DNA from: Myxacorys californica WJT36-NPBG1
GTDB lineage: Bacteria > Cyanobacteriota > Cyanobacteriia > Leptolyngbyales > Leptolyngbyaceae
Direction: 5' to 3'
Assembly (NCBI GenBank): GCA_019359315.1
Contig: JAHHHO010000001.1
Span: forward strand, 62,001 to 126,000
Length of the DNA: 64,000 nt
The notes below the pieces were generated by a model. That model ran no database searches. It was not told the origin of the DNA and saw only the letters and a list, made by a program, of their open reading frames with translations. The translations under genes and the position numbers were made by a program. Of this stretch, positions 1 through 64,000 are shown in pieces (the stretch's first letter is position 1; each line of letters starts with the position of its first letter).

Positions 1-3000
1 CATCAACTATTAGTTGAGTTCAACCAAACTCAGACTAATTTTCCCAAAGACCAATGCATTCACCAATTATTTGAGGCACAGGTAGAACGCACTCCTGATC
101 AAGTTGCGTTAGTGTTTGAAGATCAGCAACTAACCTACGCAGAACTGAATGCTCGTGCCAATCAACTTGCCCACTACTTACAAACCTTAGGCATTCAGCC
201 TGATGAATTAGTCGGCATTTATCTTGATCGCTCATTAGATACGATCATCAGTCTACTTGGCATTCTCAAAGCAGGAGCCGCCTATCTACCGCTAGATCCT
301 GCTTTGCCGCTTGAAGCCTTAGCTAGCAGAGTGGAGGATGCTCGACCGATCGCGTTGCTAACACAAGAAAGATTGCTTGAGTCAGTTCAATCTGGTTTAG
401 GCTCCACTCTCCAGATTATCTGCTTGGATCAAGACCAGAATAAGATTGCTCAACATAGCACCTCCAATCTTCCCAACACCGCTACTCCTGAAAATCTAAT
501 TTATGTAATTTACACCTCAGGTTCTACGGGTCAGCCCAAGGGAGTTGCAGTTGAGCATCGGAATTTACTCAATTACCTCTACGGGATTCTGGGGCGGTTG
601 TCTTTGTCGGCAGGTGCGCACTTTGCCACTGTCTCTACACTTGCGGCTGATTTAGGCAACACAGCTATCTTTCCAGCGCTGTGTACAGGAGGATGTTTGC
701 ATGTGGTATCGAGCGATCGTATCTCTGACCCTCAAGCCTTGGCTGACTACTGTCATCGTCACCCAATTGACTGTCTCAAGATTGTTCCTTCTCATTTGCA
801 AGCGCTGTTGATCTCTCCTCAGACAGCAGCAATTCTGCCCCGTCAATGTCTTGTTTTAGGAGGCGAAGCTGCCAGTTGGGAACTGATCAAAACCATTCAG
901 AAATACGCACCTAACTGTCAAATCCTCAACCATTATGGACCGACTGAAGCAACCGTGGGAGTTCTGACTTATGCTGTCCCTCAAGGTCAGGATGAACCTG
1001 AGACTTCGATCGTTCCTCTAGGGCGAGCGATTGCCAACACTCAAATCTATCTCCTCGATTCACACCAGCAACCTGTCCCGATCGGTGTTAAGGGTGAACT
1101 ATACATTGGAGGAGACTCGCTCACGCGGGGATATCTCGATCGTCCTGACCTCACGCAAGAAAAGTTCATTTCCAATCCATTCAATCCTCAACCAGGAGCA
1201 CGTTTATATAAAACCGGAGACTTTGCTCGTTACCTCCCGGATGGAACGGTTGACTTCCTCGGTCGCACAGACAACCAAGTCAAGATCAGAGGTTATCGAA
1301 TTGAGCTAGAAGAAATTGAGGCAGTGTTGCAGCAATGTGTTGAAATCAAGCAAGTTGTGGTCACTCAATATCAGGATGCAACTTCAAACAAACGTTTGGT
1401 TGCTTACATCGTGTCTCAGCCAGGATGCTCTCCTAGCACAACAGAATTACGCCATTTCATGCAGCAGAAATTGCCAGAATACATGGTGCCTTCCGCCTTT
1501 GTGTTTCTGAAGTCTCTGCCCTTGACTCAGAACGGCAAAGTCGATCGTCAAGCCTTACCCGCACCCCAGCAAGAACAGAGCAGCTCAGCAACAACTTTTG
1601 TGGCTCCTCGAACACCAATTGAGGCAGTTCTGGCGGATATTTGGGCAGATCTGTTAAAAGTGAGTCGTATCGGCATTCACGACAGCTTTTTCGAGTTGGG
1701 TGGACATTCGCTATTAATGACCCAACTCTTAGTTCGAGTTCGAGAGACATTTCAAGTCGATCTCCCTCTGAGTCGTTTATTTGTCACGCCGACTGTAGCA
1801 GGACTAGCGAAGCAAATTGAGTATAGTCGTTTAGGAGAAAATGGAGATGCGATCGTTCCTAAGGTCGATCTGGTTGCAGAAGCGACGCTAGATCCTGCTA
1901 TTCGTCCAACGACTCCATTTACTTGGGCTACAACAAAACCCACTCGAATTTTCCTAACCGGAGCAACGGGTTTCTTAGGTGCCTTCTTGCTCTGCGAACT
2001 GCTAGAACAAACCTCAGCCGATATCTATTGTCTAATTCGTTCCACAAACCTTGAATCTGCTCAAAAGAAGCTCCGAAAGAACCTAGAAACCTATTTACTT
2101 TGGCAGGAATCGTTTGCTTCTCGCATTATTCCTGTCGTTGGTGAACTCGCTCAACCTCTCCTAGGACTTTCTAAACTTCAGTTTCAGGAGTTGGCGAGTC
2201 AAATCGATGTGATTTATCACAATGGGGCACTGGTTAACTTTACCTATCCTTATGCTGCTCTCAAACTCACCAATGTATCAGGAACTCAGGAGGTATTGAG
2301 ATTAGCAAGTCAAGTGAAAGTTAAGCCTGTGCATTTTATCTCCACAACCAACGCAGTTTCTCCGAAACAGGGGATGGGAGTGCGGGTGATGTACGAATCG
2401 GATTTTCTAGATCCTGATGAGGTCATTGAGACAGGATACGCTCAAAGCAAATGGGTTGCGGAACAGTTAGTTCTGGCAGCCCGCGATCGCGGCTTGCCAA
2501 TCTGCATTTACCGTCCTGGACGCATTGCCTGGGATAGCAGAACTGGTATAGGCAGCACTGGTGACAACACCTTTAGAATGATCAAAGGTTGCATTCAACT
2601 AGGCAGCGTTCCGCAACGTGATGTTTCAGTCAACTTAATTCCCGCTGATTTTGCTAGCAAAGCGATCGTGCAGCTATCCCAACAGGAAAAAGCTTTAGGT
2701 AAAACTTTTCATCTTGTTAACCCAAATCCTGCGTCTTGGAGCGAGGTGATTGGATGGGTACGATCGCTAGGCTATCCCCTGCAAGAAATACCTGATGAAC
2801 AATGGCGTGAGCAATTGCGCGAAGTTGCTGGACAAGATCCAAATCATGCGCTGCATCCTCTCGTCCCGTTTCTGGCACAATCTGAACAAGAATCATCAGA
2901 ACAAACATCCAATGCTGATGTATCGTTACAGTTTGACTGCCAAAACACCTTGGATAGTCTAGTGCTGGCATCCTTGAGTTGCCCGTCTGTTGATGCCGAC

Positions 3001-3081
3001 TTAGTGCATCCTTACTTCTCATACCTCATCACCCAAGGACTACTCGAAGCGCCCACAGAATCCTGTAATTCGTTGACGTAG
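1..3081 (+). CDS. Nonribosomal peptide synthetase, C-terminal part (A-PCP-reductase)
   Basis: The reading frame is open from base 1, so the gene is cut by the window edge. The first residues resemble the linker from a condensation domain into an adenylation domain; the GTG at 112 lies inside core A1 and is not the start. Seen in order: A1 LTYAELNARANQLA, A2 LKAGAAYLPLDP, A3 IYTSGSTGQPKGV (about 508-546), A5 NHYGPTEA, A7 YKTGDFARYLPDG, A8 with RGYRIELEE, A10 NGKVDRQALP, a carrier domain with its phosphopantetheine Ser in ELGGHSLL (codon near 1708), then a reductase domain with GATGFLG (near 1960) and YAQSK (near 2440). Such reductase domains release the peptide as an aldehyde or alcohol by NAD(P)H. 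The A4 region reads STLAADLGNT, not the common FDxS form, though an Asp aligns with the amino-group-binding position. Substrate and product are not predictable. Confidence 0.95.
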   Translation, partial: HQLLVEFNQTQTNFPKDQCIHQLFEAQVERTPDQVALVFEDQQLTYAELNARANQLAHYLQTLGIQPDELVGIYLDRSLDTIISLLGILKAGAAYLPLDPALPLEALASRVEDARPIALLTQERLLESVQSGLGSTLQIICLDQDQNKIAQHSTSNLPNTATPENLIYVIYTSGSTGQPKGVAVEHRNLLNYLYGILGRLSLSAGAHFATVSTLAADLGNTAIFPALCTGGCLHVVSSDRISDPQALADYCHRHPIDCLKIVPSHLQALLISPQTAAILPRQCLVLGGEAASWELIKTIQKYAPNCQILNHYGPTEATVGVLTYAVPQGQDEPETSIVPLGRAIANTQIYLLDSHQQPVPIGVKGELYIGGDSLTRGYLDRPDLTQEKFISNPFNPQPGARLYKTGDFARYLPDGTVDFLGRTDNQVKIRGYRIELEEIEAVLQQCVEIKQVVVTQYQDATSNKRLVAYIVSQPGCSPSTTELRHFMQQKLPEYMVPSAFVFLKSLPLTQNGKVDRQALPAPQQEQSSSATTFVAPRTPIEAVLADIWADLLKVSRIGIHDSFFELGGHSLLMTQLLVRVRETFQVDLPLSRLFVTPTVAGLAKQIEYSRLGENGDAIVPKVDLVAEATLDPAIRPTTPFTWATTKPTRIFLTGATGFLGAFLLCELLEQTSADIYCLIRSTNLESAQKKLRKNLETYLLWQESFASRIIPVVGELAQPLLGLSKLQFQELASQIDVIYHNGALVNFTYPYAALKLTNVSGTQEVLRLASQVKVKPVHFISTTNAVSPKQGMGVRVMYESDFLDPDEVIETGYAQSKWVAEQLVLAARDRGLPICIYRPGRIAWDSRTGIGSTGDNTFRMIKGCIQLGSVPQRDVSVNLIPADFASKAIVQLSQQEKALGKTFHLVNPNPASWSEVIGWVRSLGYPLQEIPDEQWREQLREVAGQDPNHALHPLVPFLAQSEQESSEQTSNADVSLQFDCQNTLDSLVLASLSCPSVDADLVHPYFSYLITQGLLEAPTESCNSLT

Positions 3082-3110
3082 CGATCGCGGCTTCTGCAGA
3101 GGGTCTCGAA

Positions 3111-3136
3111 GCGGTTTGCCAAAATTGGCAAACCGC
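3111..3136. terminator. Bidirectional hairpin between convergent genes
   Basis: A perfect 12-bp stem (GCGGTTTGCCAA / TTGGCAAACCGC) with a 2-nt loop lies between the end of the peptide synthetase gene and the end of the convergent glycosidase gene. There is only a short T-run on either side. The position and stem suit a shared terminator. Confidence 0.6.
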
Positions 3137-3143
3137 TCTTGGT

Positions 3144-4568
3144 TCAAGGATCAGCAAAGACTAGCAAAGTGACCGAGTTATCCGGCACTACAATCCCCTT
3201 CTGAACGGCATTCCAGCCAATTGCTTTCTTGGCATAACCAGAAGCAGACAACTCATACCGTTCAACGCTCAATCGCTTTGGTCTATAGCTACCAAAATTC
3301 GTTTTAATTGGTTGTGATTTTGAGGAGTGATTCACAATTAAATAAGACCTGTGATGCAATGCCTGATTCTTTACTGCAAACGTAGTGATATCTTTCTCAT
3401 TGTTAGTTACACTCCGAACCCGATCTCCAATTAAAAACCGATTGATTAACTGAAAAAACCGCCCACTTAAGCGCAACTTATTTTGATCATCTGTTTTGCC
3501 GTAAACTCCATCTTTCTCGTTCCAAGCAAGGGTTGCTGTCGCACCTTTAGAAAGCGCTCGGATCATGGACAGCGCATCGAAGACAACACCTTTATGATTC
3601 GTCATGCGCGGATCACGCGTTTCCCACGTCCAGCTGATGTTGTACTCTCCTAGGATGACTGGAATGGATCGATTTGGAATTGCAGTCTTTACCGCTTGAA
3701 CCATCGTTTCGGTTCGCGACGCGATCGATCGCGTGGCTTCGTAAATTTCTGAGTCGGGTGTTGAAGCACTTCCGGTCGCATAGAAGTGATAGGTAAAAAA
3801 GTCGAGATGATTAGCGGTTCCTTTAATAAAGGGAACATAAAACGGCTGCAAATCTGACCGCTCGATCGCAGGTGCGCCAACCTGAATGGTCGGATCAACT
3901 TTTTTCATCGCGATCGCGGCTTTAGTATAAATTGCAATGAGTTCATTCAAACGATCGGGCTTTGCATCATCTTTTAAGCTGCCCCATCCCCCCCCATTCC
4001 GAAACTGAGAAAAATAGGTATTGTCCTTCTCATTGGTGATCTCCCAATACTTCACGCCAAAGCGCGACTCTCGATTCACTAGACGAACCAAGTCAGCGCA
4101 CAGCTGAGCAAAGCGATCAAACTGATTGGCGTCTAGAAAGCCATCTTGATCGGCGTCCATCCAATCCGCCCAAGTCGGAATGTTGATCATCCGCTGGGGT
4201 TGCTGCTTGCCAAAAGTAGAGAAGGAAGCGGCCAACGCACTTTTTACCTTACGGGCATCCCAGGTTTTGCGATCGCGATCGATCAAACCATCCGGGGTAC
4301 TCGAATCCTGCATCGCACCACCATTGTGAAAGCGAATCAGCCCCGGATTCATAAACGCCAGATTTTTGCGATAGGCTTGATTTTGCGTCCGAAAGCCTTG
4401 AAAGGCATTTAGTCCAAAGGCTGATCGCGGCACTGTTCCTTGAACAGCATTCCAGTCCACCGTAGCCGTAGTTGCACCATCACGACTCCCGTCTAATTGA
4501 GCGATCGCGATCGAACACAGCACCAGTAGACCGATAGCTGTAAGAACTAGACTGCGTTTCCACTCCAT
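3144..4568 (-). CDS. Secreted clan GH-A-like glycoside hydrolase
   Basis: This 474-residue protein begins with a signal peptide or membrane anchor (residues 1-23, hydrophobic SLVLTAIGLLVLCSIAIA). The body looks like a TIM-barrel glycosidase of clan GH-A (GH39-like). A Trp-Glu-Ile-Thr-Asn-Glu stretch (175-180) supplies the Asn-Glu acid/base pair, and GEYN (Glu308) is a candidate nucleophile. An EF-hand-like calcium loop, DADQDGFLD (138-146), sits between them and the N-terminus. The start overlaps the 3' end of the upstream tyrosine-kinase gene by 89 bp in another frame, so the two are probably co-transcribed and translationally linked. The context suggests trimming or release of the exported polysaccharide. 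Family membership is inferred from motifs; substrate unknown. Confidence 0.75.
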   Translation of the reverse strand: MEWKRSLVLTAIGLLVLCSIAIAQLDGSRDGATTATVDWNAVQGTVPRSAFGLNAFQGFRTQNQAYRKNLAFMNPGLIRFHNGGAMQDSSTPDGLIDRDRKTWDARKVKSALAASFSTFGKQQPQRMINIPTWADWMDADQDGFLDANQFDRFAQLCADLVRLVNRESRFGVKYWEITNEKDNTYFSQFRNGGGWGSLKDDAKPDRLNELIAIYTKAAIAMKKVDPTIQVGAPAIERSDLQPFYVPFIKGTANHLDFFTYHFYATGSASTPDSEIYEATRSIASRTETMVQAVKTAIPNRSIPVILGEYNISWTWETRDPRMTNHKGVVFDALSMIRALSKGATATLAWNEKDGVYGKTDDQNKLRLSGRFFQLINRFLIGDRVRSVTNNEKDITTFAVKNQALHHRSYLIVNHSSKSQPIKTNFGSYRPKRLSVERYELSASGYAKKAIGWNAVQKGIVVPDNSVTLLVFADP

Positions 4569-6582
4569 TGATCACCAAGCCAATGATGGTAGCGTTGTGT
4601 TGTGTGAGTTGCTCAATGCTTTCGTTAACGGCATTACGAGCGCTCACGCCAGGATAGACGGTAAATAGCACATTAGGAACCACTGCCGCAATCAAAGCCG
4701 TTTCACTCGTTGAACTAGCTGGAGAACTATCGATCAAAACATAATCGTAGTCATGATTAGCTTCAGCCGCTGCTAAATACTGCTGAAATCGACCCCGCTT
4801 CAAAATATCTACAACTTTTTTGCCGAGCTTGGGCTGAGTGGGAGCTAAATCTAAATTTGGTTCAACTTGAACAATTTGCCTGTCGGTTGCGAAATCCCGC
4901 ATACATCCTAAACGTCCGCTCAGGTCTGCCTTTCGAAAATCAGCATCCACCATCAGCACCCGAAATCCGAGATCTGCCAGAGCTTCTGCAAGTTGTAAGG
5001 TTACGGTTGTCTTGCCTTCGCCCATCACAGCACTTGTAATCAGAATCCGGCGGTCGCGCAATGGCTGTAGACTAATGGCGGATGCCAATCGCTGAAACGG
5101 GACTTCTGATGCCCCGCTGACATCTAGGTCTTGGCTCAACCCTCGATCTGACTGACTGTTCAAGCGATCGCTCAACTGTTTGTCCCGTGGAATTCGACCC
5201 ACAACCGAGAATTTGAACGATTGCAAATCTTTGGGAGTGAGCAACGGATTGCGAGATTCTAGCAACAGAATTAGGGCAATGCTGCCGACGATCGCGGCAA
5301 GAGTGGCGTTAATTGCCACGAGCGATCGCTTTGGACTCGATGGTTTTGCATCCACGCTGGGCGCATTTAGCACCTGAACATTGGGATAAGCACCAAAGGC
5401 ATCAATATTAGATTGCTGAACTTGCGCTACTAGTCCTTTATACACGCCTTCTGCTACCTCTGCCTGACGCTGTAACTCCCCGAGCCGAGCCTGCTGAGCG
5501 GGAAGTGCAGTCAGGGAATTTCTCAGGGTTTGAATCTTTTGTTGCAGTTGAGCCGCTTGCTGGCGCTGACCCCGCGCCTCACTTTCTGCCAACACCAATG
5601 CTTGAATTAATTCTCCGCGTCCTTCTGCACCGCTAGTAATACTGGGATCGCCCTTCACTTGCCCGCCTGACACTTGACCCACATACCGCTCAATCTGCTG
5701 ACGAAGTTTTGCTCGTTCGTCCAGCGTTCTTTGCACAACAGGATTATTGTTAGTAAAGGTTGATCTCTGTTTCGCAAGGGTTGCTTCAACTTGCGCTAAT
5801 TGATTTCGCAAATATTTGTAGTCCTCGTTCTGATCGAGACCCACCGATTGTACAGCTTGATCAGGCGACAGCCGCAACCGTGCAGAGAGCGTCTTCGCGC
5901 GTTCTTGACTAGACCGTGCTTGCGCGGCTGCCTCTGCCTGTGATGCTTCAAGCTGATTGATTGTTCCGAGAGTGCCTTTTGTTTGCTCTTCGCTGTTGAC
6001 TAGTCCTGTCGATCGCTTAAATTGTGCCAACGCGCTTTGGGTTTTTGCCAAGTTACGTCGCGCTTCCTCCAGTTGTTTCTGGCTGAATTTTCCTCGTGCG
6101 TCATTGTTAGCGCTGCGTAATTGATCCAACCGTTGCTGATAGGCCTTCAAAAGTGCACTCGTTCGCTGAGTTGCAACTTCAGGACTCGAACCCGCTACCG
6201 ATAGTTGCAGAATGCTCGTCTGCTCAACTGGCGTCACCTCGAAGAAACCGCCATAATTGCGGGGTTTGGTGGCCTGATCGCGTTCAGGATCACTTGCCCA
6301 TGCCTGCGTTAACAATGCATCACTGGTTAAGATCTCTTGCTGTATCTTAAGAGGATTGACTTGTGTGGAAAAACTGGGATCATTGTTGCGATAGGAGCCA
6401 AGGGTACCTAGATCCGCATCGAGATCACCACCGTTTGACGAAGGCAGAATTAGCTGAGCACTAGCAGTCCAAACTTTGGGGGAGGTTAAAATTACGCCCC
6501 ACGCTCCAAGGAACACTAGAAGATTGAAACCCAGCAGAGCTTTCCAGTGCCTTGAAACAGTGACGGCTACTTTTTTTTTCAT
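4480..6582 (-). CDS. Wzc-like chain-length determinant / tyrosine kinase
   Basis: A fused polysaccharide co-polymerase and bacterial tyrosine kinase of about 700 residues. Numbered from a GTG at 6588 (the ATG at 6582 is two codons in), it shows a first membrane segment near 19-36, a long periplasmic Gln/Ala-rich coiled-coil region (about 150-395), a second membrane segment near 423-443, then a cytoplasmic ATPase with Walker A VMGEGKTT (521-528), a second Walker motif in MVDAD (546-550) and YVLIDSSPA (616-624). Such proteins control chain length and export in Wzx/Wzy-type exopolysaccharide synthesis by autophosphorylating a Tyr-rich tail. Here the tail has only the weak cluster SSYSYR (681-686). 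It is first in a two-gene unit with the glycosidase. No start has a clear ribosome site. Confidence 0.9.
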   Translation of the reverse strand: MKKKVAVTVSRHWKALLGFNLLVFLGAWGVILTSPKVWTASAQLILPSSNGGDLDADLGTLGSYRNNDPSFSTQVNPLKIQQEILTSDALLTQAWASDPERDQATKPRNYGGFFEVTPVEQTSILQLSVAGSSPEVATQRTSALLKAYQQRLDQLRSANNDARGKFSQKQLEEARRNLAKTQSALAQFKRSTGLVNSEEQTKGTLGTINQLEASQAEAAAQARSSQERAKTLSARLRLSPDQAVQSVGLDQNEDYKYLRNQLAQVEATLAKQRSTFTNNNPVVQRTLDERAKLRQQIERYVGQVSGGQVKGDPSITSGAEGRGELIQALVLAESEARGQRQQAAQLQQKIQTLRNSLTALPAQQARLGELQRQAEVAEGVYKGLVAQVQQSNIDAFGAYPNVQVLNAPSVDAKPSSPKRSLVAINATLAAIVGSIALILLLESRNPLLTPKDLQSFKFSVVGRIPRDKQLSDRLNSQSDRGLSQDLDVSGASEVPFQRLASAISLQPLRDRRILITSAVMGEGKTTVTLQLAEALADLGFRVLMVDADFRKADLSGRLGCMRDFATDRQIVQVEPNLDLAPTQPKLGKKVVDILKRGRFQQYLAAAEANHDYDYVLIDSSPASSTSETALIAAVVPNVLFTVYPGVSARNAVNESIEQLTQHNATIIGLVINGVETQSSSYSYRSTGAVFDRDRSIRRES

Positions 6583-6804
6583 AACCACGCTTGGGTATCG
6601 TTAAACTTTCAAATTTTCAGCTGACTGCTATTCTAAGCAAGCAGATTCACACTTAGCTACATAAATAGGCATAGATAGCAGGGGCACACACTGTGTGTTA
6701 ACAATGTTAGAAATAACCTGCCTTTCTCATCTACCGATCGACTGATTTTCCTCGACTAATTTTTAAGCTTAAGTAAGTCTGTAAGAAGGACTTGAAAAAT
6801 CAAG
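6583..6804. promoter_or_regulatory. Divergent promoter region, kinase / polymerase genes
   Basis: A 222-bp gap separates the minus-strand tyrosine kinase gene from the plus-strand polymerase/ligase gene, so promoters for both should lie here. It is AT-rich. No operator or confident -35/-10 pair was identified. Confidence 0.45.
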
Positions 6805-8142
6805 ATGCTCAATCTTCCATCTATTAGACCCGACTTTCTTTCAATTAGCACCCAGGATGTTATTCTATCGCGTTCTGAACGGATAGTTTATTGGACAATC
6901 GTTCTGACTCCAGTTTGGTGGCTGATGGGAATCCAGCCGCTTTTCTATCCACTCGTTGTCAGTGGATTACTAGCGACTCATTTTAGTATTGATAAAGTGA
7001 TTCAGAAGCCACTTCCCGCGTGTGCCTGGGCTTGGTTAGCCATGTCGATCACCATGATGTGGACAGCCATTCTAGGTATCAACGAAATGGGATTTAATCT
7101 TCAGACCGCTGCTGCCGCTGCCGTCACTTTTATCAAGAGTTACTTTCTCATTTTTGCCTGTCTTGCATTGCCTTTCTGGAGCCATGTTCGCGTTCAAGTT
7201 GTCACAAGAGCGGTTGCTTGGATGGCATCGGGCTTTTTAGTCACGATCGCAATTGAAATCGCGATGCTGGTTCTCAAGATTGGCAGCAACGGCTACCTTC
7301 CTCCTCTTGCACGTCTGCTGCCTGGAGATAAAGGCAGTTTGCGAGTGATGTTTGCAAATTACTCACCCTTCTTGGGTATTCCGCTGCCCAGATCAGTCCT
7401 TTACACCCCTGACCCGCCTATCTTGGGGTTGTGTGCTGTCTTGTGCTTTCTAATCTGTCTAGGTGAAACCAATCGACGGCTACGGAACTTAGCGTTGGCG
7501 GGTTCCATAGGTGCCTTGATTGTGAGTGCCAGCCGAAGCGCTTGGGTTGGCCTTCCGGTAGCTCTGCTTGTTAGTGTTTGCTTTCAAAGCGGGTTGTTTC
7601 GCCAAATCTCACTTTGGCTCACCTCCTTAGTCCTCCTAGTCTGCAGTACCTTGCAAATACCGATCGTAGGATTGATTCAGAAGCCTATTGAAGAATTTAA
7701 TCAAGCTCGTGCAGATTCTTCAGCAGAACGGGCACTGGTGGTGCAGAAAACCCTTGAAGCATGGCAAGAGTCGCCCTGGATTGGCTGGGGTGTGATCCGG
7801 GGGCGAGCGCATCTGTATGAGGATTCCTACATTGGACTCGGCTCTTTCTCTACGTACGCTGCAGTTCTTTACTTACATGGCATTGTTGGGTTCATTGTCT
7901 TCGTTGTTGCCCTGTTATTGACACTTTTCTCTGTATATACTCCAGCCGTTCGAGGCAACTCATTTTGTATATGGGCGTTTGCTTGCCTAGTTACCCTCTA
8001 CATCAGCTGCAACGCCACTCCATTGAGTTGGATGGCAGTCAATATTTGGTTCTTTTTTGCCTGGTTAGGTGCTGTACTCAGTGAAGCACGACCCCAGCAG
8101 CCCCGTCTGACCAGTTGGGATCAGATATCTGGGCAGAGTTAA
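6805..8142 (+). CDS. O-antigen ligase/polymerase (Wzy-like) membrane protein
   Basis: A 445-residue, strongly hydrophobic protein with about ten to twelve predicted membrane segments. After the middle it carries SASRSAWVGLPVALLV, the pattern typical of the Wzy_C/O-antigen ligase domain, and the large extracytoplasmic loop expected in this family (about 300-355, ending near the GWGVIRGR stretch). Members polymerise or ligate undecaprenyl-linked repeat units on the outer face of the inner membrane. It stands alone on the plus strand between the kinase gene and the glycosyltransferase operon. Polymerase is more likely than ligase given the flippase and Wzc-like protein nearby, but the sequence does not decide. 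Confidence 0.85.
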   Translation: MLNLPSIRPDFLSISTQDVILSRSERIVYWTIVLTPVWWLMGIQPLFYPLVVSGLLATHFSIDKVIQKPLPACAWAWLAMSITMMWTAILGINEMGFNLQTAAAAAVTFIKSYFLIFACLALPFWSHVRVQVVTRAVAWMASGFLVTIAIEIAMLVLKIGSNGYLPPLARLLPGDKGSLRVMFANYSPFLGIPLPRSVLYTPDPPILGLCAVLCFLICLGETNRRLRNLALAGSIGALIVSASRSAWVGLPVALLVSVCFQSGLFRQISLWLTSLVLLVCSTLQIPIVGLIQKPIEEFNQARADSSAERALVVQKTLEAWQESPWIGWGVIRGRAHLYEDSYIGLGSFSTYAAVLYLHGIVGFIVFVVALLLTLFSVYTPAVRGNSFCIWAFACLVTLYISCNATPLSWMAVNIWFFFAWLGAVLSEARPQQPRLTSWDQISGQS

Positions 8143-8171
8143 TTAATTTGCTCGAACGTGCAGCTATACCT

Positions 8172-9266
8172 TCATCTAGCAGCCAGATTCACAATTTGAA
8201 TTGAATCTGCCCCCCACAGAACTTGTGTCAGGGGAGAAACCGCTAATGTCATGCGTCTGCAATACCAACCATAAGCGATAAATTCATCAGGGGCATTTGG
8301 GGCGGGAAAAAAGTTAGTTCCATAGATTCCCGATCTTTCACTACCCTTGACAACGGGTGTTTGACTGACGGGCTTAAAGGGACCAGTGATGCGATCGGAG
8401 ACGTACCAGTACAGAGACGAATCTGTGATTTGGCTGCGATCGACGGTCTGCAGCCACTTAGGATTTAACCAAGTTGTCCAGCAAGAAAAGAATAGATGAT
8501 ACTGACCGTTCCTATAGATAACTTGAGGGCGTTCCATTTCATAGAAAGGTGACTCTTGGGTTCCTTCAACCGTCGGTGTCGCCACAGGCGGCAGAAGTTC
8601 ATAAGGGCCATCGATTTGGTCTGCCACTGCTAGACCCACACATCCTCTAAACGTTCCGTAACCGCCTTCTTTTAGGTATGCACAGATAAACATGTAGTAG
8701 CGGCCAGTCTCATGATCCTTCACAACGTATGGGTCGCGCCATTGGTAATGGTCATACTCACACTTACCCAGGCTCCGCTTATACTGACCGTACCAGCGAT
8801 GGTTAGCGTCTGGTTTGACTAATTCATTGGGGCTTCGCTGCCAGTTCACACCATCTACAGAGGTTGCTAAACCAATTCCCTCGTTCATAATGTCGTCACC
8901 CTGCCCAGCTGCCGAATAGAAAAGGTAGTAAACGCCGTTTTCTTTAAGGGCGCAACCAGCCAACATTCTTCCAGCTTCCCAGGAGGTTTCAGGGTTCACT
9001 TCCAGCACGACTCCAATGTCCTGCCACCGTTCCAAGTCGGTTGAAATTGCCCCACAAATTTTGCCTTCTAGCCACCAAGGGCCCGATTTGCTTGAGCCTA
9101 ATAGATAGAAAAGACGGTAGATATCGCCATCCTTCAGAATCCAAGGATCCCAACTAGGATGGCTATTCCACAATGAGAATAGTGTTCCCAACGCCTTCGA
9201 TCTGCCTTTTGGCAATTGACCGACCAACTGTGCTGTTGTTTGATAGAGCGTGCTGTTAAATCTCAT
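8172..9266 (-). CDS. Five-bladed beta-propeller glycosidase, GH68/GH32-like
   Basis: This 364-residue protein has the three acidic signatures of the GH-J/GH43-type propellers: WDPW (Asp40, candidate nucleophile), RDPY (Arg177-Asp178-Pro179) and ERPQV (Glu245, candidate acid/base). Repeated aromatic strands such as YYLFYS and YHLFFS fit propeller blades. No signal peptide is visible, which is unusual for levansucrases and invertases and suggests either a cytoplasmic role or non-classical export. It is the last gene of the seven-gene operon, 27 bp after a GT4 gene. It could act as a transglycosylase or hydrolase on the polymer or its precursor. Substrate unknown. Confidence 0.7.
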   Translation of the reverse strand: MRFNSTLYQTTAQLVGQLPKGRSKALGTLFSLWNSHPSWDPWILKDGDIYRLFYLLGSSKSGPWWLEGKICGAISTDLERWQDIGVVLEVNPETSWEAGRMLAGCALKENGVYYLFYSAAGQGDDIMNEGIGLATSVDGVNWQRSPNELVKPDANHRWYGQYKRSLGKCEYDHYQWRDPYVVKDHETGRYYMFICAYLKEGGYGTFRGCVGLAVADQIDGPYELLPPVATPTVEGTQESPFYEMERPQVIYRNGQYHLFFSCWTTWLNPKWLQTVDRSQITDSSLYWYVSDRITGPFKPVSQTPVVKGSERSGIYGTNFFPAPNAPDEFIAYGWYCRRMTLAVSPLTQVLWGADSIQIVNLAAR

Positions 9267-9293
9267 GTTGTTTTCACCCTAATTTGCCCTAAC

Positions 9294-10490
9294 CTAATTT
9301 GATAGATGGGGTATGCATACCCCGGCTTGATGCTCGGCAAAACCTAAAGCATCTAAATATTGCTGCGTGCAGGTTTCCAAAGTGAACTGGGTTAACCAGT
9401 GGGGATCAATGTTCTGAATTGGATTAGATAACACTTCAACGATCGCCTCGGCGATCGCGTCACTGTCACCCACTGGAACGAGCGAGCCGTACCGTCCATT
9501 TGCCAGGATTTCAGCAGGGCCGCTCTCACAGTTGGTAGAAATAACAGGCGTACCAATTGCCATTGCTTCAATCAACACATTTCCCAGCCCTTCCCAAGCA
9601 GAAGATAGAACAAACGCAGCCGAGTTCGCCATGTAAGCATAGGGATTTTGCACAAAACCAGGGAGCACAACATCGTCTGTTAAGCCAAGTTCTGCGATGA
9701 GATTTTGCAAGCGATCGCGCTCTGGCCCATCTCCTAAAATCATCAGCCGGGCCGGGCGAATCCGCCGCACTTGAGCAAATGCACGAATCAACGTGGAAAA
9801 GTCTTTTTGTGGATATAATCTTCCAACACCCAAAATTACGGGAGGCTGCCCATCATCAAACCAGGGATGATCCACTGGCAGCTTTGCAAGCGTTAATAGT
9901 TCAGGTAATACAACAGGATTATAAATAACTTTAATTTGATTGATATCTATGCCTATGACATTGGCCAAATCATTAGCAACACCTTGGGAAACAGCAACAA
10001 TGCCTTCTGCCCACGGATAAAACAATCGAGCTGCAAATGGACTCAATCTCACAGACAGTTGGTTAATCTGTTCGGCTTCTAAAGAGAGCGTATTATGTTC
10101 CGAGACGATAACGCGAGTGGGAACGTTTGCAAGCCGTTTGGCGCATAGTGCAATTTCACACGGATAATGCAGGGCCGATAAAAGTGTTTTGGGACGGGCA
10201 CGACGCAAGTAATTCACCAGCTTAGGCAAACTAGAGGGTATCCAATCTGCCCCTAGATCGACAATCTGAACATCAGGTGGAACGTCTTCCAGATAAGGTC
10301 CTGCAACGCGGGCAAGCACCAAATCGACTCTTAAACCCCGCTTGATAAAACCACGGGCTAAATTGAGCATGACTCGCTCGGTTCCGCCACCATACAGTCC
10401 TCGCAGAAAAATCGCGATGTCTGGAGAGTTTCCTTGCGAATCAGAGGGCTTAGGCTGCGATCGTACATTCAAACCTTTTGCAATCGTCAT
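9294..10490 (-). CDS. Glycosyltransferase family 4
   Basis: A 398-residue GT-B enzyme. The N-terminal domain starts with a Gly-rich donor/acceptor loop (GGGTERVMLNLARGF, about residues 34-48). The C-terminal domain has a conserved GVGRLYPQKDF segment and the EX7E motif EGLGNVLIE followed by AMAIGTPVIST. GT4 enzymes are retaining transferases acting on lipid-linked sugars at the inner face of the membrane. It lies sixth in the minus-strand operon, 46 bp after the previous GT4 gene. Sugar specificity cannot be read from sequence. Confidence 0.9.
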   Translation of the reverse strand: MTIAKGLNVRSQPKPSDSQGNSPDIAIFLRGLYGGGTERVMLNLARGFIKRGLRVDLVLARVAGPYLEDVPPDVQIVDLGADWIPSSLPKLVNYLRRARPKTLLSALHYPCEIALCAKRLANVPTRVIVSEHNTLSLEAEQINQLSVRLSPFAARLFYPWAEGIVAVSQGVANDLANVIGIDINQIKVIYNPVVLPELLTLAKLPVDHPWFDDGQPPVILGVGRLYPQKDFSTLIRAFAQVRRIRPARLMILGDGPERDRLQNLIAELGLTDDVVLPGFVQNPYAYMANSAAFVLSSAWEGLGNVLIEAMAIGTPVISTNCESGPAEILANGRYGSLVPVGDSDAIAEAIVEVLSNPIQNIDPHWLTQFTLETCTQQYLDALGFAEHQAGVCIPHLSN

Positions 10491-10536
10491 GATCCTATAG
10501 ATTTAAGTCTTTAAGAAATTATAAGTCTCTAAAAAA

Positions 10537-11670
10537 TTAGCGCAACGAGGGCAAAAGCGAGGGTTCAGGGTGCTGTTCAACCAACTGCTTCATCAAACTC
10601 GTAATTGCGCCGTAGTTTCGCCGACCATCAAACTGTTCTTCGGCAATGCGGCGACTTGCGATCGCCATAGCACGATGTTTCGAGGCATCATTGATTAACT
10701 CATTCACAGCAGCTGCCAACGCCCTACTATCTGAGCAAGGCACGAGCAATCCATTAATTCCATGCTGGACTTGTTCGCTGATTGCGCCCACATCGGTCGA
10801 AACAATAGGTAATCCTGACGCCATGGCTTCTAGAATGACGTTGGGATAGCAGTCAGCCAGCGTTGGAAACACAAACATATCTGCATTTGCGTATAGGCCT
10901 TTTAGATCAGAACTATTTGGTGGTAATCCTTGATGAACGTGTACCCGCTCCATGCCTGCTAAATCCCGGCAAAGTGTCTCATCTTTGGTCACGATGTCTA
11001 GTATACAGTTGTGATCCAATCCGCTCCGAAAGGCTTCGAGCAGGGTTTGTCCCCCCTTGCGGGTAAAATCCCCGCCTACAAATAGCAACCGTGCAGGGTC
11101 GGAAACCGAACGTTGCTCCCGATCAAAATTCCATTGTGCTAAATCAAGTCCTGGCGAAATCACAGTGACCTTCTCTGCCGGAACGCCATAATCGTGAACA
11201 ATTGACTCTTTTACCCACTGACAGAACGCTACGATAGCAGTCGCCGCATGAAAAGTTTTTCGATTCCACAGAAATTTTTGTTGGTCTAACCAAGATTGCC
11301 CCGCTGCATGATGGCTATATCCGGCTCCTACCGTGTCATAGTTGAACGGCGTTGCATCGGTTGAGATCACGGTTGGAATGTGACGCATAAATGGCATTGC
11401 CAGTAGTGCGAGCGTTTGAGTGTGCAGGAATAGAGCATCGAAGGAGTGCGATCGCAGTGCCCGACGAATAGCATCACGAGTCCGCAAACTGCTTTTGAGC
11501 GACCAGTTTGATCGAACGACGGGGAGATGTTCCCATAGATCATTGCTCTCTGCATCGATGGGTAGCCAGGTTGGATGAATCGACGGGTCTTGTGACACCC
11601 AATACTTTAAATTCTGACCGTGAGTAACATGTCCAAGCATTTGTTCGATAACAAAACCAAAATTAAACAT
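10537..11670 (-). CDS. Glycosyltransferase family 4
   Basis: A 377-residue GT-B enzyme. The C-terminal donor domain shows LLFVGGDFTRKGG, then PTLADCYPNVILEAMASGLPIVSTDVG; the first Glu of the usual EX7E pair is replaced by Asp (DCYPNVILE), which occurs in other GT4 members. The N-terminal half is less conserved. It is the fifth gene of the operon, 93 bp downstream of another GT4 gene with the same GSDFERKGG/GGDFTRKGG arrangement, so the two may be old paralogues. Confidence 0.88.
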   Translation of the reverse strand: MFNFGFVIEQMLGHVTHGQNLKYWVSQDPSIHPTWLPIDAESNDLWEHLPVVRSNWSLKSSLRTRDAIRRALRSHSFDALFLHTQTLALLAMPFMRHIPTVISTDATPFNYDTVGAGYSHHAAGQSWLDQQKFLWNRKTFHAATAIVAFCQWVKESIVHDYGVPAEKVTVISPGLDLAQWNFDREQRSVSDPARLLFVGGDFTRKGGQTLLEAFRSGLDHNCILDIVTKDETLCRDLAGMERVHVHQGLPPNSSDLKGLYANADMFVFPTLADCYPNVILEAMASGLPIVSTDVGAISEQVQHGINGLLVPCSDSRALAAAVNELINDASKHRAMAIASRRIAEEQFDGRRNYGAITSLMKQLVEQHPEPSLLPSLR

Positions 11671-11763
11671 GATGTCCAGTCTTCACCATTACTAAATTAA
11701 TTTAACAATCACTAATCACTTTGTTCATATCCGCTTTGTTGCGGTATTAATGCCTGAGACGGT

Positions 11764-12870
11764 CTAGTCAGCAATAGTGTCCGCTATGGTTTTAGCTATG
11801 ATATTCCAGCTCAGTTTAGTTTTCACTTTAAGTCGTGCCGCCTGTGACATTGCTACTAATACAGAAGGATTAGTTAAAAGATGAATCATATTATCTGCTA
11901 ATAGAGCAGCCGTAGGTTGGTTGATTACAATTCCATCTACTTTGTGATCAACAATTTCAGGCATTCCATCTCGATTTGAAACAACACAAGGAACGCCGTA
12001 GTTCATTGCTTCCATCAAGAAAGTCGGAAAGGGGTCGCAGTAGGCAGGAGCAACAACTAAATCTGTTCCTAAAAACAGATCACTAATTTCTGAACGAGAC
12101 GCGATGTATCCTAGATTGTTAATACCAGCTTCTTCAATCGGCAGCTTTTTGCCAATAATGACTAGCTTCGCTTCGGGAATCACTTGTCTCACCTTTCTAA
12201 AGGCAGCCAACACGATGTCTCCACCTTTTCGCTCAAAATCTGAGCCATTAAAAAGAATTTGTCGGCTGCCAAAAGTTTTTCCTCCTGTATAAGGCTCCTG
12301 AAAATCACCTGAGGAGCCAACAACAGTTACTTTTTGAGGAGCTATTCCGTAATCTTGAATAAGCGATGTTTTAACGACATGACTCATGCTAAAAATATGC
12401 TTTGCTCTTGCATAGGCTAAACGCTCACACCCAAACCATGCCTCGCGAGCATGATCACTTAAAAAGGTTGCCCAGTCGGACCAGTTCTTTTCGGCTAGAG
12501 CGGTTGTGTAATCAAGGAACATTATGTAAGGAATATCGCAAGTCTTCCAAAAGGGGCTATAGGTACCAAATAGCTGAAAAACAAGATCCGGTTGCTCACT
12601 GAGTTGCTGAATGTCCCGTTCAGCTCGCCGAGATTTGAGTACAAACGCCGCTCTGTTCTTCTGAAACACTGCGTTTGCTTTACTCAAAGAGCCTGCGCGA
12701 AGCGTTAACAGGCCTTTCAGCACTGTTCTAGGTAAGTTCGCTTCATACCACTCATTTTTTCTAGGAGAAAAGCGTAGTTGAGCAAAATGATCAGATAAGG
12801 CTTTAAATAGAAACTGGTGACGATCAAGGAATAAAGGCTCACCTGTTACCAAAAGAGTTTTAGTCTCCAT
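11764..12870 (-). CDS. Glycosyltransferase family 4
   Basis: A 368-residue GT-B enzyme. Features of the C-terminal domain are ILFNGSDFERKGGDIVL, a VIIGKK strand, and APAYCDPFPTFLMEAMNYGVPCVVSN, where Asp replaces the first Glu of EX7E as in the next gene. It is fourth in the operon, 44 bp after the DUF6625-like gene. Its role is to add one sugar of the repeat unit. Donor and acceptor unknown. Confidence 0.88.
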   Translation of the reverse strand: METKTLLVTGEPLFLDRHQFLFKALSDHFAQLRFSPRKNEWYEANLPRTVLKGLLTLRAGSLSKANAVFQKNRAAFVLKSRRAERDIQQLSEQPDLVFQLFGTYSPFWKTCDIPYIMFLDYTTALAEKNWSDWATFLSDHAREAWFGCERLAYARAKHIFSMSHVVKTSLIQDYGIAPQKVTVVGSSGDFQEPYTGGKTFGSRQILFNGSDFERKGGDIVLAAFRKVRQVIPEAKLVIIGKKLPIEEAGINNLGYIASRSEISDLFLGTDLVVAPAYCDPFPTFLMEAMNYGVPCVVSNRDGMPEIVDHKVDGIVINQPTAALLADNMIHLLTNPSVLVAMSQAARLKVKTKLSWNIIAKTIADTIAD

Positions 12871-12914
12871 CGCTTTATGTTCCGGCCATAAAAATTACTC
12901 AAGCAAATAAAAAC

Positions 12915-13859
12915 CTATTGAACACAGCTGATTGATCTAGGCTCATCGGCTTTCCCAAGAGTATCCGTGACATCCAGAGGCGTGAACCCCAAAGGACTCA
13001 CGCAAAAGCCTTGGCTCAAATCGGTTAGGGCAGGATCGATGAGTTGAGGTAGTGATTCCCAAGCTGCCTGATCTCCATAGCGCTTTTGCAAATATCGGCT
13101 TGATTTCCAATTCATGAAATGCAGATACATGAGCTCCTCGCCCGATTCAACCGTCAATTTACCTTGATACCAAAACCATTTAGCTGGGTAGTGATAGCTG
13201 CCATCTATCCAGGGGTAATCTGATAAAATTGTGCTAAATCTTTCCTTAAAAAGATGATTGCGCTTGTAAGGGTCAAACATTCCCCAGATCCGACGCAGAG
13301 CGTTTGGAAGCCGCCTGCGTCCTAGTAATAACTTTGTGAAATAGCCTTCATCCATAGGCACATTAATGGGTTGGCTCATGAGATGCTGCCAGTCGGGTAT
13401 TTGGCGAAATGCATTCAACCATTCCTGATCGTTCTTGATTAAGAAAAGATGACCAGAAACCCTGTCAGAGTGAGTAGATAATGTGTTGTGGACAAGAATC
13501 TCATCGTTGTAAAAAGCTCGGAGATTTCCATAAATTACATCAATATCGCTGAAACCAAAATAATCATAGCCGTCCAGATATTCTTCATGAATTACGCCAT
13601 AAGCGGGTCTAAGATTACAAAGGGTATAAGAGGAATCTGTTTTGAAATTGATGCCCAATCGATCGGAAGCAAGTTGCTGATAGTCTTGAAAGCGAAGACT
13701 GACAAATCGAACATTGGGTGGTGCGGTTTCGGGCACAGGACAATCAGTAAAAAATAGCCAATCAATCGTTGAATTCCAACGACATGACTCTAAATACAAC
13801 TCGAACCATTCTGGCCAGCGACCAAAATAAGGCATTAGAAAGATAATTTTTTTCTGCAT
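12915..13859 (-). CDS. DUF6625-like putative glycosyltransferase
   Basis: The protein, 314 residues from the ATG at 13859, starts MQKKIIFLMPYFGRWPEWF, the typical opening of the DUF6625 family found in polysaccharide loci. A DxD-type metal site is visible in FSDIDVIYGNLRAF, and a later stretch with YLHFMNWK resembles the end of GT-A-like enzymes. A TTG ten codons upstream could also start translation, but the family alignment favours the ATG. It lies 25 bp or more from the flippase gene ahead of it and 44 bp from the GT4 gene after it. Glycosyl transfer is inferred from the DxD motif and the locus. Confidence 0.7.
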   Translation of the reverse strand: MQKKIIFLMPYFGRWPEWFELYLESCRWNSTIDWLFFTDCPVPETAPPNVRFVSLRFQDYQQLASDRLGINFKTDSSYTLCNLRPAYGVIHEEYLDGYDYFGFSDIDVIYGNLRAFYNDEILVHNTLSTHSDRVSGHLFLIKNDQEWLNAFRQIPDWQHLMSQPINVPMDEGYFTKLLLGRRRLPNALRRIWGMFDPYKRNHLFKERFSTILSDYPWIDGSYHYPAKWFWYQGKLTVESGEELMYLHFMNWKSSRYLQKRYGDQAAWESLPQLIDPALTDLSQGFCVSPLGFTPLDVTDTLGKADEPRSISCVQ

Positions 13860-13914
13860 GAGACTTGAAACAAAACAGTGTGAAAACAAGAATTAGACAG
13901 GAAGTAGTGAGAAG

Positions 13915-15351
13915 CTAACGACTAAACCGCAACTTGGCCAAACGATTCACTAGCTGATCGAGCACAGATTGATAGAGAAAAAAGTGCTTGGGCATGAGAA
14001 TGCGGATACATACTAAATAAATTAGGAGAAATACGAATGGTCTCAGCAACAAAGGTAACGCAAACGAACTAGCAACTCCTGGAACACTCAGCAGAATAGG
14101 AATAAAGCAGGGGAGAAGAAACTTCTTCAACGGCCAGCCCAAGATTCTACAGCCGGTCAACCACCAGTAAATCGTCCAGAAAATTCCAAGTATCAGTGCC
14201 GCCGCTAGACTCACTCCAACGATGCCACCCTGACGAGCACCCACAACAAAGCTAAGAACCGCAATAGGAGCAATCTGGAGATTGACCCTAGCGTTTATGT
14301 CAGGGCGACCCTTGGCGACCAGCATAGAAAAGAGAAGTGAATTAATAACGCGAAAATACGCAAAAAATAATAATCCTGGGATCACTGTGCAAATCGGTAT
14401 CCATTTAGAACCAAAGACGAATGTCACGACTTGTGGATCAAAAATTAGGAACATTAATGCATATAGAGGAGCTATGAAAAAAGCAGTTTGTTCAACCACT
14501 TGAGAGAGCGTATTCTTTTGCTGTTCATCGGTTGGCAATTGGGCAAAGACTGGCATCCCAAGCTGGCTAATGACGGAACTAAAAATGCTTGATGCTGCCA
14601 TTGTTAATTGATAAGCAAGATTGTAGTAGCCAAGACTAGCGCTACCTAACAGCTTTCCTACTGTGAAGTTGTCGGTGTTGAAGTTGACATACAAGCCAAA
14701 ACTTGAAAAGGTTGAGCCTAAGCAGAAGGACAAAACTTCAGAGCGGATCTCTGGATCAATTTGGAGCCGAAACCGATGGCCTGAGTAATGTCGCGTCAAG
14801 ATACAACTAACCACCCAAGATGCTGTATCACCAACAACAAAAGACCAATAGCTCAGACCTAACATTGCAGCTCCGGCCGTGCAAAGCAATCGCGTCATAG
14901 AGCTGACTAAGCTGATGTTAGCGAGCGCTTGATACTGCATTTGCCGTGTCATCACGCCTGAATGTGCAGAGCTTGCTGACGACAACAGTAAATTAAATGC
15001 AAACGCAACCAAGATGCTAGATAGGGCTGGCTCATTAAAAAACATTGCCACAGCAGGAGCGGTTGCTGCCATTCCTAAACCGAGAAGTAGCCCAATTGAT
15101 AGGCTAATAGTGTAGCTAGTGTCAATGTATTTGGGATTATCCGTCCCCTTATAAATAATGAAATTGCCTGCTGTATCTTGAATGAACAGCGTAAAAAAAG
15201 ACCAGAAAACATAAGCGATCCCAATCACGCCAAAATCAGCAGGTTGCAGCAATCGTGCCAGAACTAGGCTGCTGAGAAATGCGAAAATGCGGGTGATAAA
15301 CGTGGCGTAGGTAATCCACAACCCACTTTTAAGCAGTGAGACTGGCTTCAT
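13915..15351 (-). CDS. Wzx-type polysaccharide flippase (MOP superfamily)
   Basis: A 478-residue membrane protein with about twelve to fourteen hydrophobic segments. It opens with SLLKSGLWITYATFITRIFAF and continues ARLLQPADFGVIGIAY, the usual N-terminal signature of polysaccharide transporters that flip undecaprenyl-linked repeat units across the inner membrane. Its ATG overlaps the stop of the preceding GT2 gene in an ATGA, so the two are translationally coupled. Together with the Wzy-like and Wzc-like proteins it supports a Wzx/Wzy-dependent pathway. Confidence 0.9.
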   Translation of the reverse strand: MKPVSLLKSGLWITYATFITRIFAFLSSLVLARLLQPADFGVIGIAYVFWSFFTLFIQDTAGNFIIYKGTDNPKYIDTSYTISLSIGLLLGLGMAATAPAVAMFFNEPALSSILVAFAFNLLLSSASSAHSGVMTRQMQYQALANISLVSSMTRLLCTAGAAMLGLSYWSFVVGDTASWVVSCILTRHYSGHRFRLQIDPEIRSEVLSFCLGSTFSSFGLYVNFNTDNFTVGKLLGSASLGYYNLAYQLTMAASSIFSSVISQLGMPVFAQLPTDEQQKNTLSQVVEQTAFFIAPLYALMFLIFDPQVVTFVFGSKWIPICTVIPGLLFFAYFRVINSLLFSMLVAKGRPDINARVNLQIAPIAVLSFVVGARQGGIVGVSLAAALILGIFWTIYWWLTGCRILGWPLKKFLLPCFIPILLSVPGVASSFALPLLLRPFVFLLIYLVCIRILMPKHFFLYQSVLDQLVNRLAKLRFSR

Positions 15352-16316
15352 AGATTCTTACCTTGAACTGACTTTGCAAACCCTAGCGATCGCTCAATCA
15401 GTTGCTTCGAGACGGGCGCACCTTGTACTGCGAGCAGAGTGAGCAGCGAGCGGGGATCACGGGCAAAAATGGAGCGATCAGCTGACCAAGCTTGCCCGAT
15501 AAACGCTTTGGCTTGGTCGGCATCGCCTGCGGTGAGGGACAGGCGAGCGAGCAAGCGATATAAATAGGCATAGGCCGTAGGCATCCACGGAGCAACCCGT
15601 TCTGGGGAGCGTTCATACGCCGATTGAAGAACTTGCTCATGCGATCGCTGCATTTGTGCCACATTAAAAGTTAACCCAGCCGCACGGACTCGGTAACTAC
15701 ACAAAGCGCGAGCAACTCGATGAAAGCGCCAGCGTTCCGTAGCGGCTATACGCAACCAAAAATCGATATCTTCAGAACTCCGCAAGGTTTCATCAAACTC
15801 GCCTACCTCATCGACTAACGCCCGTCGAAAAACAGCGTTAGACCCATGACCCACAAAGTTTTTACACAAAAGAGAGATGAGTGTATCCGGCAAAATGGGT
15901 TTGCCGCTCAATGACATCCAGCTCAAGCGACCATCTTCGCGAATGATGTTTGAGGCACTGTAGACCACCCCAATTTGTGGATCAGCATCAAGCTGTGCAA
16001 CATGATTTGCCAGCTTATCGACTCCGTAAACATCATCGGCATCAAGCATTGCAATATAGTCTGTCTGAGCTTGGCGAATGCCGCAGTTTCGAGCCGAAGA
16101 AAGTCCGCCATTGGGCTTTGTTACGACCCGAAAGCGATCGTCTTGCTGACAGAACGATTGGGCTATTTCAGTAGTTCCATCGGTAGACCCATCATCTACA
16201 ACAATCACCTCGAAAGCTTGAAAAGATTGCTGCATTAAAGAGCTTAAAGCCTCTTTAATGTAATGACGCACATTGTAGGTGGGAACCACAACAGTGACTT
16301 TAGGAGAAGTGCTCAT
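15348..16316 (-). CDS. Glycosyltransferase family 2
   Basis: A GT-A enzyme of 322 residues if started at the ATG at 16316, where the family's first strand begins (MSTSPKVTVVVPTYN). The frame stays open another 62 codons upstream to a possible start at 16502, but that extension has no recognisable domain. Motifs are VVDDGSTDGT near residue 42 of the short form and the metal-binding MLDADDVY, followed by NPNGGLSSARN-like acceptor-loop sequence (KPNGGLSSARNCG). First gene of the seven-gene minus-strand operon. A long C-terminal tail (after about residue 220) is rich in Ala and Leu and may be helical. Confidence 0.88.
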   Translation of the reverse strand: MSTSPKVTVVVPTYNVRHYIKEALSSLMQQSFQAFEVIVVDDGSTDGTTEIAQSFCQQDDRFRVVTKPNGGLSSARNCGIRQAQTDYIAMLDADDVYGVDKLANHVAQLDADPQIGVVYSASNIIREDGRLSWMSLSGKPILPDTLISLLCKNFVGHGSNAVFRRALVDEVGEFDETLRSSEDIDFWLRIAATERWRFHRVARALCSYRVRAAGLTFNVAQMQRSHEQVLQSAYERSPERVAPWMPTAYAYLYRLLARLSLTAGDADQAKAFIGQAWSADRSIFARDPRSLLTLLAVQGAPVSKQLIERSLGFAKSVQGKNL

Positions 16317-17212
16317 GCCAAGACCTTTACACTGCTTTGAGTACACATCACTTGAGTACAGAACAATCAAACTGTGAGCTAAAGATTGTGAATGAAGTCT
16401 CGTAACAAGTTTCTTAACAATAGGAGATATTGCCGTAGAAACACCCTCTCCCCAAAGGTATAGAGGCAGCATCCTCACACTAACTTCATAATTCTGAAGC
16501 AAGAATGTTGGAGTGCGGCAATCGCTCAGAGACTAGATCTGACAATTAATTTGAGCGATCGCACTCAAATTCATCTTCAATTTTAGAACTGTGGAAGTAG
16601 CAAATTTCATCATAACTTTATAAAACAAAAGGAGAACCGTTGTAACAAACACAGATGCAAGCAGATACAGGCAGCAACCGTACGTGATACAAGTAGCTGT
16701 GACAAAAACATCAGTGTCACAAACAGAAATGACAACAGTAAGGTAAGCCTCTTTACATAGAATGTGTAATTCGTTTTACACACCACCTTCAAAGACCTCG
16801 ATCATCAATATCTACACACATTAGACAAATGCGTAATTGGTAGGTGACTTGTATAGCCTTTGATAGATGTTGCATGTGAATTTACACCTAACACTATGTT
16901 TGTTTGTCTACATTAAGAAGGATGTCATTGTAATTTCGACGCTCTTATGATTTTCAACAAAACCAAACGCTCTAGGCGTTCACTAGAGAAGTAACACCAG
17001 GTGAGGTGGGTTTTGCTTCTTAAGCAAGTGTTAGGTGTCCAGTCTGAGCTCTTCGCATGTATGGTGTAGTCTTTCCCTAATTAGTTGGGCTGTTAGCAGA
17101 GTTTCGTTGACCACCCAAAATTCCAGATTTTGATTTCGCTTACAACTCTTTTTTTTTCGGATAGAACATCTTGGTCTAGCCGACAGGGCTTCAGTTGCAT
17201 CTTGGATAAATT
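16317..17212. other. 896-bp intergenic region between divergent polysaccharide operons
   Basis: No convincing gene is visible. The region must hold the promoters of the minus-strand glycosyltransferase operon and of the plus-strand WecG-like gene. It has an interrupted inverted repeat TGTGAC (16699-16704) ... GTCACA (16716-16721), too widely spaced for a standard CRP site (TGTGA-N6-TCACA). It also has several TTTACAC/TACACA stretches between about 16750 and 16890, and a T8 run near 17150. A 62-codon in-frame upstream extension of the GT2 gene (16317-16502) may or may not be translated. Confidence 0.5.
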
Positions 17213-18166
17213 ATGATGATTGTGCAAGCAGATTCACGCAAGTTGGAAAAGCATCAGTCGGAAACGCTTCGGAACCTAAACGTGTTCCTGCTAGGGCGAC
17301 GCATTACCTGTATGACAGTTCCGGCGATCGTAGATGCTATTCACACTGCTTGTATCGAGGGCGACAAGCTAACCGTTGCAAATTACAATGTGCATAGCTT
17401 CAATCTCTCAATGCAAGTTCCTTGGTTCTACAATTTCCTTCAGAACGCTGACATTGCTCATTGTGACAGCATTGGTATTCTTAGTGCTATTCGCTTAATG
17501 GGGTTGAAATTACCATTACAGTATCGCGCCTCTTACAGCCTTCTCATGCCAGAACTGTTAGAGCATTGTAATCAAAATCGATTCTCAGTGTTTCTTTTAG
17601 GAGCGAAACCTGAATACTTACAGTCTGCGATCGCTCAGCTGCGAAATCAGTATCCCAATCTTGCGGTGGATGGGCATCACGGCTACTTTGATATGAGCGA
17701 TCCCCACCAGAATCAGCGCGTGGTGCAACAGATCAACAGCTTCAAACCCAACATTTTAATTGTTGGAATGGGAATGCCAATTCAGGAGAGTTGGATTCAA
17801 AAGAATCGCCATCAGCTTGATGTCAATGTGATCATGCCAGGAGGCGCAATTATCGATCGCATGGCGGGGATCGTTCCTGATTGTCCTGCGGTGCTGTCCA
17901 ACATTGGCTTGGAATGGTTTTATCGCCTTTGCCGTGAACCTAAACGATTAGCGGCTCGCTATCTGTTCGGCAATCCAGCTTTTGCGCTTCATCTTGCTTT
18001 AGCGAGAACCTATTCTAGTTCTTTGAAAGTTCAATTGATGAAACCTGTTACTCGAAAGTCTCGTCAACGTGGAGTTGAACCTGATTCCATAGATTTATCT
18101 CTTGAGAATTATCTCCTTGAGACTGGCCTAATTACTTCAAATCAGGTCGAAGTTGAATTAGGCTAA
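17213..18166 (+). CDS. WecG/TagA/CpsF family glycosyltransferase
   Basis: A 317-residue protein. It has the family's N-terminal FLLGRRITCMTV, the TVANYNVHSFNLS stretch, HCDSIGI, and later VFLLGAKPEYL, VDGHHGYFD and ILIVGMGMPIQESWI, all in the usual order. WecG/TagA enzymes (GT26) transfer ManNAc(A) or another sugar to a lipid-linked acceptor. The N-terminus has about 25 extra residues before the conserved domain, and about 60 residues follow it. It is 1 bp upstream of the next gene and so is surely co-transcribed with it. Donor sugar unknown. Confidence 0.9.
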   Translation: MMIVQADSRKLEKHQSETLRNLNVFLLGRRITCMTVPAIVDAIHTACIEGDKLTVANYNVHSFNLSMQVPWFYNFLQNADIAHCDSIGILSAIRLMGLKLPLQYRASYSLLMPELLEHCNQNRFSVFLLGAKPEYLQSAIAQLRNQYPNLAVDGHHGYFDMSDPHQNQRVVQQINSFKPNILIVGMGMPIQESWIQKNRHQLDVNVIMPGGAIIDRMAGIVPDCPAVLSNIGLEWFYRLCREPKRLAARYLFGNPAFALHLALARTYSSSLKVQLMKPVTRKSRQRGVEPDSIDLSLENYLLETGLITSNQVEVELG

Positions 18167-19114
18167 ATGCGTTCTCATCCAATATCATCCATCATGCGAG
18201 TCTGTTATCTTATTCAAACCCACAAAGACCCAAATCAAATTCATCGACTCGTTCACACAATCAAGAAATCAAGCCCTGATGCTCTGATCATTATTAGTCA
18301 TGACTTTACTAATTGCGATTTAAAGCAAACCTTGTTTGAAGATTTAACAAACGTCAAAATTCTTGCTTCACGGGGAGGGCGGGGAAACTTTGCGATCGTC
18401 CAAAGTTATTTGGACGCGATCGCATGGCTACTTGAGAGCAATCATGAGTTTGATTGGTTTATCAACCTGTCGGGACAAGATTATCCAATTCAACCGATCG
18501 CAGAGATTGAAGCATTTTTGTCCAGCACAAATTACGATGCATTCATTCATTACTTTGATGTCTTCTCCGATGAAAGCCCTTGGAAGAAAAGAGCAGGCTA
18601 TACTCGCTACTGCTACAAATACAGAACGCTGACCAGTCCTTTGCCTGACTGGCAACAAGATCTTTTGAAGCCAGCTAAATTTTTGAATTATATTCAGCCC
18701 TTCTTCCGGGTGAATTTCGCATACGGTTTTACATTGGGATTAAGAACACGGGCTCCATTTACAACAGAATTTGGGTGTTATGGAGGTTCATTTCTAAGCA
18801 CACTTTCTAGGAAATGTGTTGAATATATAGATAATTTTGTTAGAACAAATTCTACTGTCATTAACCATTATAAAACTGTCGAGATTCCTGATGAATCTCT
18901 GATCCAAACCATATTAGTCAACAGTCAGAAATTTAACTTGTGCAATGACTGCAAACGCTACTTTGATTTCTCACAAACCCACAATGGTCATCCTCGTACT
19001 TTAGGTGTGGATGATTTTCCACGCTTAAAGCACAGTCAAGCTCATTTTGCTCGAAAGTTTGATCTAAATAAAGATAGCAAAGTTCTTGATTTAATCGATT
19101 TGGCGTTGTTATAG
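18167..19114 (+). CDS. Core-2/I-branching (GT14-like) glycosyltransferase
   Basis: A 315-residue protein resembling beta-1,6-N-acetylglucosaminyltransferases of the Core-2/I-branching type. Landmarks are VCYLIQTHKDPNQIHRLV (about 11-28), DWFINLSGQDYPIQ (about 95-108) and the C-terminal DFPRLKHSQAHFARKFD. The ATG follows the stop of the WecG-like gene directly (TAAATG). An internal ATG at 18194 (MRVCYLI) begins exactly at the conserved domain and could be the true start. It probably adds a branch sugar in the same surface polysaccharide. Confidence 0.82.
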   Translation: MRSHPISSIMRVCYLIQTHKDPNQIHRLVHTIKKSSPDALIIISHDFTNCDLKQTLFEDLTNVKILASRGGRGNFAIVQSYLDAIAWLLESNHEFDWFINLSGQDYPIQPIAEIEAFLSSTNYDAFIHYFDVFSDESPWKKRAGYTRYCYKYRTLTSPLPDWQQDLLKPAKFLNYIQPFFRVNFAYGFTLGLRTRAPFTTEFGCYGGSFLSTLSRKCVEYIDNFVRTNSTVINHYKTVEIPDESLIQTILVNSQKFNLCNDCKRYFDFSQTHNGHPRTLGVDDFPRLKHSQAHFARKFDLNKDSKVLDLIDLALL

Positions 19115-19337
19115 GGTGTAGCATTTGCTGAAGTTTTAGAGAAATCTTTGTGGAAGTCTTATATCAACTATTTAGCTTTCAGCCAAAAGGGCGCTCCCTC
19201 GTTGGAAAGACGTAATTTTGCTCCTGCTTCTCTACGATCGCAGGTGTTTGCAAACGGCTCATGTGTGTTGCCTGGTAGCAGAAGAACAGCAAGCCAGGGC
19301 AAGCAAGGAGCAGTCATATAGGAGTTTTTGAATAGTG

Positions 19338-20138
19338 ATGGACACGTTAACCCGTCCTCTGGCTGTCGTAACAGGTGCCTCTAAGGGCATTGGCTATGAA
19401 CTCGCCAGACAGTTCGCTCAAAACGGTTTCGATCTTCTGATCACATCTACCGGAGCGAGCATCAATGAAGCGGCTCAGTCTTGCGAGAAGCTGGGTGCAA
19501 AAGTCGAGACAGTGCAGGCTGATCTCGCGACCTTTGATGGAGTTGAGACACTTTACAGTCGGATCAAGGCGACAGGGCGACCTGTGGACGCGATCGCAAT
19601 CAATGCTGGGGTTGGAGTTGGTGGTGAGTTTGCCCGCGAGACAGATTTGCAGGACGAGCTTAATTTGATTAATTTGAACGTTGTGTCATCTGTTCACCTT
19701 GCGAAGCGAGTCGTGAAAGATATGGTCGAGCGCGGCAAGGGACGCATCCTGTTTACATCGTCGATCGCGGCTTTGCTACCTGGCCCGTTTGAAGCAGTTT
19801 ATGCAGCCTCGAAAGCATTTTTGCGCTCTTTCTCGGAGGGGCTGCGAAACGAGCTGAAAGATACGGGCGTTACCGTTACAGCACTCATGCCCGGACCGAC
19901 TGATACCGACTTCTTCCACCGCGCTGATATGGACGATACTGTAGTAGGTTCGAGCCAGAACGACGACCCAGCCGAGGTGGCAAAGCAGGGGTTTGAAGCG
20001 TTGATGGCGGGCAAAAACGAGATCATTGCAGGTTCACTGATGACAAAGATTCAGGGTGCTGTGAGTAAGGTCTTACCTGAACCTCTCCGGGCTGAACTGC
20101 ACAGTAAACTGACTGAACCCGGATCGGCTAACAAGTAA
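19338..20138 (+). CDS. SDR family oxidoreductase
   Basis: A classical short-chain dehydrogenase of 266 residues. The N-terminal Rossmann motif TGASKGIG, the NAGVGVG stretch, a Ser in FTSSIAALLPG and the YAASK catalytic pair are all in place. A GTG directly precedes the ATG at 19338; GGAG near 19321 serves either. It is followed after 357 bp by an Old Yellow Enzyme gene and an aldo/keto reductase, so the three may share a response to electrophiles or carbonyls. Substrate unknown. Confidence 0.88.
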   Translation: MDTLTRPLAVVTGASKGIGYELARQFAQNGFDLLITSTGASINEAAQSCEKLGAKVETVQADLATFDGVETLYSRIKATGRPVDAIAINAGVGVGGEFARETDLQDELNLINLNVVSSVHLAKRVVKDMVERGKGRILFTSSIAALLPGPFEAVYAASKAFLRSFSEGLRNELKDTGVTVTALMPGPTDTDFFHRADMDDTVVGSSQNDDPAEVAKQGFEALMAGKNEIIAGSLMTKIQGAVSKVLPEPLRAELHSKLTEPGSANK

Positions 20139-20495
20139 TCGGGGTTGCGATCGCTGAATTTAGGACTTACACAAAGGTTGCTTGTTGTTAAGTTGGCAAC
20201 ATTAGATCTAGTATTCGAAGCTGCCTCACTCTAGCCCTGTCCTACGGGAGAGGGAACAAGAGTCTATCTCTGTTAGTAGCAGCGCATTTGAATAACAGCA
20301 GAGGAGTGAAGCGTTGCTGAAAATGTTTATTATCAACTTTATAACCAACAAGGAACTGACTGTAGCAGCGCGATCGCTTCGTTTAGCATCTGGTATTTGT
20401 TAAGCTAAATCCTCCGTTATTGGGAGCAGGATCGGTTGCAAAACTGAGTGTTACCTCTTGCTTCTTATGCAGTAGCCTATGGAGATTGAACGCTT
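20139..20495. other. 357-bp intergenic region with a solo element end
   Basis: No gene seen. AGGACTTACACA (20162-20173) is one base away from the AGGACTTACGCA end of the inverted-repeat element at 42986-43229, but no inverted partner was found within the gap. It may be a solo end or a decayed copy. The promoter of the downstream Old Yellow Enzyme gene should lie here. Confidence 0.4.
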
Positions 20496-21629
20496 ATGAC
20501 TAGTTCTCTACGTCTACTCTCGCCTGTAACGCTGGGACCTTATAAATTGCCGAACCGGATTGTGATGGGACCGTTGACTCGTAATCGTGCGATTAACGTT
20601 TCGCGCTCCTCTGGAGAAACTGCAATTAACGTTCCGCACCAACTCAATGTGACTTACTACAGTCAGCGAGCTTCAGCCGGACTGATTATTTCAGAGGCCA
20701 CCCAAGTTTCACCACAGGGGCAAGGCTATCCAATGACGCCTGGTATTCATTCGCCAGAGCAGATAGAAGGTTGGCGAGCCATTACCGATGCTGTTCACGA
20801 GCGGGGCGGTCACATGTTTCTTCAGCTTTGGCATGTGGGTCGAATCTCTCATCCTGATCTGCAACCCGGTGGTGCGTTGCCCGTGGCTCCAAGCGCGATC
20901 GCGCCAGAGGGTATGGCATCGACATTTGAGGGAGAGAAGCCTTTTGTCACACCTCGTGCCCTAGAAACTAACGAAATTCCAGGCATTGTTGAGCAATTTC
21001 GTCAGGGGGCTAAAAACGCGCTGGCGGCTGGGTTTGATGGAGTTGAAGTCCACAGCGCGAATGGGTATTTGCTGGATCAATTTCTTCAAGATGGCTCGAA
21101 TCATCGCACAGATCAATACGGTGGCTCGATAGAGAACCGGGCACGACTGCTGATGGAAGTCTTAGAAGCCGTAACGCAGGTTTGGGGCGCAGATCGCGTG
21201 GGCGTGCGTCTCTCTCCTAGCGGTACGTTCAGCAACATGTCTGATTCCAACTCAGAAGCGCTGTTTACTTATGTGGTGAAAGCTCTGAACCAGTTTGGTC
21301 TGGCATACCTCCACCTTGTCGAGCCAAGAGTAGACGGCAATGTGACCTTGGAGGCGAATTCGACCCGCATGACATCGGGCTTCTTTCGCCCAATGTTTCA
21401 CGGAACGTTGCTCTCAGCAGGCGGCTACGATCGCGACAGTGGAGAAGCGGTTTTGGCGGCGGGCGAGGCGGATTTGATCGTGTATGGGCGGTTGTTCATT
21501 GCCAACCCAGATTTGCCAGAGCGATTTGCCCAGAGTGCAGAGTTGAATGCTTGGGATCGCAACACATTCTACGGAGGTGGCGAGAAAGGCTATACCGATT
21601 ATCCTGCTCTAGATCGCCAAACCGCTTGA
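20496..21629 (+). CDS. Alkene reductase, Old Yellow Enzyme family
   Basis: An FMN-dependent ene-reductase of 377 residues, the normal length for NemA/XenB-type enzymes. Seen: IVMGPLTRNRA (FMN contact), LWHVGRISH, the substrate-binding His/Asn pair in VEVHSANGYLLDQF, the SNHRTDQYGGSIENRARLL signature, and GGYDR and DLIVYGRLFIANPDLP in the C-terminal phosphate-binding region. It reduces activated C=C bonds with NADPH. The gene ends 78 bp before the aldo/keto reductase start and is probably co-transcribed with it. Confidence 0.93.
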   Translation: MTSSLRLLSPVTLGPYKLPNRIVMGPLTRNRAINVSRSSGETAINVPHQLNVTYYSQRASAGLIISEATQVSPQGQGYPMTPGIHSPEQIEGWRAITDAVHERGGHMFLQLWHVGRISHPDLQPGGALPVAPSAIAPEGMASTFEGEKPFVTPRALETNEIPGIVEQFRQGAKNALAAGFDGVEVHSANGYLLDQFLQDGSNHRTDQYGGSIENRARLLMEVLEAVTQVWGADRVGVRLSPSGTFSNMSDSNSEALFTYVVKALNQFGLAYLHLVEPRVDGNVTLEANSTRMTSGFFRPMFHGTLLSAGGYDRDSGEAVLAAGEADLIVYGRLFIANPDLPERFAQSAELNAWDRNTFYGGGEKGYTDYPALDRQTA

Positions 21630-21707
21630 GAATTTCAATCAGTCGAACGCCTGAAACCAGGGCTGATAAAACAGGTTTTCAAGGACTAAATGCACCAGGA
21701 GACACGT

Positions 21708-22691
<984 letters not shown>

Positions 22692-23184
22692 AGGTGAACG
22701 TCAGGGAAAACCGCATTCATTTGACTTCTGAAGCGGCTGGTTGAAGCTCAGAACGCGGAGATTGAACCAATTTGCTTGACATTCCAGGTTCTGAGCTTCA
22801 TTTTTGAAGTAAAAAGCTCGACGTTCCGAGTTCTGGAGGCGAAGTTCCGGGTTCTGAGCTTGGAGTTCCGAGTTCGGAAGGCGAAGTTTCTCATTCTGAA
22901 GGCGAAGTTCCAGGTTTGGAAGGCGGAGCGGCGAGTTCCGAGGGCAAAGTTCCGAGTTCGGAAGGTGAAGTTTCGTGTTTGGAAGGCGGAGCGGCGAGTG
23001 CTGAGGGCAAAGGGCGAATTCAATTTGGCAGCGATCGCCACATTCTCGAACGTTTGCAGAGTTATGTATTCCTTAGCAACACCCATTCATGCCTGCCGAC
23101 TGAAATGAAATTGCTGCTGACAGTTTTTCTGAAACTCAACTTGAGCAGGGCTTTTCAGTCCGCTTGCCCTTTTTTGCCCTAATG
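22692..23184. other. 493-bp intergenic region containing a 21-bp repeat array
   Basis: Open frames on both strands are products of the 21-bp periodicity and are not regarded as genes. Outside the array (22823-23011) there is a HIP1 site near 23030 and nothing else that was recognised. The region separates convergent genes, so it needs no promoter. Confidence 0.6.
22823..23011. repeat. Nine-unit 21-bp tandem repeat array
   Basis: Nine units of exactly 21 bp follow each other with no insertion or deletion. A typical unit is GTTCCGAGTTCGGAAGGCG plus AA. The best-preserved units contain the 14-bp near-palindrome TTCCGAGTTCGGAA (at 22866-22879 and 22950-22963). Units 5-7 and 8-9 show a 63-bp higher-order pattern, with GCGGCGAG-type units in positions 6 and 9. 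Because 21 is a multiple of three, heptapeptide-repeat frames stay open on both strands, but they have no start signal or homology. The array lies between convergent genes. Confidence 0.85.
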
Positions 23185-24585
23185 TCAGCTCGAACGCTTG
23201 TTTAATTGATGCCACACCACTTGGCTCAAAATGTGGAGTTGAAACAATGCGATCGAGGGTTTAAGCAAGTGCAGCACTTCCATGAAAGTACGATAGACCC
23301 GTGCGCGATCGACGATTAATTCCATCAGTTGATCCCAATACCAATTCGTAAACCAAGTAGCAGCGTTAATCGGTTTGCCCTGCACATTGCGGTAACGGTA
23401 GTCTGCACTCGTTGCAGCCATCCAAGCCTCGTGATGTGCTTTCGCCAACTGTTGTTGAAGGTGACGGGTGTGGGAGTTGAGGTCGTCGATCGAATGGTGC
23501 TGCAAGAATTGATCCAAAGTCACTGCTTCAAGTGCAGCAACGGTCATAGCTTGTCCATACGTGGGATTCAGTAAGCAAGCCGCATGTCCCACCACAATAA
23601 AATGAGCGGGTGAATGGGAGAGTTGATCGTAATGACGCAGGCGGTTTTCATTGCTGTAATAGGCATAAATCGGCGTCAGTGGTGTGCCTCGTTCAATCAC
23701 CTCTGCCACAATTGGGGTCGGTAGACTGCGAGCAAAGGCTAAAAAGCCAGCCTCATCGGTAGGAGGATAATCGCGATCGCCACCAATCAAACTGACAATC
23801 CAACGAGTGTTGGGGGAACCAGAGCAACCCCTTTCGGGTAACTCGAAATCGCTCTCAATCGGAAAAATGACTCCACCTCGTTGTCGCTGGGGCGGGGCTG
23901 TTGGCACAAACAGTAGTTTCCAATCTACAGATAAATTTGCTGGAGGTTGGTAGACTCGGGCAACATAACCCACAAACGCATTGACTTCTGTCTCGTGTGG
24001 CGGCTCATATCCCACAGCTTTTAGCCACTGTGGCGCGTGGGACGCTTTACCGCTTGCATCCACAATCAGATCGGCATAGAGTTCCTCGGGTGATTGGGGG
24101 TTAGAATCCCCATGCCGGTGCAGCGATACCCCAACAATTTTTGTGTGTTCTGCATCCGTCAGCAATCCGGTAACGCTGGCTCCTTGCAGAAATTGCACGT
24201 TGGGAAATGCTGCTAATCGACGGCGAATTGCCCAATCTAATAAGTCCCGGCTACAGGTAAATAGCTGCAAATCTGAGGAACACCGAGTCGTCCATCCAGC
24301 GGAGGTCAGAAACGCGATTTCTTTCATACTGTCCATCGCGATCGCACCCTCCGCTACAAGTTCTGCTCGGAGTCCTGGGAAGAACTGTTCTAAAATTTGT
24401 TGTCCTCGCAGCATGAGGCTGTGCGGAAAGCGAGAGTGGGGTACTCCCTTACGAGGCGCAGGCAGATCTGCATAAAAATCACGTTCTACAATGGTGACGT
24501 GATCGAAATGGTTTGCTAAAGATCGACCTACTAACAGACCTGCCAAACTACCGCCAATGACTAAGGCACGCGTCTTGTGTTGCAT
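23185..24585 (-). CDS. FAD-dependent oxidoreductase (monooxygenase/halogenase-like)
   Basis: A flavoprotein of 466 residues from the ATG at 24585, which has AGGGGA seven bases upstream; a TTG eight codons earlier is less likely. The N-terminal dinucleotide fold is ALVIGGSLAGLL with VTIVERD closing the second strand. DLIVDASGKASHAPQWL and IVVGHAACLLNPTYGQAMTVA are the downstream FAD-contacting segments (the usual GDA is GHA here). This layout is that of p-hydroxybenzoate-hydroxylase/halogenase-like flavoproteins. No Trp-x-Trp-x-Ile halogenase motif was seen. Function unknown; perhaps tailoring of a small metabolite. Confidence 0.82.
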   Translation of the reverse strand: MQHKTRALVIGGSLAGLLVGRSLANHFDHVTIVERDFYADLPAPRKGVPHSRFPHSLMLRGQQILEQFFPGLRAELVAEGAIAMDSMKEIAFLTSAGWTTRCSSDLQLFTCSRDLLDWAIRRRLAAFPNVQFLQGASVTGLLTDAEHTKIVGVSLHRHGDSNPQSPEELYADLIVDASGKASHAPQWLKAVGYEPPHETEVNAFVGYVARVYQPPANLSVDWKLLFVPTAPPQRQRGGVIFPIESDFELPERGCSGSPNTRWIVSLIGGDRDYPPTDEAGFLAFARSLPTPIVAEVIERGTPLTPIYAYYSNENRLRHYDQLSHSPAHFIVVGHAACLLNPTYGQAMTVAALEAVTLDQFLQHHSIDDLNSHTRHLQQQLAKAHHEAWMAATSADYRYRNVQGKPINAATWFTNWYWDQLMELIVDRARVYRTFMEVLHLLKPSIALFQLHILSQVVWHQLNKRSS

Positions 24586-24825
24586 CGGGACATCCCCTGA
24601 AAGGTTCAAGCAATCTGTTTAGCTTGCCCTATCTATAATGGATGATCTTAACCCTCCTTCCAAGGAGGCAACGGCACCCATTAAGGCACTCCTGATCGTC
24701 TGAAGCAAAGTACTTTGCTTCCACTTCCAATTTGCTGACAGGGTGCAGGAGTTCTACCCCTCAAGCCCTCAACCAGTCCTGATTTCACTCGGCGTTCCCG
24801 TAGCTATTCAATATCTCTAAAAGTA

Positions 24826-25533
24826 TTACTGGTGGCGAATTGCGATCGTGTAAGAAGGTCGTTGCTGATCGCGTTGACTCTTAACTACACGAAAGTCGTG
24901 GTCAATATAGAGATGCTCAAGTTGAGGAGTTGCTAAGAAACTGGTGCCAACCTTTTTAGCCGTACTTTTGTCTAGGCTGCTCAAATCAGGTGCCTTTGGC
25001 ACATCGACTTGACTCAGCTTGGATCTGACGACTTTAGTCAGCCAACTCCCTGCCTTTTCGGGAGTGAGCAGATTCCCTCTCCACCTGAAAGCCTGTTCAA
25101 TGCCAACATTCTGGATGTACCACTGGCCATTCTGCACTGAAAATTTCTGCAACAACATAAAGTCGTAAGCCAGCAGAACGGCAGAAAGCGCTCGGAGAAA
25201 AGAGTGGCGTTGCCCCGGAGCATAGCGGGCAATATTGGCGTAGTAGCCATTGTCTTGAAAGATTTGATAGGACTGGTCTCGGACTCGTCCGGGCAAAATT
25301 TCAATGAATGGAATTGTAGACCAGACTGGAAGCCACACGCCTAGCGAAATCGCTACCTGCTCTTCAGCATTGGGAAATGGGTTGCGCTGACTTAATTCTG
25401 CAAACAGGGGTTCCAGCGTACTTTTGTAAAACTTTACTTTTTGACTTAAAGGCGCTCGATCATTGCCTTCAGCCAGCTTCAGAATCTCCTGTTTGAGGTC
25501 TTCTGTGCTTCTATGACTTAAATTGGGGAGCAC
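24826..25533 (-). CDS. Hypothetical protein, possibly PAP/fibrillin family
   Basis: A 235-residue protein with a GTG start, supported by GGAGA eight bases upstream. The N-terminal part (TEDLKQEILKLAEG ... LEPLFAELSQRNPFPN) followed by a GVWLPVWSTIPF block resembles cyanobacterial PAP/fibrillin proteins, in which a short helical region precedes a lipocalin-like barrel. No signal peptide or membrane segment. If the assignment is right, it would be a thylakoid- or plastoglobule-associated lipid-binding protein. It stands alone between convergent and divergent neighbours. The assignment is tentative. Confidence 0.6.
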   Translation of the reverse strand: MLPNLSHRSTEDLKQEILKLAEGNDRAPLSQKVKFYKSTLEPLFAELSQRNPFPNAEEQVAISLGVWLPVWSTIPFIEILPGRVRDQSYQIFQDNGYYANIARYAPGQRHSFLRALSAVLLAYDFMLLQKFSVQNGQWYIQNVGIEQAFRWRGNLLTPEKAGSWLTKVVRSKLSQVDVPKAPDLSSLDKSTAKKVGTSFLATPQLEHLYIDHDFRVVKSQRDQQRPSYTIAIRHQ

Positions 25534-25805
25534 TGTTCATTCTCCAAACGTCGCCTCTAGTCTTAGCGTAACGTACGCAGGCTCTGCCCTAAATAGGTCT
25601 TTAGCACATTTAATTGCGGGTTACGAACCGAGAAAGTGAATGCTTGCAATTGTCAAAATTAAGCGATCGCGCGGCTCGCGTCTACAATCAATCGCAATTG
25701 TCTCCGTTTGGTGAGTTTTTAGCGGATGCTGAGGGTGGTCTATCTTAAACTTAATCTCGCTCACCTACTTATCTCGCTCACCTATTTAGGCAGGCACAAT
25801 CCTTC
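25534..25805. promoter_or_regulatory. Divergent gap upstream of SpeD-like gene
   Basis: A 272-bp region between divergent genes. It contains a HIP1-like site near 25662 and a two-copy 17-bp direct repeat (ATCTCGCTCACCTA plus TT/CT at about 25753-25786) just before the SpeD-like gene. No confident promoter or operator. Confidence 0.35.
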
Positions 25806-26153
25806 ATGATCCGCTCGCATCATTTTTCTGCCATTTTGACGGCTACGGATAAAATTGTTACTATGCTACCCGCAGAATTGCTGGGTCTGCTAAAAATCGT
25901 TGTGCAAGGAGCAGGTCTAAATGCAGTGAGTGAAGCGTCTGCCGCGTTTGAGCCGCAAGGAGTATCGGTTGTACTGATTTTAGAAGAGTCCCATGTTGCA
26001 CTACACGTTTGGACGGAATGCGGCAAAGTGACCGTTGATGTTCATGTTTGTGTTTACGTACAAGATAATTATTCAAAAGCGCAACATTTAACTCAACTAC
26101 TCGATCAACGGCAGGGCTGTTTCATTGTGAGAAATGAAAAACTGGCTGCTTGA
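25806..26153 (+). CDS. S-adenosylmethionine decarboxylase-like protein (SpeD family)
   Basis: A 115-residue protein of the length of bacterial class 1b AdoMet decarboxylase proenzymes. The self-processing and catalytic residues are all present: Glu61-Ser62 (cleavage site, Ser becoming the pyruvoyl group), His67 and Cys82, with the spacing S-x4-H-x14-C seen in the Thermotoga enzyme. The surrounding sequence differs: ESHVALHVWTECG replaces the usual ESHxSxHTWPExG, so Pro is lost and substrate contacts may have changed. No spermidine synthase gene is nearby. It could be a true SpeD or one of the SpeD homologues reported to act on arginine or ornithine. No clear ribosome site. The 3' end overlaps an inverted copy of a short repeat. 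Confidence 0.75.
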   Translation: MIRSHHFSAILTATDKIVTMLPAELLGLLKIVVQGAGLNAVSEASAAFEPQGVSVVLILEESHVALHVWTECGKVTVDVHVCVYVQDNYSKAQHLTQLLDQRQGCFIVRNEKLAA

Positions 26154-26406
26154 TTCCCTCGTTCGACGTTCTTGAATTTTTTGAACCTTGCAAACGAGGA
26201 CTTGGGACTTCCAGATATCTCCCGGTGACAATGAAACAACCCTGCCGCAAACGGGTAGGAATGCTGCCGCGAACTGGTCAGTGGTCCTCAACGTCTTCAT
26301 TACCCTAGCTCGCACGTTGGGGTTCACTTCGATGGCTGCTGCCAAACGGCAGTTCGCCAATCAGTTGGACAAAGTTTTTCCTCTCCTACAATGAAACAAT
26401 CCTGCC
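26110..26406. repeat. Three dispersed copies of a 19-bp repeat
   Basis: ACAATGAAACAACCCTGCC lies at 26228-26246 and, with one change (AATCC), at 26388-26406. An inverted copy (one change) is at 26110-26128, inside the last codons of the SpeD-like gene. The intervening DNA (26154-26447) has no recognised gene on either strand. The arrangement may be the remains of a small mobile element or a recombination product. Confidence 0.6.
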
Positions 26407-26447
26407 AGCATTTGCAGTTATGCGATAGTCCACCTTCAAGAGATCCT

Positions 26448-26876
26448 TTATTTTTGATATAAGCCAATGGCTTCCAATATTTCAGCTAATGCATGAGCTT
26501 CTGCAGGTTTGAGCAGGTAAAAATTAATGCCTAGTTCATAGGCACGGGGTAAATCGCGGTTTCCGTAAGCTGTCAAGGTGATGATCGGTAAGTCGCTGAA
26601 TTGGGATTGCTGGCGTATCCATTTGAGCAGATCTAGACCCGACATGCCCGGCAGCCGCAGATCTAAAACAATTAAATTAGGTAGAGGAAATTGTGAGCGA
26701 TCGCTGTAAGGTTCTTTGCCCTCAAGATAGGCAACCGCTGCTTGTCCTGTTTCAACAACGTGAAGAGAAAATTCTGAGCCAAGCTGATGAAATGCTCTCT
26801 CTAAAGGGAAGCGATCGGATGCCTCATCTTCTATAACCAGAACTGTTTTCTGCTGTAGCTCTTGTACTTGTGTCAT
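26448..26876 (-). CDS. Response regulator receiver protein
   Basis: A single-domain CheY-like protein of 142 residues with no output domain. The acidic pocket is in VIEDEASD, the phosphorylatable Asp in LIVLDLRLPGMSG, the conserved Thr in LTAYG and the Lys in YLLKPA. The AGGAAAA just upstream supports the ATG. It is the last gene of a three-gene unit with another receiver protein and a histidine kinase, 30 bp after the former. The insertion between beta-3 and the Asp (EGKEPYSDRSQFPLP) is typical of Rcp1-like regulators that partner phytochrome-type kinases. Confidence 0.92.
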   Translation of the reverse strand: MTQVQELQQKTVLVIEDEASDRFPLERAFHQLGSEFSLHVVETGQAAVAYLEGKEPYSDRSQFPLPNLIVLDLRLPGMSGLDLLKWIRQQSQFSDLPIITLTAYGNRDLPRAYELGINFYLLKPAEAHALAEILEAIGLYQK

Positions 26877-26906
26877 CTTAATTTTCCTATAAAAATATAA
26901 TCTGTC

Positions 26907-27362
26907 TTAACTAATCCTAGCTTTCGGTGGACGGTTGAAAAGAATCCAATAAAGACCGATAGTCCGCGCCATTTCTAGTAATTCAGCCGGACTCGGTGGC
27001 TTTGCCAAGTAAGAGTTGGCTCCAGCGGCGTAGGCTCGCTCGATGTCACTTTGTTGCTCAGACGAGGTTAAAACCACTACAGGCAAGTGTTTGATATCAG
27101 ACTCATTTCTCAACCAGTTGAGGACATCGAATCCAGAGCGTCGGGGTAATTTAAGGTCAAGTAAGACAAGAACGGGCAGCGGGTAGCAATCCCGATCTTG
27201 ATAGAGTTCTTGCCCGCTTAAGTAATGAATGGCTTGTTCTCCATCGCTTACAACTTGCATAGGAGTGGCTATGTTGGCTTTGCGAAATGCTCGCTGAATC
27301 CTAAACACATCATCCGGGTTGTCTTCTACGAGCAAAATTGTAGAGTTGTGCAGGCTATTCAC
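26907..27362 (-). CDS. Response regulator receiver protein (Rcp1-like)
   Basis: A single-domain receiver of 151 residues, read from a GTG at 27362 that overlaps the kinase stop codon as GTGA; a TTG nine codons upstream is less likely. Motifs: LLVEDNPDD pocket, LVLLDLKLPRRSG with the phosphoryl Asp, LTSS and YLAKPPS. The loop with LSGQELYQDRDCYPLP marks it as an Rcp1-like family member. Translational coupling to the histidine kinase identifies its likely partner. Confidence 0.92.
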   Translation of the reverse strand: MNSLHNSTILLVEDNPDDVFRIQRAFRKANIATPMQVVSDGEQAIHYLSGQELYQDRDCYPLPVLVLLDLKLPRRSGFDVLNWLRNESDIKHLPVVVLTSSEQQSDIERAYAAGANSYLAKPPSPAELLEMARTIGLYWILFNRPPKARIS

Positions 27363-29296
27363 GGTTTTACTGTCTGTAACTCCACCCAAAATCGGCTTCC
27401 TTGACCCAGTATGGATTCTACACCCGAGCGACCGCTCAGACGCTCTACACTTTTGCGGACAATGGCTAAACCAATTCCGGTACCAGGGTAAGCATCTCTA
27501 GCATGTAACCGCTCGAAGACTCCAAATATCTGCTGTTGATACTGTGGTTCAATTCCAATGCCGTTGTCCTCGACCCAAAGACGCACCCAGTGCGTCTTTT
27601 CTTCAGCCCAGATACAAATTTGTGGCTTACTTCCCACAACTGTAAATTTAGCGGCGTTAGACAGTAAGTTCACAACGGCTTGAACGAGGGTGGCATAATG
27701 CCCCATCACTCTAGGCAATGGTTCAGCCACGGCGATTTGGGCTTGTCGTTCTTTTAATACTGACTCTAGTTGCGCTTGAGCCTCTGCTATCACTTGTGTC
27801 AAGGAAACGGGTACAAGCTTAATCTCTTCTCGGCTCAGGTGGCTATAGGCTAGCAAGTCTTGGACAAGAGTATTCATCCGGTCAATACTTGCAATGACCT
27901 GATGAATATAGTCTTGCGCGACTTCATCTAATTGCGTTCCATAATCTTCAATCAGGGCTGACGCATATCCTTCAACTCCTCTCAGCGGTGCTCTGAGATC
28001 ATGGGCAACCGTGTAAGAGAACGCTTCTAACTCTTCATTCGCTGCCTGCAAACGGGCAGTACGGTCTGCCACTCGCTGCTCTAGTTCGGCAGCATATTTT
28101 TGCAGTTGCGATCGTAACCTCGACTGTTGAATCGCAATGGCTAATTGAGCCGCTACTTCCCGAAAGACGTCCTGCTTCTGAGCATTGAACGCATCTACCG
28201 GCGTCGCAAACCAATGCAGATTACCGATCGAGTTTCCCTCTACGCGCAGAGGCACTGTCAGAAGGCTGTGATAACCTTTGGCTAATAATGCTTCTAGAGC
28301 AGGCGAACAATGAGCAAGGGTAGAAATGTCTTTGACATAGCAGAGAGAGTCACTGCATTCAAGCGAGTTTAGCGACCCTTGCTCGGTCATGAGGATGATC
28401 GCTCCAGCCAGCTCTGTATCGATCTCTTCCGCCAAGATCTGGGTTTCGGTCGTGTCATCAGACTTGAGCAGAATGACTGCGCCTTCCTTGTAGGCAGTAA
28501 GGCTTTTCAGCTTGGAAAGCGTCTCATGAGCCAACGATTCAATCGATTGAGCCGCTAAAATTGCCTGGTCAATCTCATGCAGAATTTTGAGGCGCTCAGC
28601 CGATCGTTGTACGGATTCAGTCTGTTCCTGAGCGACCTGTAAGGCGTGTTCGTAAATACGGGATACCGATCGAATTTGCTGCCAGATGAAATAGGCAAGG
28701 ATGGCTCCAAGTACAGTAGCCAGCGTAATACTACTGCCGATTACCGTTTGAGTTGTACGTTGAACCGTTTTAGTTCGGCTATCTCGCAGTTGCTCCTCGG
28801 TTTGAATAAACTGGCTCATGTCCCGACGGATTGCGACCATGACTCGATTGCGCTTTTTTAAGTCTGCTATCGGTAGAGCCTCGTTATTCCGTTTGCCAGC
28901 AACCAACGTCGGAATATAGCTGCTCCACTGCTGATATTGCGTTTCAATCTGAATTAAACGTTGACTTTGAGAAGGATTGTCTGAAACCAGATTGACCAAA
29001 GTATCGAATGAAGGTTCGACCAGCACCTCTGCTTGTTGGTACGGCTCAAGCAGTTCGGGGTCACCTGTGAGAAAATATCCCCGCAGACCAGACTCTACCT
29101 CTGAAAATAGCTTTTCCACTCGGTTTGCTTGAGCAATGACCTGATCGGTGTGCTCGACCCACTGCATCACAATCAAAAGACGGCTGATCTGCCAAATGGA
29201 CACCCCTGCCAGCAACAGCATGAGTGTGACTGGCAGAGCGATCGCCTGGATAAGGCGACGTTTGAATGATACTTGGGGAGTCGGAGTACTCAGCAT
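27359..29296 (-). CDS. CHASE3-GAF sensor histidine kinase
   Basis: A 645-residue membrane kinase. In order: membrane segment about 16-40; a periplasmic CHASE3-type helical domain (about 45-175, with VESGLRGYFLTGDPELLEPY); second membrane segment about 185-206; a coiled coil; a GAF domain (about 235-392) without an obvious bilin-binding Cys-His; HisKA with His432 in TVAHDLRAPLRGVEGYA; and HATPase_c with NAAKFT, VEDNGIGIEP and GTGIGLAIVRK. The HisKA/ATPase part is of the phytochrome-like type that phosphorylates stand-alone Rcp-like receivers, which fits the two downstream genes. Signal unknown. Confidence 0.93.
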   Translation of the reverse strand: MLSTPTPQVSFKRRLIQAIALPVTLMLLLAGVSIWQISRLLIVMQWVEHTDQVIAQANRVEKLFSEVESGLRGYFLTGDPELLEPYQQAEVLVEPSFDTLVNLVSDNPSQSQRLIQIETQYQQWSSYIPTLVAGKRNNEALPIADLKKRNRVMVAIRRDMSQFIQTEEQLRDSRTKTVQRTTQTVIGSSITLATVLGAILAYFIWQQIRSVSRIYEHALQVAQEQTESVQRSAERLKILHEIDQAILAAQSIESLAHETLSKLKSLTAYKEGAVILLKSDDTTETQILAEEIDTELAGAIILMTEQGSLNSLECSDSLCYVKDISTLAHCSPALEALLAKGYHSLLTVPLRVEGNSIGNLHWFATPVDAFNAQKQDVFREVAAQLAIAIQQSRLRSQLQKYAAELEQRVADRTARLQAANEELEAFSYTVAHDLRAPLRGVEGYASALIEDYGTQLDEVAQDYIHQVIASIDRMNTLVQDLLAYSHLSREEIKLVPVSLTQVIAEAQAQLESVLKERQAQIAVAEPLPRVMGHYATLVQAVVNLLSNAAKFTVVGSKPQICIWAEEKTHWVRLWVEDNGIGIEPQYQQQIFGVFERLHARDAYPGTGIGLAIVRKSVERLSGRSGVESILGQGSRFWVELQTVKP

Positions 29297-29825
29297 ATTG
29301 CCATTTTACTGATTCAACTTGCACAAACCCGACTGAAAAAGGGAGTAATTTACCAAACCTATTGAGATGGATATGACGATTCAGCATGTGATCGCGAGGT
29401 TCATGACGTAATACCCGGAAAAAGTAGTAACGTGCTGAAATTTCGGTACTGATTCACCAAGTTTGCTACGCCGCAAATTTTTTGCGGCAGAACCCCTCGC
29501 TACAACGAGGTTGATTTTACATCTTGTGGGGAAAACTGAGTATGTCGAGGCAGCCTAGCCACGACGTGTCCTAGATTAGTACTCTAATTCAGCGGCTTCT
29601 AAACGGGCGGCTTGACCACTGTCCCAGTTCCTAGCCTCCGCTCAAGTCCAACTGGAGCTACATCAATCCCCATATAGCCTATTCATCCATAACCTATTCA
29701 TCAAGTTTGACCATTGTGGGCTAACTGTGCTTGTTAAGACACCTTTAGGAAAGTTTGGTGTATTGCAAGCACAGGAGACATAGCTTGTTTGCAGAACCGT
29801 TTGATGCAGAGTTGAAAGCGAATAC
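29297..29825. other. 529-bp intergenic region upstream of GGDEF-EAL gene
   Basis: No gene recognised. It contains a perfect hairpin GCCGCAAA-TTT-TTTGCGGC (29470-29488) and a weaker one, CCTCG-N6-CGAGG (about 29495-29510). The genes on each side diverge, so promoters of both the kinase operon and the GGDEF-EAL gene should lie here. The hairpins could mark a small RNA or a repeat; there is no T-run typical of a terminator. Confidence 0.45.
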
Positions 29826-32483
29826 ATGATCACTCCCAAGAAGACACTCCTCGTTGGCATTACCTTCCTAGGTTTGCTGGGTACGCTGTACACCGCCTCA
29901 TCAACGATTCTGAAGCGTCATGTGGGTGACGCAGAAGCTCAGAGCACGCGTCAGTCCATCAAAGGAGTTTTAAGTGTCTTTGCTCAAGCTCAAGCTGACG
30001 TTAGCGATCGTTTTGCTGACTCGTCTTCCTGGGATGACACGTACACCTTCATTGAAGATGGCAACCTCAACTACGTCAAATTAAATCCCCTCCCAGAAGC
30101 ACTCGCAAATCTAAAGATAGATTTAGTGCTGCTCGTAAAGCCTTTAGGGCAAACTGTTTTGGGAACGCGAGGAGACGTGCTGCTTACCGATATTGACAGT
30201 CAACCGCTGTTGCTACGAGTCGATACTCCCCGCGAGATTTACCAAGGCAAGAAGAGCCTGAGCTATCACAGAATTTCCCTACTCGTCATCGGGCTAGTTG
30301 GCGGTGGGGTTATGCTTCTATTCGTGCAACGGTTAGCCTTATTCCTCTTGAAAAGCCGAGGAGCCGAGGCAGCACTACGACAACTCGAGAAAAAATATCA
30401 TAGTATTTTTGAGAATGCGGTAACTGGGATCTTTCAAACCACCCCAGATGGGCGCTATCTCAGCGCTAATCCTGCTCTAGCCCAAATCTATGGGTATGAG
30501 TCACCTGAAGAACTGATAACCGCTTTGACAAACATCGAGCATCAGCTATATGTCGATCGCAATTGCCGTAAAGAATTTGTAACGGTGCTGCAGCAGCAGG
30601 ATGCCATCACAAAGTTTGAGTCACAGGTCTATCGCAAAGATGGGAGCGTAATCTGGATTTTGGAGACGGCCCGAGTCGTGCGCGATCGTGACCACCAGGT
30701 GCTTTATTATGAGGGGTTTGTTTCAGATATTACTGACACTAAACTGATTGAAGCCGCATTGCGTGAAAGTGAAGAGCGTTATGCATTGGCCATTCAGGGC
30801 ACACATGATGGACTGTGGGATTGGAATCTAGAACTGAACCGAATCTTTTTCTCATCCCGTTGGAAATCAATGCTGGGGTATGAAGACAGCGAAATTGCAA
30901 ATAGTCCTTATGAATGGCTTGATCGAATTCATCTTGAGGATGCGTTAAAAGTGAACCAAGAGATCGCAGCTTGCATGGAGGAGGTCACGACGCAGTTTGA
31001 AAGTGAGCATCGTCTGCTGCACCGGGATGGACGTTATCTTTGGATGCTGAGCCGAGGGTTTATCGTCCGAGATGCAGAAGGCAAAGCATACCGCATGGTC
31101 GGTTCTCAGACAGACATTACTGAGCGTAAGCGAGCTGAAGAACAACTCTTGCATGATGCTTTGCACGATTCTCTGACAGGTTTAGCGAATCGCGTCTTGT
31201 TTATGGATCGGTTGGGGCACGCGATTCAGTTGTCCAAACGACATGAGAACTACTTCTTTGCTGTTCTGTTTATCGATTTAGACCGCTTTAAAGTGATCAA
31301 CGACAGCTTGGGTCACATGGTTGGCGATCACCTCCTCGTGATAATTGCCGAACGATTGAGTCAATGCCTACGCGTTGGCGATACCTTCGCTCGTCTAGGC
31401 GGGGATGAGTTTGTTATTTTGTTGGATGATATCCGAAATGATGAGGATGCTACTGAAATCGCTGAGCGCGTGCAGCAGGCGCTAAAACACCCCTTTCAGC
31501 TTAATGGTCAGGAGATTTTTGTCACCGCCAGTACCGGCATTATTCTCAGCACAACACGCTATGAGCGACCGGAAGATCTACTGAGGGATGCTGATACAGC
31601 GATGTATCGTGCAAAAGCACTGGGGCGGGATCGGCAGCAGGTGTTCGATCCTTCAATGCACGATCATGCAGTAGCGTTGCTGCATATGGAGAATGATATG
31701 CGGCGCGCGCTCCAGAATCAGGAATTTCGGCTCTATTACCAGCCCATTGTGTCCATCAGAAATAACAGAATTAACGGATTTGAGGCATTGGTTCGATGGC
31801 AACATCCCAAACGGGGGTTGATTGCGCCCTCGGAGTTTATCCCGATCGCAGAAGAGACTGGACTAATTATTCCACTGGGTTGGTGGGTTATGCGAGAAGC
31901 CTGCCGTCAAATGCGAGAATGGCAGATTCAGTTTCCGATGAATCCACCTCTTACCATCAGTGTCAATGTTTCTAGCAGACAGTTTGCTCAACCCGATTTA
32001 GTGGATCAAGTTCAGCAAATCTTACAGGAAACTGGGTTTAGCGCTCAGTGCTTAAAGCTGGAGATTACGGAGAGCACGGTGATGGAAAATGCTGATGCTG
32101 CGGTCGCGATGCTTCACAAATTGAGAGATTTAGGCATTCATCTCTCGATCGATGATTTCGGGACAGGGTATTCATCTTTAGGCTATTTGCACCGCTTTCC
32201 AGTGGATACTCTCAAAATCGATCGATCCTTCATCACCAATGTAGAAGACGACCATGAAAAAATGGAAATTATTCGTACAGTGGTTACCCTTGCCTGGAAT
32301 TTAGGCCTGGATGTTGTGGCTGAGGGAGTGGAGACGAAGAGACAATTAGCCCAACTTAAAGCTTTAAAGTGTGACAATGGGCAGGGCTACATTTTCTCTC
32401 GTCCAATGGATCAAGCGGCGGCAGCCGCTCTCCTTTCAGAGAAACGCAACCTCACGAGTTGTGTTGCCAAGACGTTGTCGTGA
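29826..32483 (+). CDS. Diguanylate cyclase/phosphodiesterase with shortened CHASE4 and two PAS domains
   Basis: An 885-residue c-di-GMP enzyme. Layout: membrane segment 8-26; periplasmic CHASE4-like region 30-148 (SSWDDTYTFIEDGN at 67-80); membrane segment 149-175; PAS 190-305 (ENAVTGIFQTTPDGR); PAS/PAC 315-435 (GTHDGLWDWN); GGDEF with intact GGDEF at 525-529; and EAL with FEALVRWQHP and DDFGTGYSSLGYL. Both catalytic signatures are complete, so synthesis and hydrolysis of c-di-GMP are both possible. The CHASE4 region is shorter than usual, ending abruptly after VLGTRGDVLL, and no HAMP domain follows. It is monocistronic. Confidence 0.93.
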   Translation: MITPKKTLLVGITFLGLLGTLYTASSTILKRHVGDAEAQSTRQSIKGVLSVFAQAQADVSDRFADSSSWDDTYTFIEDGNLNYVKLNPLPEALANLKIDLVLLVKPLGQTVLGTRGDVLLTDIDSQPLLLRVDTPREIYQGKKSLSYHRISLLVIGLVGGGVMLLFVQRLALFLLKSRGAEAALRQLEKKYHSIFENAVTGIFQTTPDGRYLSANPALAQIYGYESPEELITALTNIEHQLYVDRNCRKEFVTVLQQQDAITKFESQVYRKDGSVIWILETARVVRDRDHQVLYYEGFVSDITDTKLIEAALRESEERYALAIQGTHDGLWDWNLELNRIFFSSRWKSMLGYEDSEIANSPYEWLDRIHLEDALKVNQEIAACMEEVTTQFESEHRLLHRDGRYLWMLSRGFIVRDAEGKAYRMVGSQTDITERKRAEEQLLHDALHDSLTGLANRVLFMDRLGHAIQLSKRHENYFFAVLFIDLDRFKVINDSLGHMVGDHLLVIIAERLSQCLRVGDTFARLGGDEFVILLDDIRNDEDATEIAERVQQALKHPFQLNGQEIFVTASTGIILSTTRYERPEDLLRDADTAMYRAKALGRDRQQVFDPSMHDHAVALLHMENDMRRALQNQEFRLYYQPIVSIRNNRINGFEALVRWQHPKRGLIAPSEFIPIAEETGLIIPLGWWVMREACRQMREWQIQFPMNPPLTISVNVSSRQFAQPDLVDQVQQILQETGFSAQCLKLEITESTVMENADAAVAMLHKLRDLGIHLSIDDFGTGYSSLGYLHRFPVDTLKIDRSFITNVEDDHEKMEIIRTVVTLAWNLGLDVVAEGVETKRQLAQLKALKCDNGQGYIFSRPMDQAAAAALLSEKRNLTSCVAKTLS

Positions 32484-32541
32484 CAAACAATTTGCCTCAC
32501 AATAAAACAACGCTATAAATGCCGCGATCGCGGTTGTCCTC

Positions 32542-32651
32542 GGCATTGCTTTGTCGTGAAGTATTCCTACCGGGGCTACTTGGTAGATGTAAAACAGGCA
32601 TTGCTTTGTCGTGAAGTATTCCTACCGGGGCTACTTGGTAGATGTAAAACA
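32542..32651. repeat. Perfect 55-bp tandem duplication
   Basis: Bases 32542-32596 are repeated without a mismatch at 32597-32651. Each copy contains CTACC-N10-GGTAG, a small inverted repeat. As 55 is not a multiple of three, the duplication shifts the frame of the transposase-like sequence that runs through it. Identity of the copies implies a recent event. Confidence 0.95.
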
Positions 32652-32780
32652 ACAAATTGTAGATATGGCGATGAATGGCAATCGCATCCGAGATATGGCA
32701 TGAGTGCTGAAGATGAACCCGACAATGTTCATCAACCACAATTGTTCATCAACTACAATTATTCATCAATCACTATGAAG
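32556..32780 (+). pseudogene. IS1-family InsA transposase remnant
   Basis: In the frame of the second 55-bp copy the translation reads KYSYRGYLVDVKQQIVDMA, continuing with MNGNRIRDMA, a stop codon, then VLKMNPT. This matches the C-terminal pattern of IS1-type InsA proteins (YxxxxPxVKQQIxDMAxNGxGxRDTARVLKIxxNTV). The stop, the frameshift caused by the duplication, and the absence of InsB or terminal repeats show that only a decayed fragment remains. The assignment rests on recall of the family pattern. Confidence 0.6.
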
Positions 32781-33016
32781 TTGGGCGAGCAATTTAACTA
32801 TATTGTCCTCACGTCTAGAACATCACCAGATTAGCCCCATATCTAAAACATCACCAGGTTTAGATTGCTAAATTAGATTGATCAAAAGGCATGACTTCTT
32901 AACTTAGCCTGCAGATATTTAACTGTGCTGTTCTCGCCTCGATCATTCACTAACTAGGCAACGACGTATCATTAAACCTAAGTAAATGATGAGCGTTGAG
33001 GATTGGACAGTTAGAA

Positions 33017-34732
33017 ATGAAAGAAAAATCGATGGCTCTGGTACTGCAAGCTGGAGTTGTGCTGAGCCTAGGACTGTTGCCCGTTGCATTGTGCCCAAAG
33101 CCCGCTGCTAGTGCAGAGCGGCTGACTTTTTCCTATGCACCCCTCGAATTTTATGTTTCTGTAGACGATTTAGCAACGTTTGCAAACGAGGGAACTGTAA
33201 CAAGTGAATTTGCCTTTATTGCTCGTCGCTTGAGTTCGACCCAATTAGCAGAACTCCGCCAAGCCTTACAGCAACGGTTGAATTACAGCCCAGTAGTTGT
33301 CTCTCGTGCGGCTTATACACAAATGGTCGAAACGCTCATTCAACGATTGGGCACGGTTATCCTCAGCGATCGCCAAAGCAATGGATTTCATGCCATTCGA
33401 GCAGCGGTAATTTTGGCCGCCGCCGATCGAACAAATGGGTTAACCTTGATCAACGTGATGCGGCACTTTCCCAACCGAGAGATTCGCGTAGACATCAGGG
33501 CAGTGCTTCAGTTCACCAAAGAATTTACTGAGCGATCGCGCTACAGAGACAGGGTTGTGAGCGCGATCGCTCAACAAGCAGATCGAGAAGCGGCGGCCCA
33601 AGCCTCGGTCGATTTTTCTCGCTTGTCAGACTTGCGCCAACCAGGTCTGAGCAAGGTGACCAAGAAAACATTGACATTCACGATCAATGAGAGCCGACCT
33701 ACACCGCTAGGCATAAGGAAGCCCTACCCACTCTTGGTTGACTTCTACCTCCCTGAAAACAGTGCTCAGCCTGCTCCTCTTGTTGTCTATTCTCATGGTT
33801 TTGGGGCAAAGCGGTTCAACAACGAATATGTCGCCCGCCATCTTGCATCCCACGGAATTGCAGTTGCGCTTCCTGAACACATGGGTAGCAACTTAGAATA
33901 TCGCCGGGCGTTTCTAGAAGGGCAACTGAGTGATGTGATTAGCCCGATTGAGTTCATCAGCCGGGCATCAGATATTACCTATTTACTGGATGAACTAGAG
34001 CGTTTGGTAACAACTGATGCAGACTGGAAGGCAAGACTCGATTTACAAAAGGTTGGCGTAATGGGAGCTTCCTTTGGTGGCACAACTGCACTCTCGATCG
34101 CGGGGGCAGAAATCAATCAGGCGCAGTTGAAAACAGAATGTCAACCTGAAACCTTTTTATTCAGCGCGTCTTTGCCGCTTCAGTGTTATGCAAAATCGTT
34201 GTCCTCCACCCAGAAAAGCCTCCGCGACCCACGGGTGAAAGCAGTGCTGGCGGCATACCCACTGACAAGTGCGATTTATGGAGAAGAAGGGATGGGAAAA
34301 GTGGCAATTCCTACCCTGATTGTATCGGGGAGCCATGATATTTTGATGAGTCCTGCGATCGACGACCAAATTCACCCGTTTGCGTGGGTAAACACATCCC
34401 AGAAATATCTGGCGGTGCTGGTTCCGGGGACTCATTACTCAAGTAGCGAGGATCAGTACATCGATAAACTACCAGACTTTATGCGTGGCCCAAGCCCCGC
34501 CACAGGTCGGGATTATCTTAGAGCGTTAAGTGCCGCGTTTTTTCAGGTGCATTTGAACGATCGCAAAGCCTATCTACCGTACTTAAACCAGGCGTATGCC
34601 AAAACAATTACCCAGCCCGATCTACGTCTTAGCATCATTCAATCCCTACCTTTAACAACCTGCAACCACGATCGCTTTAATCGATCAGTAAGGCACTGTG
34701 TTCAGGAAGCGCAGTCTGAAAGAAAACCCTAA
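33017..34732 (+). CDS. Secreted alpha/beta hydrolase with DUF1400 domain
   Basis: A 571-residue protein from the ATG at 33017 (a TTG seven codons earlier is possible). The signal peptide ends near PAASA|ER. An N-terminal DUF1400 region follows (AERLTFSYAPLEFYVSVDDL and onward, with IARRLSSTQLAELR), a domain largely confined to cyanobacteria. Then comes an alpha/beta-hydrolase with oxyanion HGFG (in VVYSHGFGAKRF), nucleophile Ser352 in GASFGG and a candidate His in PGTHYSS. It resembles platelet-activating-factor acetylhydrolase/dienelactone hydrolase-type enzymes and likely acts on an ester in the periplasm. Substrate unknown. It is 104 bp upstream of a desaturase gene on the same strand. Confidence 0.85.
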   Translation: MKEKSMALVLQAGVVLSLGLLPVALCPKPAASAERLTFSYAPLEFYVSVDDLATFANEGTVTSEFAFIARRLSSTQLAELRQALQQRLNYSPVVVSRAAYTQMVETLIQRLGTVILSDRQSNGFHAIRAAVILAAADRTNGLTLINVMRHFPNREIRVDIRAVLQFTKEFTERSRYRDRVVSAIAQQADREAAAQASVDFSRLSDLRQPGLSKVTKKTLTFTINESRPTPLGIRKPYPLLVDFYLPENSAQPAPLVVYSHGFGAKRFNNEYVARHLASHGIAVALPEHMGSNLEYRRAFLEGQLSDVISPIEFISRASDITYLLDELERLVTTDADWKARLDLQKVGVMGASFGGTTALSIAGAEINQAQLKTECQPETFLFSASLPLQCYAKSLSSTQKSLRDPRVKAVLAAYPLTSAIYGEEGMGKVAIPTLIVSGSHDILMSPAIDDQIHPFAWVNTSQKYLAVLVPGTHYSSSEDQYIDKLPDFMRGPSPATGRDYLRALSAAFFQVHLNDRKAYLPYLNQAYAKTITQPDLRLSIIQSLPLTTCNHDRFNRSVRHCVQEAQSERKP

Positions 34733-34836
34733 GAGCAAATTGATTAGAACCTTGCCTATCCCTGTTCTGCCGGGCTTTGTGATCTTGTAGTTTCTTGTCT
34801 GTGTGCTTTCTTGTGTGATTGTTTAAGGGATAAATA

Positions 34837-35886
34837 ATGGAAATTCAATCAACGCCTCGCAGCAGTATGAAGGAATTAACTCCTGTTAATGTTCAGCATT
34901 TCTTGCATCAAGACAAACCAGTTTGGAATGCGATCGCATTTCTTTATACCATTGGAAGCTACATAGGTGGAATTGCGCTAGTTCTTCAGAGTAACGGCTG
35001 GCTCAATGCTGTAGGCGTTTTGTTCCTGATGCACAGCCTGATCATCTCTGCCTATTTAACTCATGAACTAATGCACGGAACGATTTTTGACAGCATGAAG
35101 TGGAATGCGATCGCGGGCAATATCATGCTGTGGCTGAATGGTGGTTGCTATGCTCGCTTTCAAGACTTAACAAAGCTACATATAGATCACCATATTGCTC
35201 GCGTTGATTTTTGCCAATTTGATCTAGCGGCATTCTTAAATGCTCTACCCGCGTTTATACGGCTGCCATTACTAGCGTTGGAATGGATGTATATTCCTGC
35301 ATTGGCATTTTTGCCACGATTTCAAGCGATTTCTGCCCCTTTCCGAATTCATGGGCGCAAGTATGAACGAACGCGAGTTTTATTAACGTTGATAACGCGA
35401 GTTGCGTTATTCATAACGTTAGGATTAGTATCTCTAAAAGCATTGCTGTTATATTTTCTAGCCTACATTGGTATGATTACGGTACTCCGATTTGTAGATG
35501 CTTTCCAGCATACTTATGAGGTTTTTCCTATTGGAACTTCGCTGCCAAAACGTGATCGCGCTCATGAACAGACAAATACGTTCTCGAATCTGGTTTCTCA
35601 GCGCTATTGGTGGTTAAATTTGTTGTTGCTCAATTTTGGCTATCACAATGCTCACCACGCCTTAATGAAGTGCCCCTGGCATCGCTTGCACGAACTCGAT
35701 CGCGAACTCTATTCTGGCAACGAGGTGCATTACATCACCTTGCCTCAACTGTTGCGAAACTACCATCGCTTCCGGGTACAGCGCATTTTTTCAGGACAAG
35801 GAACAGTTATTGACGAGCAAGGAAACCCTAATTTAGAGACATTCTACGGTGGAATTGAAGTTTCTTTTTTAGTGTTACCATCCTGA
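34837..35886 (+). CDS. Membrane fatty acid desaturase family protein
   Basis: A 349-residue integral membrane di-iron protein. The three His boxes are HELMH (about 76-80), HIDHH (about 112-116) and HNAHH (about 271-275), with hydrophobic segments between them, as in acyl-lipid desaturases and related hydroxylases. It does not look like a close match to the DesA/B/C/D enzymes; its short length and KLHIDHH box fit the broader desaturase/hydroxylase (beta-carotene hydroxylase or alkane-type) group. Substrate unknown. The neighbours, a hydrolase and an importer, give no firm clue. Confidence 0.85.
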   Translation: MEIQSTPRSSMKELTPVNVQHFLHQDKPVWNAIAFLYTIGSYIGGIALVLQSNGWLNAVGVLFLMHSLIISAYLTHELMHGTIFDSMKWNAIAGNIMLWLNGGCYARFQDLTKLHIDHHIARVDFCQFDLAAFLNALPAFIRLPLLALEWMYIPALAFLPRFQAISAPFRIHGRKYERTRVLLTLITRVALFITLGLVSLKALLLYFLAYIGMITVLRFVDAFQHTYEVFPIGTSLPKRDRAHEQTNTFSNLVSQRYWWLNLLLLNFGYHNAHHALMKCPWHRLHELDRELYSGNEVHYITLPQLLRNYHRFRVQRIFSGQGTVIDEQGNPNLETFYGGIEVSFLVLPS

Positions 35887-35923
35887 GGTTACTCAATTAG
35901 CTGCTTGGAGGATTGCTAATCCT

Positions 35924-35962
35924 TTGGAGCAACAGCTTGGAGCAACAGCTTGGAGCAACAGT
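35924..35962. repeat. Three-copy 13-bp tandem repeat
   Basis: TTGGAGCAACAGC occurs three times head to tail (last base T in the third copy) in the 152-bp gap upstream of the substrate-binding protein gene. It could be a slippage product or clustered sites for a regulator of that gene. Confidence 0.9.
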
Positions 35963-36038
35963 CGATGCTGTCCAAATTCAGTGTTCAACTTGTCTCTACT
36001 AATTCATCTCTATCAATCCATCTCTGAACGCGGCACTT

Positions 36039-37094
36039 ATGAACAAGTCATTCAAACGCAATCAGTTCACCCGAAGACAAGCGCTTTGGTTTGCCACCAG
36101 CGCGATCGCGAGCGTCGGGTTGCATGCCTGTCGTTCTTCTACCTCTTCAAGCACGGCCTCGTCTTCTAATGCTTCTACGACTGCCCTGACCTTGGGCCTT
36201 AATACTTGGATTGGTTTCACTCCTCTATACATTGCTCTAGCGAAGGGATTCTTCAAAGACTCAGGGCTAGATTTGAAACTGCAAGTCCTTGAATCTACCT
36301 TCGCTGGATTTCCAGCGTTTTTGTCAAGAAAGCTAGACGGACTTGCTCTGGTGTCCTCAGAGGCCATCACCTTGGCTGCTAAAGGAGGAGAGTTCAAAAT
36401 TGTGGCGGTTGGAGATACCTCTGTCGGTGCAGATGTTGTTTTAGCACGCAACAGTGTTGCCAGCATTCAGGACTTTAAGGGCAAAAAAATTGGTGCGGAA
36501 CTCGGCGGAATTGGACATTTCTTCGTGCTGCAAGTTTTAGCGGAAGCGGGCTTGAGTGAGAACGACGTGACGATCGTGAATGTTCTTCCCGATGCAGCGG
36601 CGGCAGCGTTCCAGAAGGGCGATCTTGACATTGCCTACTCGTTTTCTCCATTTAGCGATCAGGCACTGAAAGCACAGAAAGATGGACGAGTGATCTACAG
36701 TTCCAAGCAGAAGCCAACCGCGATCGCAGATTTGTATATTTTCAGCAATCAGGTGATCCAGTCCAATCCAAACGCAGTGGCGGCGTTTACTGAAGGTCAT
36801 TTCAAAGGCGTGGAATTTCTCAAAGCCAATCCTCAAGAAGGGTTGGCGATTATGTCAAAGCAACTCAACGTGACGCCAGATGAGCTAGCGCAGCAACTTC
36901 AAGGCATTCAAATTCCTAATCTGGCAACGAATCTAACCATGCTAGAAAATTCCAATAGCGATGCGTCGTTATTGAAACCACTGACCAATTTAGCGACATT
37001 TCTCAAGAATCAAAACAAGGTTCCAACCGTTCCTGATATGTCTAAATTTGTCGATCCGCAATTTGTCACAGCGTTGAGCGCAAAAGCGAAATGA
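36039..37094 (+). CDS. ABC transporter substrate-binding lipoprotein (SsuA/TauA/NMT1-like)
   Basis: A 351-residue binding protein. The leader has twin arginines (Arg12-Arg13) and a lipobox LHAC with Cys31, so it is probably a lipoprotein exported by Tat or Sec. The mature part has LNTWIGFTPLYIALAKGFFKDSGLDL, a SRKLDGLALVSSEA loop and DFKGKKIGAELG, typical of the NMT1/SsuA fold. Relatives bind sulfonates, taurine, thiamine precursors, pyrimidines or other small organics. The stop overlaps the next gene, a cysteine hydrolase, as ATGA, which strongly suggests that the imported compound is that enzyme's substrate. The ATPase and permease are 1.7-3.6 kb downstream. Confidence 0.9.
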   Translation: MNKSFKRNQFTRRQALWFATSAIASVGLHACRSSTSSSTASSSNASTTALTLGLNTWIGFTPLYIALAKGFFKDSGLDLKLQVLESTFAGFPAFLSRKLDGLALVSSEAITLAAKGGEFKIVAVGDTSVGADVVLARNSVASIQDFKGKKIGAELGGIGHFFVLQVLAEAGLSENDVTIVNVLPDAAAAAFQKGDLDIAYSFSPFSDQALKAQKDGRVIYSSKQKPTAIADLYIFSNQVIQSNPNAVAAFTEGHFKGVEFLKANPQEGLAIMSKQLNVTPDELAQQLQGIQIPNLATNLTMLENSNSDASLLKPLTNLATFLKNQNKVPTVPDMSKFVDPQFVTALSAKAK

Positions 37095-37762
37095 GTTCTA
37101 GTATGCTAATTCAAACTCATCAACATCCGTTTGCGATCGCGCTTGATCGCACTGCTCTACTGGTGATCGATCTGCAAAATGATTTTTGTCATCCCGACGG
37201 ATTTTGCAGTAGTGTCATGGGCGCTGATATTGCACCCCTTCGCAACATCATTCCCCGAGTTCAAGCCGTGATCGATTGGGCAAGACAGCATGGAGTGTTA
37301 GTGATTTACACGAGAGAGAGCCATAAGCCTGATCTTTCAGATGCAGCACCATCCAAAAAACTGCGCTACGAGAATGCAGGCTACCCGCTCGGTGCTCCTG
37401 GAAAATTAGGACGATTTTTGATTCAAGGAGAGCGAGGATGCGCTTTAATTGACGAGTTGCAGCCCTTAGAGACAGAAGTGCAACTCGATAAACCTGCTCA
37501 CTCGGCGTTTGTTTCAACGGCTCTTGAAGCGGTTCTTCGTCAGCACAACATTACTCATTTGCTGTTTACAGGAGTTACCACAGAATGCTGTGTTTTGGGA
37601 AGCTATCGACACGCCAGTGATTTAGGATTTTATGGCTTGTTGTTAGAAGATTGTTGCGCGGCTTTGAGTCTCCAGGAGCATCAAGCGGCAATCGACGTAT
37701 TGCTGGGCGAAAATGGGGCGATCGGTTGGGTCACGTCCTCCGATCGCGTGCTGGCGTTGTAA
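37091..37762 (+). CDS. Isochorismatase-family cysteine hydrolase
   Basis: A 223-residue cytoplasmic hydrolase with the Asp-Lys-Cys triad: Asp27 in VIDLQNDF, Lys134 in LDKPAHSAF and Cys167 in GVTTECCV. GRFLIQGERG and the LDKPAHSAF segment resemble the amidohydrolase branch (RutB, biuret hydrolase, carbamoylsarcosine hydrolase) more than true isochorismatases. It begins inside the stop codon of the binding-protein gene (ATGA). The likely reaction is hydrolysis of an amide or ureide brought in by the importer, releasing nitrogen. The specific substrate is inference. Confidence 0.85.
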   Translation: MSSSMLIQTHQHPFAIALDRTALLVIDLQNDFCHPDGFCSSVMGADIAPLRNIIPRVQAVIDWARQHGVLVIYTRESHKPDLSDAAPSKKLRYENAGYPLGAPGKLGRFLIQGERGCALIDELQPLETEVQLDKPAHSAFVSTALEAVLRQHNITHLLFTGVTTECCVLGSYRHASDLGFYGLLLEDCCAALSLQEHQAAIDVLLGENGAIGWVTSSDRVLAL

Positions 37763-37795
37763 GTAAACAACTACTTTCTGATTAATTTTAGGATT

Positions 37796-37821
37796 GCGAA
37801 TGTCAAGAAATTGACATTCGC
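37796..37821 (+). terminator. Hairpin after cysteine hydrolase gene
   Basis: An 11-bp perfect stem GCGAATGTCAA/TTGACATTCGC with a GAAA tetraloop lies 34 bp after the hydrolase stop. It is followed by TTGAATCTT, not by a long T-run. Probable terminator or mRNA-stabilising end. Confidence 0.55.
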
Positions 37822-37953
37822 TTGAATCTTAGCGGAATTAATCTCAGTTAACATATCGCATAATGCTGGCATCAGCGCTATAAGAATTGCGTTAGGATCT
37901 TTTGGTTAACCGTAAAGACTGCTTTTATCAATCGATCATGAGAGGTTGCGAGA

Positions 37954-38760
37954 ATGAAGAAAAAGCGCGTCAGTCAATGCTGGTTTTCTACTCAGAAAAT
38001 CAATGACTCACTCTATTTGATCACCGAACCCCATTACTACTGGTGGAATCGAGCTAACCTTTGGTTGATCAAAGGACGCGATCGCGATCTGTTAATTGAC
38101 ACAGGATTAGGAGTATCTAGCTTACGCCAGCATATTGCATCTCTGATTGACAAACCGTTATTAGCGATCGCATCTCACATTCATTTTGATCATGCTGGTG
38201 GAATGCACGAGTTTGAGCATCGCGCCATTCACGCCGCAGAAGCCGATGCTTTGCGAGCCGGAGACGACTACGAAGCGCTATGCTCCTCTGCACAAGGCTT
38301 TGTTTTGGAGGAGCATTTTGATCAGTTGCCGACTCCTGAATTTACTGTTGAGCAATACACGCTTCGAGGAGCAGAACCCACCCAAATTTTACAAGAAGGC
38401 GATGTGCTGGATTTAGGCGATCGCGCATTTAACGTGCTGCATTTACCAGGACACTCTCCTGGATGTATTGGATTATATGACTCGCAATCTCAAGACTTGT
38501 TTTCCGGTGATGTGATTTACGATGGCGATTTATTAGACGAACTTCATTGCAGCCACATTTCCACTTACATTGCAAGTTATGAACGCTTGCAAAATCTTTC
38601 CATTGAAACTGTGTATCCAGGGCATTACCAAATCTTTGGTAAAGAACGCTATCAGCAAATTATTGTTGAGTATCTAGAGGCAAGAAGAACACCCGGTTGT
38701 CCCTCCGATCGCATCTCGAAAGCCACGTTGCAAAATGGGTTTCCTGCTGTTCGCCCATAA
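37954..38760 (+). CDS. MBL-fold metallo-hydrolase
   Basis: A 268-residue metallo-beta-lactamase-fold protein. Metal ligands are in SHIHFDHAGG (His75, His77, Asp79, His80), HLPGHSPG and FSGDVIYDG, with a final His in YPGHYQIFG. A GAGAGG upstream supports the ATG. It sits between the hydrolase/binding-protein pair and the ATPase gene of the same importer, so it may act on the same substrate or a breakdown product, for example as a lactonase, thioesterase or amidase. No closer subfamily was recognised. Confidence 0.85.
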   Translation: MKKKRVSQCWFSTQKINDSLYLITEPHYYWWNRANLWLIKGRDRDLLIDTGLGVSSLRQHIASLIDKPLLAIASHIHFDHAGGMHEFEHRAIHAAEADALRAGDDYEALCSSAQGFVLEEHFDQLPTPEFTVEQYTLRGAEPTQILQEGDVLDLGDRAFNVLHLPGHSPGCIGLYDSQSQDLFSGDVIYDGDLLDELHCSHISTYIASYERLQNLSIETVYPGHYQIFGKERYQQIIVEYLEARRTPGCPSDRISKATLQNGFPAVRP

Positions 38761-38788
38761 CGTTTTATTTGGAGTAGATGACGTTAGC

Positions 38789-39610
38789 TTACTCGCGTAG
38801 TGAATGTAAGATTTGTCGTTTGATTTCGACAAATTCAGCCGATAACTTTAGGTCTAACTCACGGTGTTCTGGCAAATCCACCGGAACCTCTAGCTTTATT
38901 CGTCCTGGACTCGTACTCATAACATAGACTCGCTGCGACAGAAAGATAGCTTCTTCTACATCGTGAGTAATCATTAGAACGGTGACATGGGTTTGCTCCC
39001 AAAGTTCCAGCAAAAATTGCTGCATCTGCTCTTTGGTTTGAGCATCCAACGCTCCAAAGGGTTCATCCATCAACAAAACGGCTGGCTCATTGGCTAACGC
39101 CCGCGCGATCGCAACTCGCTGCTTCATGCCACCCGAAAGCTGTTTTGGATAGGATTTGGCAAACGGCGTCAGACCGACCACATTGAGATAGTGATCAATG
39201 CGATCGCGCTGTTCAGTCTTGGGCATTTTGCGAAGCTGCAACCCAAACGCAATATTTTGAGAAACGGTCAGCCAAGGAAAAAGCGTGTAGTTTTGAAACA
39301 CCATGCCGCGATCGGAGCCAGGGCCAGTCACGGCTCGTCCATCGACCAACACACTTCCCGATGAAGGATGTGCCAGCCCCGCCACAATGTTGAGCAACGT
39401 TGATTTACCACACCCGGATACCCCTACCAAACACACAAATTCTCGTGGAAAAATCTGGAAATTGATATCTTCTAGCACGAGTATTGATCTGTCTTGAGCC
39501 GGAAAGGACTTGAACAAGCCCCGAATCTCAAGCTTAGGATCTAGCGTCACATTGGCTTCGATGGGGTGCTGAGTGTGATCCCGTGACTTCTGAGAGCGGG
39601 TATTCAGCAT
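38789..39610 (-). CDS. ABC transporter ATP-binding protein (SsuB/TauB-like)
   Basis: A 273-residue ATPase. Walker A is GVSGCGKST, the Q-loop MVFQNYTLFPWL, the signature [15 protein letters not shown], Walker B VLLMDEPFGALD and the H-loop MITHDVEEA. The FPWLTV pattern after the Q-loop is typical of nitrate/sulfonate/taurine importers. It is read toward the MBL-fold gene and diverges from the permease gene, so the importer is split between two strands. Confidence 0.93.
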   Translation of the reverse strand: MLNTRSQKSRDHTQHPIEANVTLDPKLEIRGLFKSFPAQDRSILVLEDINFQIFPREFVCLVGVSGCGKSTLLNIVAGLAHPSSGSVLVDGRAVTGPGSDRGMVFQNYTLFPWLTVSQNIAFGLQLRKMPKTEQRDRIDHYLNVVGLTPFAKSYPKQLSGGMKQRVAIARALANEPAVLLMDEPFGALDAQTKEQMQQFLLELWEQTHVTVLMITHDVEEAIFLSQRVYVMSTSPGRIKLEVPVDLPEHRELDLKLSAEFVEIKRQILHSLRE

Positions 39611-39864
39611 GACAAGGTTCCAAGATTGAGCAATGAAGTTAGCATTACCTTACCAGTTAAATGGAGAAATGGATGCGTCACGATCCTTGGAGCTTGGCGG
39701 GAGCCAATCGCGTCATAGAGTCAATTTAGCTATAAGACTAGTTTGCCCTGTAGAAATGAAGCGGGGAACAATTATAGTGTGTAGAACAGATTTGAGCGTG
39801 TAGAACAGATTTGAGTGTGTAGAACTACTTAAATTGCCTAATTTCTTCATAGAGGACGACCCCA
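39611..39864. promoter_or_regulatory. Divergent promoter region with 19-bp direct repeats
   Basis: This 254-bp gap between the ATPase and permease genes must hold both promoters. At 39779-39825 it carries GTGTAGAACAGATTTGAG-type 19-bp units: two full copies and a third partial copy (GTGTAGAAC). They lie 40-85 bp before the permease ATG and are good candidates for operator sites. No NtcA-type GTA-N8-TAC was noticed. Confidence 0.6.
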
Positions 39865-40719
39865 ATGCCTGATGTGAGCCTCAGTTCAACGAATTCTCCT
39901 GATCGTCAATATTGTTATTTAAAGCCTTCTGTTTTCTGGAGCATTCGCCAGGGTTTCTCGCGTCGGTTAGCCGCCTTAATCTTCACGATTTCGCTTGCTG
40001 TTCCGCTTTTGCTATGGGCGATCGTCAGCTATGCCAAGCTCGTGCCGCCCATGTTCTTGCCTACTCCAACAACGGTGGTGCAGTCTGGAATTGACATGTT
40101 CGTGAACAACAATTTGATGGCAGATGTGATCGTGAGTTGTAGCCGGGTGCTAGCTGGCTTTTTGGCCGCCGCGATCGTAGGGGTACCTATGGGCATTGCA
40201 ATGGGCACGTTTTACAGTATGAATAGTCTGTTTGCGCCGCTTGTGGGAGCCGTTCGATACATGCCCATTACAGCATTTGTGCCCTTGATTGTAATTTGGG
40301 TTGGGTTGGGTGAAGAATCCAAAATCTTAATCATTACGCTTGGGATTGTGTTGTACAACGCGATTATGGTTGCTGATGCGGTTAAATTTATTCCCAGCGA
40401 TATGATCAACGTGGCGTACACGCTGGGTGCAACTCGACGAGATGTTTTGTTCAAAGTTATTGTTCCAGCAACGTTTCCTAGTGTGTTAGATACGCTACGC
40501 GTTAACATTTCTGGTGCGTGGAACTATCTTGTGATTGCCGAATTGGTTGCAGCTCAAAGTGGTTTGGGGTTCAGAATTATTCAAGCCCAACGATTTTTGC
40601 AAACTGAGAAAGTATTGTTTTGCATTTTGCTAATTGGGGCCATTGGACTGGCGATCGATTACGGTTTAAAGGGGTTGTTCTTAGTTCTCACACCTTGGGC
40701 AGATCAAACTCGACATTAA
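39865..40719 (+). CDS. ABC transporter permease (SsuC/TauC-like)
   Basis: A 284-residue inner-membrane permease with about six membrane segments. The cytoplasmic EAA-type loop is visible in AYTLGATRRDVLFKVIVPATFPSVLDTLR, and FLPTPTTVVQSG near the start is typical of the sulfonate/taurine/nitrate permeases. GAGGAC eight bases upstream supports the ATG. It pairs with the divergent ATPase and the lipoprotein upstream to form a complete importer. Confidence 0.93.
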   Translation: MPDVSLSSTNSPDRQYCYLKPSVFWSIRQGFSRRLAALIFTISLAVPLLLWAIVSYAKLVPPMFLPTPTTVVQSGIDMFVNNNLMADVIVSCSRVLAGFLAAAIVGVPMGIAMGTFYSMNSLFAPLVGAVRYMPITAFVPLIVIWVGLGEESKILIITLGIVLYNAIMVADAVKFIPSDMINVAYTLGATRRDVLFKVIVPATFPSVLDTLRVNISGAWNYLVIAELVAAQSGLGFRIIQAQRFLQTEKVLFCILLIGAIGLAIDYGLKGLFLVLTPWADQTRH

Positions 40720-40765
40720 GAAGCGTGATATTGCAGAACAGCAGTATGCATTGAGGTTGATTCAA

Positions 40766-40864
40766 ATGCAATGGCCTGAATCTCCCGAAGCAAATTTTGA
40801 AATAGCGCTAGGCGACATCGAACAAGAGGGCACCGAACAAGAGAGCATAGATCAAGATGTTTAA
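40766..40864 (+). CDS. Possible small ORF or gene fragment
   Basis: A short frame of about 32 codons (MQWPESPEANFEIALGDIE, then an acidic Glu/Gln/Asp tail) lies between the permease and oligopeptidase genes. The frame is open further upstream without another ATG, and the reading EQQYALRLIQ before the ATG also looks protein-like, suggesting a truncated gene. No ribosome site was seen. Weak support. Confidence 0.25.
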   Translation: MQWPESPEANFEIALGDIEQEGTEQESIDQDV

Positions 40865-40897
40865 TCGGTTTTTGTTTACCCTTCAATCGTGTATTCC

Positions 40898-42985
40898 ATG
40901 ACCTATTCAGATCCCACCTCAACGCTCACACCTCCCATTGCTCCAAGGCATCCTCACGTTCACAGCCTGCATGGCGATGAACGGGTAGACGATTATTTCT
41001 GGTTGCGCGATCGCGACAACCCGGAAGTGATTGCCTATCTCGAAGCTGAAAATGCTTACACAGAGGCAATGATGCAGCCCGCCCAAGCGCTGCAAGAGAC
41101 GTTGTACCACGAGATGCTGTCGCGCATTCAGGAAGATGACTTATCGGTTCCTTACCGTCGAGGCGAATTTTATTACTACACGCGCACCGAAACTGGGAAA
41201 GCCTACCCAATTCACTGCCGCAAACCAGGTTCGCTCGATGCGCCTGAAGAAGTGCTGCTTGACCAAAATCAACTTGCTAAGGGAGCCGAGTATTTTAGTT
41301 TAGGGGTGTTTGCAGTCAGCCCAAATCATCAAATTTTGGCGTATGCGATCGATACCACAGGTGCAGAACGCTACACCTTGTTTTTTCTCGATTTAGCAAC
41401 TCGTCAACTCTATTCAGAAAGCATTCCCGACACCTATGTTTCGTTTGCTTGGGGCAACGATAATCAAACGGTGTTCTATACGCAGGTAGACGCTGCTCAG
41501 CGTCCGTACAAGCTGTTTCGGCATTCGCTGGGTCAGCCTGTTAGTGATGATCCGCTAGTGTTTCATGAACCCGATGAGGCGTATTTTCTAGGCATCGACA
41601 AGACCCGGAGTGAGGCCTATTTGCTGCTGAATTTGGGCAGTAAGATCACCTCTGAAGTGCATTATTTAGATGCCAACAATCCAACGGGAGCGTTTCAGGT
41701 GATTTGTCCCCGGACGACGGGCATCGAGTATGAGGTTGAGCATCACACCGATGCTTTTTATATCGTTACCAATGAAGAGGCGCTCAACTTCAAACTGATG
41801 AAAGTGCCGGTTGCGAATCCCAGTCGTGAGAACTGGCAAACGGTGATTGAGCATCAAGAAGATGTGTTTTTGATGGGCGTGAGCGCGTTTATCGATCATT
41901 TGGTGATTTACGAGCGCGAAGCCGGATTACCCAAAGTGCGTGTTCGCAAGCTTTCCGCCGACGAAGAACACACGGTTTCTTTTCCAGAAGCAACCTATGA
42001 GGTGTCAGAATCGGTGAATCCAGAGTTCAACACTCACACGCTGCGGTTTGGCTACACGTCGCTGGTAACGCCCTTTTCAATCTTCGACTACGATCTCGAT
42101 GCGCGATCGCGGGAGTTAAAGAAAGAAACGCCTGTGCTAGGCGGATACGATCGCGCTCACTATCACAGCGAACGACTCCAAGCCACTGCACCTGATGGCA
42201 CCGCCGTTCCGCTGTCCATTGTCTACAAAGTTGGCGTTGAGCGGACTGGACAAAATCCCGTGTTGCTAACGGGTTACGGTTCGTATGGCTTCAGCTACCC
42301 AGATTCGTTTTCGGCGACGCGCCTATCACTGCTCGATCGCGGCGTGGTGTTAGCGATCGCGCATGTGAGAGGCGGGTCAGAACTCGGACGTAAGTGGTAC
42401 GAAGACGGCAAGTTTTTACACAAGCAGAACACGTTTAGCGACTTTATTGCCTGTGCTGAGACGCTGATTCAGCAGGGTTGGACGGATTCGGAACATTTAG
42501 CAATTTCGGGCGGAAGTGCAGGTGGATTGTTGGTTGGGGCTGTGATCAATCAACGCCCGGAGTTATTTCGAGCCGCGATCGCGCAAGTGCCGTTTGTGGA
42601 TGTGGTGACAACCATTTTAGATACTTCGCTGCCGCTCTCAGCGACCGAGTGGGAAGAATGGGGCAACCCAAACGACAAACAGTTTTACGACTACATGAAG
42701 GCGTACTCTCCCTACGATAATGTCACGGCGCAAGCCTATCCTGCTCTGCTCGTCACGGCAGGGTTGAACGATCCCCGTGTGTCGTACTGGGAACCTGCAA
42801 AATGGACAGCAAAACTGCGATTTGTGCGAGCAACTCCAACTCAATCAGAGTCAGATCATCCCGTACTGCTACTCAAAACAAATATGGGAGCCGGACATGG
42901 AGGCGCTTCTGGGCGGTACGATCGCCTTAAAGAAGTTGCTTTTGAGTATGCCTTTCTGTTACATCAGTGGGACATGACAAATTAG
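40898..42985 (+). CDS. ptrB: Oligopeptidase B (prolyl oligopeptidase family S9A)
   Basis: A 695-residue serine peptidase, read from the ATG at 40898 (a GTG lies three codons earlier). The N-terminal RHPHVHSLHGDERVDDYFWLRDRDNPEV is the classical opening. An N-terminal propeller follows, then the hydrolase domain with nucleophile Ser540 in SGGSAGG, Asp in GLNDPRVSYWEP and His in GAGHGGASGRYD. The usual TYERVRPDIPSR-like acidic pocket was not checked. It should cleave short peptides after Arg/Lys in the cytoplasm or periplasm; no signal peptide. Its TAG stop codon forms the left flank of the inverted-repeat element that follows. Confidence 0.93.
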   Translation: MTYSDPTSTLTPPIAPRHPHVHSLHGDERVDDYFWLRDRDNPEVIAYLEAENAYTEAMMQPAQALQETLYHEMLSRIQEDDLSVPYRRGEFYYYTRTETGKAYPIHCRKPGSLDAPEEVLLDQNQLAKGAEYFSLGVFAVSPNHQILAYAIDTTGAERYTLFFLDLATRQLYSESIPDTYVSFAWGNDNQTVFYTQVDAAQRPYKLFRHSLGQPVSDDPLVFHEPDEAYFLGIDKTRSEAYLLLNLGSKITSEVHYLDANNPTGAFQVICPRTTGIEYEVEHHTDAFYIVTNEEALNFKLMKVPVANPSRENWQTVIEHQEDVFLMGVSAFIDHLVIYEREAGLPKVRVRKLSADEEHTVSFPEATYEVSESVNPEFNTHTLRFGYTSLVTPFSIFDYDLDARSRELKKETPVLGGYDRAHYHSERLQATAPDGTAVPLSIVYKVGVERTGQNPVLLTGYGSYGFSYPDSFSATRLSLLDRGVVLAIAHVRGGSELGRKWYEDGKFLHKQNTFSDFIACAETLIQQGWTDSEHLAISGGSAGGLLVGAVINQRPELFRAAIAQVPFVDVVTTILDTSLPLSATEWEEWGNPNDKQFYDYMKAYSPYDNVTAQAYPALLVTAGLNDPRVSYWEPAKWTAKLRFVRATPTQSESDHPVLLLKTNMGAGHGGASGRYDRLKEVAFEYAFLLHQWDMTN

Positions 42986-43229
42986 ACAGGACTTACGCAA
43001 GGCAAGTCGTTGCAGATTTTGCATTCATGGGTCATTACCAATAACGTTTCTTTTGTGACGAACCGGGTGCCTTTCGTGACGAACCGGGTGCCTTTCATGA
43101 CGAATCGGATTTCTTTCGTGATGAACTGGGTGCCTTTCGTGACCAACAACGTTTCTGTCGTAACGAATCGGGTTCGTGTTTTTAAGTTCAGGTTCAGCGT
43201 CGTGACGATACCCAGTGCGTAAGCCCTGT
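42986..43229. mobile_element. MITE-like element carrying a 21-bp repeat array
   Basis: A 244-bp segment bounded by 14-bp terminal inverted repeats matching at 13 of 14 positions: ACAGGACTTACGCA at 42986-42999 and TGCGTAAGCCCTGT at 43216-43229. It is flanked on each side by TAG (42983-42985, the stop codon of the peptidase gene, and 43230-43232), consistent with a 3-bp target duplication. Inside lie six clear 21-bp repeat units. It encodes no transposase, so it would need one in trans. A near-copy of one end lies at 20162-20173. Confidence 0.65.
43046..43171. repeat. Six-unit 21-bp tandem repeat array
   Basis: Six consecutive 21-bp units of the type GTGCCTTTCGTGACGAACCGG minus end variation (43046-43171), followed by a degenerate seventh. 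Most units contain the 11-bp palindrome TTCGT-G-ACGAA or a near version. The period is the same as in the array at 22823-23011, although the sequences differ. Heptapeptide frames are open on both strands only because 21 is divisible by three. Confidence 0.85.
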
Positions 43230-43256
43230 TAGACTTCTTACAAAAGTCTTCTGCTC

Positions 43257-44024
43257 TCAATCATCCATCGCTGCACCTTGGCGCATCCGGCTCAAGAAAG
43301 TGCGGAGGCGATCGCTCTGCGGATTTCGCAAGACTTCACGAGCGACGCCTGATTCAGCAACACGGCCTTGATCGAGAAACATGACTCGATGCGCCACTTC
43401 ACGAGCAAACTGAATTTCGTGAGTCACAACCACCATCGTCATCCCGTTTTCAGCCAGGTTTTGCATCACCTCTAGCACTTCGCCCACCAGTTCCGGATCG
43501 AGGGCGCTCGTGGGTTCGTCAAACAGCATCACCTTGGGTTCCATGCAGAGACTGCGAGCGATCGCGACGCGCTGTTTCTGTCCGCCCGAAAGCTGCTCTG
43601 GATACACCTCGGCTTTGTCTGCCAAGCCGACTTGGTTGAGGTAAAACCGCGCTCGTTCCTGGCTTTGCGATCGTGACTGACCCAATACTTGCTGAGGAGC
43701 CAACGTTAAATTGTCCAACACACTGAGATGAGGAAACAGATTAAACTGCTGAAACACCATGCCGACTTGCGATCGCAACTGACGCAATTGTTTAGAGCTA
43801 AGGTGGACGTGAGAAAGATTCAGATCGTTGATGATAATTTCACCGCGATCAATCGTCTCTAACCGATTGAGACAGCGCAGCAGCGTACTTTTACCACATC
43901 CAGAAGACCCAATGACCGCAAACACTTCACCGCGATCAACATAGCCACTAATCCCCCGCAGGACTTTCAGGGAACCAAAGTTTTTCTCAACTTGCTCAAA
44001 TACGATCGCGCGCGAGGGATTCAT
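43257..44024 (-). CDS. bgtA: Amino-acid ABC transporter ATP-binding protein
   Basis: A 255-residue ATPase of the polar-amino-acid class, from the ATG at 44024 (a GTG lies two codons earlier). Walker [11 protein letters not shown]-loop [12 protein letters not shown], signature [15 protein letters not shown], Walker [17 protein letters not shown] and [13 protein letters not shown] are intact. The gene diverges from a fused binding-protein/permease gene, the layout expected of the BgtAB system for basic amino acids and glutamine known from Synechocystis and Anabaena. The symbol is assigned by this pairing. Confidence 0.88.
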
Positions 44025-44129
44025 GATCACGTTAAGGATATAGAACTTCAGACATTGCGATCAGGGAGAATAGATCATTCTTAAGCAAATACTTTCTGCT
44101 TTACCTCCCCACTAGTAGAGATTTCACTC

Positions 44130-45677
44130 ATGATTCAGCTTCGGGCAAAAAGAATTCTGCGATCGCTGCTGCTTGGTTTGGTCTGCTTTCTCCTGATCTC
44201 TAGTGCAGTCAAATCTCAGGATAAACCTGTTTTAACGGTTGCGGTAGAGCCTGTTTTTCCACCGTTTGAATTCAAAGCCTCCAACGGCGATTTTCAAGGC
44301 TTTGATGTGGATCTAATCCGAGCGGTGGGGGAAGCGGGCGGGTTCGGCGTCAAGTTTCAAAGTATCCCGTTTGATGGCATCATTCCCGCTTTGCAAGCCG
44401 GAACCGCAGATGCCGCCGTCGCGGCGATGACGATTACCGAAGCGCGATCGCAAGCCGTTGCGTTTTCACGACCTTACTTTAAAGCGGGACTCGCGATCGC
44501 TGTTCGTGACGGAACGACGGGAGTTACCAAGCTCGATGATTTGAAAGGGAAAGCGATCGCGGTGCAGATCGGCACAACCGGAGCGAAAGCTGCCAGCGCG
44601 GTTCCTGGAGCCAAAGTTCGCACGTTTGATGCTGCTGTCTTAGCTCTTCAGGAATTAAAAAATGGCAATGTGGATGCCGTCGTCAACGACTCGCCTGTAA
44701 CGCTATATGCGATTAAGACAGGCAATCTCCAAGGAATCAAGATTGTCGGTCAACTGCTGACCGAAGAGTTTTATGGCATTCCGCTACCGCTCAATTCCCC
44801 AAACTTGCAGCGCGTGAATGGGGGGCTCACGACTATTCTGCAAAACGGGACTTACGCCCAGATCTATCAAAAATGGTTTAACGCTCAGCCTCCTCAATTG
44901 CCAGAATCTGCGTTTGGAACCGCTCAAACTGCTCAGAAGACACCGATAGGATCGCTTAGTGTCATTCTCAACGCACTCCCCACCCTGCTGAAAGGCGCAC
45001 TGATTACGCTACAACTCGCCGCCGTCTCGGTGTTCTTTGGATTGATCGGCGGTTCGCTGATCGGCATTGCCCGATTGTCTGCCCTCGCACCCGTCCGGTG
45101 GGCAGCAAGAGCCTATATTGACTTCTTTCGAGGCACGCCGCTTCTCGTGCAAATTCTGATGATTTATTTTGGCTTTCCAGCGCTCTTGCAATCTGCGGGC
45201 TTGAATTTCACCTTTAATCAATTTGCCGCCGCGATCGTTGCCCTGAGCTGCAATAGTGCTGCTTACATTGCCGAGATTGTGCGGGGAGGCATTCAGTCGA
45301 TCGAGGTCGGACAGTCGGAGGCGGCTCAATCGTTGGGATTAGATTCGGTGCAAGCCCTCCGGCACGTTGTTCTGCCTCAAGCGTTTCGACGGATGTTGCC
45401 GCCGCTTGGCAACACGTTTATCACGCTACTGAAAGACACAAGTTTAGTGACTATCATTGGGTATGCAGAGCTGCTCCGAGAGGGCCAACTGATTATTGCC
45501 GAAAACTATCGCCCTTTTGAACTCTATGCAGTGGTGGCGCTGGTGTACTTGGCGTTAACGCTGCTTTCTTCTCAGGGGTTCAGCTATTTAGAACGAGCCA
45601 TGAACCCGGTCAATCGCTCCTCTAGCAGAACCCAGAAAAGATCTTTGCAGAGTGAATCGCCACGAGCGGAGCGCTAA
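44130..45677 (+). CDS. bgtB: Fused amino-acid binding protein and permease (BgtB-like)
   Basis: A 515-residue fusion. A signal segment (about 10-28) is followed by a family-3 binding domain (about 34-250, with PVFPPFEFKASNGDFQGFDVDLIRA and NDSPVTLYAI) and then a permease domain (about 285-495, with TLQLAAVSVFFGLIGG, FRGTPLLVQILMIYF and EAAQSLGLDSVQALRHVVLPQAFR as EAA loop). Such fusions supply both periplasmic recognition and membrane channel and work with a separate ATPase, here the divergent gene. Substrates would be basic amino acids and glutamine by analogy. Confidence 0.92.
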   Translation: MIQLRAKRILRSLLLGLVCFLLISSAVKSQDKPVLTVAVEPVFPPFEFKASNGDFQGFDVDLIRAVGEAGGFGVKFQSIPFDGIIPALQAGTADAAVAAMTITEARSQAVAFSRPYFKAGLAIAVRDGTTGVTKLDDLKGKAIAVQIGTTGAKAASAVPGAKVRTFDAAVLALQELKNGNVDAVVNDSPVTLYAIKTGNLQGIKIVGQLLTEEFYGIPLPLNSPNLQRVNGGLTTILQNGTYAQIYQKWFNAQPPQLPESAFGTAQTAQKTPIGSLSVILNALPTLLKGALITLQLAAVSVFFGLIGGSLIGIARLSALAPVRWAARAYIDFFRGTPLLVQILMIYFGFPALLQSAGLNFTFNQFAAAIVALSCNSAAYIAEIVRGGIQSIEVGQSEAAQSLGLDSVQALRHVVLPQAFRRMLPPLGNTFITLLKDTSLVTIIGYAELLREGQLIIAENYRPFELYAVVALVYLALTLLSSQGFSYLERAMNPVNRSSSRTQKRSLQSESPRAER

Positions 45678-45783
45678 TCGAGTGATGTTCGATGCCAGAA
45701 TTTCTTGTTGGTCAACTGGCTCTGTACCATGATGTGTGTACCATGATGAGTTAGGCAACTTACATCCAGCAGGAACCACCAGC

Positions 45784-48003
45784 ATGACCGCCGTTACTCC
45801 TAACTCACCCTCCACCGCGCCTGCGTTTTGCGAAGGTATTCAATATTTCAGCGACAGTGTTCCAGGGTTTGAGACGTATGGCAAGACCAGCGCGATCGCA
45901 GAAGGCAAACGCGCGATCGCAGATCCGAGCGATCCAACCGCCGCTTATCAAACGCTTCTAACGGCTGACGCGCTGCGCTATCTCGTGGTGCAAATGACCG
46001 CTAGCAAAGCCTCTGGTCACCCCGGCGGATTCGCCAGTCAAGCCGAAGCTTATGCTGCGTTTGTGATGCTGGGTTACAAGAACATCCTGACAGAAGTGGG
46101 ACATCACGCGCCCGGATTCTATTGCGCCATGTTTTTGGATCGCTCACTTGAAGATATGGGCATCGAAACGGTGCAGCAATTGCGCGATCGCTTCCGCGAA
46201 AAGCACGGGCTACTCGGACACCTCTCCGGGTTTATTCCAGGCATTCTCTCCCCTGCCGGGCCGTTAGGACAGGGACAACACTTCGCGATGTCCGCCGCAT
46301 TCTTACATCGCGATACGTTGTTTCCGTTTACCGTCGGCGATGGCGGCTTGGGCGAACCCTACATCATGAGTTCGATGGCGCACTTCAACACGGCGTTTCC
46401 GGAAGTCACGAACTTTTTGCCCATTCTAGTTTGGAACGGCTATTCGCAAGAGCATCACAGCATGGTGTCGCTCAAATCCAATGAAGAAATGATCGCCTAC
46501 TGGAAGGGCAATGGATTTGAAAACGTGGTGTTAGTTGATGCCAAGGAGTTTGACGATCAAAATCAACCTGGAGCCTATGCCGATAGCACCCTCTTTCCGC
46601 TAGAGCAACGCATTAACTTTGCCAAAGCAGTCATCACGGCGGCAGATAAAGCGGCAAAATCTGCTCTAGGCGGAATGCTGACGGTCTTCATTCTCAAGCA
46701 ACTCAAAGGAGCAGGCGTGCATGCGCGAGGCTCGAAGTCTCACAATTTGTATGCGCATCACAAGTTAGACCATGACGACATTGTGGCAGCGCTGCAAAAC
46801 CTATCGCTTACTCCAGAAGCGTGGGCGCTGGTGCGATCGAACTGTGAACGGGCGGGCGGCGGCCCAGCCAGTAAAATCGTTGTGACCGAATCGGTGCTGC
46901 CGTTGCCAGAATTAGGTCAGTTGCCGATGGAAGAATATGAGGTGGGCGGTGACGCAAAGGTTTCGACCACTGCAATGGGGCAATTAGTCGGACATGTAGG
47001 AAAGCACGATCGCAATTTCCTCGTCACCAATGCCGATGGCAACGAAGCCTCCGGAATTGCCAATATCAACCAAGCGCTCAAAATTATTCACCCCACCGAA
47101 GACGCGCTTTACTTCCAGTCCCCTAAGGGTCAGGTGTATGAGCCGCTGAGTGAAGATGCGTGCGCCGGGCTTGCTGCCGGACTTGCCCTCATGGGATCTC
47201 GAACGCTGTGGTGTTCATACGAATCGTTCGCGATCAATGGCTTACCCATTTGGCAAACCGTCACCCAAGCGATGGCAGAACTACGTCGCCCCACCCCTTC
47301 GACCATTACGCTGTTTACCGCAGGCGCGTTAGAACAAGGGCGCAACGGCTGGACGCATCAACGCCCTGAAATCGAAGCCTACTTTGCTGCCATGATGCGA
47401 AACGGCAACGTCTTTCCGCTTTTTCCGCCCGATGCGAACAGCATTCAAGCCTGCTACGAGTGGGCACTAACGACGAAAAACAAGGGCATTGTGATTACCT
47501 CTAGTAAGTCGCCGTTGCCGATTCGGACGACGTTTGGACAGACCAGACAAGCCTTGAAAGAGGGCGCGATCGTGCTGCAAGAGTTAGCAGGTTCACTGCC
47601 TCAAACGATCGTACTAGCAGTCGTTGGAGATCTAATCCTATCCTCGGTTTTTGAAGCGGCATCTAATCTACAGGAGCAAGGTTATTCTGTCCGAGTCGTG
47701 TCAGTAGTCAACCCGCGTCGGCTCTACCGCGCTCATGATGTTGCCTGGGAAATCTGCTCTGAGCCAGACGGCGAGTTTATCGATGATGCCACCTTTGAGC
47801 AGTTGTTTGGCGGCGATGTGCTAATTGGCATTGCTGGGGGCGTAAGCGGAATGCTGGAGCCAATTATGCTGCGAAGCACAGCAAAGCGAGATACCTTTGC
47901 CTGGAAGCGGGGAGAAACAACCGCCACTCCAAGCGAGCTACTGGCGGTCAACGGGATTACAGCGGATGCGATCGCACAACGGGCAGTTCAACTCGCGCAG
48001 TAA
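45784..48003 (+). CDS. Phosphoketolase-family TPP enzyme
   Basis: A 739-residue thiamine diphosphate enzyme. The ATG at 45784 has AGGAA nine bases upstream and is preferred to one 16 codons earlier. N-terminal KASGHPGGFASQAEAYAAF is transketolase-like, but VGDGGLGEPYI followed by LPILVWNGY, the NGWTHQRPEIEAYF segment and overall length fit the phosphoketolase (XFP) family better. The GDGEAETGP and HQDPGF forms of canonical XFPs are altered here. Cyanobacteria have a second, divergent phosphoketolase-like protein of this kind. The expected reaction is cleavage of xylulose-5-P or fructose-6-P to acetyl-P, but the changes leave the activity uncertain. Confidence 0.78.
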   Translation: MTAVTPNSPSTAPAFCEGIQYFSDSVPGFETYGKTSAIAEGKRAIADPSDPTAAYQTLLTADALRYLVVQMTASKASGHPGGFASQAEAYAAFVMLGYKNILTEVGHHAPGFYCAMFLDRSLEDMGIETVQQLRDRFREKHGLLGHLSGFIPGILSPAGPLGQGQHFAMSAAFLHRDTLFPFTVGDGGLGEPYIMSSMAHFNTAFPEVTNFLPILVWNGYSQEHHSMVSLKSNEEMIAYWKGNGFENVVLVDAKEFDDQNQPGAYADSTLFPLEQRINFAKAVITAADKAAKSALGGMLTVFILKQLKGAGVHARGSKSHNLYAHHKLDHDDIVAALQNLSLTPEAWALVRSNCERAGGGPASKIVVTESVLPLPELGQLPMEEYEVGGDAKVSTTAMGQLVGHVGKHDRNFLVTNADGNEASGIANINQALKIIHPTEDALYFQSPKGQVYEPLSEDACAGLAAGLALMGSRTLWCSYESFAINGLPIWQTVTQAMAELRRPTPSTITLFTAGALEQGRNGWTHQRPEIEAYFAAMMRNGNVFPLFPPDANSIQACYEWALTTKNKGIVITSSKSPLPIRTTFGQTRQALKEGAIVLQELAGSLPQTIVLAVVGDLILSSVFEAASNLQEQGYSVRVVSVVNPRRLYRAHDVAWEICSEPDGEFIDDATFEQLFGGDVLIGIAGGVSGMLEPIMLRSTAKRDTFAWKRGETTATPSELLAVNGITADAIAQRAVQLAQ

Positions 48004-48010
48004 CCTTCAA

Positions 48011-48046
48011 TTAAGCCAGATCAGTAAGAGCCTTGATCTGGCTTAA
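48011..48046 (+). terminator. Terminator of phosphoketolase-like gene
   Basis: A perfect 13-bp stem TTAAGCCAGATCA/TGATCTGGCTTAA with a 10-nt loop begins 8 bp after the stop codon. It has no long T-run. Likely transcription end or 3'-protecting hairpin. Confidence 0.6.
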
Positions 48047-48202
48047 TGTCTATCAACGATATCTCTACGATCAAGATTGAGTGCAATCTCAAAAGCTTTA
48101 TTCCTTGTCTAGAAACTTCTAATAGAGCGATTGAGATATCAAAAATCTTTATAAATACGTCAGAATACAGAAAGTAGATCCTAATTTAGGCGGCTTCATC
48201 GA

Positions 48203-48349
48203 ATGGCATTATCAGACGATCGCAAGAAACGTATCATGGAGCATCTTGGTCGTAGCACCAACGACTTCTCACAAGCGAAGCCAGTCCGCTCTCCTGAGCG
48301 AACTCAGCGCATTTTGGATCATATTAAGCGAACTAAGGGTCAGGTCTAA
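48203..48349 (+). CDS. Small basic hypothetical protein (48 residues)
   Basis: A 48-residue frame, MALSDDRKKRIMEHLGRST and on, ending KRTKGQV before TAA. It is rich in Arg/Lys and contains a SPERTQRILDHIKR helix-like stretch. The codon use and charged composition look like a genuine conserved small cyanobacterial protein, but no function is known to me. It has its own gap of 199 bp upstream, including the previous gene's hairpin, and is followed by a strong bidirectional terminator shared with tsf. Confidence 0.65.
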   Translation: MALSDDRKKRIMEHLGRSTNDFSQAKPVRSPERTQRILDHIKRTKGQV

Positions 48350-48442
48350 TCGCGATTCGCGCAAAGCATCACTCTGAATCACGGCTGATGACGAGCGCAA
48401 TCCTTTAGATAGAGTTTGAACCTTGTGCTGATTGCAGCAATA

Positions 48443-48477
48443 AAAAAGCAGGGAAAGAACTTCTTTCCCTGCTTTTT
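48443..48477. terminator. Bidirectional terminator, small ORF / tsf
   Basis: A perfect 15-bp stem (AAAAAGCAGGGAAAG/CTTTCCCTGCTTTTT) with a 5-nt loop. A and T runs at its two ends give U-tails on both strands, so it can terminate both the small plus-strand gene and the minus-strand rpsB-tsf operon. Confidence 0.88.
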
Positions 48478-48514
48478 AGTTTAAAGGCTTGTGTTCTCTA
48501 ACTAAATTGGAGAA

Positions 48515-49177
48515 CTACTTGCTGCCTGCCATCTGAGCCGCAACTTCTGCGGCAAAATCAGACTCTTCCTTCTCAATGCCTTCACCCAATACAAACCGAA
48601 CAAAGCGGCGAATCCGAATGTTTTCACCAAGCTGAGCGACGTGCTGCTTCACCAACTCATCAACCGTGATATTCGGGTCTTTGATGTATTGCTGATCAAC
48701 TAAGCTCATTTGCTTGAGGCGCTTATCAATCCGACCTTGAACAATCTTTTCTTTGACATTATCCGGTTTGCCTGCCAAATCGTCCTTGCCCATCTCGATC
48801 GCTTTCTCTTTCTCAGCAATCTCTGACGGAATGTCCTCAATTCTGACGTACTCAACCTCAGTACTCGCCGCAATCTGCATTGCAATGCTGCGGACTAATT
48901 CTTGAAACGCCTCGTTGCGAGCTACAAAGTCGGTTTGGCAGTTAACTTCTACCAGAACTCCAATTCGTCCACCAATGTGAATGTAGCTGCCAACTAGGCC
49001 CTCTGCGGCAGTCTTACCCGCTTTCTTGTCTGCCGAGGCAATGCCTTTTTTACGCAGCCAATCGACTGACTTCTGCATGTCCCCACCGTTTTCAGCGAGG
49101 GCTTTTTTGCAGTCCATCATGCCTGCGCCAGTCTTATCGCGCAGTTGCTTTACGTCCTTTGCTGAAATGTCTGCCAT
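48515..49177 (-). CDS. tsf: Translation elongation factor Ts
   Basis: A 220-residue EF-Ts, the short form usual in cyanobacteria. The N-terminal [20 protein letters not shown] and the core [20 protein letters not shown] are diagnostic. It exchanges GDP for GTP on EF-Tu. It follows rpsB by 80 bp in the conserved order and ends before a strong terminator. Confidence 0.98.
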
Positions 49178-49257
49178 ATTACTTTTCCAGTGCTTTCAAT
49201 TGCTAGTTGCTTGGAGTAGCTAAAACAGACACCGCTCTAGCTACTCCCCTCAAGTCC

Positions 49258-50043
49258 TTATGCGGTTGCTCCTTCGCTTTCAGGTTCCGCTTCGGTTTCA
49301 TCGTAGTCGTACTCATCTTCAGCGCCTTCGTAATCTTCGTAGTCATCCTCTGCTTCGAGTTGACCATGACGACCTTCGTAGATGGCATCTGCCAACCGAC
49401 CGACAATCAGCTTAATTGAGCGGATCGCATCATCATTAGCAGGGATGGGAATATCCACAACATCGGGGTCGCAGTTGGTGTCAAGCAACGCCACGATCGG
49501 AATGTTCAGCTTGAGACATTCTTGAACTGCATTATATTCCCGGCGTTGGTCAACCATGATGATCACGTCGGGGATTTTACGCATTAGTTTAATACCGCCC
49601 AGATATTTCTGAAGCTTCTCTAACTCACGCCGTAAGACTGCCGCTTCTTTTTTAGGCAATAAATCTAATCCACCCGTTTCTTCGCGGCGCTCTAAGTCCT
49701 TAAGGCGATCAACGCGGGTTTTGATCGTTGTCCAATTGGTCAGCATTCCACCGAGCCAACGCTGGTTCACGTAGTATGCACCACAACGAGAGGCTTCTTG
49801 AGCAATGATGCCTGCGGCTTGCCGTTTGGTTCCAATAAATAGAAACTTTTTCCCTTGTTCGGATGCGGTACGCACGTAGTTGTAGGCATTGTCCATTAAC
49901 TGAGCGGTTTGCACCAAGTCAATGATGTGAACGCCATTGCGGGCGGTAAAGATGTAGGGATTCATCTTGGGGTTCCATCTCCGGGTCTGATGCCCAAAGT
50001 GAACGCCTGACTCAAGCAATTGAGCTAATGAAACAACTGGCAT
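49258..50043 (-). CDS. rpsB: 30S ribosomal protein S2
   Basis: A 261-residue S2. Diagnostic segments are [40 protein letters not shown], and [28 protein letters not shown]. The C-terminal 35 residues are an acidic tail rich in Glu, Asp and Tyr ([19 protein letters not shown]), an extension seen in many cyanobacterial S2 proteins. AAGGAA lies eight bases before the ATG. First gene of the rpsB-tsf operon. Confidence 0.98.
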
Positions 50044-50250
50044 TGTGTATTTCCTTATTCGGGTTCATCCTCAATCCAGAAGTAGTTTAGAAAGTAAGGA
50101 TAAGAGGGTTAGGGGATCAAATCCGTGCCGCCCACTGACCACTGGCTACTATCCAACCACCCGAAATCCTGGATGTGTGAATTTGACAACTTATCTAAGG
50201 TAACACAAGACCTTTATCCTTGAGTTATCCAATCTGTTAGAGAAGACGCC

Positions 50251-50979
50251 TTGAGACTATCCGAAACACGCTCTAATTCTAAACAAGCCCGACGATATCC
50301 TTGGCAGAAAGTGAGGTATTGGCGGGTCGTGCACTTGGTGGTAATGCCGATCGCACTTCTTTTGTTGCTTACTCGTCATGTATCCGCCGTTTCAAGTCCG
50401 ATTAGTTCGACCGGAGTAGCGGTTGCGATTCCTTCGGAGTTACGCCTGGTGCTAATGGTAATGCTCGGAATCATGCTCACAGGCTTTTTTGTGATGCGAT
50501 TTTCTAAGGAGAGCGTGAGGCGGTTACCCTTCTCATCCTTGATTATTTTATTAGTGATTCACATTTTGTTTGGCTGGTTGCTGAGCGTTTACAGCGCATT
50601 CTGGTGGATCTGGCTTGGAGTCATCGTGGGGTGCGGAGCGATCGCGACCGTGCTATCGATCGATTTAGGAATGCTTGGGCTGCGAGTGTTAATTTTGGCA
50701 GGCGTTACCGCGATCGTAAGTCTAGTTGCCAACGCATCGATAAGGCAAACTGCAACGCCGATTGCGTTGGGCTTGGCGATTGCTGGGTGTTGGTTATGGG
50801 CGGTGGGCGGCGCAAGATTTCGGATGGAGTCGAATGGGGTGGAGCGATCGCAGGTCGGTTGGACAATTGTATTGGTGTGTTGGGAGGGCCTATGGTTAGG
50901 GTGGCTACTGAATACAGTTCTTGAGTCAAATTGGAAATTGATCAATCAGGTTTTGACCTTATTGAGTTTAAGTCCGTGA
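50251..50979 (+). CDS. Hypothetical membrane protein
   Basis: A 242-residue frame with a TTG start preceded by AGAAG; alternative starts are GTG 50311 and ATG 50344. It has about six membrane segments (LVVMPIALLLLLTRHV, LVLMVMLGIMLTGFFVM, LIILLVIHILFGWLLSV, IWLGVIVGCGAIATVLS, LRVLILAGVTAIVSLVA, IALGLAIAGCWLWAVGG) and a final one with WEGLWLGWLLN. No known family was recognised. It diverges from rpsB. Confidence 0.65.
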   Translation: MRLSETRSNSKQARRYPWQKVRYWRVVHLVVMPIALLLLLTRHVSAVSSPISSTGVAVAIPSELRLVLMVMLGIMLTGFFVMRFSKESVRRLPFSSLIILLVIHILFGWLLSVYSAFWWIWLGVIVGCGAIATVLSIDLGMLGLRVLILAGVTAIVSLVANASIRQTATPIALGLAIAGCWLWAVGGARFRMESNGVERSQVGWTIVLVCWEGLWLGWLLNTVLESNWKLINQVLTLLSLSP

Positions 50980-51022
50980 ACCTAAAAGACGGCTTATTCA
51001 GAATCTCCGAGTTCTTGATACG

Positions 51023-51091
51023 CTATTTCTTACGTCCACCTAACTTACCAGCCTTTCTCGATCGCTTAGATAGGTTCAGGCTACCGTTTGA
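51023..51091 (-). pseudogene. Possible remnant: basic C-terminal tail
   Basis: A 23-codon open stretch on the minus strand ends in KRSRKAGKLGGRKK and a stop. It has no ATG, GTG or TTG start near its beginning and is closed upstream by TAA. The strongly basic tail looks like the end of a once longer gene or a very small peptide. Low support. Confidence 0.2.
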
Positions 51092-51191
51092 TTAAGCGTC
51101 ACGAGAACTTTAGCGGAACCGTCAGGCACAGGTTGATCTTGCTCCATTCGTATACTTTGGCATACCGTCTGACTGACACAACTGCTCAACT

Positions 51192-52124
51192 TTAAGGTGC
51201 TTGTAGAGCGCTTCTTTCTTTAGTTTCAATTTCTCTAGCCTGAACAGCACTTAGCTCAAGCCTTTCCAAAGTTTTTGATTCCTCTACTGGAAGAAATAAC
51301 TGAGGCTCTAGATCAGTAGAAGGCTTTGCATCGAATGCTGAATGATCGCGTTCTAGCTTGATATCGCCCTTCGCCTCTACTGCCCCAGGAGGTATAGTCG
51401 TCTGCCGTTTCTTTAGAGGCATAAATGGGAGTTGCGGCTGAGCCAAAGCCTGCGATCGCTGCATTGCAGCCTCAGACGGGAGGACTGGTTGGTTTCGAAG
51501 CGGCAATTTAGGTTCTACAGGAGTCTTGAGCTGCCAATCCCGATCTTCGCGATCCGCTTGAATCTGCTGCACCAATACCGCATATTTTTGCTTTGCCCAG
51601 TAGTCGCTCTTGATCTGCTGCAACTGATGCGCCGTTTGAAACGCTCGCCCCCACTGCCTTTCTTCCATTTGACGGGTAGCTTGTTGGGTAATCGTTGCTG
51701 CTGTTTCTTCCGTCGCCTTCCAATGCGCTATGCGATCGCGAGCTTGAGTGTAAATGGACGAACGTTCAGTGATTAGTTGTGCGATCCGAATCGCTTCCTT
51801 TAAATTTCCCGCTTGAAATTCGGCTTCTCCTAACGCGAGTAGCTGTTCGTGCCAAGACTCCACCAACTCCTGTCCAACACTGTGTAACGGCTCCTCAGGC
51901 GAAATGTCTCCTACCTGTTGAATGGCTGCTGCTAACCCTGAAGGTGACTGTTGATTTGCCTTGTTTTGGGCGCAGTGCAATCGCGCTGTCAGAAATGAGT
52001 GCTCATCCACTGTTTCACAATGAAAGGTCGGTAGCGTCGTTAGGACTTTAACGGCCATTAACGCAGTCCCCCAGAGTACTGCAACTAGTCCCGTCAGCAG
52101 GAGCCATGCCCGATTCCGCTTCAT
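51192..52124 (-). CDS. Hypothetical membrane-anchored protein with helical repeats
   Basis: A protein of 310 residues from the ATG at 52124 (GGAAG eight bases upstream; a TTG eight codons earlier is less likely). One N-terminal membrane anchor, AWLLLTGLVAVLWGTALMAV, is followed by an extracytoplasmic or cytoplasmic helical region (about 60-195) rich in Gln, Ala and Glu, with TPR-like phrases such as LALGEAEFQAGNLKEAIRIA and QWGRAFQTAHQLQQIKSDY. The C-terminal 110 residues are Pro/Gln-rich and low in complexity. Similar anchored TPR-like proteins are common in cyanobacteria. Function unknown. Confidence 0.7.
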   Translation of the reverse strand: MKRNRAWLLLTGLVAVLWGTALMAVKVLTTLPTFHCETVDEHSFLTARLHCAQNKANQQSPSGLAAAIQQVGDISPEEPLHSVGQELVESWHEQLLALGEAEFQAGNLKEAIRIAQLITERSSIYTQARDRIAHWKATEETAATITQQATRQMEERQWGRAFQTAHQLQQIKSDYWAKQKYAVLVQQIQADREDRDWQLKTPVEPKLPLRNQPVLPSEAAMQRSQALAQPQLPFMPLKKRQTTIPPGAVEAKGDIKLERDHSAFDAKPSTDLEPQLFLPVEESKTLERLELSAVQAREIETKERSALQAP

Positions 52125-52239
52125 GTTCCGTACTTCCAGTTTTTGCAAAATTCAAGATTGAAGGTTTGAGGGAAGATGCCGTTTGCAACACACGTTAGGC
52201 GCGACAAACTTAGAGTGCTTGCTTACAAGGGGAGATGCG

Positions 52240-52365
52240 ATGAACGTCGAAGAGAACTGTTGTGGGGCAAGACGAATTGACGCAAAAATTAGATTGGCAG
52301 CAGATGCTGTAGCAGGTCAATGTATTGGGCGGACAACCTGCTATGCTTTGACCTCACTCAAATGA
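52240..52365 (+). CDS. Possible Cys-containing small protein (41 residues)
   Basis: A 41-residue frame with GGGGAG six bases before its ATG, reading MNVEENCCGARRIDAKIRLA and ending ALTSLK; four Cys residues. It lies in the 228-bp gap between the hypothetical and phytochrome-like kinase genes, opposite to both. The good ribosome site is the only support. Confidence 0.25.
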   Translation: MNVEENCCGARRIDAKIRLAADAVAGQCIGRTTCYALTSLK

Positions 52366-52376
52366 CATGACCTTAC

Positions 52377-55130
52377 TCAAACAATTCTTCGCGGCTCTGA
52401 GGGCACTGCACTTTGCGCTAATTGTGCTTGTTTAACAGGAACTTCAATCCAAAATTCAGTGCCTTCCCCAGCTTTAGAATCACATTTGAAGACGCCACCA
52501 TGTTTTTCAACCACAATTTCATGACTAATCGAAAGTCCCATACCCGTTCCTCTACCAATTGGTTTTGTTGTGAAGAAGGGTTCAAAAATTTGCGCTTTTA
52601 CCTCCGGTGGAATGCCTAATCCATCATCTTTAATACGGATGACAACGCGGTCTTCGCTCAGGCATCCTGTGCTAATCCAAATGATCGGTGCGCGATCGAG
52701 ACCTTCTTTGATTGCGTCTTCTAATGCATCGATCGCATTACTGAGAACATTCATAAACACTTGATTTAGCTGGCTGGCATAGCACTCGACCAACGGTAAA
52801 TTGCCGTACTGTTTCTCTAGCTTAATACCGCAATAATCGCCATCTGCTTTGAGCCGATGTTTTAGAATCAGTAACGTACTATCAATGCCTTCGTGAATAT
52901 CAACAGGTCTGACCTCTGATTGGTCGAGGCGCGAGAAATTTCGCAGCGACAGCACAATCTGACGAATACGATCGGTTCCAATCTCCATTGAAGCAACAGT
53001 TTTAGGCAAATCTTCAACCAAAAACTCTAAATCAATCTCTTCAATGTGTTCCAAAACATCAGACGCCGGATTTGAGTAGCAAGCTTGATAGGTCTGAATC
53101 AAAGCGAGTAAGTCATCAATATAGCGTTTGACGTGATTGAGATTGCCAGCAATGAAATTAACAGGATTATTAATCTCGTGAGCAACACCGGCTACAAGCT
53201 GACCCAAACTAGACATTTTCTCAGTTTGAATGAGTTGACCTTGAGTTTTCTTTAACGTTTGAAGCGTGAGGGCTAACTGCTCAGTTTGAAGTTGAGTCTT
53301 AGCTAATAAATCAGCCTGTTCTAATCCAATTCCGAGTTGACTGGCAACTTGGGTGACAAACTGAATTTCACTCGGTTGCCATTGACGTGGCTTGTCGCAT
53401 TGATGAACGCACAGCAGCCCCCACAATTCACCCCCTTTAATAAACGGTGCAACAATATTCGCTTTAATAGAAAATTGATCGAGAATAGCAACGTGGCAGT
53501 CTTTGAGACCTGAATTGTGAATATCTGCGATCGCGCTCACTCGTCCCTGTTGATAGGAAACGGCATAGTGTTTACTAAAACACTGATCTTGAATTTTATT
53601 TGACAATGCAGCAGGAAATCCAGGTAAAACGTCTTCAGCAACAACTTCTCCAATGTTAAACTTAGATTCTATATCAAAGCAGTAAACGATTACGCGATCA
53701 GCATTAAGTGACTGACGCAATTCCTGAGTTACTGTTGCAAAGATTGTTTGAAAATCAAGTGACTTGCGAATTTTAGCAACGACTTCAAACAGAATTCGCT
53801 GCTGTTCGGTCGCTTGTTGCAGTTGAGCTGTCCGCTCCTCGACTTGAATTTCCAAACTAGAATTTAACATTTGCAATTGCTGATGCGTTTCATACTGCTG
53901 AATCGCGGTCGCAAATTGTTGTCCTAATGCTTGAGCTAACTCCAACTCACTAGGTGCCCATTCGGCTGACTGTCCGCGTTTTGTTTCTTTCCACACATCA
54001 AAGGACTGGCGTGGCAACGTCTGTCGTTCGTCTGTCGAAACCTGTCCTGCCCAAAAGATTTCTGCTTCTACTTCATCTCGAAACACACTCAAGTAGCCCA
54101 GCAACCGGTGACGATATCGCAAGGGCATCATTAACAGCCCGCGAATTTTAGTAGGGCGAAACGCAGGCTGTAAATTTCGTAAACTAGGCTCTTTGTATAA
54201 ATCAGCGATCGCCCAAATCGAATCCTCTGTCCCCTTAAAATACTCTTGCCATACACTATATTGCTCCATCAAGGGATAGGGCGCATTTTCTGATGTAATA
54301 GGCTGAACCCCGGTTTGATAAAGTCTCAAGTAGCGGCTAGGCGAATGGGTGACTTTGATCTCCTTTGCTTCAAACGCATCTGCATGCAACCACAAGCGCC
54401 CTCCCGAACCACCAAACGCTGAAACGGCTGCCTCTAGAGCCGCTTGCGGTTGAATCGTAGCGAAAGAATGAAGCAATTGGTTGATGTGATTGATTGATGC
54501 TTCTCGGTGAGCTTGCTCGCGGGCTTGGGTGGTCAGCATCGACTGCGCGATCGCAACCGAAAGCAAATCAACCACCTGCTGTACGGTTTGTACATCCGGC
54601 TCCAAAATTTCTCTTGGTTCTGCATGGTGAGAGACGAGCAGACCCCACAAATAATCGTGATGCAAAATCGGAACGACAAGAGATGACTTCACTCCCATTG
54701 CCGTCAAGTACTCAACATGACATGAATCAACGGCACGGTAGCGAATCTGCTCGTAATTCACCTCATTGCCAGCTTTGCATTCAACGCTTTGACCAATCTT
54801 GTGATTGGTAACATCTACAATTGAGCGTGCCCGCGCCTTAATGAAAAGCTCTCGCGCCGATGGCGGAATATCATCGGCAGGAAAATGTAGCCCCAGCAGT
54901 GATGGTAGGCGCTCCGATCGCAACCATTCGGCAGACACCTGACCAGTTCCGTCAGGATGAAACCGATAAATTTTCACCCGATCGGTACTCAGAAAAACTC
55001 CGATCTCGGCCACTGCTGCATTTAGAATGCTGCTAAGTTCGTCAGAGCGGCGCAGGCGATCGGTGATTCGACTTAGCAAGGCATCAGCGCTAGTCGGAGC
55101 GCTTGTAACTTCCTCGTATTCAAGGCTCAT
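52377..55130 (-). CDS. Knotless (Cph2-like) phytochrome histidine kinase with extra GAF
   Basis: Numbered from the ATG at 55130 (GGGAA eight bases upstream; a GTG five codons earlier), 917 residues. GAF1 (about 25-195) has phytochrome marks: LGLHFPADDIPPSARELF and Cys137-His138 in SCHVEYLTAMGVKSSLVVPI, the position of the Cph1 bilin Cys. No PAS domain precedes it. A PHY-like domain (about 210-405) carries the tongue motif WAG ... PRQSF (373-377) ... W. Next come a coiled coil and a further GAF (about 450-610) with its own Cys545-His546 in KDCHVAILDQFSIKANIV, which may also bind a bilin. The output is HisKA (His651 in GVAHEINNPVNF) and HATPase_c (DDGLGIP, GTGMGLSIS). No response regulator is adjacent. 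Predicted light sensor. Confidence 0.85.
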   Translation of the reverse strand: MSLEYEEVTSAPTSADALLSRITDRLRRSDELSSILNAAVAEIGVFLSTDRVKIYRFHPDGTGQVSAEWLRSERLPSLLGLHFPADDIPPSARELFIKARARSIVDVTNHKIGQSVECKAGNEVNYEQIRYRAVDSCHVEYLTAMGVKSSLVVPILHHDYLWGLLVSHHAEPREILEPDVQTVQQVVDLLSVAIAQSMLTTQAREQAHREASINHINQLLHSFATIQPQAALEAAVSAFGGSGGRLWLHADAFEAKEIKVTHSPSRYLRLYQTGVQPITSENAPYPLMEQYSVWQEYFKGTEDSIWAIADLYKEPSLRNLQPAFRPTKIRGLLMMPLRYRHRLLGYLSVFRDEVEAEIFWAGQVSTDERQTLPRQSFDVWKETKRGQSAEWAPSELELAQALGQQFATAIQQYETHQQLQMLNSSLEIQVEERTAQLQQATEQQRILFEVVAKIRKSLDFQTIFATVTQELRQSLNADRVIVYCFDIESKFNIGEVVAEDVLPGFPAALSNKIQDQCFSKHYAVSYQQGRVSAIADIHNSGLKDCHVAILDQFSIKANIVAPFIKGGELWGLLCVHQCDKPRQWQPSEIQFVTQVASQLGIGLEQADLLAKTQLQTEQLALTLQTLKKTQGQLIQTEKMSSLGQLVAGVAHEINNPVNFIAGNLNHVKRYIDDLLALIQTYQACYSNPASDVLEHIEEIDLEFLVEDLPKTVASMEIGTDRIRQIVLSLRNFSRLDQSEVRPVDIHEGIDSTLLILKHRLKADGDYCGIKLEKQYGNLPLVECYASQLNQVFMNVLSNAIDALEDAIKEGLDRAPIIWISTGCLSEDRVVIRIKDDGLGIPPEVKAQIFEPFFTTKPIGRGTGMGLSISHEIVVEKHGGVFKCDSKAGEGTEFWIEVPVKQAQLAQSAVPSEPRRIV

Positions 55131-55235
55131 TGAATTATTTCCCACACATACAAACAGTGAGAGACGGCGTCGAGCGTTTAGCTAATGTCTCTAGGTTGAG
55201 TATGGGCAGTATCAGGAAAAAATTCACAAGGAGAT

Positions 55236-55634
55236 CTAAAGAAGATTATCTGTTGCCTTGCCAGAGAGGGTCTTACGATCGCGAGGACGAAAATCTGAGC
55301 AATTTACCGCGTCTTTAGTCAGCGCAAGATGAGGACTGACCGCGCACTTCACATAGGGATTATTGTGAAAAAAACTACACTTTTTGCAGGGAAGCTGAGC
55401 TGTTGGTGGCAAAGAATTCCGTTTTCTTTGATTCAGCTTCCACGTATCAGAAATTACACAAACCAGTGTTGCCCAGATTGCCACAAATCCGATGGGAACC
55501 AACAGAAGGGCCGCGTCATAGGTGACTGCATTTGAAGATGAATCAGAAATCTCTGGAGGTGTATCTCCTACAGAGGTTTGGGCATACAGCGCGTGGGATG
55601 CGGGCGGCAAGAAGTTTGACTCAGAAGACTGCAT
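55236..55634 (-). CDS. Small membrane protein with Cys motif
   Basis: A protein of 132 residues from the ATG at 55634. One membrane segment (AALLLVPIGFVAIWATLVCV, about 43-62) is followed by a conserved-looking Cys cluster CKKCSFFHNNPYVKCAV and NCSDFRPRD, giving a C-x2-C-x9-C pattern plus a fourth Cys. This pattern recurs in cyanobacterial hypothetical proteins. It might bind a metal or Fe-S cluster. Not recognised further. It ends 105 bp before the start of the phytochrome-like kinase on the same strand. Confidence 0.6.
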   Translation of the reverse strand: MQSSESNFLPPASHALYAQTSVGDTPPEISDSSSNAVTYDAALLLVPIGFVAIWATLVCVISDTWKLNQRKRNSLPPTAQLPCKKCSFFHNNPYVKCAVSPHLALTKDAVNCSDFRPRDRKTLSGKATDNLL

Positions 55635-56034
55635 GAGACATCTCAACTAAAAGGACAATAGACGCAGTAGCTTCTGCCTCACAGGGAAACACACTGAAGG
55701 TTCTGTGTGGGCTGATTGATCTTTAATTTTAGCGATCGCATAGTCAAATTATCTCTGTCAGGGGAGTTGGCTTCCTCGTTATCTGGGTATATCTACAGAG
55801 GGAATCGAGTTGCCTCGGAACGTGCGTTCAATTTGTTGTAACGGATGTGAATACAACTAATGATCGGTAGCATGGGTCAGAGCTAAATCACAACGAACTC
55901 GAAGGGTGTTGAAAAAATACAGTTGGAGAGTTCTAGGGTGAGTTTAGTTAACCTTGATGTCAGTTAAACCGATGTCAATTCGACCGTTAAGATCAGTGAA
56001 ACCGTTCAGTCAAAACAGATGTGGAGGATGAATT
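55635..56034. other. 400-bp intergenic region upstream of DUF4168 gene
   Basis: No gene seen. Near its right end are two similar 15-bp units, GATGTCAGTTAAACC and GATGTCAATTCGACC, followed by two looser copies (about 55960-56020). GGAGG lies seven bases before the downstream ATG. A HIP1-like site lies near 55733. Confidence 0.45.
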
Positions 56035-56523
56035 ATGCTCAAACGTGCTCTGATTGGGGGTTGCGTCATGGCGCTTGGACTAGTGGGCACGCTGCCTGCT
56101 AGCGCTCAGAAGGCTCCTGCCCCTGCTCCTCAGACCGCTCCTGCTACGTCTGTCAGTTCAGCAGATATGCAGAAATTTGCAAACGCGGTGAAGGAAATTT
56201 TAACGATTAGCAAAGCGTCAGAAACGGCAGCAGGGCAAGCCATTCGAGGAGAAGGTTTGACCGAGCAGCGCTTTGATGAGATCTACAAGTCTCAAAATGA
56301 GCCAAAGCAGAAGCCAGCAACGGCTGTCCAGCCGAAAGAACGCCAAAGCTACGATCGCGCGATCGCGAAATTAGTTAAGATCCAACAGGACAACGAAACT
56401 AAAGCATCGAAAGCGGTTCAGAATCAAGGCTTGAATCCTCAGCAGTTCGGTCAGATTTTTCAAGCTGTCAGAAACGATCCAAAGTTGCGCCAACAAGTTC
56501 AACAGATGATTCGGAGTAAATAG
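56035..56523 (+). CDS. DUF4168 secreted protein
   Basis: A 162-residue protein with signal peptide MLKRALIGGCVMALGLVG...PASA (cleavage about residue 24). It has a Pro/Ala linker, then two helical repeats, SADMQKFANAVKEILTIS and YDRAIAKLVKIQQDNETKAS, each followed by a QGLNPQQFGQIFQ-type segment. The end DPKLRQQVQQMI is typical of DUF4168, a family of secreted or membrane-proximal proteins of unknown role. GGAGG precedes the ATG by seven bases. A rho-independent terminator follows. Confidence 0.88.
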   Translation: MLKRALIGGCVMALGLVGTLPASAQKAPAPAPQTAPATSVSSADMQKFANAVKEILTISKASETAAGQAIRGEGLTEQRFDEIYKSQNEPKQKPATAVQPKERQSYDRAIAKLVKIQQDNETKASKAVQNQGLNPQQFGQIFQAVRNDPKLRQQVQQMIRSK

Positions 56524-56550
56524 AGCAGCTTTCACCTTTAATTGGGTTGT

Positions 56551-56573
56551 GGGGTGGGCAAAATGACCACCCC
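56551..56573 (+). terminator. Rho-independent terminator of DUF4168 gene
   Basis: A GC-rich 7-bp stem, GGGGTGG/CCACCCC, with a 9-nt loop, directly followed by TTTGTTTTTCT. It begins 28 bp after the stop codon. Confidence 0.85.
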
Positions 56574-56679
56574 TTTGTTTTTCTCTGCGTTTATAAATTA
56601 TAAAGTTGCGTCTAAAGAGTTTTATCGATGGAGCTTTTTTGCGACGGCTCTCACTCGGGCACATCAAAACTATGTACCA

Positions 56680-57618
56680 TTAACGCCCCCTAGAAAGATA
56701 TTTCTCTAAAAACGGTAGAATTCCCTCAGCTAACTGTTCTGGATACTCCTCGTGTAAGCCTAATGAACCAGGCATTCTGTGAACTTGCACGCTAGAAAAA
56801 TGCGCCAAAATTTCTACTTCCTGACGAGATTTCGGCGGCATGTCTTCCCCAACTACCATCATGACAGGCACTAGAAGAGGCTGAAACCAGTTAAACCAAT
56901 CTTCTCGCTTTTTCACCAGATCCAATCCTCCGGTTACAAAAGCAGCTGGACCAAATCGCGCTCCATTGGCTTGAGTGACCTGCCACTTACGCTCAATAAA
57001 ATCTGGGGTCAGGTTCTTTTCCTCAACAAAAACGTGACGGCGATACATTGATTTGAGAAAGTCAGGTTTGGTCGTGAGGGAGTACAAGAATTGACCTAAG
57101 ATGGGCACATTGATCAACCGTTGCACCAAGCGATACGCCCAACGGCGATTTCCTATCATCTTGTTCATCATGGTAGGCAAAGGTCCGCGCCAAGTTGGAG
57201 CGACAAGCACGACCCATTTCCAGGGAATCGGTTGCCGCTGTGCTAGTTGCATAACATAGCCGGCGGCATGTCCAGCCGCAATTACAACGACTGGCTCTTG
57301 GAATATAGTTCTTACAAAGTCTCGTAGACAAGCTTCTAGTACAACCGGAGTGTACGAGATCGCAGGACGAGACGATTCTCCAAATCCTATCCAATCGAGC
57401 ACAAAAACCTGATATTTATGAGCCAACTGCTCCGCTAAGCCTCTCATTTCAAGTCGGCTAGATACTGTACTCAAGGATGGCAGCAGCAGAATGGGCTTTC
57501 CTTCGCCCAACACCTCATAGACTGTTGTGACTGGCTTTCCTTTCCAACTCCAGTGGTGTTCGTGAATGCTGCCGCCAATACTAAATGGAGAGAATTCGGC
57601 GGCAGAAGTATTGCTCAT
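56680..57618 (-). CDS. Alpha/beta-hydrolase fold protein lacking the nucleophile Ser
   Basis: A 312-residue protein of the alpha/beta-hydrolase superfamily. The oxyanion-side PILLLPSLSTVSSRLEMRGL and VFVLDWIGFGESSRP are normal. At the nucleophile elbow, however, AAGHAAGYV has Ala118 where Ser, Cys or Asp is expected (G-x-S-x-G). The acid GED (about 258) and the His in SLGLHEEYP (about 288) appear present. The change probably abolishes ordinary hydrolysis, so the protein may be a binding or regulatory homologue, as with some plant and cyanobacterial members. Single gene, function unknown. Confidence 0.85.
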   Translation of the reverse strand: MSNTSAAEFSPFSIGGSIHEHHWSWKGKPVTTVYEVLGEGKPILLLPSLSTVSSRLEMRGLAEQLAHKYQVFVLDWIGFGESSRPAISYTPVVLEACLRDFVRTIFQEPVVVIAAGHAAGYVMQLAQRQPIPWKWVVLVAPTWRGPLPTMMNKMIGNRRWAYRLVQRLINVPILGQFLYSLTTKPDFLKSMYRRHVFVEEKNLTPDFIERKWQVTQANGARFGPAAFVTGGLDLVKKREDWFNWFQPLLVPVMMVVGEDMPPKSRQEVEILAHFSSVQVHRMPGSLGLHEEYPEQLAEGILPFLEKYLSRGR

Positions 57619-57674
57619 GGATCTATCCTCGTCGGCGAGTCACAACGTCGAAATCCTATTTTCCAACAAAAAGG

Positions 57675-57696
57675 GTAGCCTGCAGCATTCGGCTAC
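57675..57696 (-). terminator. Rho-independent terminator of PEP-CTERM gene
   Basis: On the minus strand, GTAGCC-N10-GGCTAC is followed by CCTTTTTGTT. It lies 43 bp past the stop of the PEP-CTERM gene. Confidence 0.8.
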
Positions 57697-57738
57697 AGAC
57701 TACCCACCACGCACGGAGGTGAAAATGAGTAGAAAAGC

Positions 57739-58557
57739 TTATTCAGCCGCTTTGTTCTGGCGACGGCGACGCACTACTAAACCAGCTGCACTTAGACCTA
57801 GAAGAGACAGCGTAACCGAAGGCTCAGGAACTCTCTGACCTGTCAGATCCCTAAAGTTTTTCTCGCCAATGTCAACGACAAAAACGGTATCGTTAAAGTC
57901 GCGATCGGAGTTTTCGTTCTTGCCGCCCGATGCATTTTTAGCACCATAGAGGTCTTCAAAGCCGATCAAGAGATAGCGCTTGTCTACTGCGTAAGCGACA
58001 GCATGCTGCAACCCGTCAGCGTTCATTCCGGTCTGGGTGCCGAAAATATTGGCATTGGTGCCTCGGTTAGCACCGTCTGCTCGCAGGAAGAAATCTAGCT
58101 GAGAACCGCCTTTGATGTTCCCTACACTGACGCTATCGCCAAGCTTTAATTTCCCGCCGCTAGAACCCATAACGCAGCCTGAACCTGCGGCATTAGAACA
58201 AGAAAGATCATTAAACAGCATTCCAGCGGTGTTTGTCTTCCCGGTTGAGGTGAAGGCAAGCTGGTTACGATAGCCTGCCCCTTCATTGATGAAGCTTACT
58301 GTCACGTTGTGGTCGTACTTCAGAAATAACTTGGTTGGATCGAGCAAATACTGACCGCTGTTAGGAATTTCAATACTCTCTTTCTGCACGTATTTTTGGT
58401 ATGGTGCATCGTCAAAACCAGACTGTGCTTTGCTAGAGATGGTAGGCTGTGTCCAGGAGCTATTCCAAGTGAAGGCAGACGCAGATGAAGTGTTAGAAAG
58501 TGTACCAGCGATCGTGGCAGTGGCCATTACCAAACCGGTTAAAAGTTGCGTTTTCAT
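57739..58557 (-). CDS. PEP-CTERM protein with DUF4114 domain
   Basis: A secreted protein of 272 residues from the ATG at 58557. It has a signal peptide (MKTQLLTGLVMATATIAG to SSASA), a body of beta-rich sequence, and a DUF4114-type end (YLLIGFEDLYGAKNASGG ... NSDRDFNDTVFVVDIG), whose Asp-rich D-x-D-F-N-D motif suggests calcium binding. The C-terminus is a sorting signal: VPEPSVTLSLLGLSAAGLVV followed by RRRR. PEP-CTERM proteins are processed by exosortase and are linked to exopolysaccharide export. No exosortase gene is in the window. Confidence 0.93.
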   Translation of the reverse strand: MKTQLLTGLVMATATIAGTLSNTSSASAFTWNSSWTQPTISSKAQSGFDDAPYQKYVQKESIEIPNSGQYLLDPTKLFLKYDHNVTVSFINEGAGYRNQLAFTSTGKTNTAGMLFNDLSCSNAAGSGCVMGSSGGKLKLGDSVSVGNIKGGSQLDFFLRADGANRGTNANIFGTQTGMNADGLQHAVAYAVDKRYLLIGFEDLYGAKNASGGKNENSDRDFNDTVFVVDIGEKNFRDLTGQRVPEPSVTLSLLGLSAAGLVVRRRRQNKAAE

Positions 58558-58950
58558 GGACGGTAAAGATTTAAGGTGAAGTGCAGCTAACTCTATCAAC
58601 AGCGCTCTTAGAGTAATTCCTCTAAACCAGTGGTTCTACAAAGCGCAATGTAACTTCTATCACTTCTAACAGATTCTTCTACTCAACCGCCAGTCCTGAG
58701 AGCGGCTTTGCCCGACTCTTTATTGCAAATTGCTTTAAGTGCTGGATGTACCGTAATTTCAATGCTGCTAGTCCCCAATCTCGTGGAGAAGAAGGCTCCT
58801 ATTCTAAGTAGCATCGCTGGGAAAACAGGTTGATATAACCGTATACACAAATATGCTTAGTAAAGTTTTGAACAAGCTACGAAGGGATCACTGGTTTAAC
58901 GAGCAACAAGTACATAGAAAACGCTTCCTTCCGGAACTCAACACAAATTA
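58558..58950. other. 393-bp intergenic region
   Basis: No gene or repeat recognised. It holds the promoter of the PEP-CTERM gene and the end of the channel gene transcript. Confidence 0.4.
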
Positions 58951-60018
58951 TTAATGGCGCTGCCAAACACGAGAACTGCCGTAGAGCATCCTACGCTTGA
59001 CGACAAATTTTTTGACAAATTGAGGAGTATCGCCACGATGCCCTAACACGATTACAACATCGTCTTTTGTCAGAACCGTGGACTGAGGAGGGTGAGTTAG
59101 CGTTGTCCCATCGGTACGACGAATCGCAACAATAATAAATGTGCCTTTGCTGCGGACTTCGATGTCTCCAATCGTTGCTCCGACCATCGGAGAGTTTGGC
59201 GCGATCGCAACTTCATCAACCTGAATGTCTAGCTGTGCAAGTAATTCATTTAATGTCATTTGACCATCATCTTGATTAAAGAGGTCTAGGGTTGCGGGAT
59301 GAGTAATCATATGCGCCATTCGCAGCCCACTAATCGTGGCGGGGAGTACAACTTGATCGGCTCCAGCTAATCGAAGTTTTTTCTCAGTAGACGGCAGTTC
59401 ACCACGCGCCAGAATCATCAGGTTTGGATTGAGTTCACGGGCAGTGAGCGTGATGAATACATTAGTAGCGTCATCCGGTAAAACGGTTGCCAATACTTTG
59501 GCGCGATCGATACCCACGGCATACAGCACCGTTTCATCGGTAGCATTCCCCAGCCGCACAAGATAGCCCATCTCTTCTGCTTTTTCGAGCCGTTCAGGGT
59601 TAGTGTCAATCACAATAAAGGGAATTTTGGCCTCCATCAGTTGGCGCGACAAAATCTGACCCATGCGACCAAACCCACAGATGATAACGTGATTCCTTGA
59701 GGTCTCGATGGTACGTGTCATGCGTCTTGTTCCCAATACTTGATTAATTTCGCCCTCGGTGATCATCTGTACGAAGCCGCCTACGAGGTAAATGGTTGAA
59801 GATGTGCCTCCAACGATCACGAGCATGGTGAAGATTTTGAGCGCCGGTGTATCGATGGGGCGGACTTCACCATAGCCAACGCCAAACGTGGTAATCACAA
59901 CCATGTAGAGCGCGTCTAGTAGTGACCAACCTGCAAGCCTATAGCCTGTAACGGCAATGATAACGGTAGCAATTAAGAAAAGTGCGCCCGTCAGGATGCG
60001 TTTGAGTGGTGCTTGCAT
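58951..60018 (-). CDS. Potassium channel with RCK/TrkA domains
   Basis: A protein of 355 residues from the ATG at 60018. Two membrane segments (about 8-28 and 58-80) flank a pore helix and selectivity filter TTFGVGYGEV, which matches the K+ channel TVGYGD pattern with Val/Tyr kept and Glu for Asp. A cytoplasmic TrkA_N/RCK domain follows, with HVIICGFGRMGQIL and VIDTNPERL (NAD-binding fold), then TrkA_C (GATIGDIEVRSKG to VVIVLGHRGD). The layout is that of MthK-like, ligand-gated two-TM potassium channels. Upstream is a HerA-like ATPase, 296 bp away. Confidence 0.9.
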   Translation of the reverse strand: MQAPLKRILTGALFLIATVIIAVTGYRLAGWSLLDALYMVVITTFGVGYGEVRPIDTPALKIFTMLVIVGGTSSTIYLVGGFVQMITEGEINQVLGTRRMTRTIETSRNHVIICGFGRMGQILSRQLMEAKIPFIVIDTNPERLEKAEEMGYLVRLGNATDETVLYAVGIDRAKVLATVLPDDATNVFITLTARELNPNLMILARGELPSTEKKLRLAGADQVVLPATISGLRMAHMITHPATLDLFNQDDGQMTLNELLAQLDIQVDEVAIAPNSPMVGATIGDIEVRSKGTFIIVAIRRTDGTTLTHPPQSTVLTKDDVVIVLGHRGDTPQFVKKFVVKRRMLYGSSRVWQRH

Positions 60019-60233
60019 AGTCGAGTTTCTAGAGCTTCGGAAGTCGCTCAGCCTGTGATTTAAATGTTTCAAAACTTACGCAAATATGTAAGCTCTATTT
60101 ATATAAAGTATAGTGATGTCTCGGAAAACTCCCGTATCTAAGGGAACTTCTTGAATCAGTCTGGGCAGAAGTCGGTGCATGGAATCCATGTCTACTCGTA
60201 CTGGACTCCAAGAGATGATCAGCATGACAAAAC

Positions 60234-60256
60234 GGCGATTGGCTTTGCCAATCGCC
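60234..60256. other. Perfect 10-bp stem hairpin in intergenic region
   Basis: GGCGATTGGC-TTT-GCCAATCGCC lies between the ATPase gene and the channel gene, both on the minus strand. There is no T-run in the minus direction. It may be a dispersed palindrome or a terminator. Confidence 0.6.
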
Positions 60257-60313
60257 AGAGGATTGCTCATTACCAATTTCTGCGACGATCGCGACAAGAC
60301 GGAGCAGCGCATT

Positions 60314-62023
60314 CTAGAAGCCTAAATCCGCTTTTGCGGCTTGGGCCGCTTGAAGGACTTTCTCATCGGGCAATTCTTCCCAAGCCGTATCGCCAATTTC
60401 GGCGTAGAACGTTTCGTCGTAGGGGCGAGTGCGGATGACCACAGGCATGGGAACCGCATGACCTAGAATTAGGGCTTGCTGTTTGGAGTCGAGTTTGGAT
60501 AACACCGATCGCAAACTCTGCCCGCCGGAAACGCCTGTAAAGATGGCTTCAATGTCTTTCTCATCGTTGAGCAGAGCAGTAATGCGAGTTCCGATTTGAG
60601 ACATGACTTCATTATCGATCCCTGATGGACGCTGATCGACGACCAACAGAGTCACAAAGTACTTTCTCATTTCCCGCGCGATCGTACCAAAAATAGTTTG
60701 CCCCACAGTAGATGGATCGAGGAATCGATGGGCTTCTTCGATTGTGACTACCAATTGCTGCGGACGGTCTTTGATGTCTTTAGTTTGCAAAAAATACTCT
60801 GCTTTCCGCACGTAAGCTTGGTGAATTCGGCGGGCAATAATATTTGTCGCCAGCATATACGACAGCATGTTTGACTGAGAACCAAACTCAATCACCACAT
60901 GCTTTCCACTTTCGATGGCCTCTAGAATCTGACTGACGTAATTATGAGGACAACTGCTGCGAATATATTTGAGGTCATCCAACCGATTCAGTTTGCGCTG
61001 TAATGCCATGATGGAAGACTTGCTGCCCATCTTAGTTTCACAAAATTCTTGAATTTCGCCGTTACTCATCGTCAGTAGGCGATTAATCCACGATTTACCA
61101 AATTCGTTTCGTAGAATAACAGCGTTTTCTAAACTCGCTTCCGAAAGATTCAGTTCGCCGCGCACTAGCATCAAATCTTCGACATCGATTTGGTCGTAGC
61201 TCACGTATAGTTCTTGAGCATCTCGAACGCCTCTGCGTTTGGTCGATTCCGGATCGAGGGTAAAAATTTGAACTTGTCCCGGAAACAATTGACGCAAGCC
61301 TTTGACTGTGCTGAACTGTTTGCCTTCGCGAGCTGCCTCCCAGCCGTATTCGGAGTGCATATCAAAAATGAGATTGACGGCGGCTTGTTTGCGAACAATG
61401 CCAGCGAGGAGCAAGCGTGTCAAAAAGGATTTTCCGGTTCCAGATTTACCAAAAACGCCGTTACTGCGTTCGACAAAGCGATCGAGGTCTAGACAAACCG
61501 GAACTTCCATATCAATCGGTTGCCCGATCGCAAAGTTGCGTCGGTGGGGGTCGTCTTCCCAGCCAAACACCGCGCGAAAGTCACGTTCACTGGCGTCAAA
61601 CACCTGACTAAAGTGGCTTGGAATCGTCTTAACGGGAAGCAATTCTATGGCTTCACCAGTGTTGGACTCGAACGATGCTAACTTTGAGGTCTTCTTCTTT
61701 CCATTCGTCGCTGGCTTTACCTCTGTTCCCTCTTGAGGCGTGAACATCAGCATCGGCGAAAGTTCGATCGTGCCGTAAGTACCACTGCCTGCCAGTACTT
61801 CTTGTAGAAAGAAATTGTTCGGTTCGGGAGGATTTGCCAGAATGCGTTGACTTGCAGTGCCGAGCGATACGTCCGTCAACATGCAGAAGAAGCGCGATCG
61901 CACTCCCTGAACTACCAAAAACTTACCAACTCGCATTTCTTCGACGGACACATCAGGATGAAGCCGTACCTCCAAACCTTTGCTTAACGACCCTTGAATG
62001 ACTGACCCTAATGGCTTATCCAT
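60314..62023 (-). CDS. HerA-like ATPase (DUF87)
   Basis: A 569-residue ATPase of the HerA/FtsK superfamily. The N-terminal domain has VGKFLVVQGVRSRFFCMLTDV, like the HAS-barrel of HerA. The motor domain has Walker A GKSGTGKS (192-199), Walker B VVTIEEAHRF and a sensor GTRITALLND. HerA translocates or unwinds DNA, usually with the nuclease NurA for end resection. No NurA-like gene is visible here. A long DLDRFVERSNG loop before Walker A is also typical. Start ATG clear. Confidence 0.88.
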   Translation of the reverse strand: MDKPLGSVIQGSLSKGLEVRLHPDVSVEEMRVGKFLVVQGVRSRFFCMLTDVSLGTASQRILANPPEPNNFFLQEVLAGSGTYGTIELSPMLMFTPQEGTEVKPATNGKKKTSKLASFESNTGEAIELLPVKTIPSHFSQVFDASERDFRAVFGWEDDPHRRNFAIGQPIDMEVPVCLDLDRFVERSNGVFGKSGTGKSFLTRLLLAGIVRKQAAVNLIFDMHSEYGWEAAREGKQFSTVKGLRQLFPGQVQIFTLDPESTKRRGVRDAQELYVSYDQIDVEDLMLVRGELNLSEASLENAVILRNEFGKSWINRLLTMSNGEIQEFCETKMGSKSSIMALQRKLNRLDDLKYIRSSCPHNYVSQILEAIESGKHVVIEFGSQSNMLSYMLATNIIARRIHQAYVRKAEYFLQTKDIKDRPQQLVVTIEEAHRFLDPSTVGQTIFGTIAREMRKYFVTLLVVDQRPSGIDNEVMSQIGTRITALLNDEKDIEAIFTGVSGGQSLRSVLSKLDSKQQALILGHAVPMPVVIRTRPYDETFYAEIGDTAWEELPDEKVLQAAQAAKADLGF

Positions 62024-62199
62024 AATCTAATGTGTAGTTTGGAATGCGTAATTATGAGGTGTTGTTTAGAAGGTACGTGTTGATCTTAAAACATGTTGGG
62101 TCAGATGTACTAAAAACGCCAATCTCAAATCGTTTCTGTTTTGCTTTCTACATTAAAAATTGTGCTATACGTGCCTTGTGAAAAATAAGCTGTCTGACA

Positions 62200-63924
62200 A
62201 TGAATTCGTTCAACCCGTTCATAAACCTAACAACATTTTTAAGCCAGAGACTTCCCATCGAACAATCTTGGCTACTGTTTCTTCAGTTTGGTTTGGTTGG
62301 AGCGATATTTACGGTTCTTCTTCTACCCATTAAAACTCGACTAAATCTTAAGTCTCGAAAAGTTCAGATTGGTTTCGTGATCGCTGCATTCGCTCCAATT
62401 CTAAATTATTTGTGTTTCGTTATTACTTATCTTGCTTCTCCTACATTTGCTGATCCGGCTGAAGCGAATGTTGCATCTGTATCTTGGCTCTTTCAAACCG
62501 GACATCCGCTCTATCCTGCCCTTGATGCCGCAGAGCGTTATATCAATAATTACGGTTCATCTTTATATATTATTCAAGGGCTATTTCTTAACGTACTTCA
62601 ACCCAGCTTCTTTAGTGTAAAACTTGCAGGTTGTTTAGCAGGAATATTGAGCTTATTTGTTAGCTTTCTACTGTTTAAACAACGCCTAAACTTTAGTTTG
62701 GCAATTTTAGGATGTGGATTGACTAGCTTATGGTTTCTCGCTCTAACCTCGGCAACAGGACTTGTAACATCCTCATTTTGGGTGAGACCTGATTCGCTGC
62801 TGCTGCTTTGCACAACGGTGGGACTATTTTTAGCGGCTTATGGAAACAAATGGGGCGCTCTTATAGGAAGCGCGATCGCACTCGGCATCAGCACTAATCT
62901 CAAAATTACAGCGCTGCTTCATTTCTTACCGATTTACGTGTTGCTACTCCAACGCTTCGGACTTGGTTATACCTTTGTTTCGTTCATCGGATCTGGAGCC
63001 GTGGCGCTTGCTCCCTTTATGCTCTGCTCAAATGTCTCACTCACTAATTATTTAATCTGGCTGCGTCAAGTCGGACACAAAGGGATCAACCCCGAACAGG
63101 TGACGAAGAACTTATTGTGGATGGGATATATCAGTGTACCAACTGCGATCGCGGCGTTGCAACTGCTCTGCACAAATGCACAATACTTCCAACAATGGCT
63201 CTGGCAGCACGGAGCATATTTGCTTGTTCTTATTCCTTGTATTGGAGTGACTGCGATCGCGGGTGCAACGCGTGGAGCATTGGAAAATAATATGCTTCCG
63301 TTTGTTCCACTATTCATTTATTTATTAAGCGATTTGATTGAGAAGAGTTCGCAGCCCCATGAGCGCAGCCATAAGCAATGGGTTAAATTTGTGACTTTCC
63401 TTAGTATCAGTGCTGCATTGGCATTTATAGTATCAATTTCTCTCACTGTATATTCAACTGAAGTGCCGTTATTGCGATTGGTGAATGGAACGAGTAATCC
63501 TTTGGAGCTTGGCAAAGCCAATCGCGTTGTGCAAGACCTTAAGCGGGTTATGCAAGTCTATGGAAAAAGTGAGGCTAATGATAATGGAATTGCGATGGGG
63601 TATGGATCAAGTTACCCTCTAGCGGCTTACCGACCTATGTTAGTGTTTGCAAACAATCCTTATTTGTTAGATTCTGCATCACTAATGGAAATGCAAGCAT
63701 CAGGACTCAACAATACACCTGAGAATACGCTGAACGCTATTAGAACATGCCGAATTCAAAGCTGGTTAATTCCTAAAAATGAAAAACCCTTCGAGGTTTA
63801 CAGCTACTATCCCCCGCTTCAAAAGCTATTTAGCGATCAATTTAAACAAGAATTCAGACAACAATATGAACGGCGAGAGCAAACCGAATTCTATGATGTT
63901 TGGGTTTGCAAAAATCAATCGTAG
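62200..63924 (+). CDS. GT39-like membrane glycosyltransferase or related protein
   Basis: A 574-residue membrane protein with about ten to eleven hydrophobic segments. The first periplasmic loop contains SPTFADPAEANVASVSWLFQTGHPLYP, the acidic, Arg-poor type of loop seen in ArnT/PMT-like (GT39/DUF2029) transferases that use lipid-linked sugars. The C-terminal part is an extracytoplasmic domain (YGSSYPLAAYRPMLVFANN). It diverges from the HerA-like gene. Acceptor unknown. A stem CAATCGTAGAA/TTCTACGATTG (63916-63953) includes its stop codon. Confidence 0.7.
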   Translation: MNSFNPFINLTTFLSQRLPIEQSWLLFLQFGLVGAIFTVLLLPIKTRLNLKSRKVQIGFVIAAFAPILNYLCFVITYLASPTFADPAEANVASVSWLFQTGHPLYPALDAAERYINNYGSSLYIIQGLFLNVLQPSFFSVKLAGCLAGILSLFVSFLLFKQRLNFSLAILGCGLTSLWFLALTSATGLVTSSFWVRPDSLLLLCTTVGLFLAAYGNKWGALIGSAIALGISTNLKITALLHFLPIYVLLLQRFGLGYTFVSFIGSGAVALAPFMLCSNVSLTNYLIWLRQVGHKGINPEQVTKNLLWMGYISVPTAIAALQLLCTNAQYFQQWLWQHGAYLLVLIPCIGVTAIAGATRGALENNMLPFVPLFIYLLSDLIEKSSQPHERSHKQWVKFVTFLSISAALAFIVSISLTVYSTEVPLLRLVNGTSNPLELGKANRVVQDLKRVMQVYGKSEANDNGIAMGYGSSYPLAAYRPMLVFANNPYLLDSASLMEMQASGLNNTPENTLNAIRTCRIQSWLIPKNEKPFEVYSYYPPLQKLFSDQFKQEFRQQYERREQTEFYDVWVCKNQS

Positions 63925-63953
63925 AAACGTTACTTGGAATGCTTCTACGATTG
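63916..63953 (+). terminator. Hairpin at end of GT39-like gene
   Basis: An 11-bp perfect stem with a 16-nt loop spans the stop codon of the preceding gene and is followed by ATAAAAATTGTTTG. Likely terminator or 3' end stem. Confidence 0.5.
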
Positions 63954-64000
63954 ATAAAAATTGTTTGTCGTTATTGTTTAGTCAATATTGATTGACGTTG

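Follow-up and report, generated by a model that had tools for sequence, protein, structure and literature searches.

A probable MITE with a 21-bp minisatellite interior at a peptidase stop codon in Myxacorys californica

In the genome of the cyanobacterium Myxacorys californica WJT36-NPBG1 (G000), two convergent genes, for an S9 prolyl oligopeptidase and an ABC transporter ATPase, are separated by a 242-bp segment that we call element F (positions 42987-43228 of the 64,000-nt stretch analyzed here, the window). F has inverted ends, a flanking duplication and an internal array of 21-bp tandem repeats (Table 1), and it raises the questions of what kind of element it is, what could have placed it at a stop codon, and why its repeat unit is 21 bp long. 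We are largely confident that F is a MITE with a minisatellite interior, moved in trans by an IS701-family transposase.

Table 1. Features of element F and its surroundings (window positions), and further 21-bp arrays of the same genome outside MITEs (L numbers are locus handles)
Feature	Position	Strand	Basis
S9 prolyl oligopeptidase gene (host), 698 aa	40889..42985	+	ORF list + domain match
Left target-site duplication TTAGA	42982..42986	.	sequence reading; 5-bp rule from 40 elements
Left 13-bp terminal inverted repeat CAGGACTTACGCA	42987..42999	+	sequence + boundary analysis
Left subterminal stretch (TTGCAGATnTT..), homologous to relatives	43000..43046	+	nhmmer
Array, about six 21-bp units, consensus CTTTCGTGACGAACCGGGTGC	43047..43173	.	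TRF
Right subterminal stretch (..TTCAGGTTCAGCGTCGTGACGATACCCAG), homologous to relatives	43174..43215	+	nhmmer
Right 13-bp terminal inverted repeat TGCGTAAGCCCTG	43216..43228	-	sequence + boundary analysis
Right target-site duplication TTAGA	43229..43233	.	sequence reading; 5-bp rule
ABC transporter ATPase gene, neighbour	43257..44030	-	ORF list + domain match
Non-MITE 21-bp arrays (1)	L154:3887-3988, L154:7550-7854, L168:5311-5582, L176:3758-3912		TRF
Non-MITE 21-bp arrays (2)	L186:14845-14934, L187:11457-11671, L269:10293-10368, L274:6684-6846		TRF
Non-MITE 21-bp arrays (3)	L278:534-824, L280:7844-7974, L281:3793-3951, L287:15356-15585, window 22819-23012		TRF

The two ends carry the inverted sequences AGGACTTACGCA (42988-42999) and TGCGTAAGCCCT (43216-43227), and the right end matches the left at 12 of 13 bases. 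Read outward, the junctions are TTAGA-CAGGACTTACGCA on the left and TGCGTAAGCCCTG-TTAGA on the right. Tandem Repeats Finder (TRF) reported 4.7 copies at period 21 over 43050-43147, with 42- and 63-bp rows extending the array to about six units, which confirms the internal array seen in a preliminary description of this DNA. The same description took the left TAG for the stop codon of the oligopeptidase gene and supposed that the insertion left the protein unchanged. Both points hold: the TAG occupies 42983-42985, within the left TTAGA copy, and because it lies inside the duplicated target the peptidase reading frame is unaltered. We found no transposase in F; of its two open frames, 70 aa on the plus strand (43010-43222) and 92 aa on the minus strand (42982-43260), neither matches Pfam.

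Several boundaries fit F alone, and the rule for its limits was therefore taken from other copies. We collected complete paired ends, allowing each end a single mismatch, which gave 40 distinct elements from seven genomes (G000, G001, G005, G008, G009, G020 and G024); most of these stretches were picked for their paired ends, with duplications disregarded. At a 13-bp boundary, 22 of the 40 elements had an exact 5-bp duplication, against 2 of 1560 mis-paired flanks (pairs that are not independent of one another), and duplications of any other length numbered at most 2. A 14-bp boundary yielded 3-bp agreement in 26/40 elements, and in 22 of these it is the interior of a 5-bp duplication. The ends had been described as 14 bp long with 13/14 matching bases, flanked by TAG on both sides. 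The inverted ends and the flanking TAGs are indeed present, but the repeat is 13 bp and the duplication is the 5-bp TTAGA; the fourteenth base, and TAG as a 3-bp duplication, result from a boundary put one base too far out. Among the eight two-ended MITEs with arrays, F included, the exact 5-bp duplication is found in F and C17 only; the others retain 4/5 bases (C1 and G001-C16), 3/5 (C15 and C126), 2/5 (G001-C44) or 1/5 (C105). These scores were obtained by eye for C17, C105, G001-C16 and G001-C44, and from the 40-element analysis for F, C1, C15 and C126.

Could such an arrangement of ends and TAGs have arisen by chance around an ordinary intergenic minisatellite? Chance alone places some end-like sequences with one or two mismatches in a window of 64 kb, and this genome has plenty of 21-bp arrays that lack such ends. 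At up to two mismatches the window held 8 matches to the end, two of them F's own, where 4.26 ± 1.84 were expected and 5 of 100 shuffles reached 8. A near-copy at 20162, previously taken for a solo end, is one of these chance-level matches, for which the 2 kb downstream contain no partner end with 3 mismatches allowed, and we rejected it as an element end. At up to one mismatch, 46 sites in the genome compare with 32 for the control, so that mismatched solo ends are often noise. The exact end AGGACTTACGCA, however, is present in 19 copies (12 forward and 7 reverse) where 0.7 are expected from the base count and the reversed control gives 0. Together with the exact 5-bp duplication and homologous siblings of the same architecture, this count makes a chance origin of the arrangement hardly credible.

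The end sequence is not peculiar to Myxacorys. At least one exact copy was found in 64 of 116 genomes sampled across the cyanobacterial class, many of them with only one or two, like the control, and the richest with 241 against 3 for the control. In a sample of the taxonomic family, 35 of 42 genomes had at least one exact end, with a maximum of 211. Cyanobacteria are thus a group in which F-type ends can be very abundant.

A genome-wide search for paired ends, proposed in the preliminary description, uncovered further two-ended elements in M. californica, and the suggestion of a non-autonomous element family carrying minisatellites is borne out by relatives that share the ends and core of F. 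We identified seven two-ended relatives of F. Five are in its own genome (C1, 433 bp; C15, 150 bp; C126, 508 bp; C17, 395 bp; C105, 251 bp) and two in Myxacorys almedinensis (G001; C16, 215 bp, and C44, 366 bp, the latter by eye with an extra insertion); C60 of the own genome holds a related copy with one end only. The seven share with F the ends, the subterminal DNA and units of 21 bp. Two other elements of the own genome, on C59 (166 bp) and C116 (233 bp), are MITE-like, with ends as in F and a different core. At period 21, TRF counted 2.8 units in C105, 13.2 in C17, 14.8 in C1 and 17.8 in C126, and by eye C15 has a single unit, so the family ranges from 1 to about 18 units. Such differences between relatives may have arisen by slippage or unequal recombination.

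F itself is a diverged member, since a DNA search with F in its own genome matched F alone. In 57 other genomes the same search gave one match, of 32 bp at 88%, in a genome from another family of the class (G052, L053). By eye, this match consists of two like units 21 bp apart; the 3 kb of L053 held no paired ends when 2 mismatches were allowed, and we did not accept it as a family member. Homology was examined with nhmmer profiles built from the relatives, with F left out and the ends removed. With the left profile (eight relatives), F was the best match in the window (E 0.0025 at 43008-43051) and also the second (0.013), the next place elsewhere scoring 0.25. A first right profile from seven relatives, including the rearranged G001-C44, did not find F; without C44 and with a longer stretch (six relatives), F was found at E 3.3e-5 (43151-43203), the next match being at 2.5. 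Of the 15 pairs among six MITE units, 10 or 9 match at 13/21 or better in two separate comparisons, and the F unit matches those of C105 and G001 at this level. A DNA search with C15, the shortest sibling, gave matches in 2 of the 42 genomes of the taxonomic family, the own genome and G001. The left-interior pattern of C15, which F itself does not match, was found in a public genome collection on two contigs only, both from Myxacorys almedinensis A; records of the own genome are possibly absent from that collection.

We also searched for empty sites. Close peptidase orthologues were found at 21 loci, none of which matched the downstream side of F; G001 has no close peptidase orthologue. Both flanks of the C1 locus are retained in G001 and the element is missing, with about 200 bp around the junction too diverged for base-level reading. 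At the C126 and C105 loci, either the alignment ended short of the insertion point or the flanks matched separate contigs. A set of elements well suited to insertion studies was noticed in G005, a three-contig genome, where contig C1 holds ten 100-bp MITEs (L127-L136) with ends as in F, nine of them with exact 5-bp duplications.

Which enzyme could have moved F? The preliminary description asked for an autonomous transposon with the same ends. Related genomes contain intact candidates, all of the IS701 family, while none was seen intact in the own genome. Full-length insertion sequences (ISs) with F-type ends are present in G020 (L115 and L116, 1133 bp) and G008 (L143, 1132 bp). L116 and L143 encode an intact 340-aa transposase (NCBIfam NF049921, 384 bits against a cut-off of 250), and that of L115 is broken in two. 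L116, an intact copy, is flanked by an exact 5-bp duplication, AAGCA; no exact duplication was seen at L115 and L143, the other two of the three full-length 1.13-kb copies. G001 has a 375-aa IS701 frame (348 bits) flanked by F-type ends 2525 bp apart, beside a 329-aa frame without an NCBIfam match. The best match in the own genome, on C121, is broken by three TGA and one TAG codons and sits in a 1056-bp element with exact ends and no duplication. The 12-bp core of the ends is identical between F and these ISs; unlike them, F carries no DDE transposase, and by eye they have no DNA in common beyond the ends, subterminal stretches included. IS701 elements are as a rule listed with 4-bp duplications, one base shorter than those of L116 and of F-type elements.

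From these comparisons an IS701-family insertion sequence is the likely mover of F. Its DDE transposase would recognize the 13-bp ends (T/C)AGGACTTACGCA, and the TTAGA duplication would be due to a 5-bp staggered cut by the enzyme, by which F would have landed over the peptidase stop codon with the protein unchanged. In the own genome, four contigs (C2, C73, C84 and C97; L033, L041, L042 and L044) stop about 120 bp inside nearly identical F-type ends, where a recent multi-copy insertion sequence was probably lost (collapsed) in the assembly.

The position of F between convergent genes also fits a bidirectional terminator or RNA hairpin, and in the predicted RNA fold the ends do pair (z -1.94; 8 of 200 shuffles did as well). 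This is only a modest gain over shuffles, however, and inverted ends would pair by themselves; a simple consensus scan of 42900-43300 revealed no terminator-like or promoter-like site, and there was no Rfam match. We regard this function as improbable.

MITEs with minisatellites are already known. BrickBuilt of Porphyromonas gingivalis has short inverted ends resembling full-length ISs and a minisatellite of 23-nt units between leader and tail, with 19 copies in one strain and a distribution covering P. gingivalis and P. gulae (PMC4596501). F is not a BrickBuilt element: its unit is 21 bp, a period that recurs outside the MITE, against 23 nt, and its ends read CAGGACTTACGCA where BrickBuilt has GAGACCTTTGCA and similar sequences (PMC4596501). 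The ends of BrickBuilt are IS5-family-like, whereas those of F match IS701-family elements, and its putative duplications vary by copy (CT, GAAA and AAAAA are printed), in contrast to the 5 bp of F-type elements (PMC4596501). MITE464/PgRS, from the same species, combines internal 41-nt tandem repeats with IS-like ends, and differs from F in both its ends and its unit length (PMC4596501). Among cyanobacteria, Anabaena sp. 90 has 147 complete or partial MITE copies of 77-541 bp, 132 of them intergenic, whose ends showed no evident likeness to the ISs of that genome according to its authors (PMC3542288). No minisatellite is mentioned for these cyanobacterial MITEs in the portion of the report at hand (PMC3542288). 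Among the matches listed in the open-licence literature, there was no description of the F end sequence, of IS701-linked MITEs in cyanobacteria, or of cyanobacterial 21-bp arrays or helical-turn minisatellites like these. F is a clear case of a minisatellite travelling in a MITE whose ends and duplication length are identified, as is its probable mover; what goes beyond the precedent of BrickBuilt and PgRS is the recurrence of 21 bp across the genome.

We surveyed multi-copy arrays (three or more copies) with TRF. In 1.22 Mb of the own genome, 19 of 44 arrays have period 21, and none has period 20, 22 or 23. A first sample of 823,259 bp gave 13/30, the next commonest period being 15 with 4 arrays, and a separately fetched 400 kb gave 6/14. 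The contigs of the first sample were those known from the end and sibling searches, so it leans towards MITE arrays: C1, C17, C105, C116, C121 and C126 hold F-type elements. MITEs account for four of its 13 period-21 arrays (those of C1, C17, C126 and F; C105 falls just under three copies), and without these four, period 21 is still the commonest, in 9 of 26 arrays. The arrays outside MITEs lie mostly between genes. In 400 kb of G001, period 21 was found in 3 of 14 arrays, as many as period 14. It was absent from 800 kb sampled across eight further genomes of the taxonomic family (0/80 arrays, or 0/14 without periods under 10), where 10.8 would be expected at the same density; most of these 80 arrays are period-7 arrays of G005. 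For periods of at least 10, the difference from the eight genomes is significant for the own genome (19/40 vs 0/14; Fisher, p 0.0009) and for both Myxacorys genomes together (22/51 vs 0/14; p 0.0014).

Short heptanucleotide tandem repeats (STRR) are abundant in cyanobacteria. Like the arrays described here they are tandem, but with a unit of seven nucleotides against a period of 21, and no inner 7-bp repeat was noticed by eye here. Unlike Myxacorys, the G005 sample (L213-L220) is dominated by 7-bp units, which occur in 47 of its 62 multi-copy arrays. G001 also has intergenic 21-bp arrays of other sequence at L209:18341-18504 and L211:4800-5013.

The arrays of period 21 are not one sequence family. 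We compared machine-made units from 23 arrays and the G001 MITE unit (276 pairs), and two groups emerged: the MITE units, and a group of four arrays (window 22819, L154:7666-7854, L280:7868-7956 and L287:15404-15585) that match one another at 13-17/21. Other pairs are below 13/21, save a few at 13-14: F and C17 with L274, C1 with L278 and L281, and L269 with a G001 array. These stray pairs have p 0.005-0.04, and chance alone would give some in 276 comparisons. No F-type ends were found near L274 within 3 mismatches (L274:6001-7500), and we rejected it as a MITE relative. The earlier proposal that F is perhaps linked to the array at 22823 is not supported by sequence, the units being below 13/21 in any register or strand, and that array groups instead with L154:7666-7854, L280 and L287; the two have the common 21-bp period. 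By eye, L176:3758-3912 (G000) and L209:14283-14419 (G001) resemble one array in two species, and yet their 21-bp units do not pair at 13/21 or better. The period-21 arrays of the own genome thus fall into about a dozen sequence groups: the MITE family, the four-array family and about ten others.

One explanation for a fixed unit would be coding, with the array specifying a repetitive small protein of 7-residue repeats and the reading frame keeping 21 bp. Both strands of F are open over most of their length, and two arrays elsewhere lie in long frames, one in the heptad region of a 626-codon frame and one in a phosphopantetheinyl transferase. Of the 15 non-MITE arrays of the own genome, five others (L154 twice, L274, L280 and L287) overlap stop-to-stop frames of at least 120-150 codons, and eight overlap none. 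We scored open frames in 19 arrays (two from G001 and 17 from the own genome, of which five lie in MITEs), leaving out both long-frame arrays as well as L280 and L209:14283, and compared them with column-shuffled arrays, in which period and divergence are kept. The arrays had 50 of 114 frames open against 46.5 ± 4.2 in the shuffles (p 0.25), and in C126 and two further arrays every frame was closed. Coding therefore fails to account for the period outside genes. With neither frame of F matching Pfam, we consider a coding role for its array highly improbable. The array in the phosphopantetheinyl transferase gene (L185:8814-9016) has about ten 21-bp units in frame, between the N-terminal and ACPS domains.

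Alternatively, the array could be the functional part of F, a protein-binding or supercoiling-sensitive ladder with sites two helical turns (21 bp) apart that the MITE spreads; by extension, the same constraint would fix the unit length of the other 21-bp arrays in the genome. The survey counts agree with such a constraint, in the second 400 kb taken alone as well as in the 1.22 Mb as a whole, in G001, and in the absence of the period from 0.8 Mb of the eight other genomes; so does the division of the units into about a dozen sequence groups. Against a ladder, the arrays showed no shared motif. The preliminary description had noted palindromes in the 21-bp units, a feature that does not survive comparison with shuffles (p about 0.5 for the unit of F), and we discarded the palindrome as a binding site. 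Neither did any of the 19 arrays show a 10-11-bp half-repeat above shuffles (lowest p 0.067), so a 10.5-bp half-repeat inside the unit was rejected too. Among the MITE relatives the unit drifts to 13-14/21 or below, which argues that no fixed binding site is kept. On balance, a functional ladder is unlikely, and we retain the MITE with a minisatellite interior as the reading of F.

A single unit length across about a dozen sequence groups is not predicted from slippage alone. We tentatively raise the idea, itself rather doubtful, that in Myxacorys genomes tandem repeats are made or kept at a fixed 21 bp (two turns of B-DNA) whatever their sequence, a common process setting the unit. Such a process would act in intergenic DNA, in the MITE family and, in frame, in genes; it might be, for example, a step of replication or recombination whose length is gauged by the helix or a DNA-bound protein, with the MITE as one substrate and as the carrier that spreads the array. 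The shared 21 bp may reflect common descent with sequence drift, helix- or protein-set amplification, or sampling effects. What sets the unit length of a minisatellite becomes testable within one organism.

Other repeats were noticed alongside these arrays. Positions 32542-32651 of the window are a perfect 55-bp tandem duplication (2.0 copies), which is probably a recent event because the copies are 100% identical. A dispersed repeat of about 35 bp (L159:13995-14029 and L179:10569-10603) is present in G001 in numerous copies that are about 88-100% identical.
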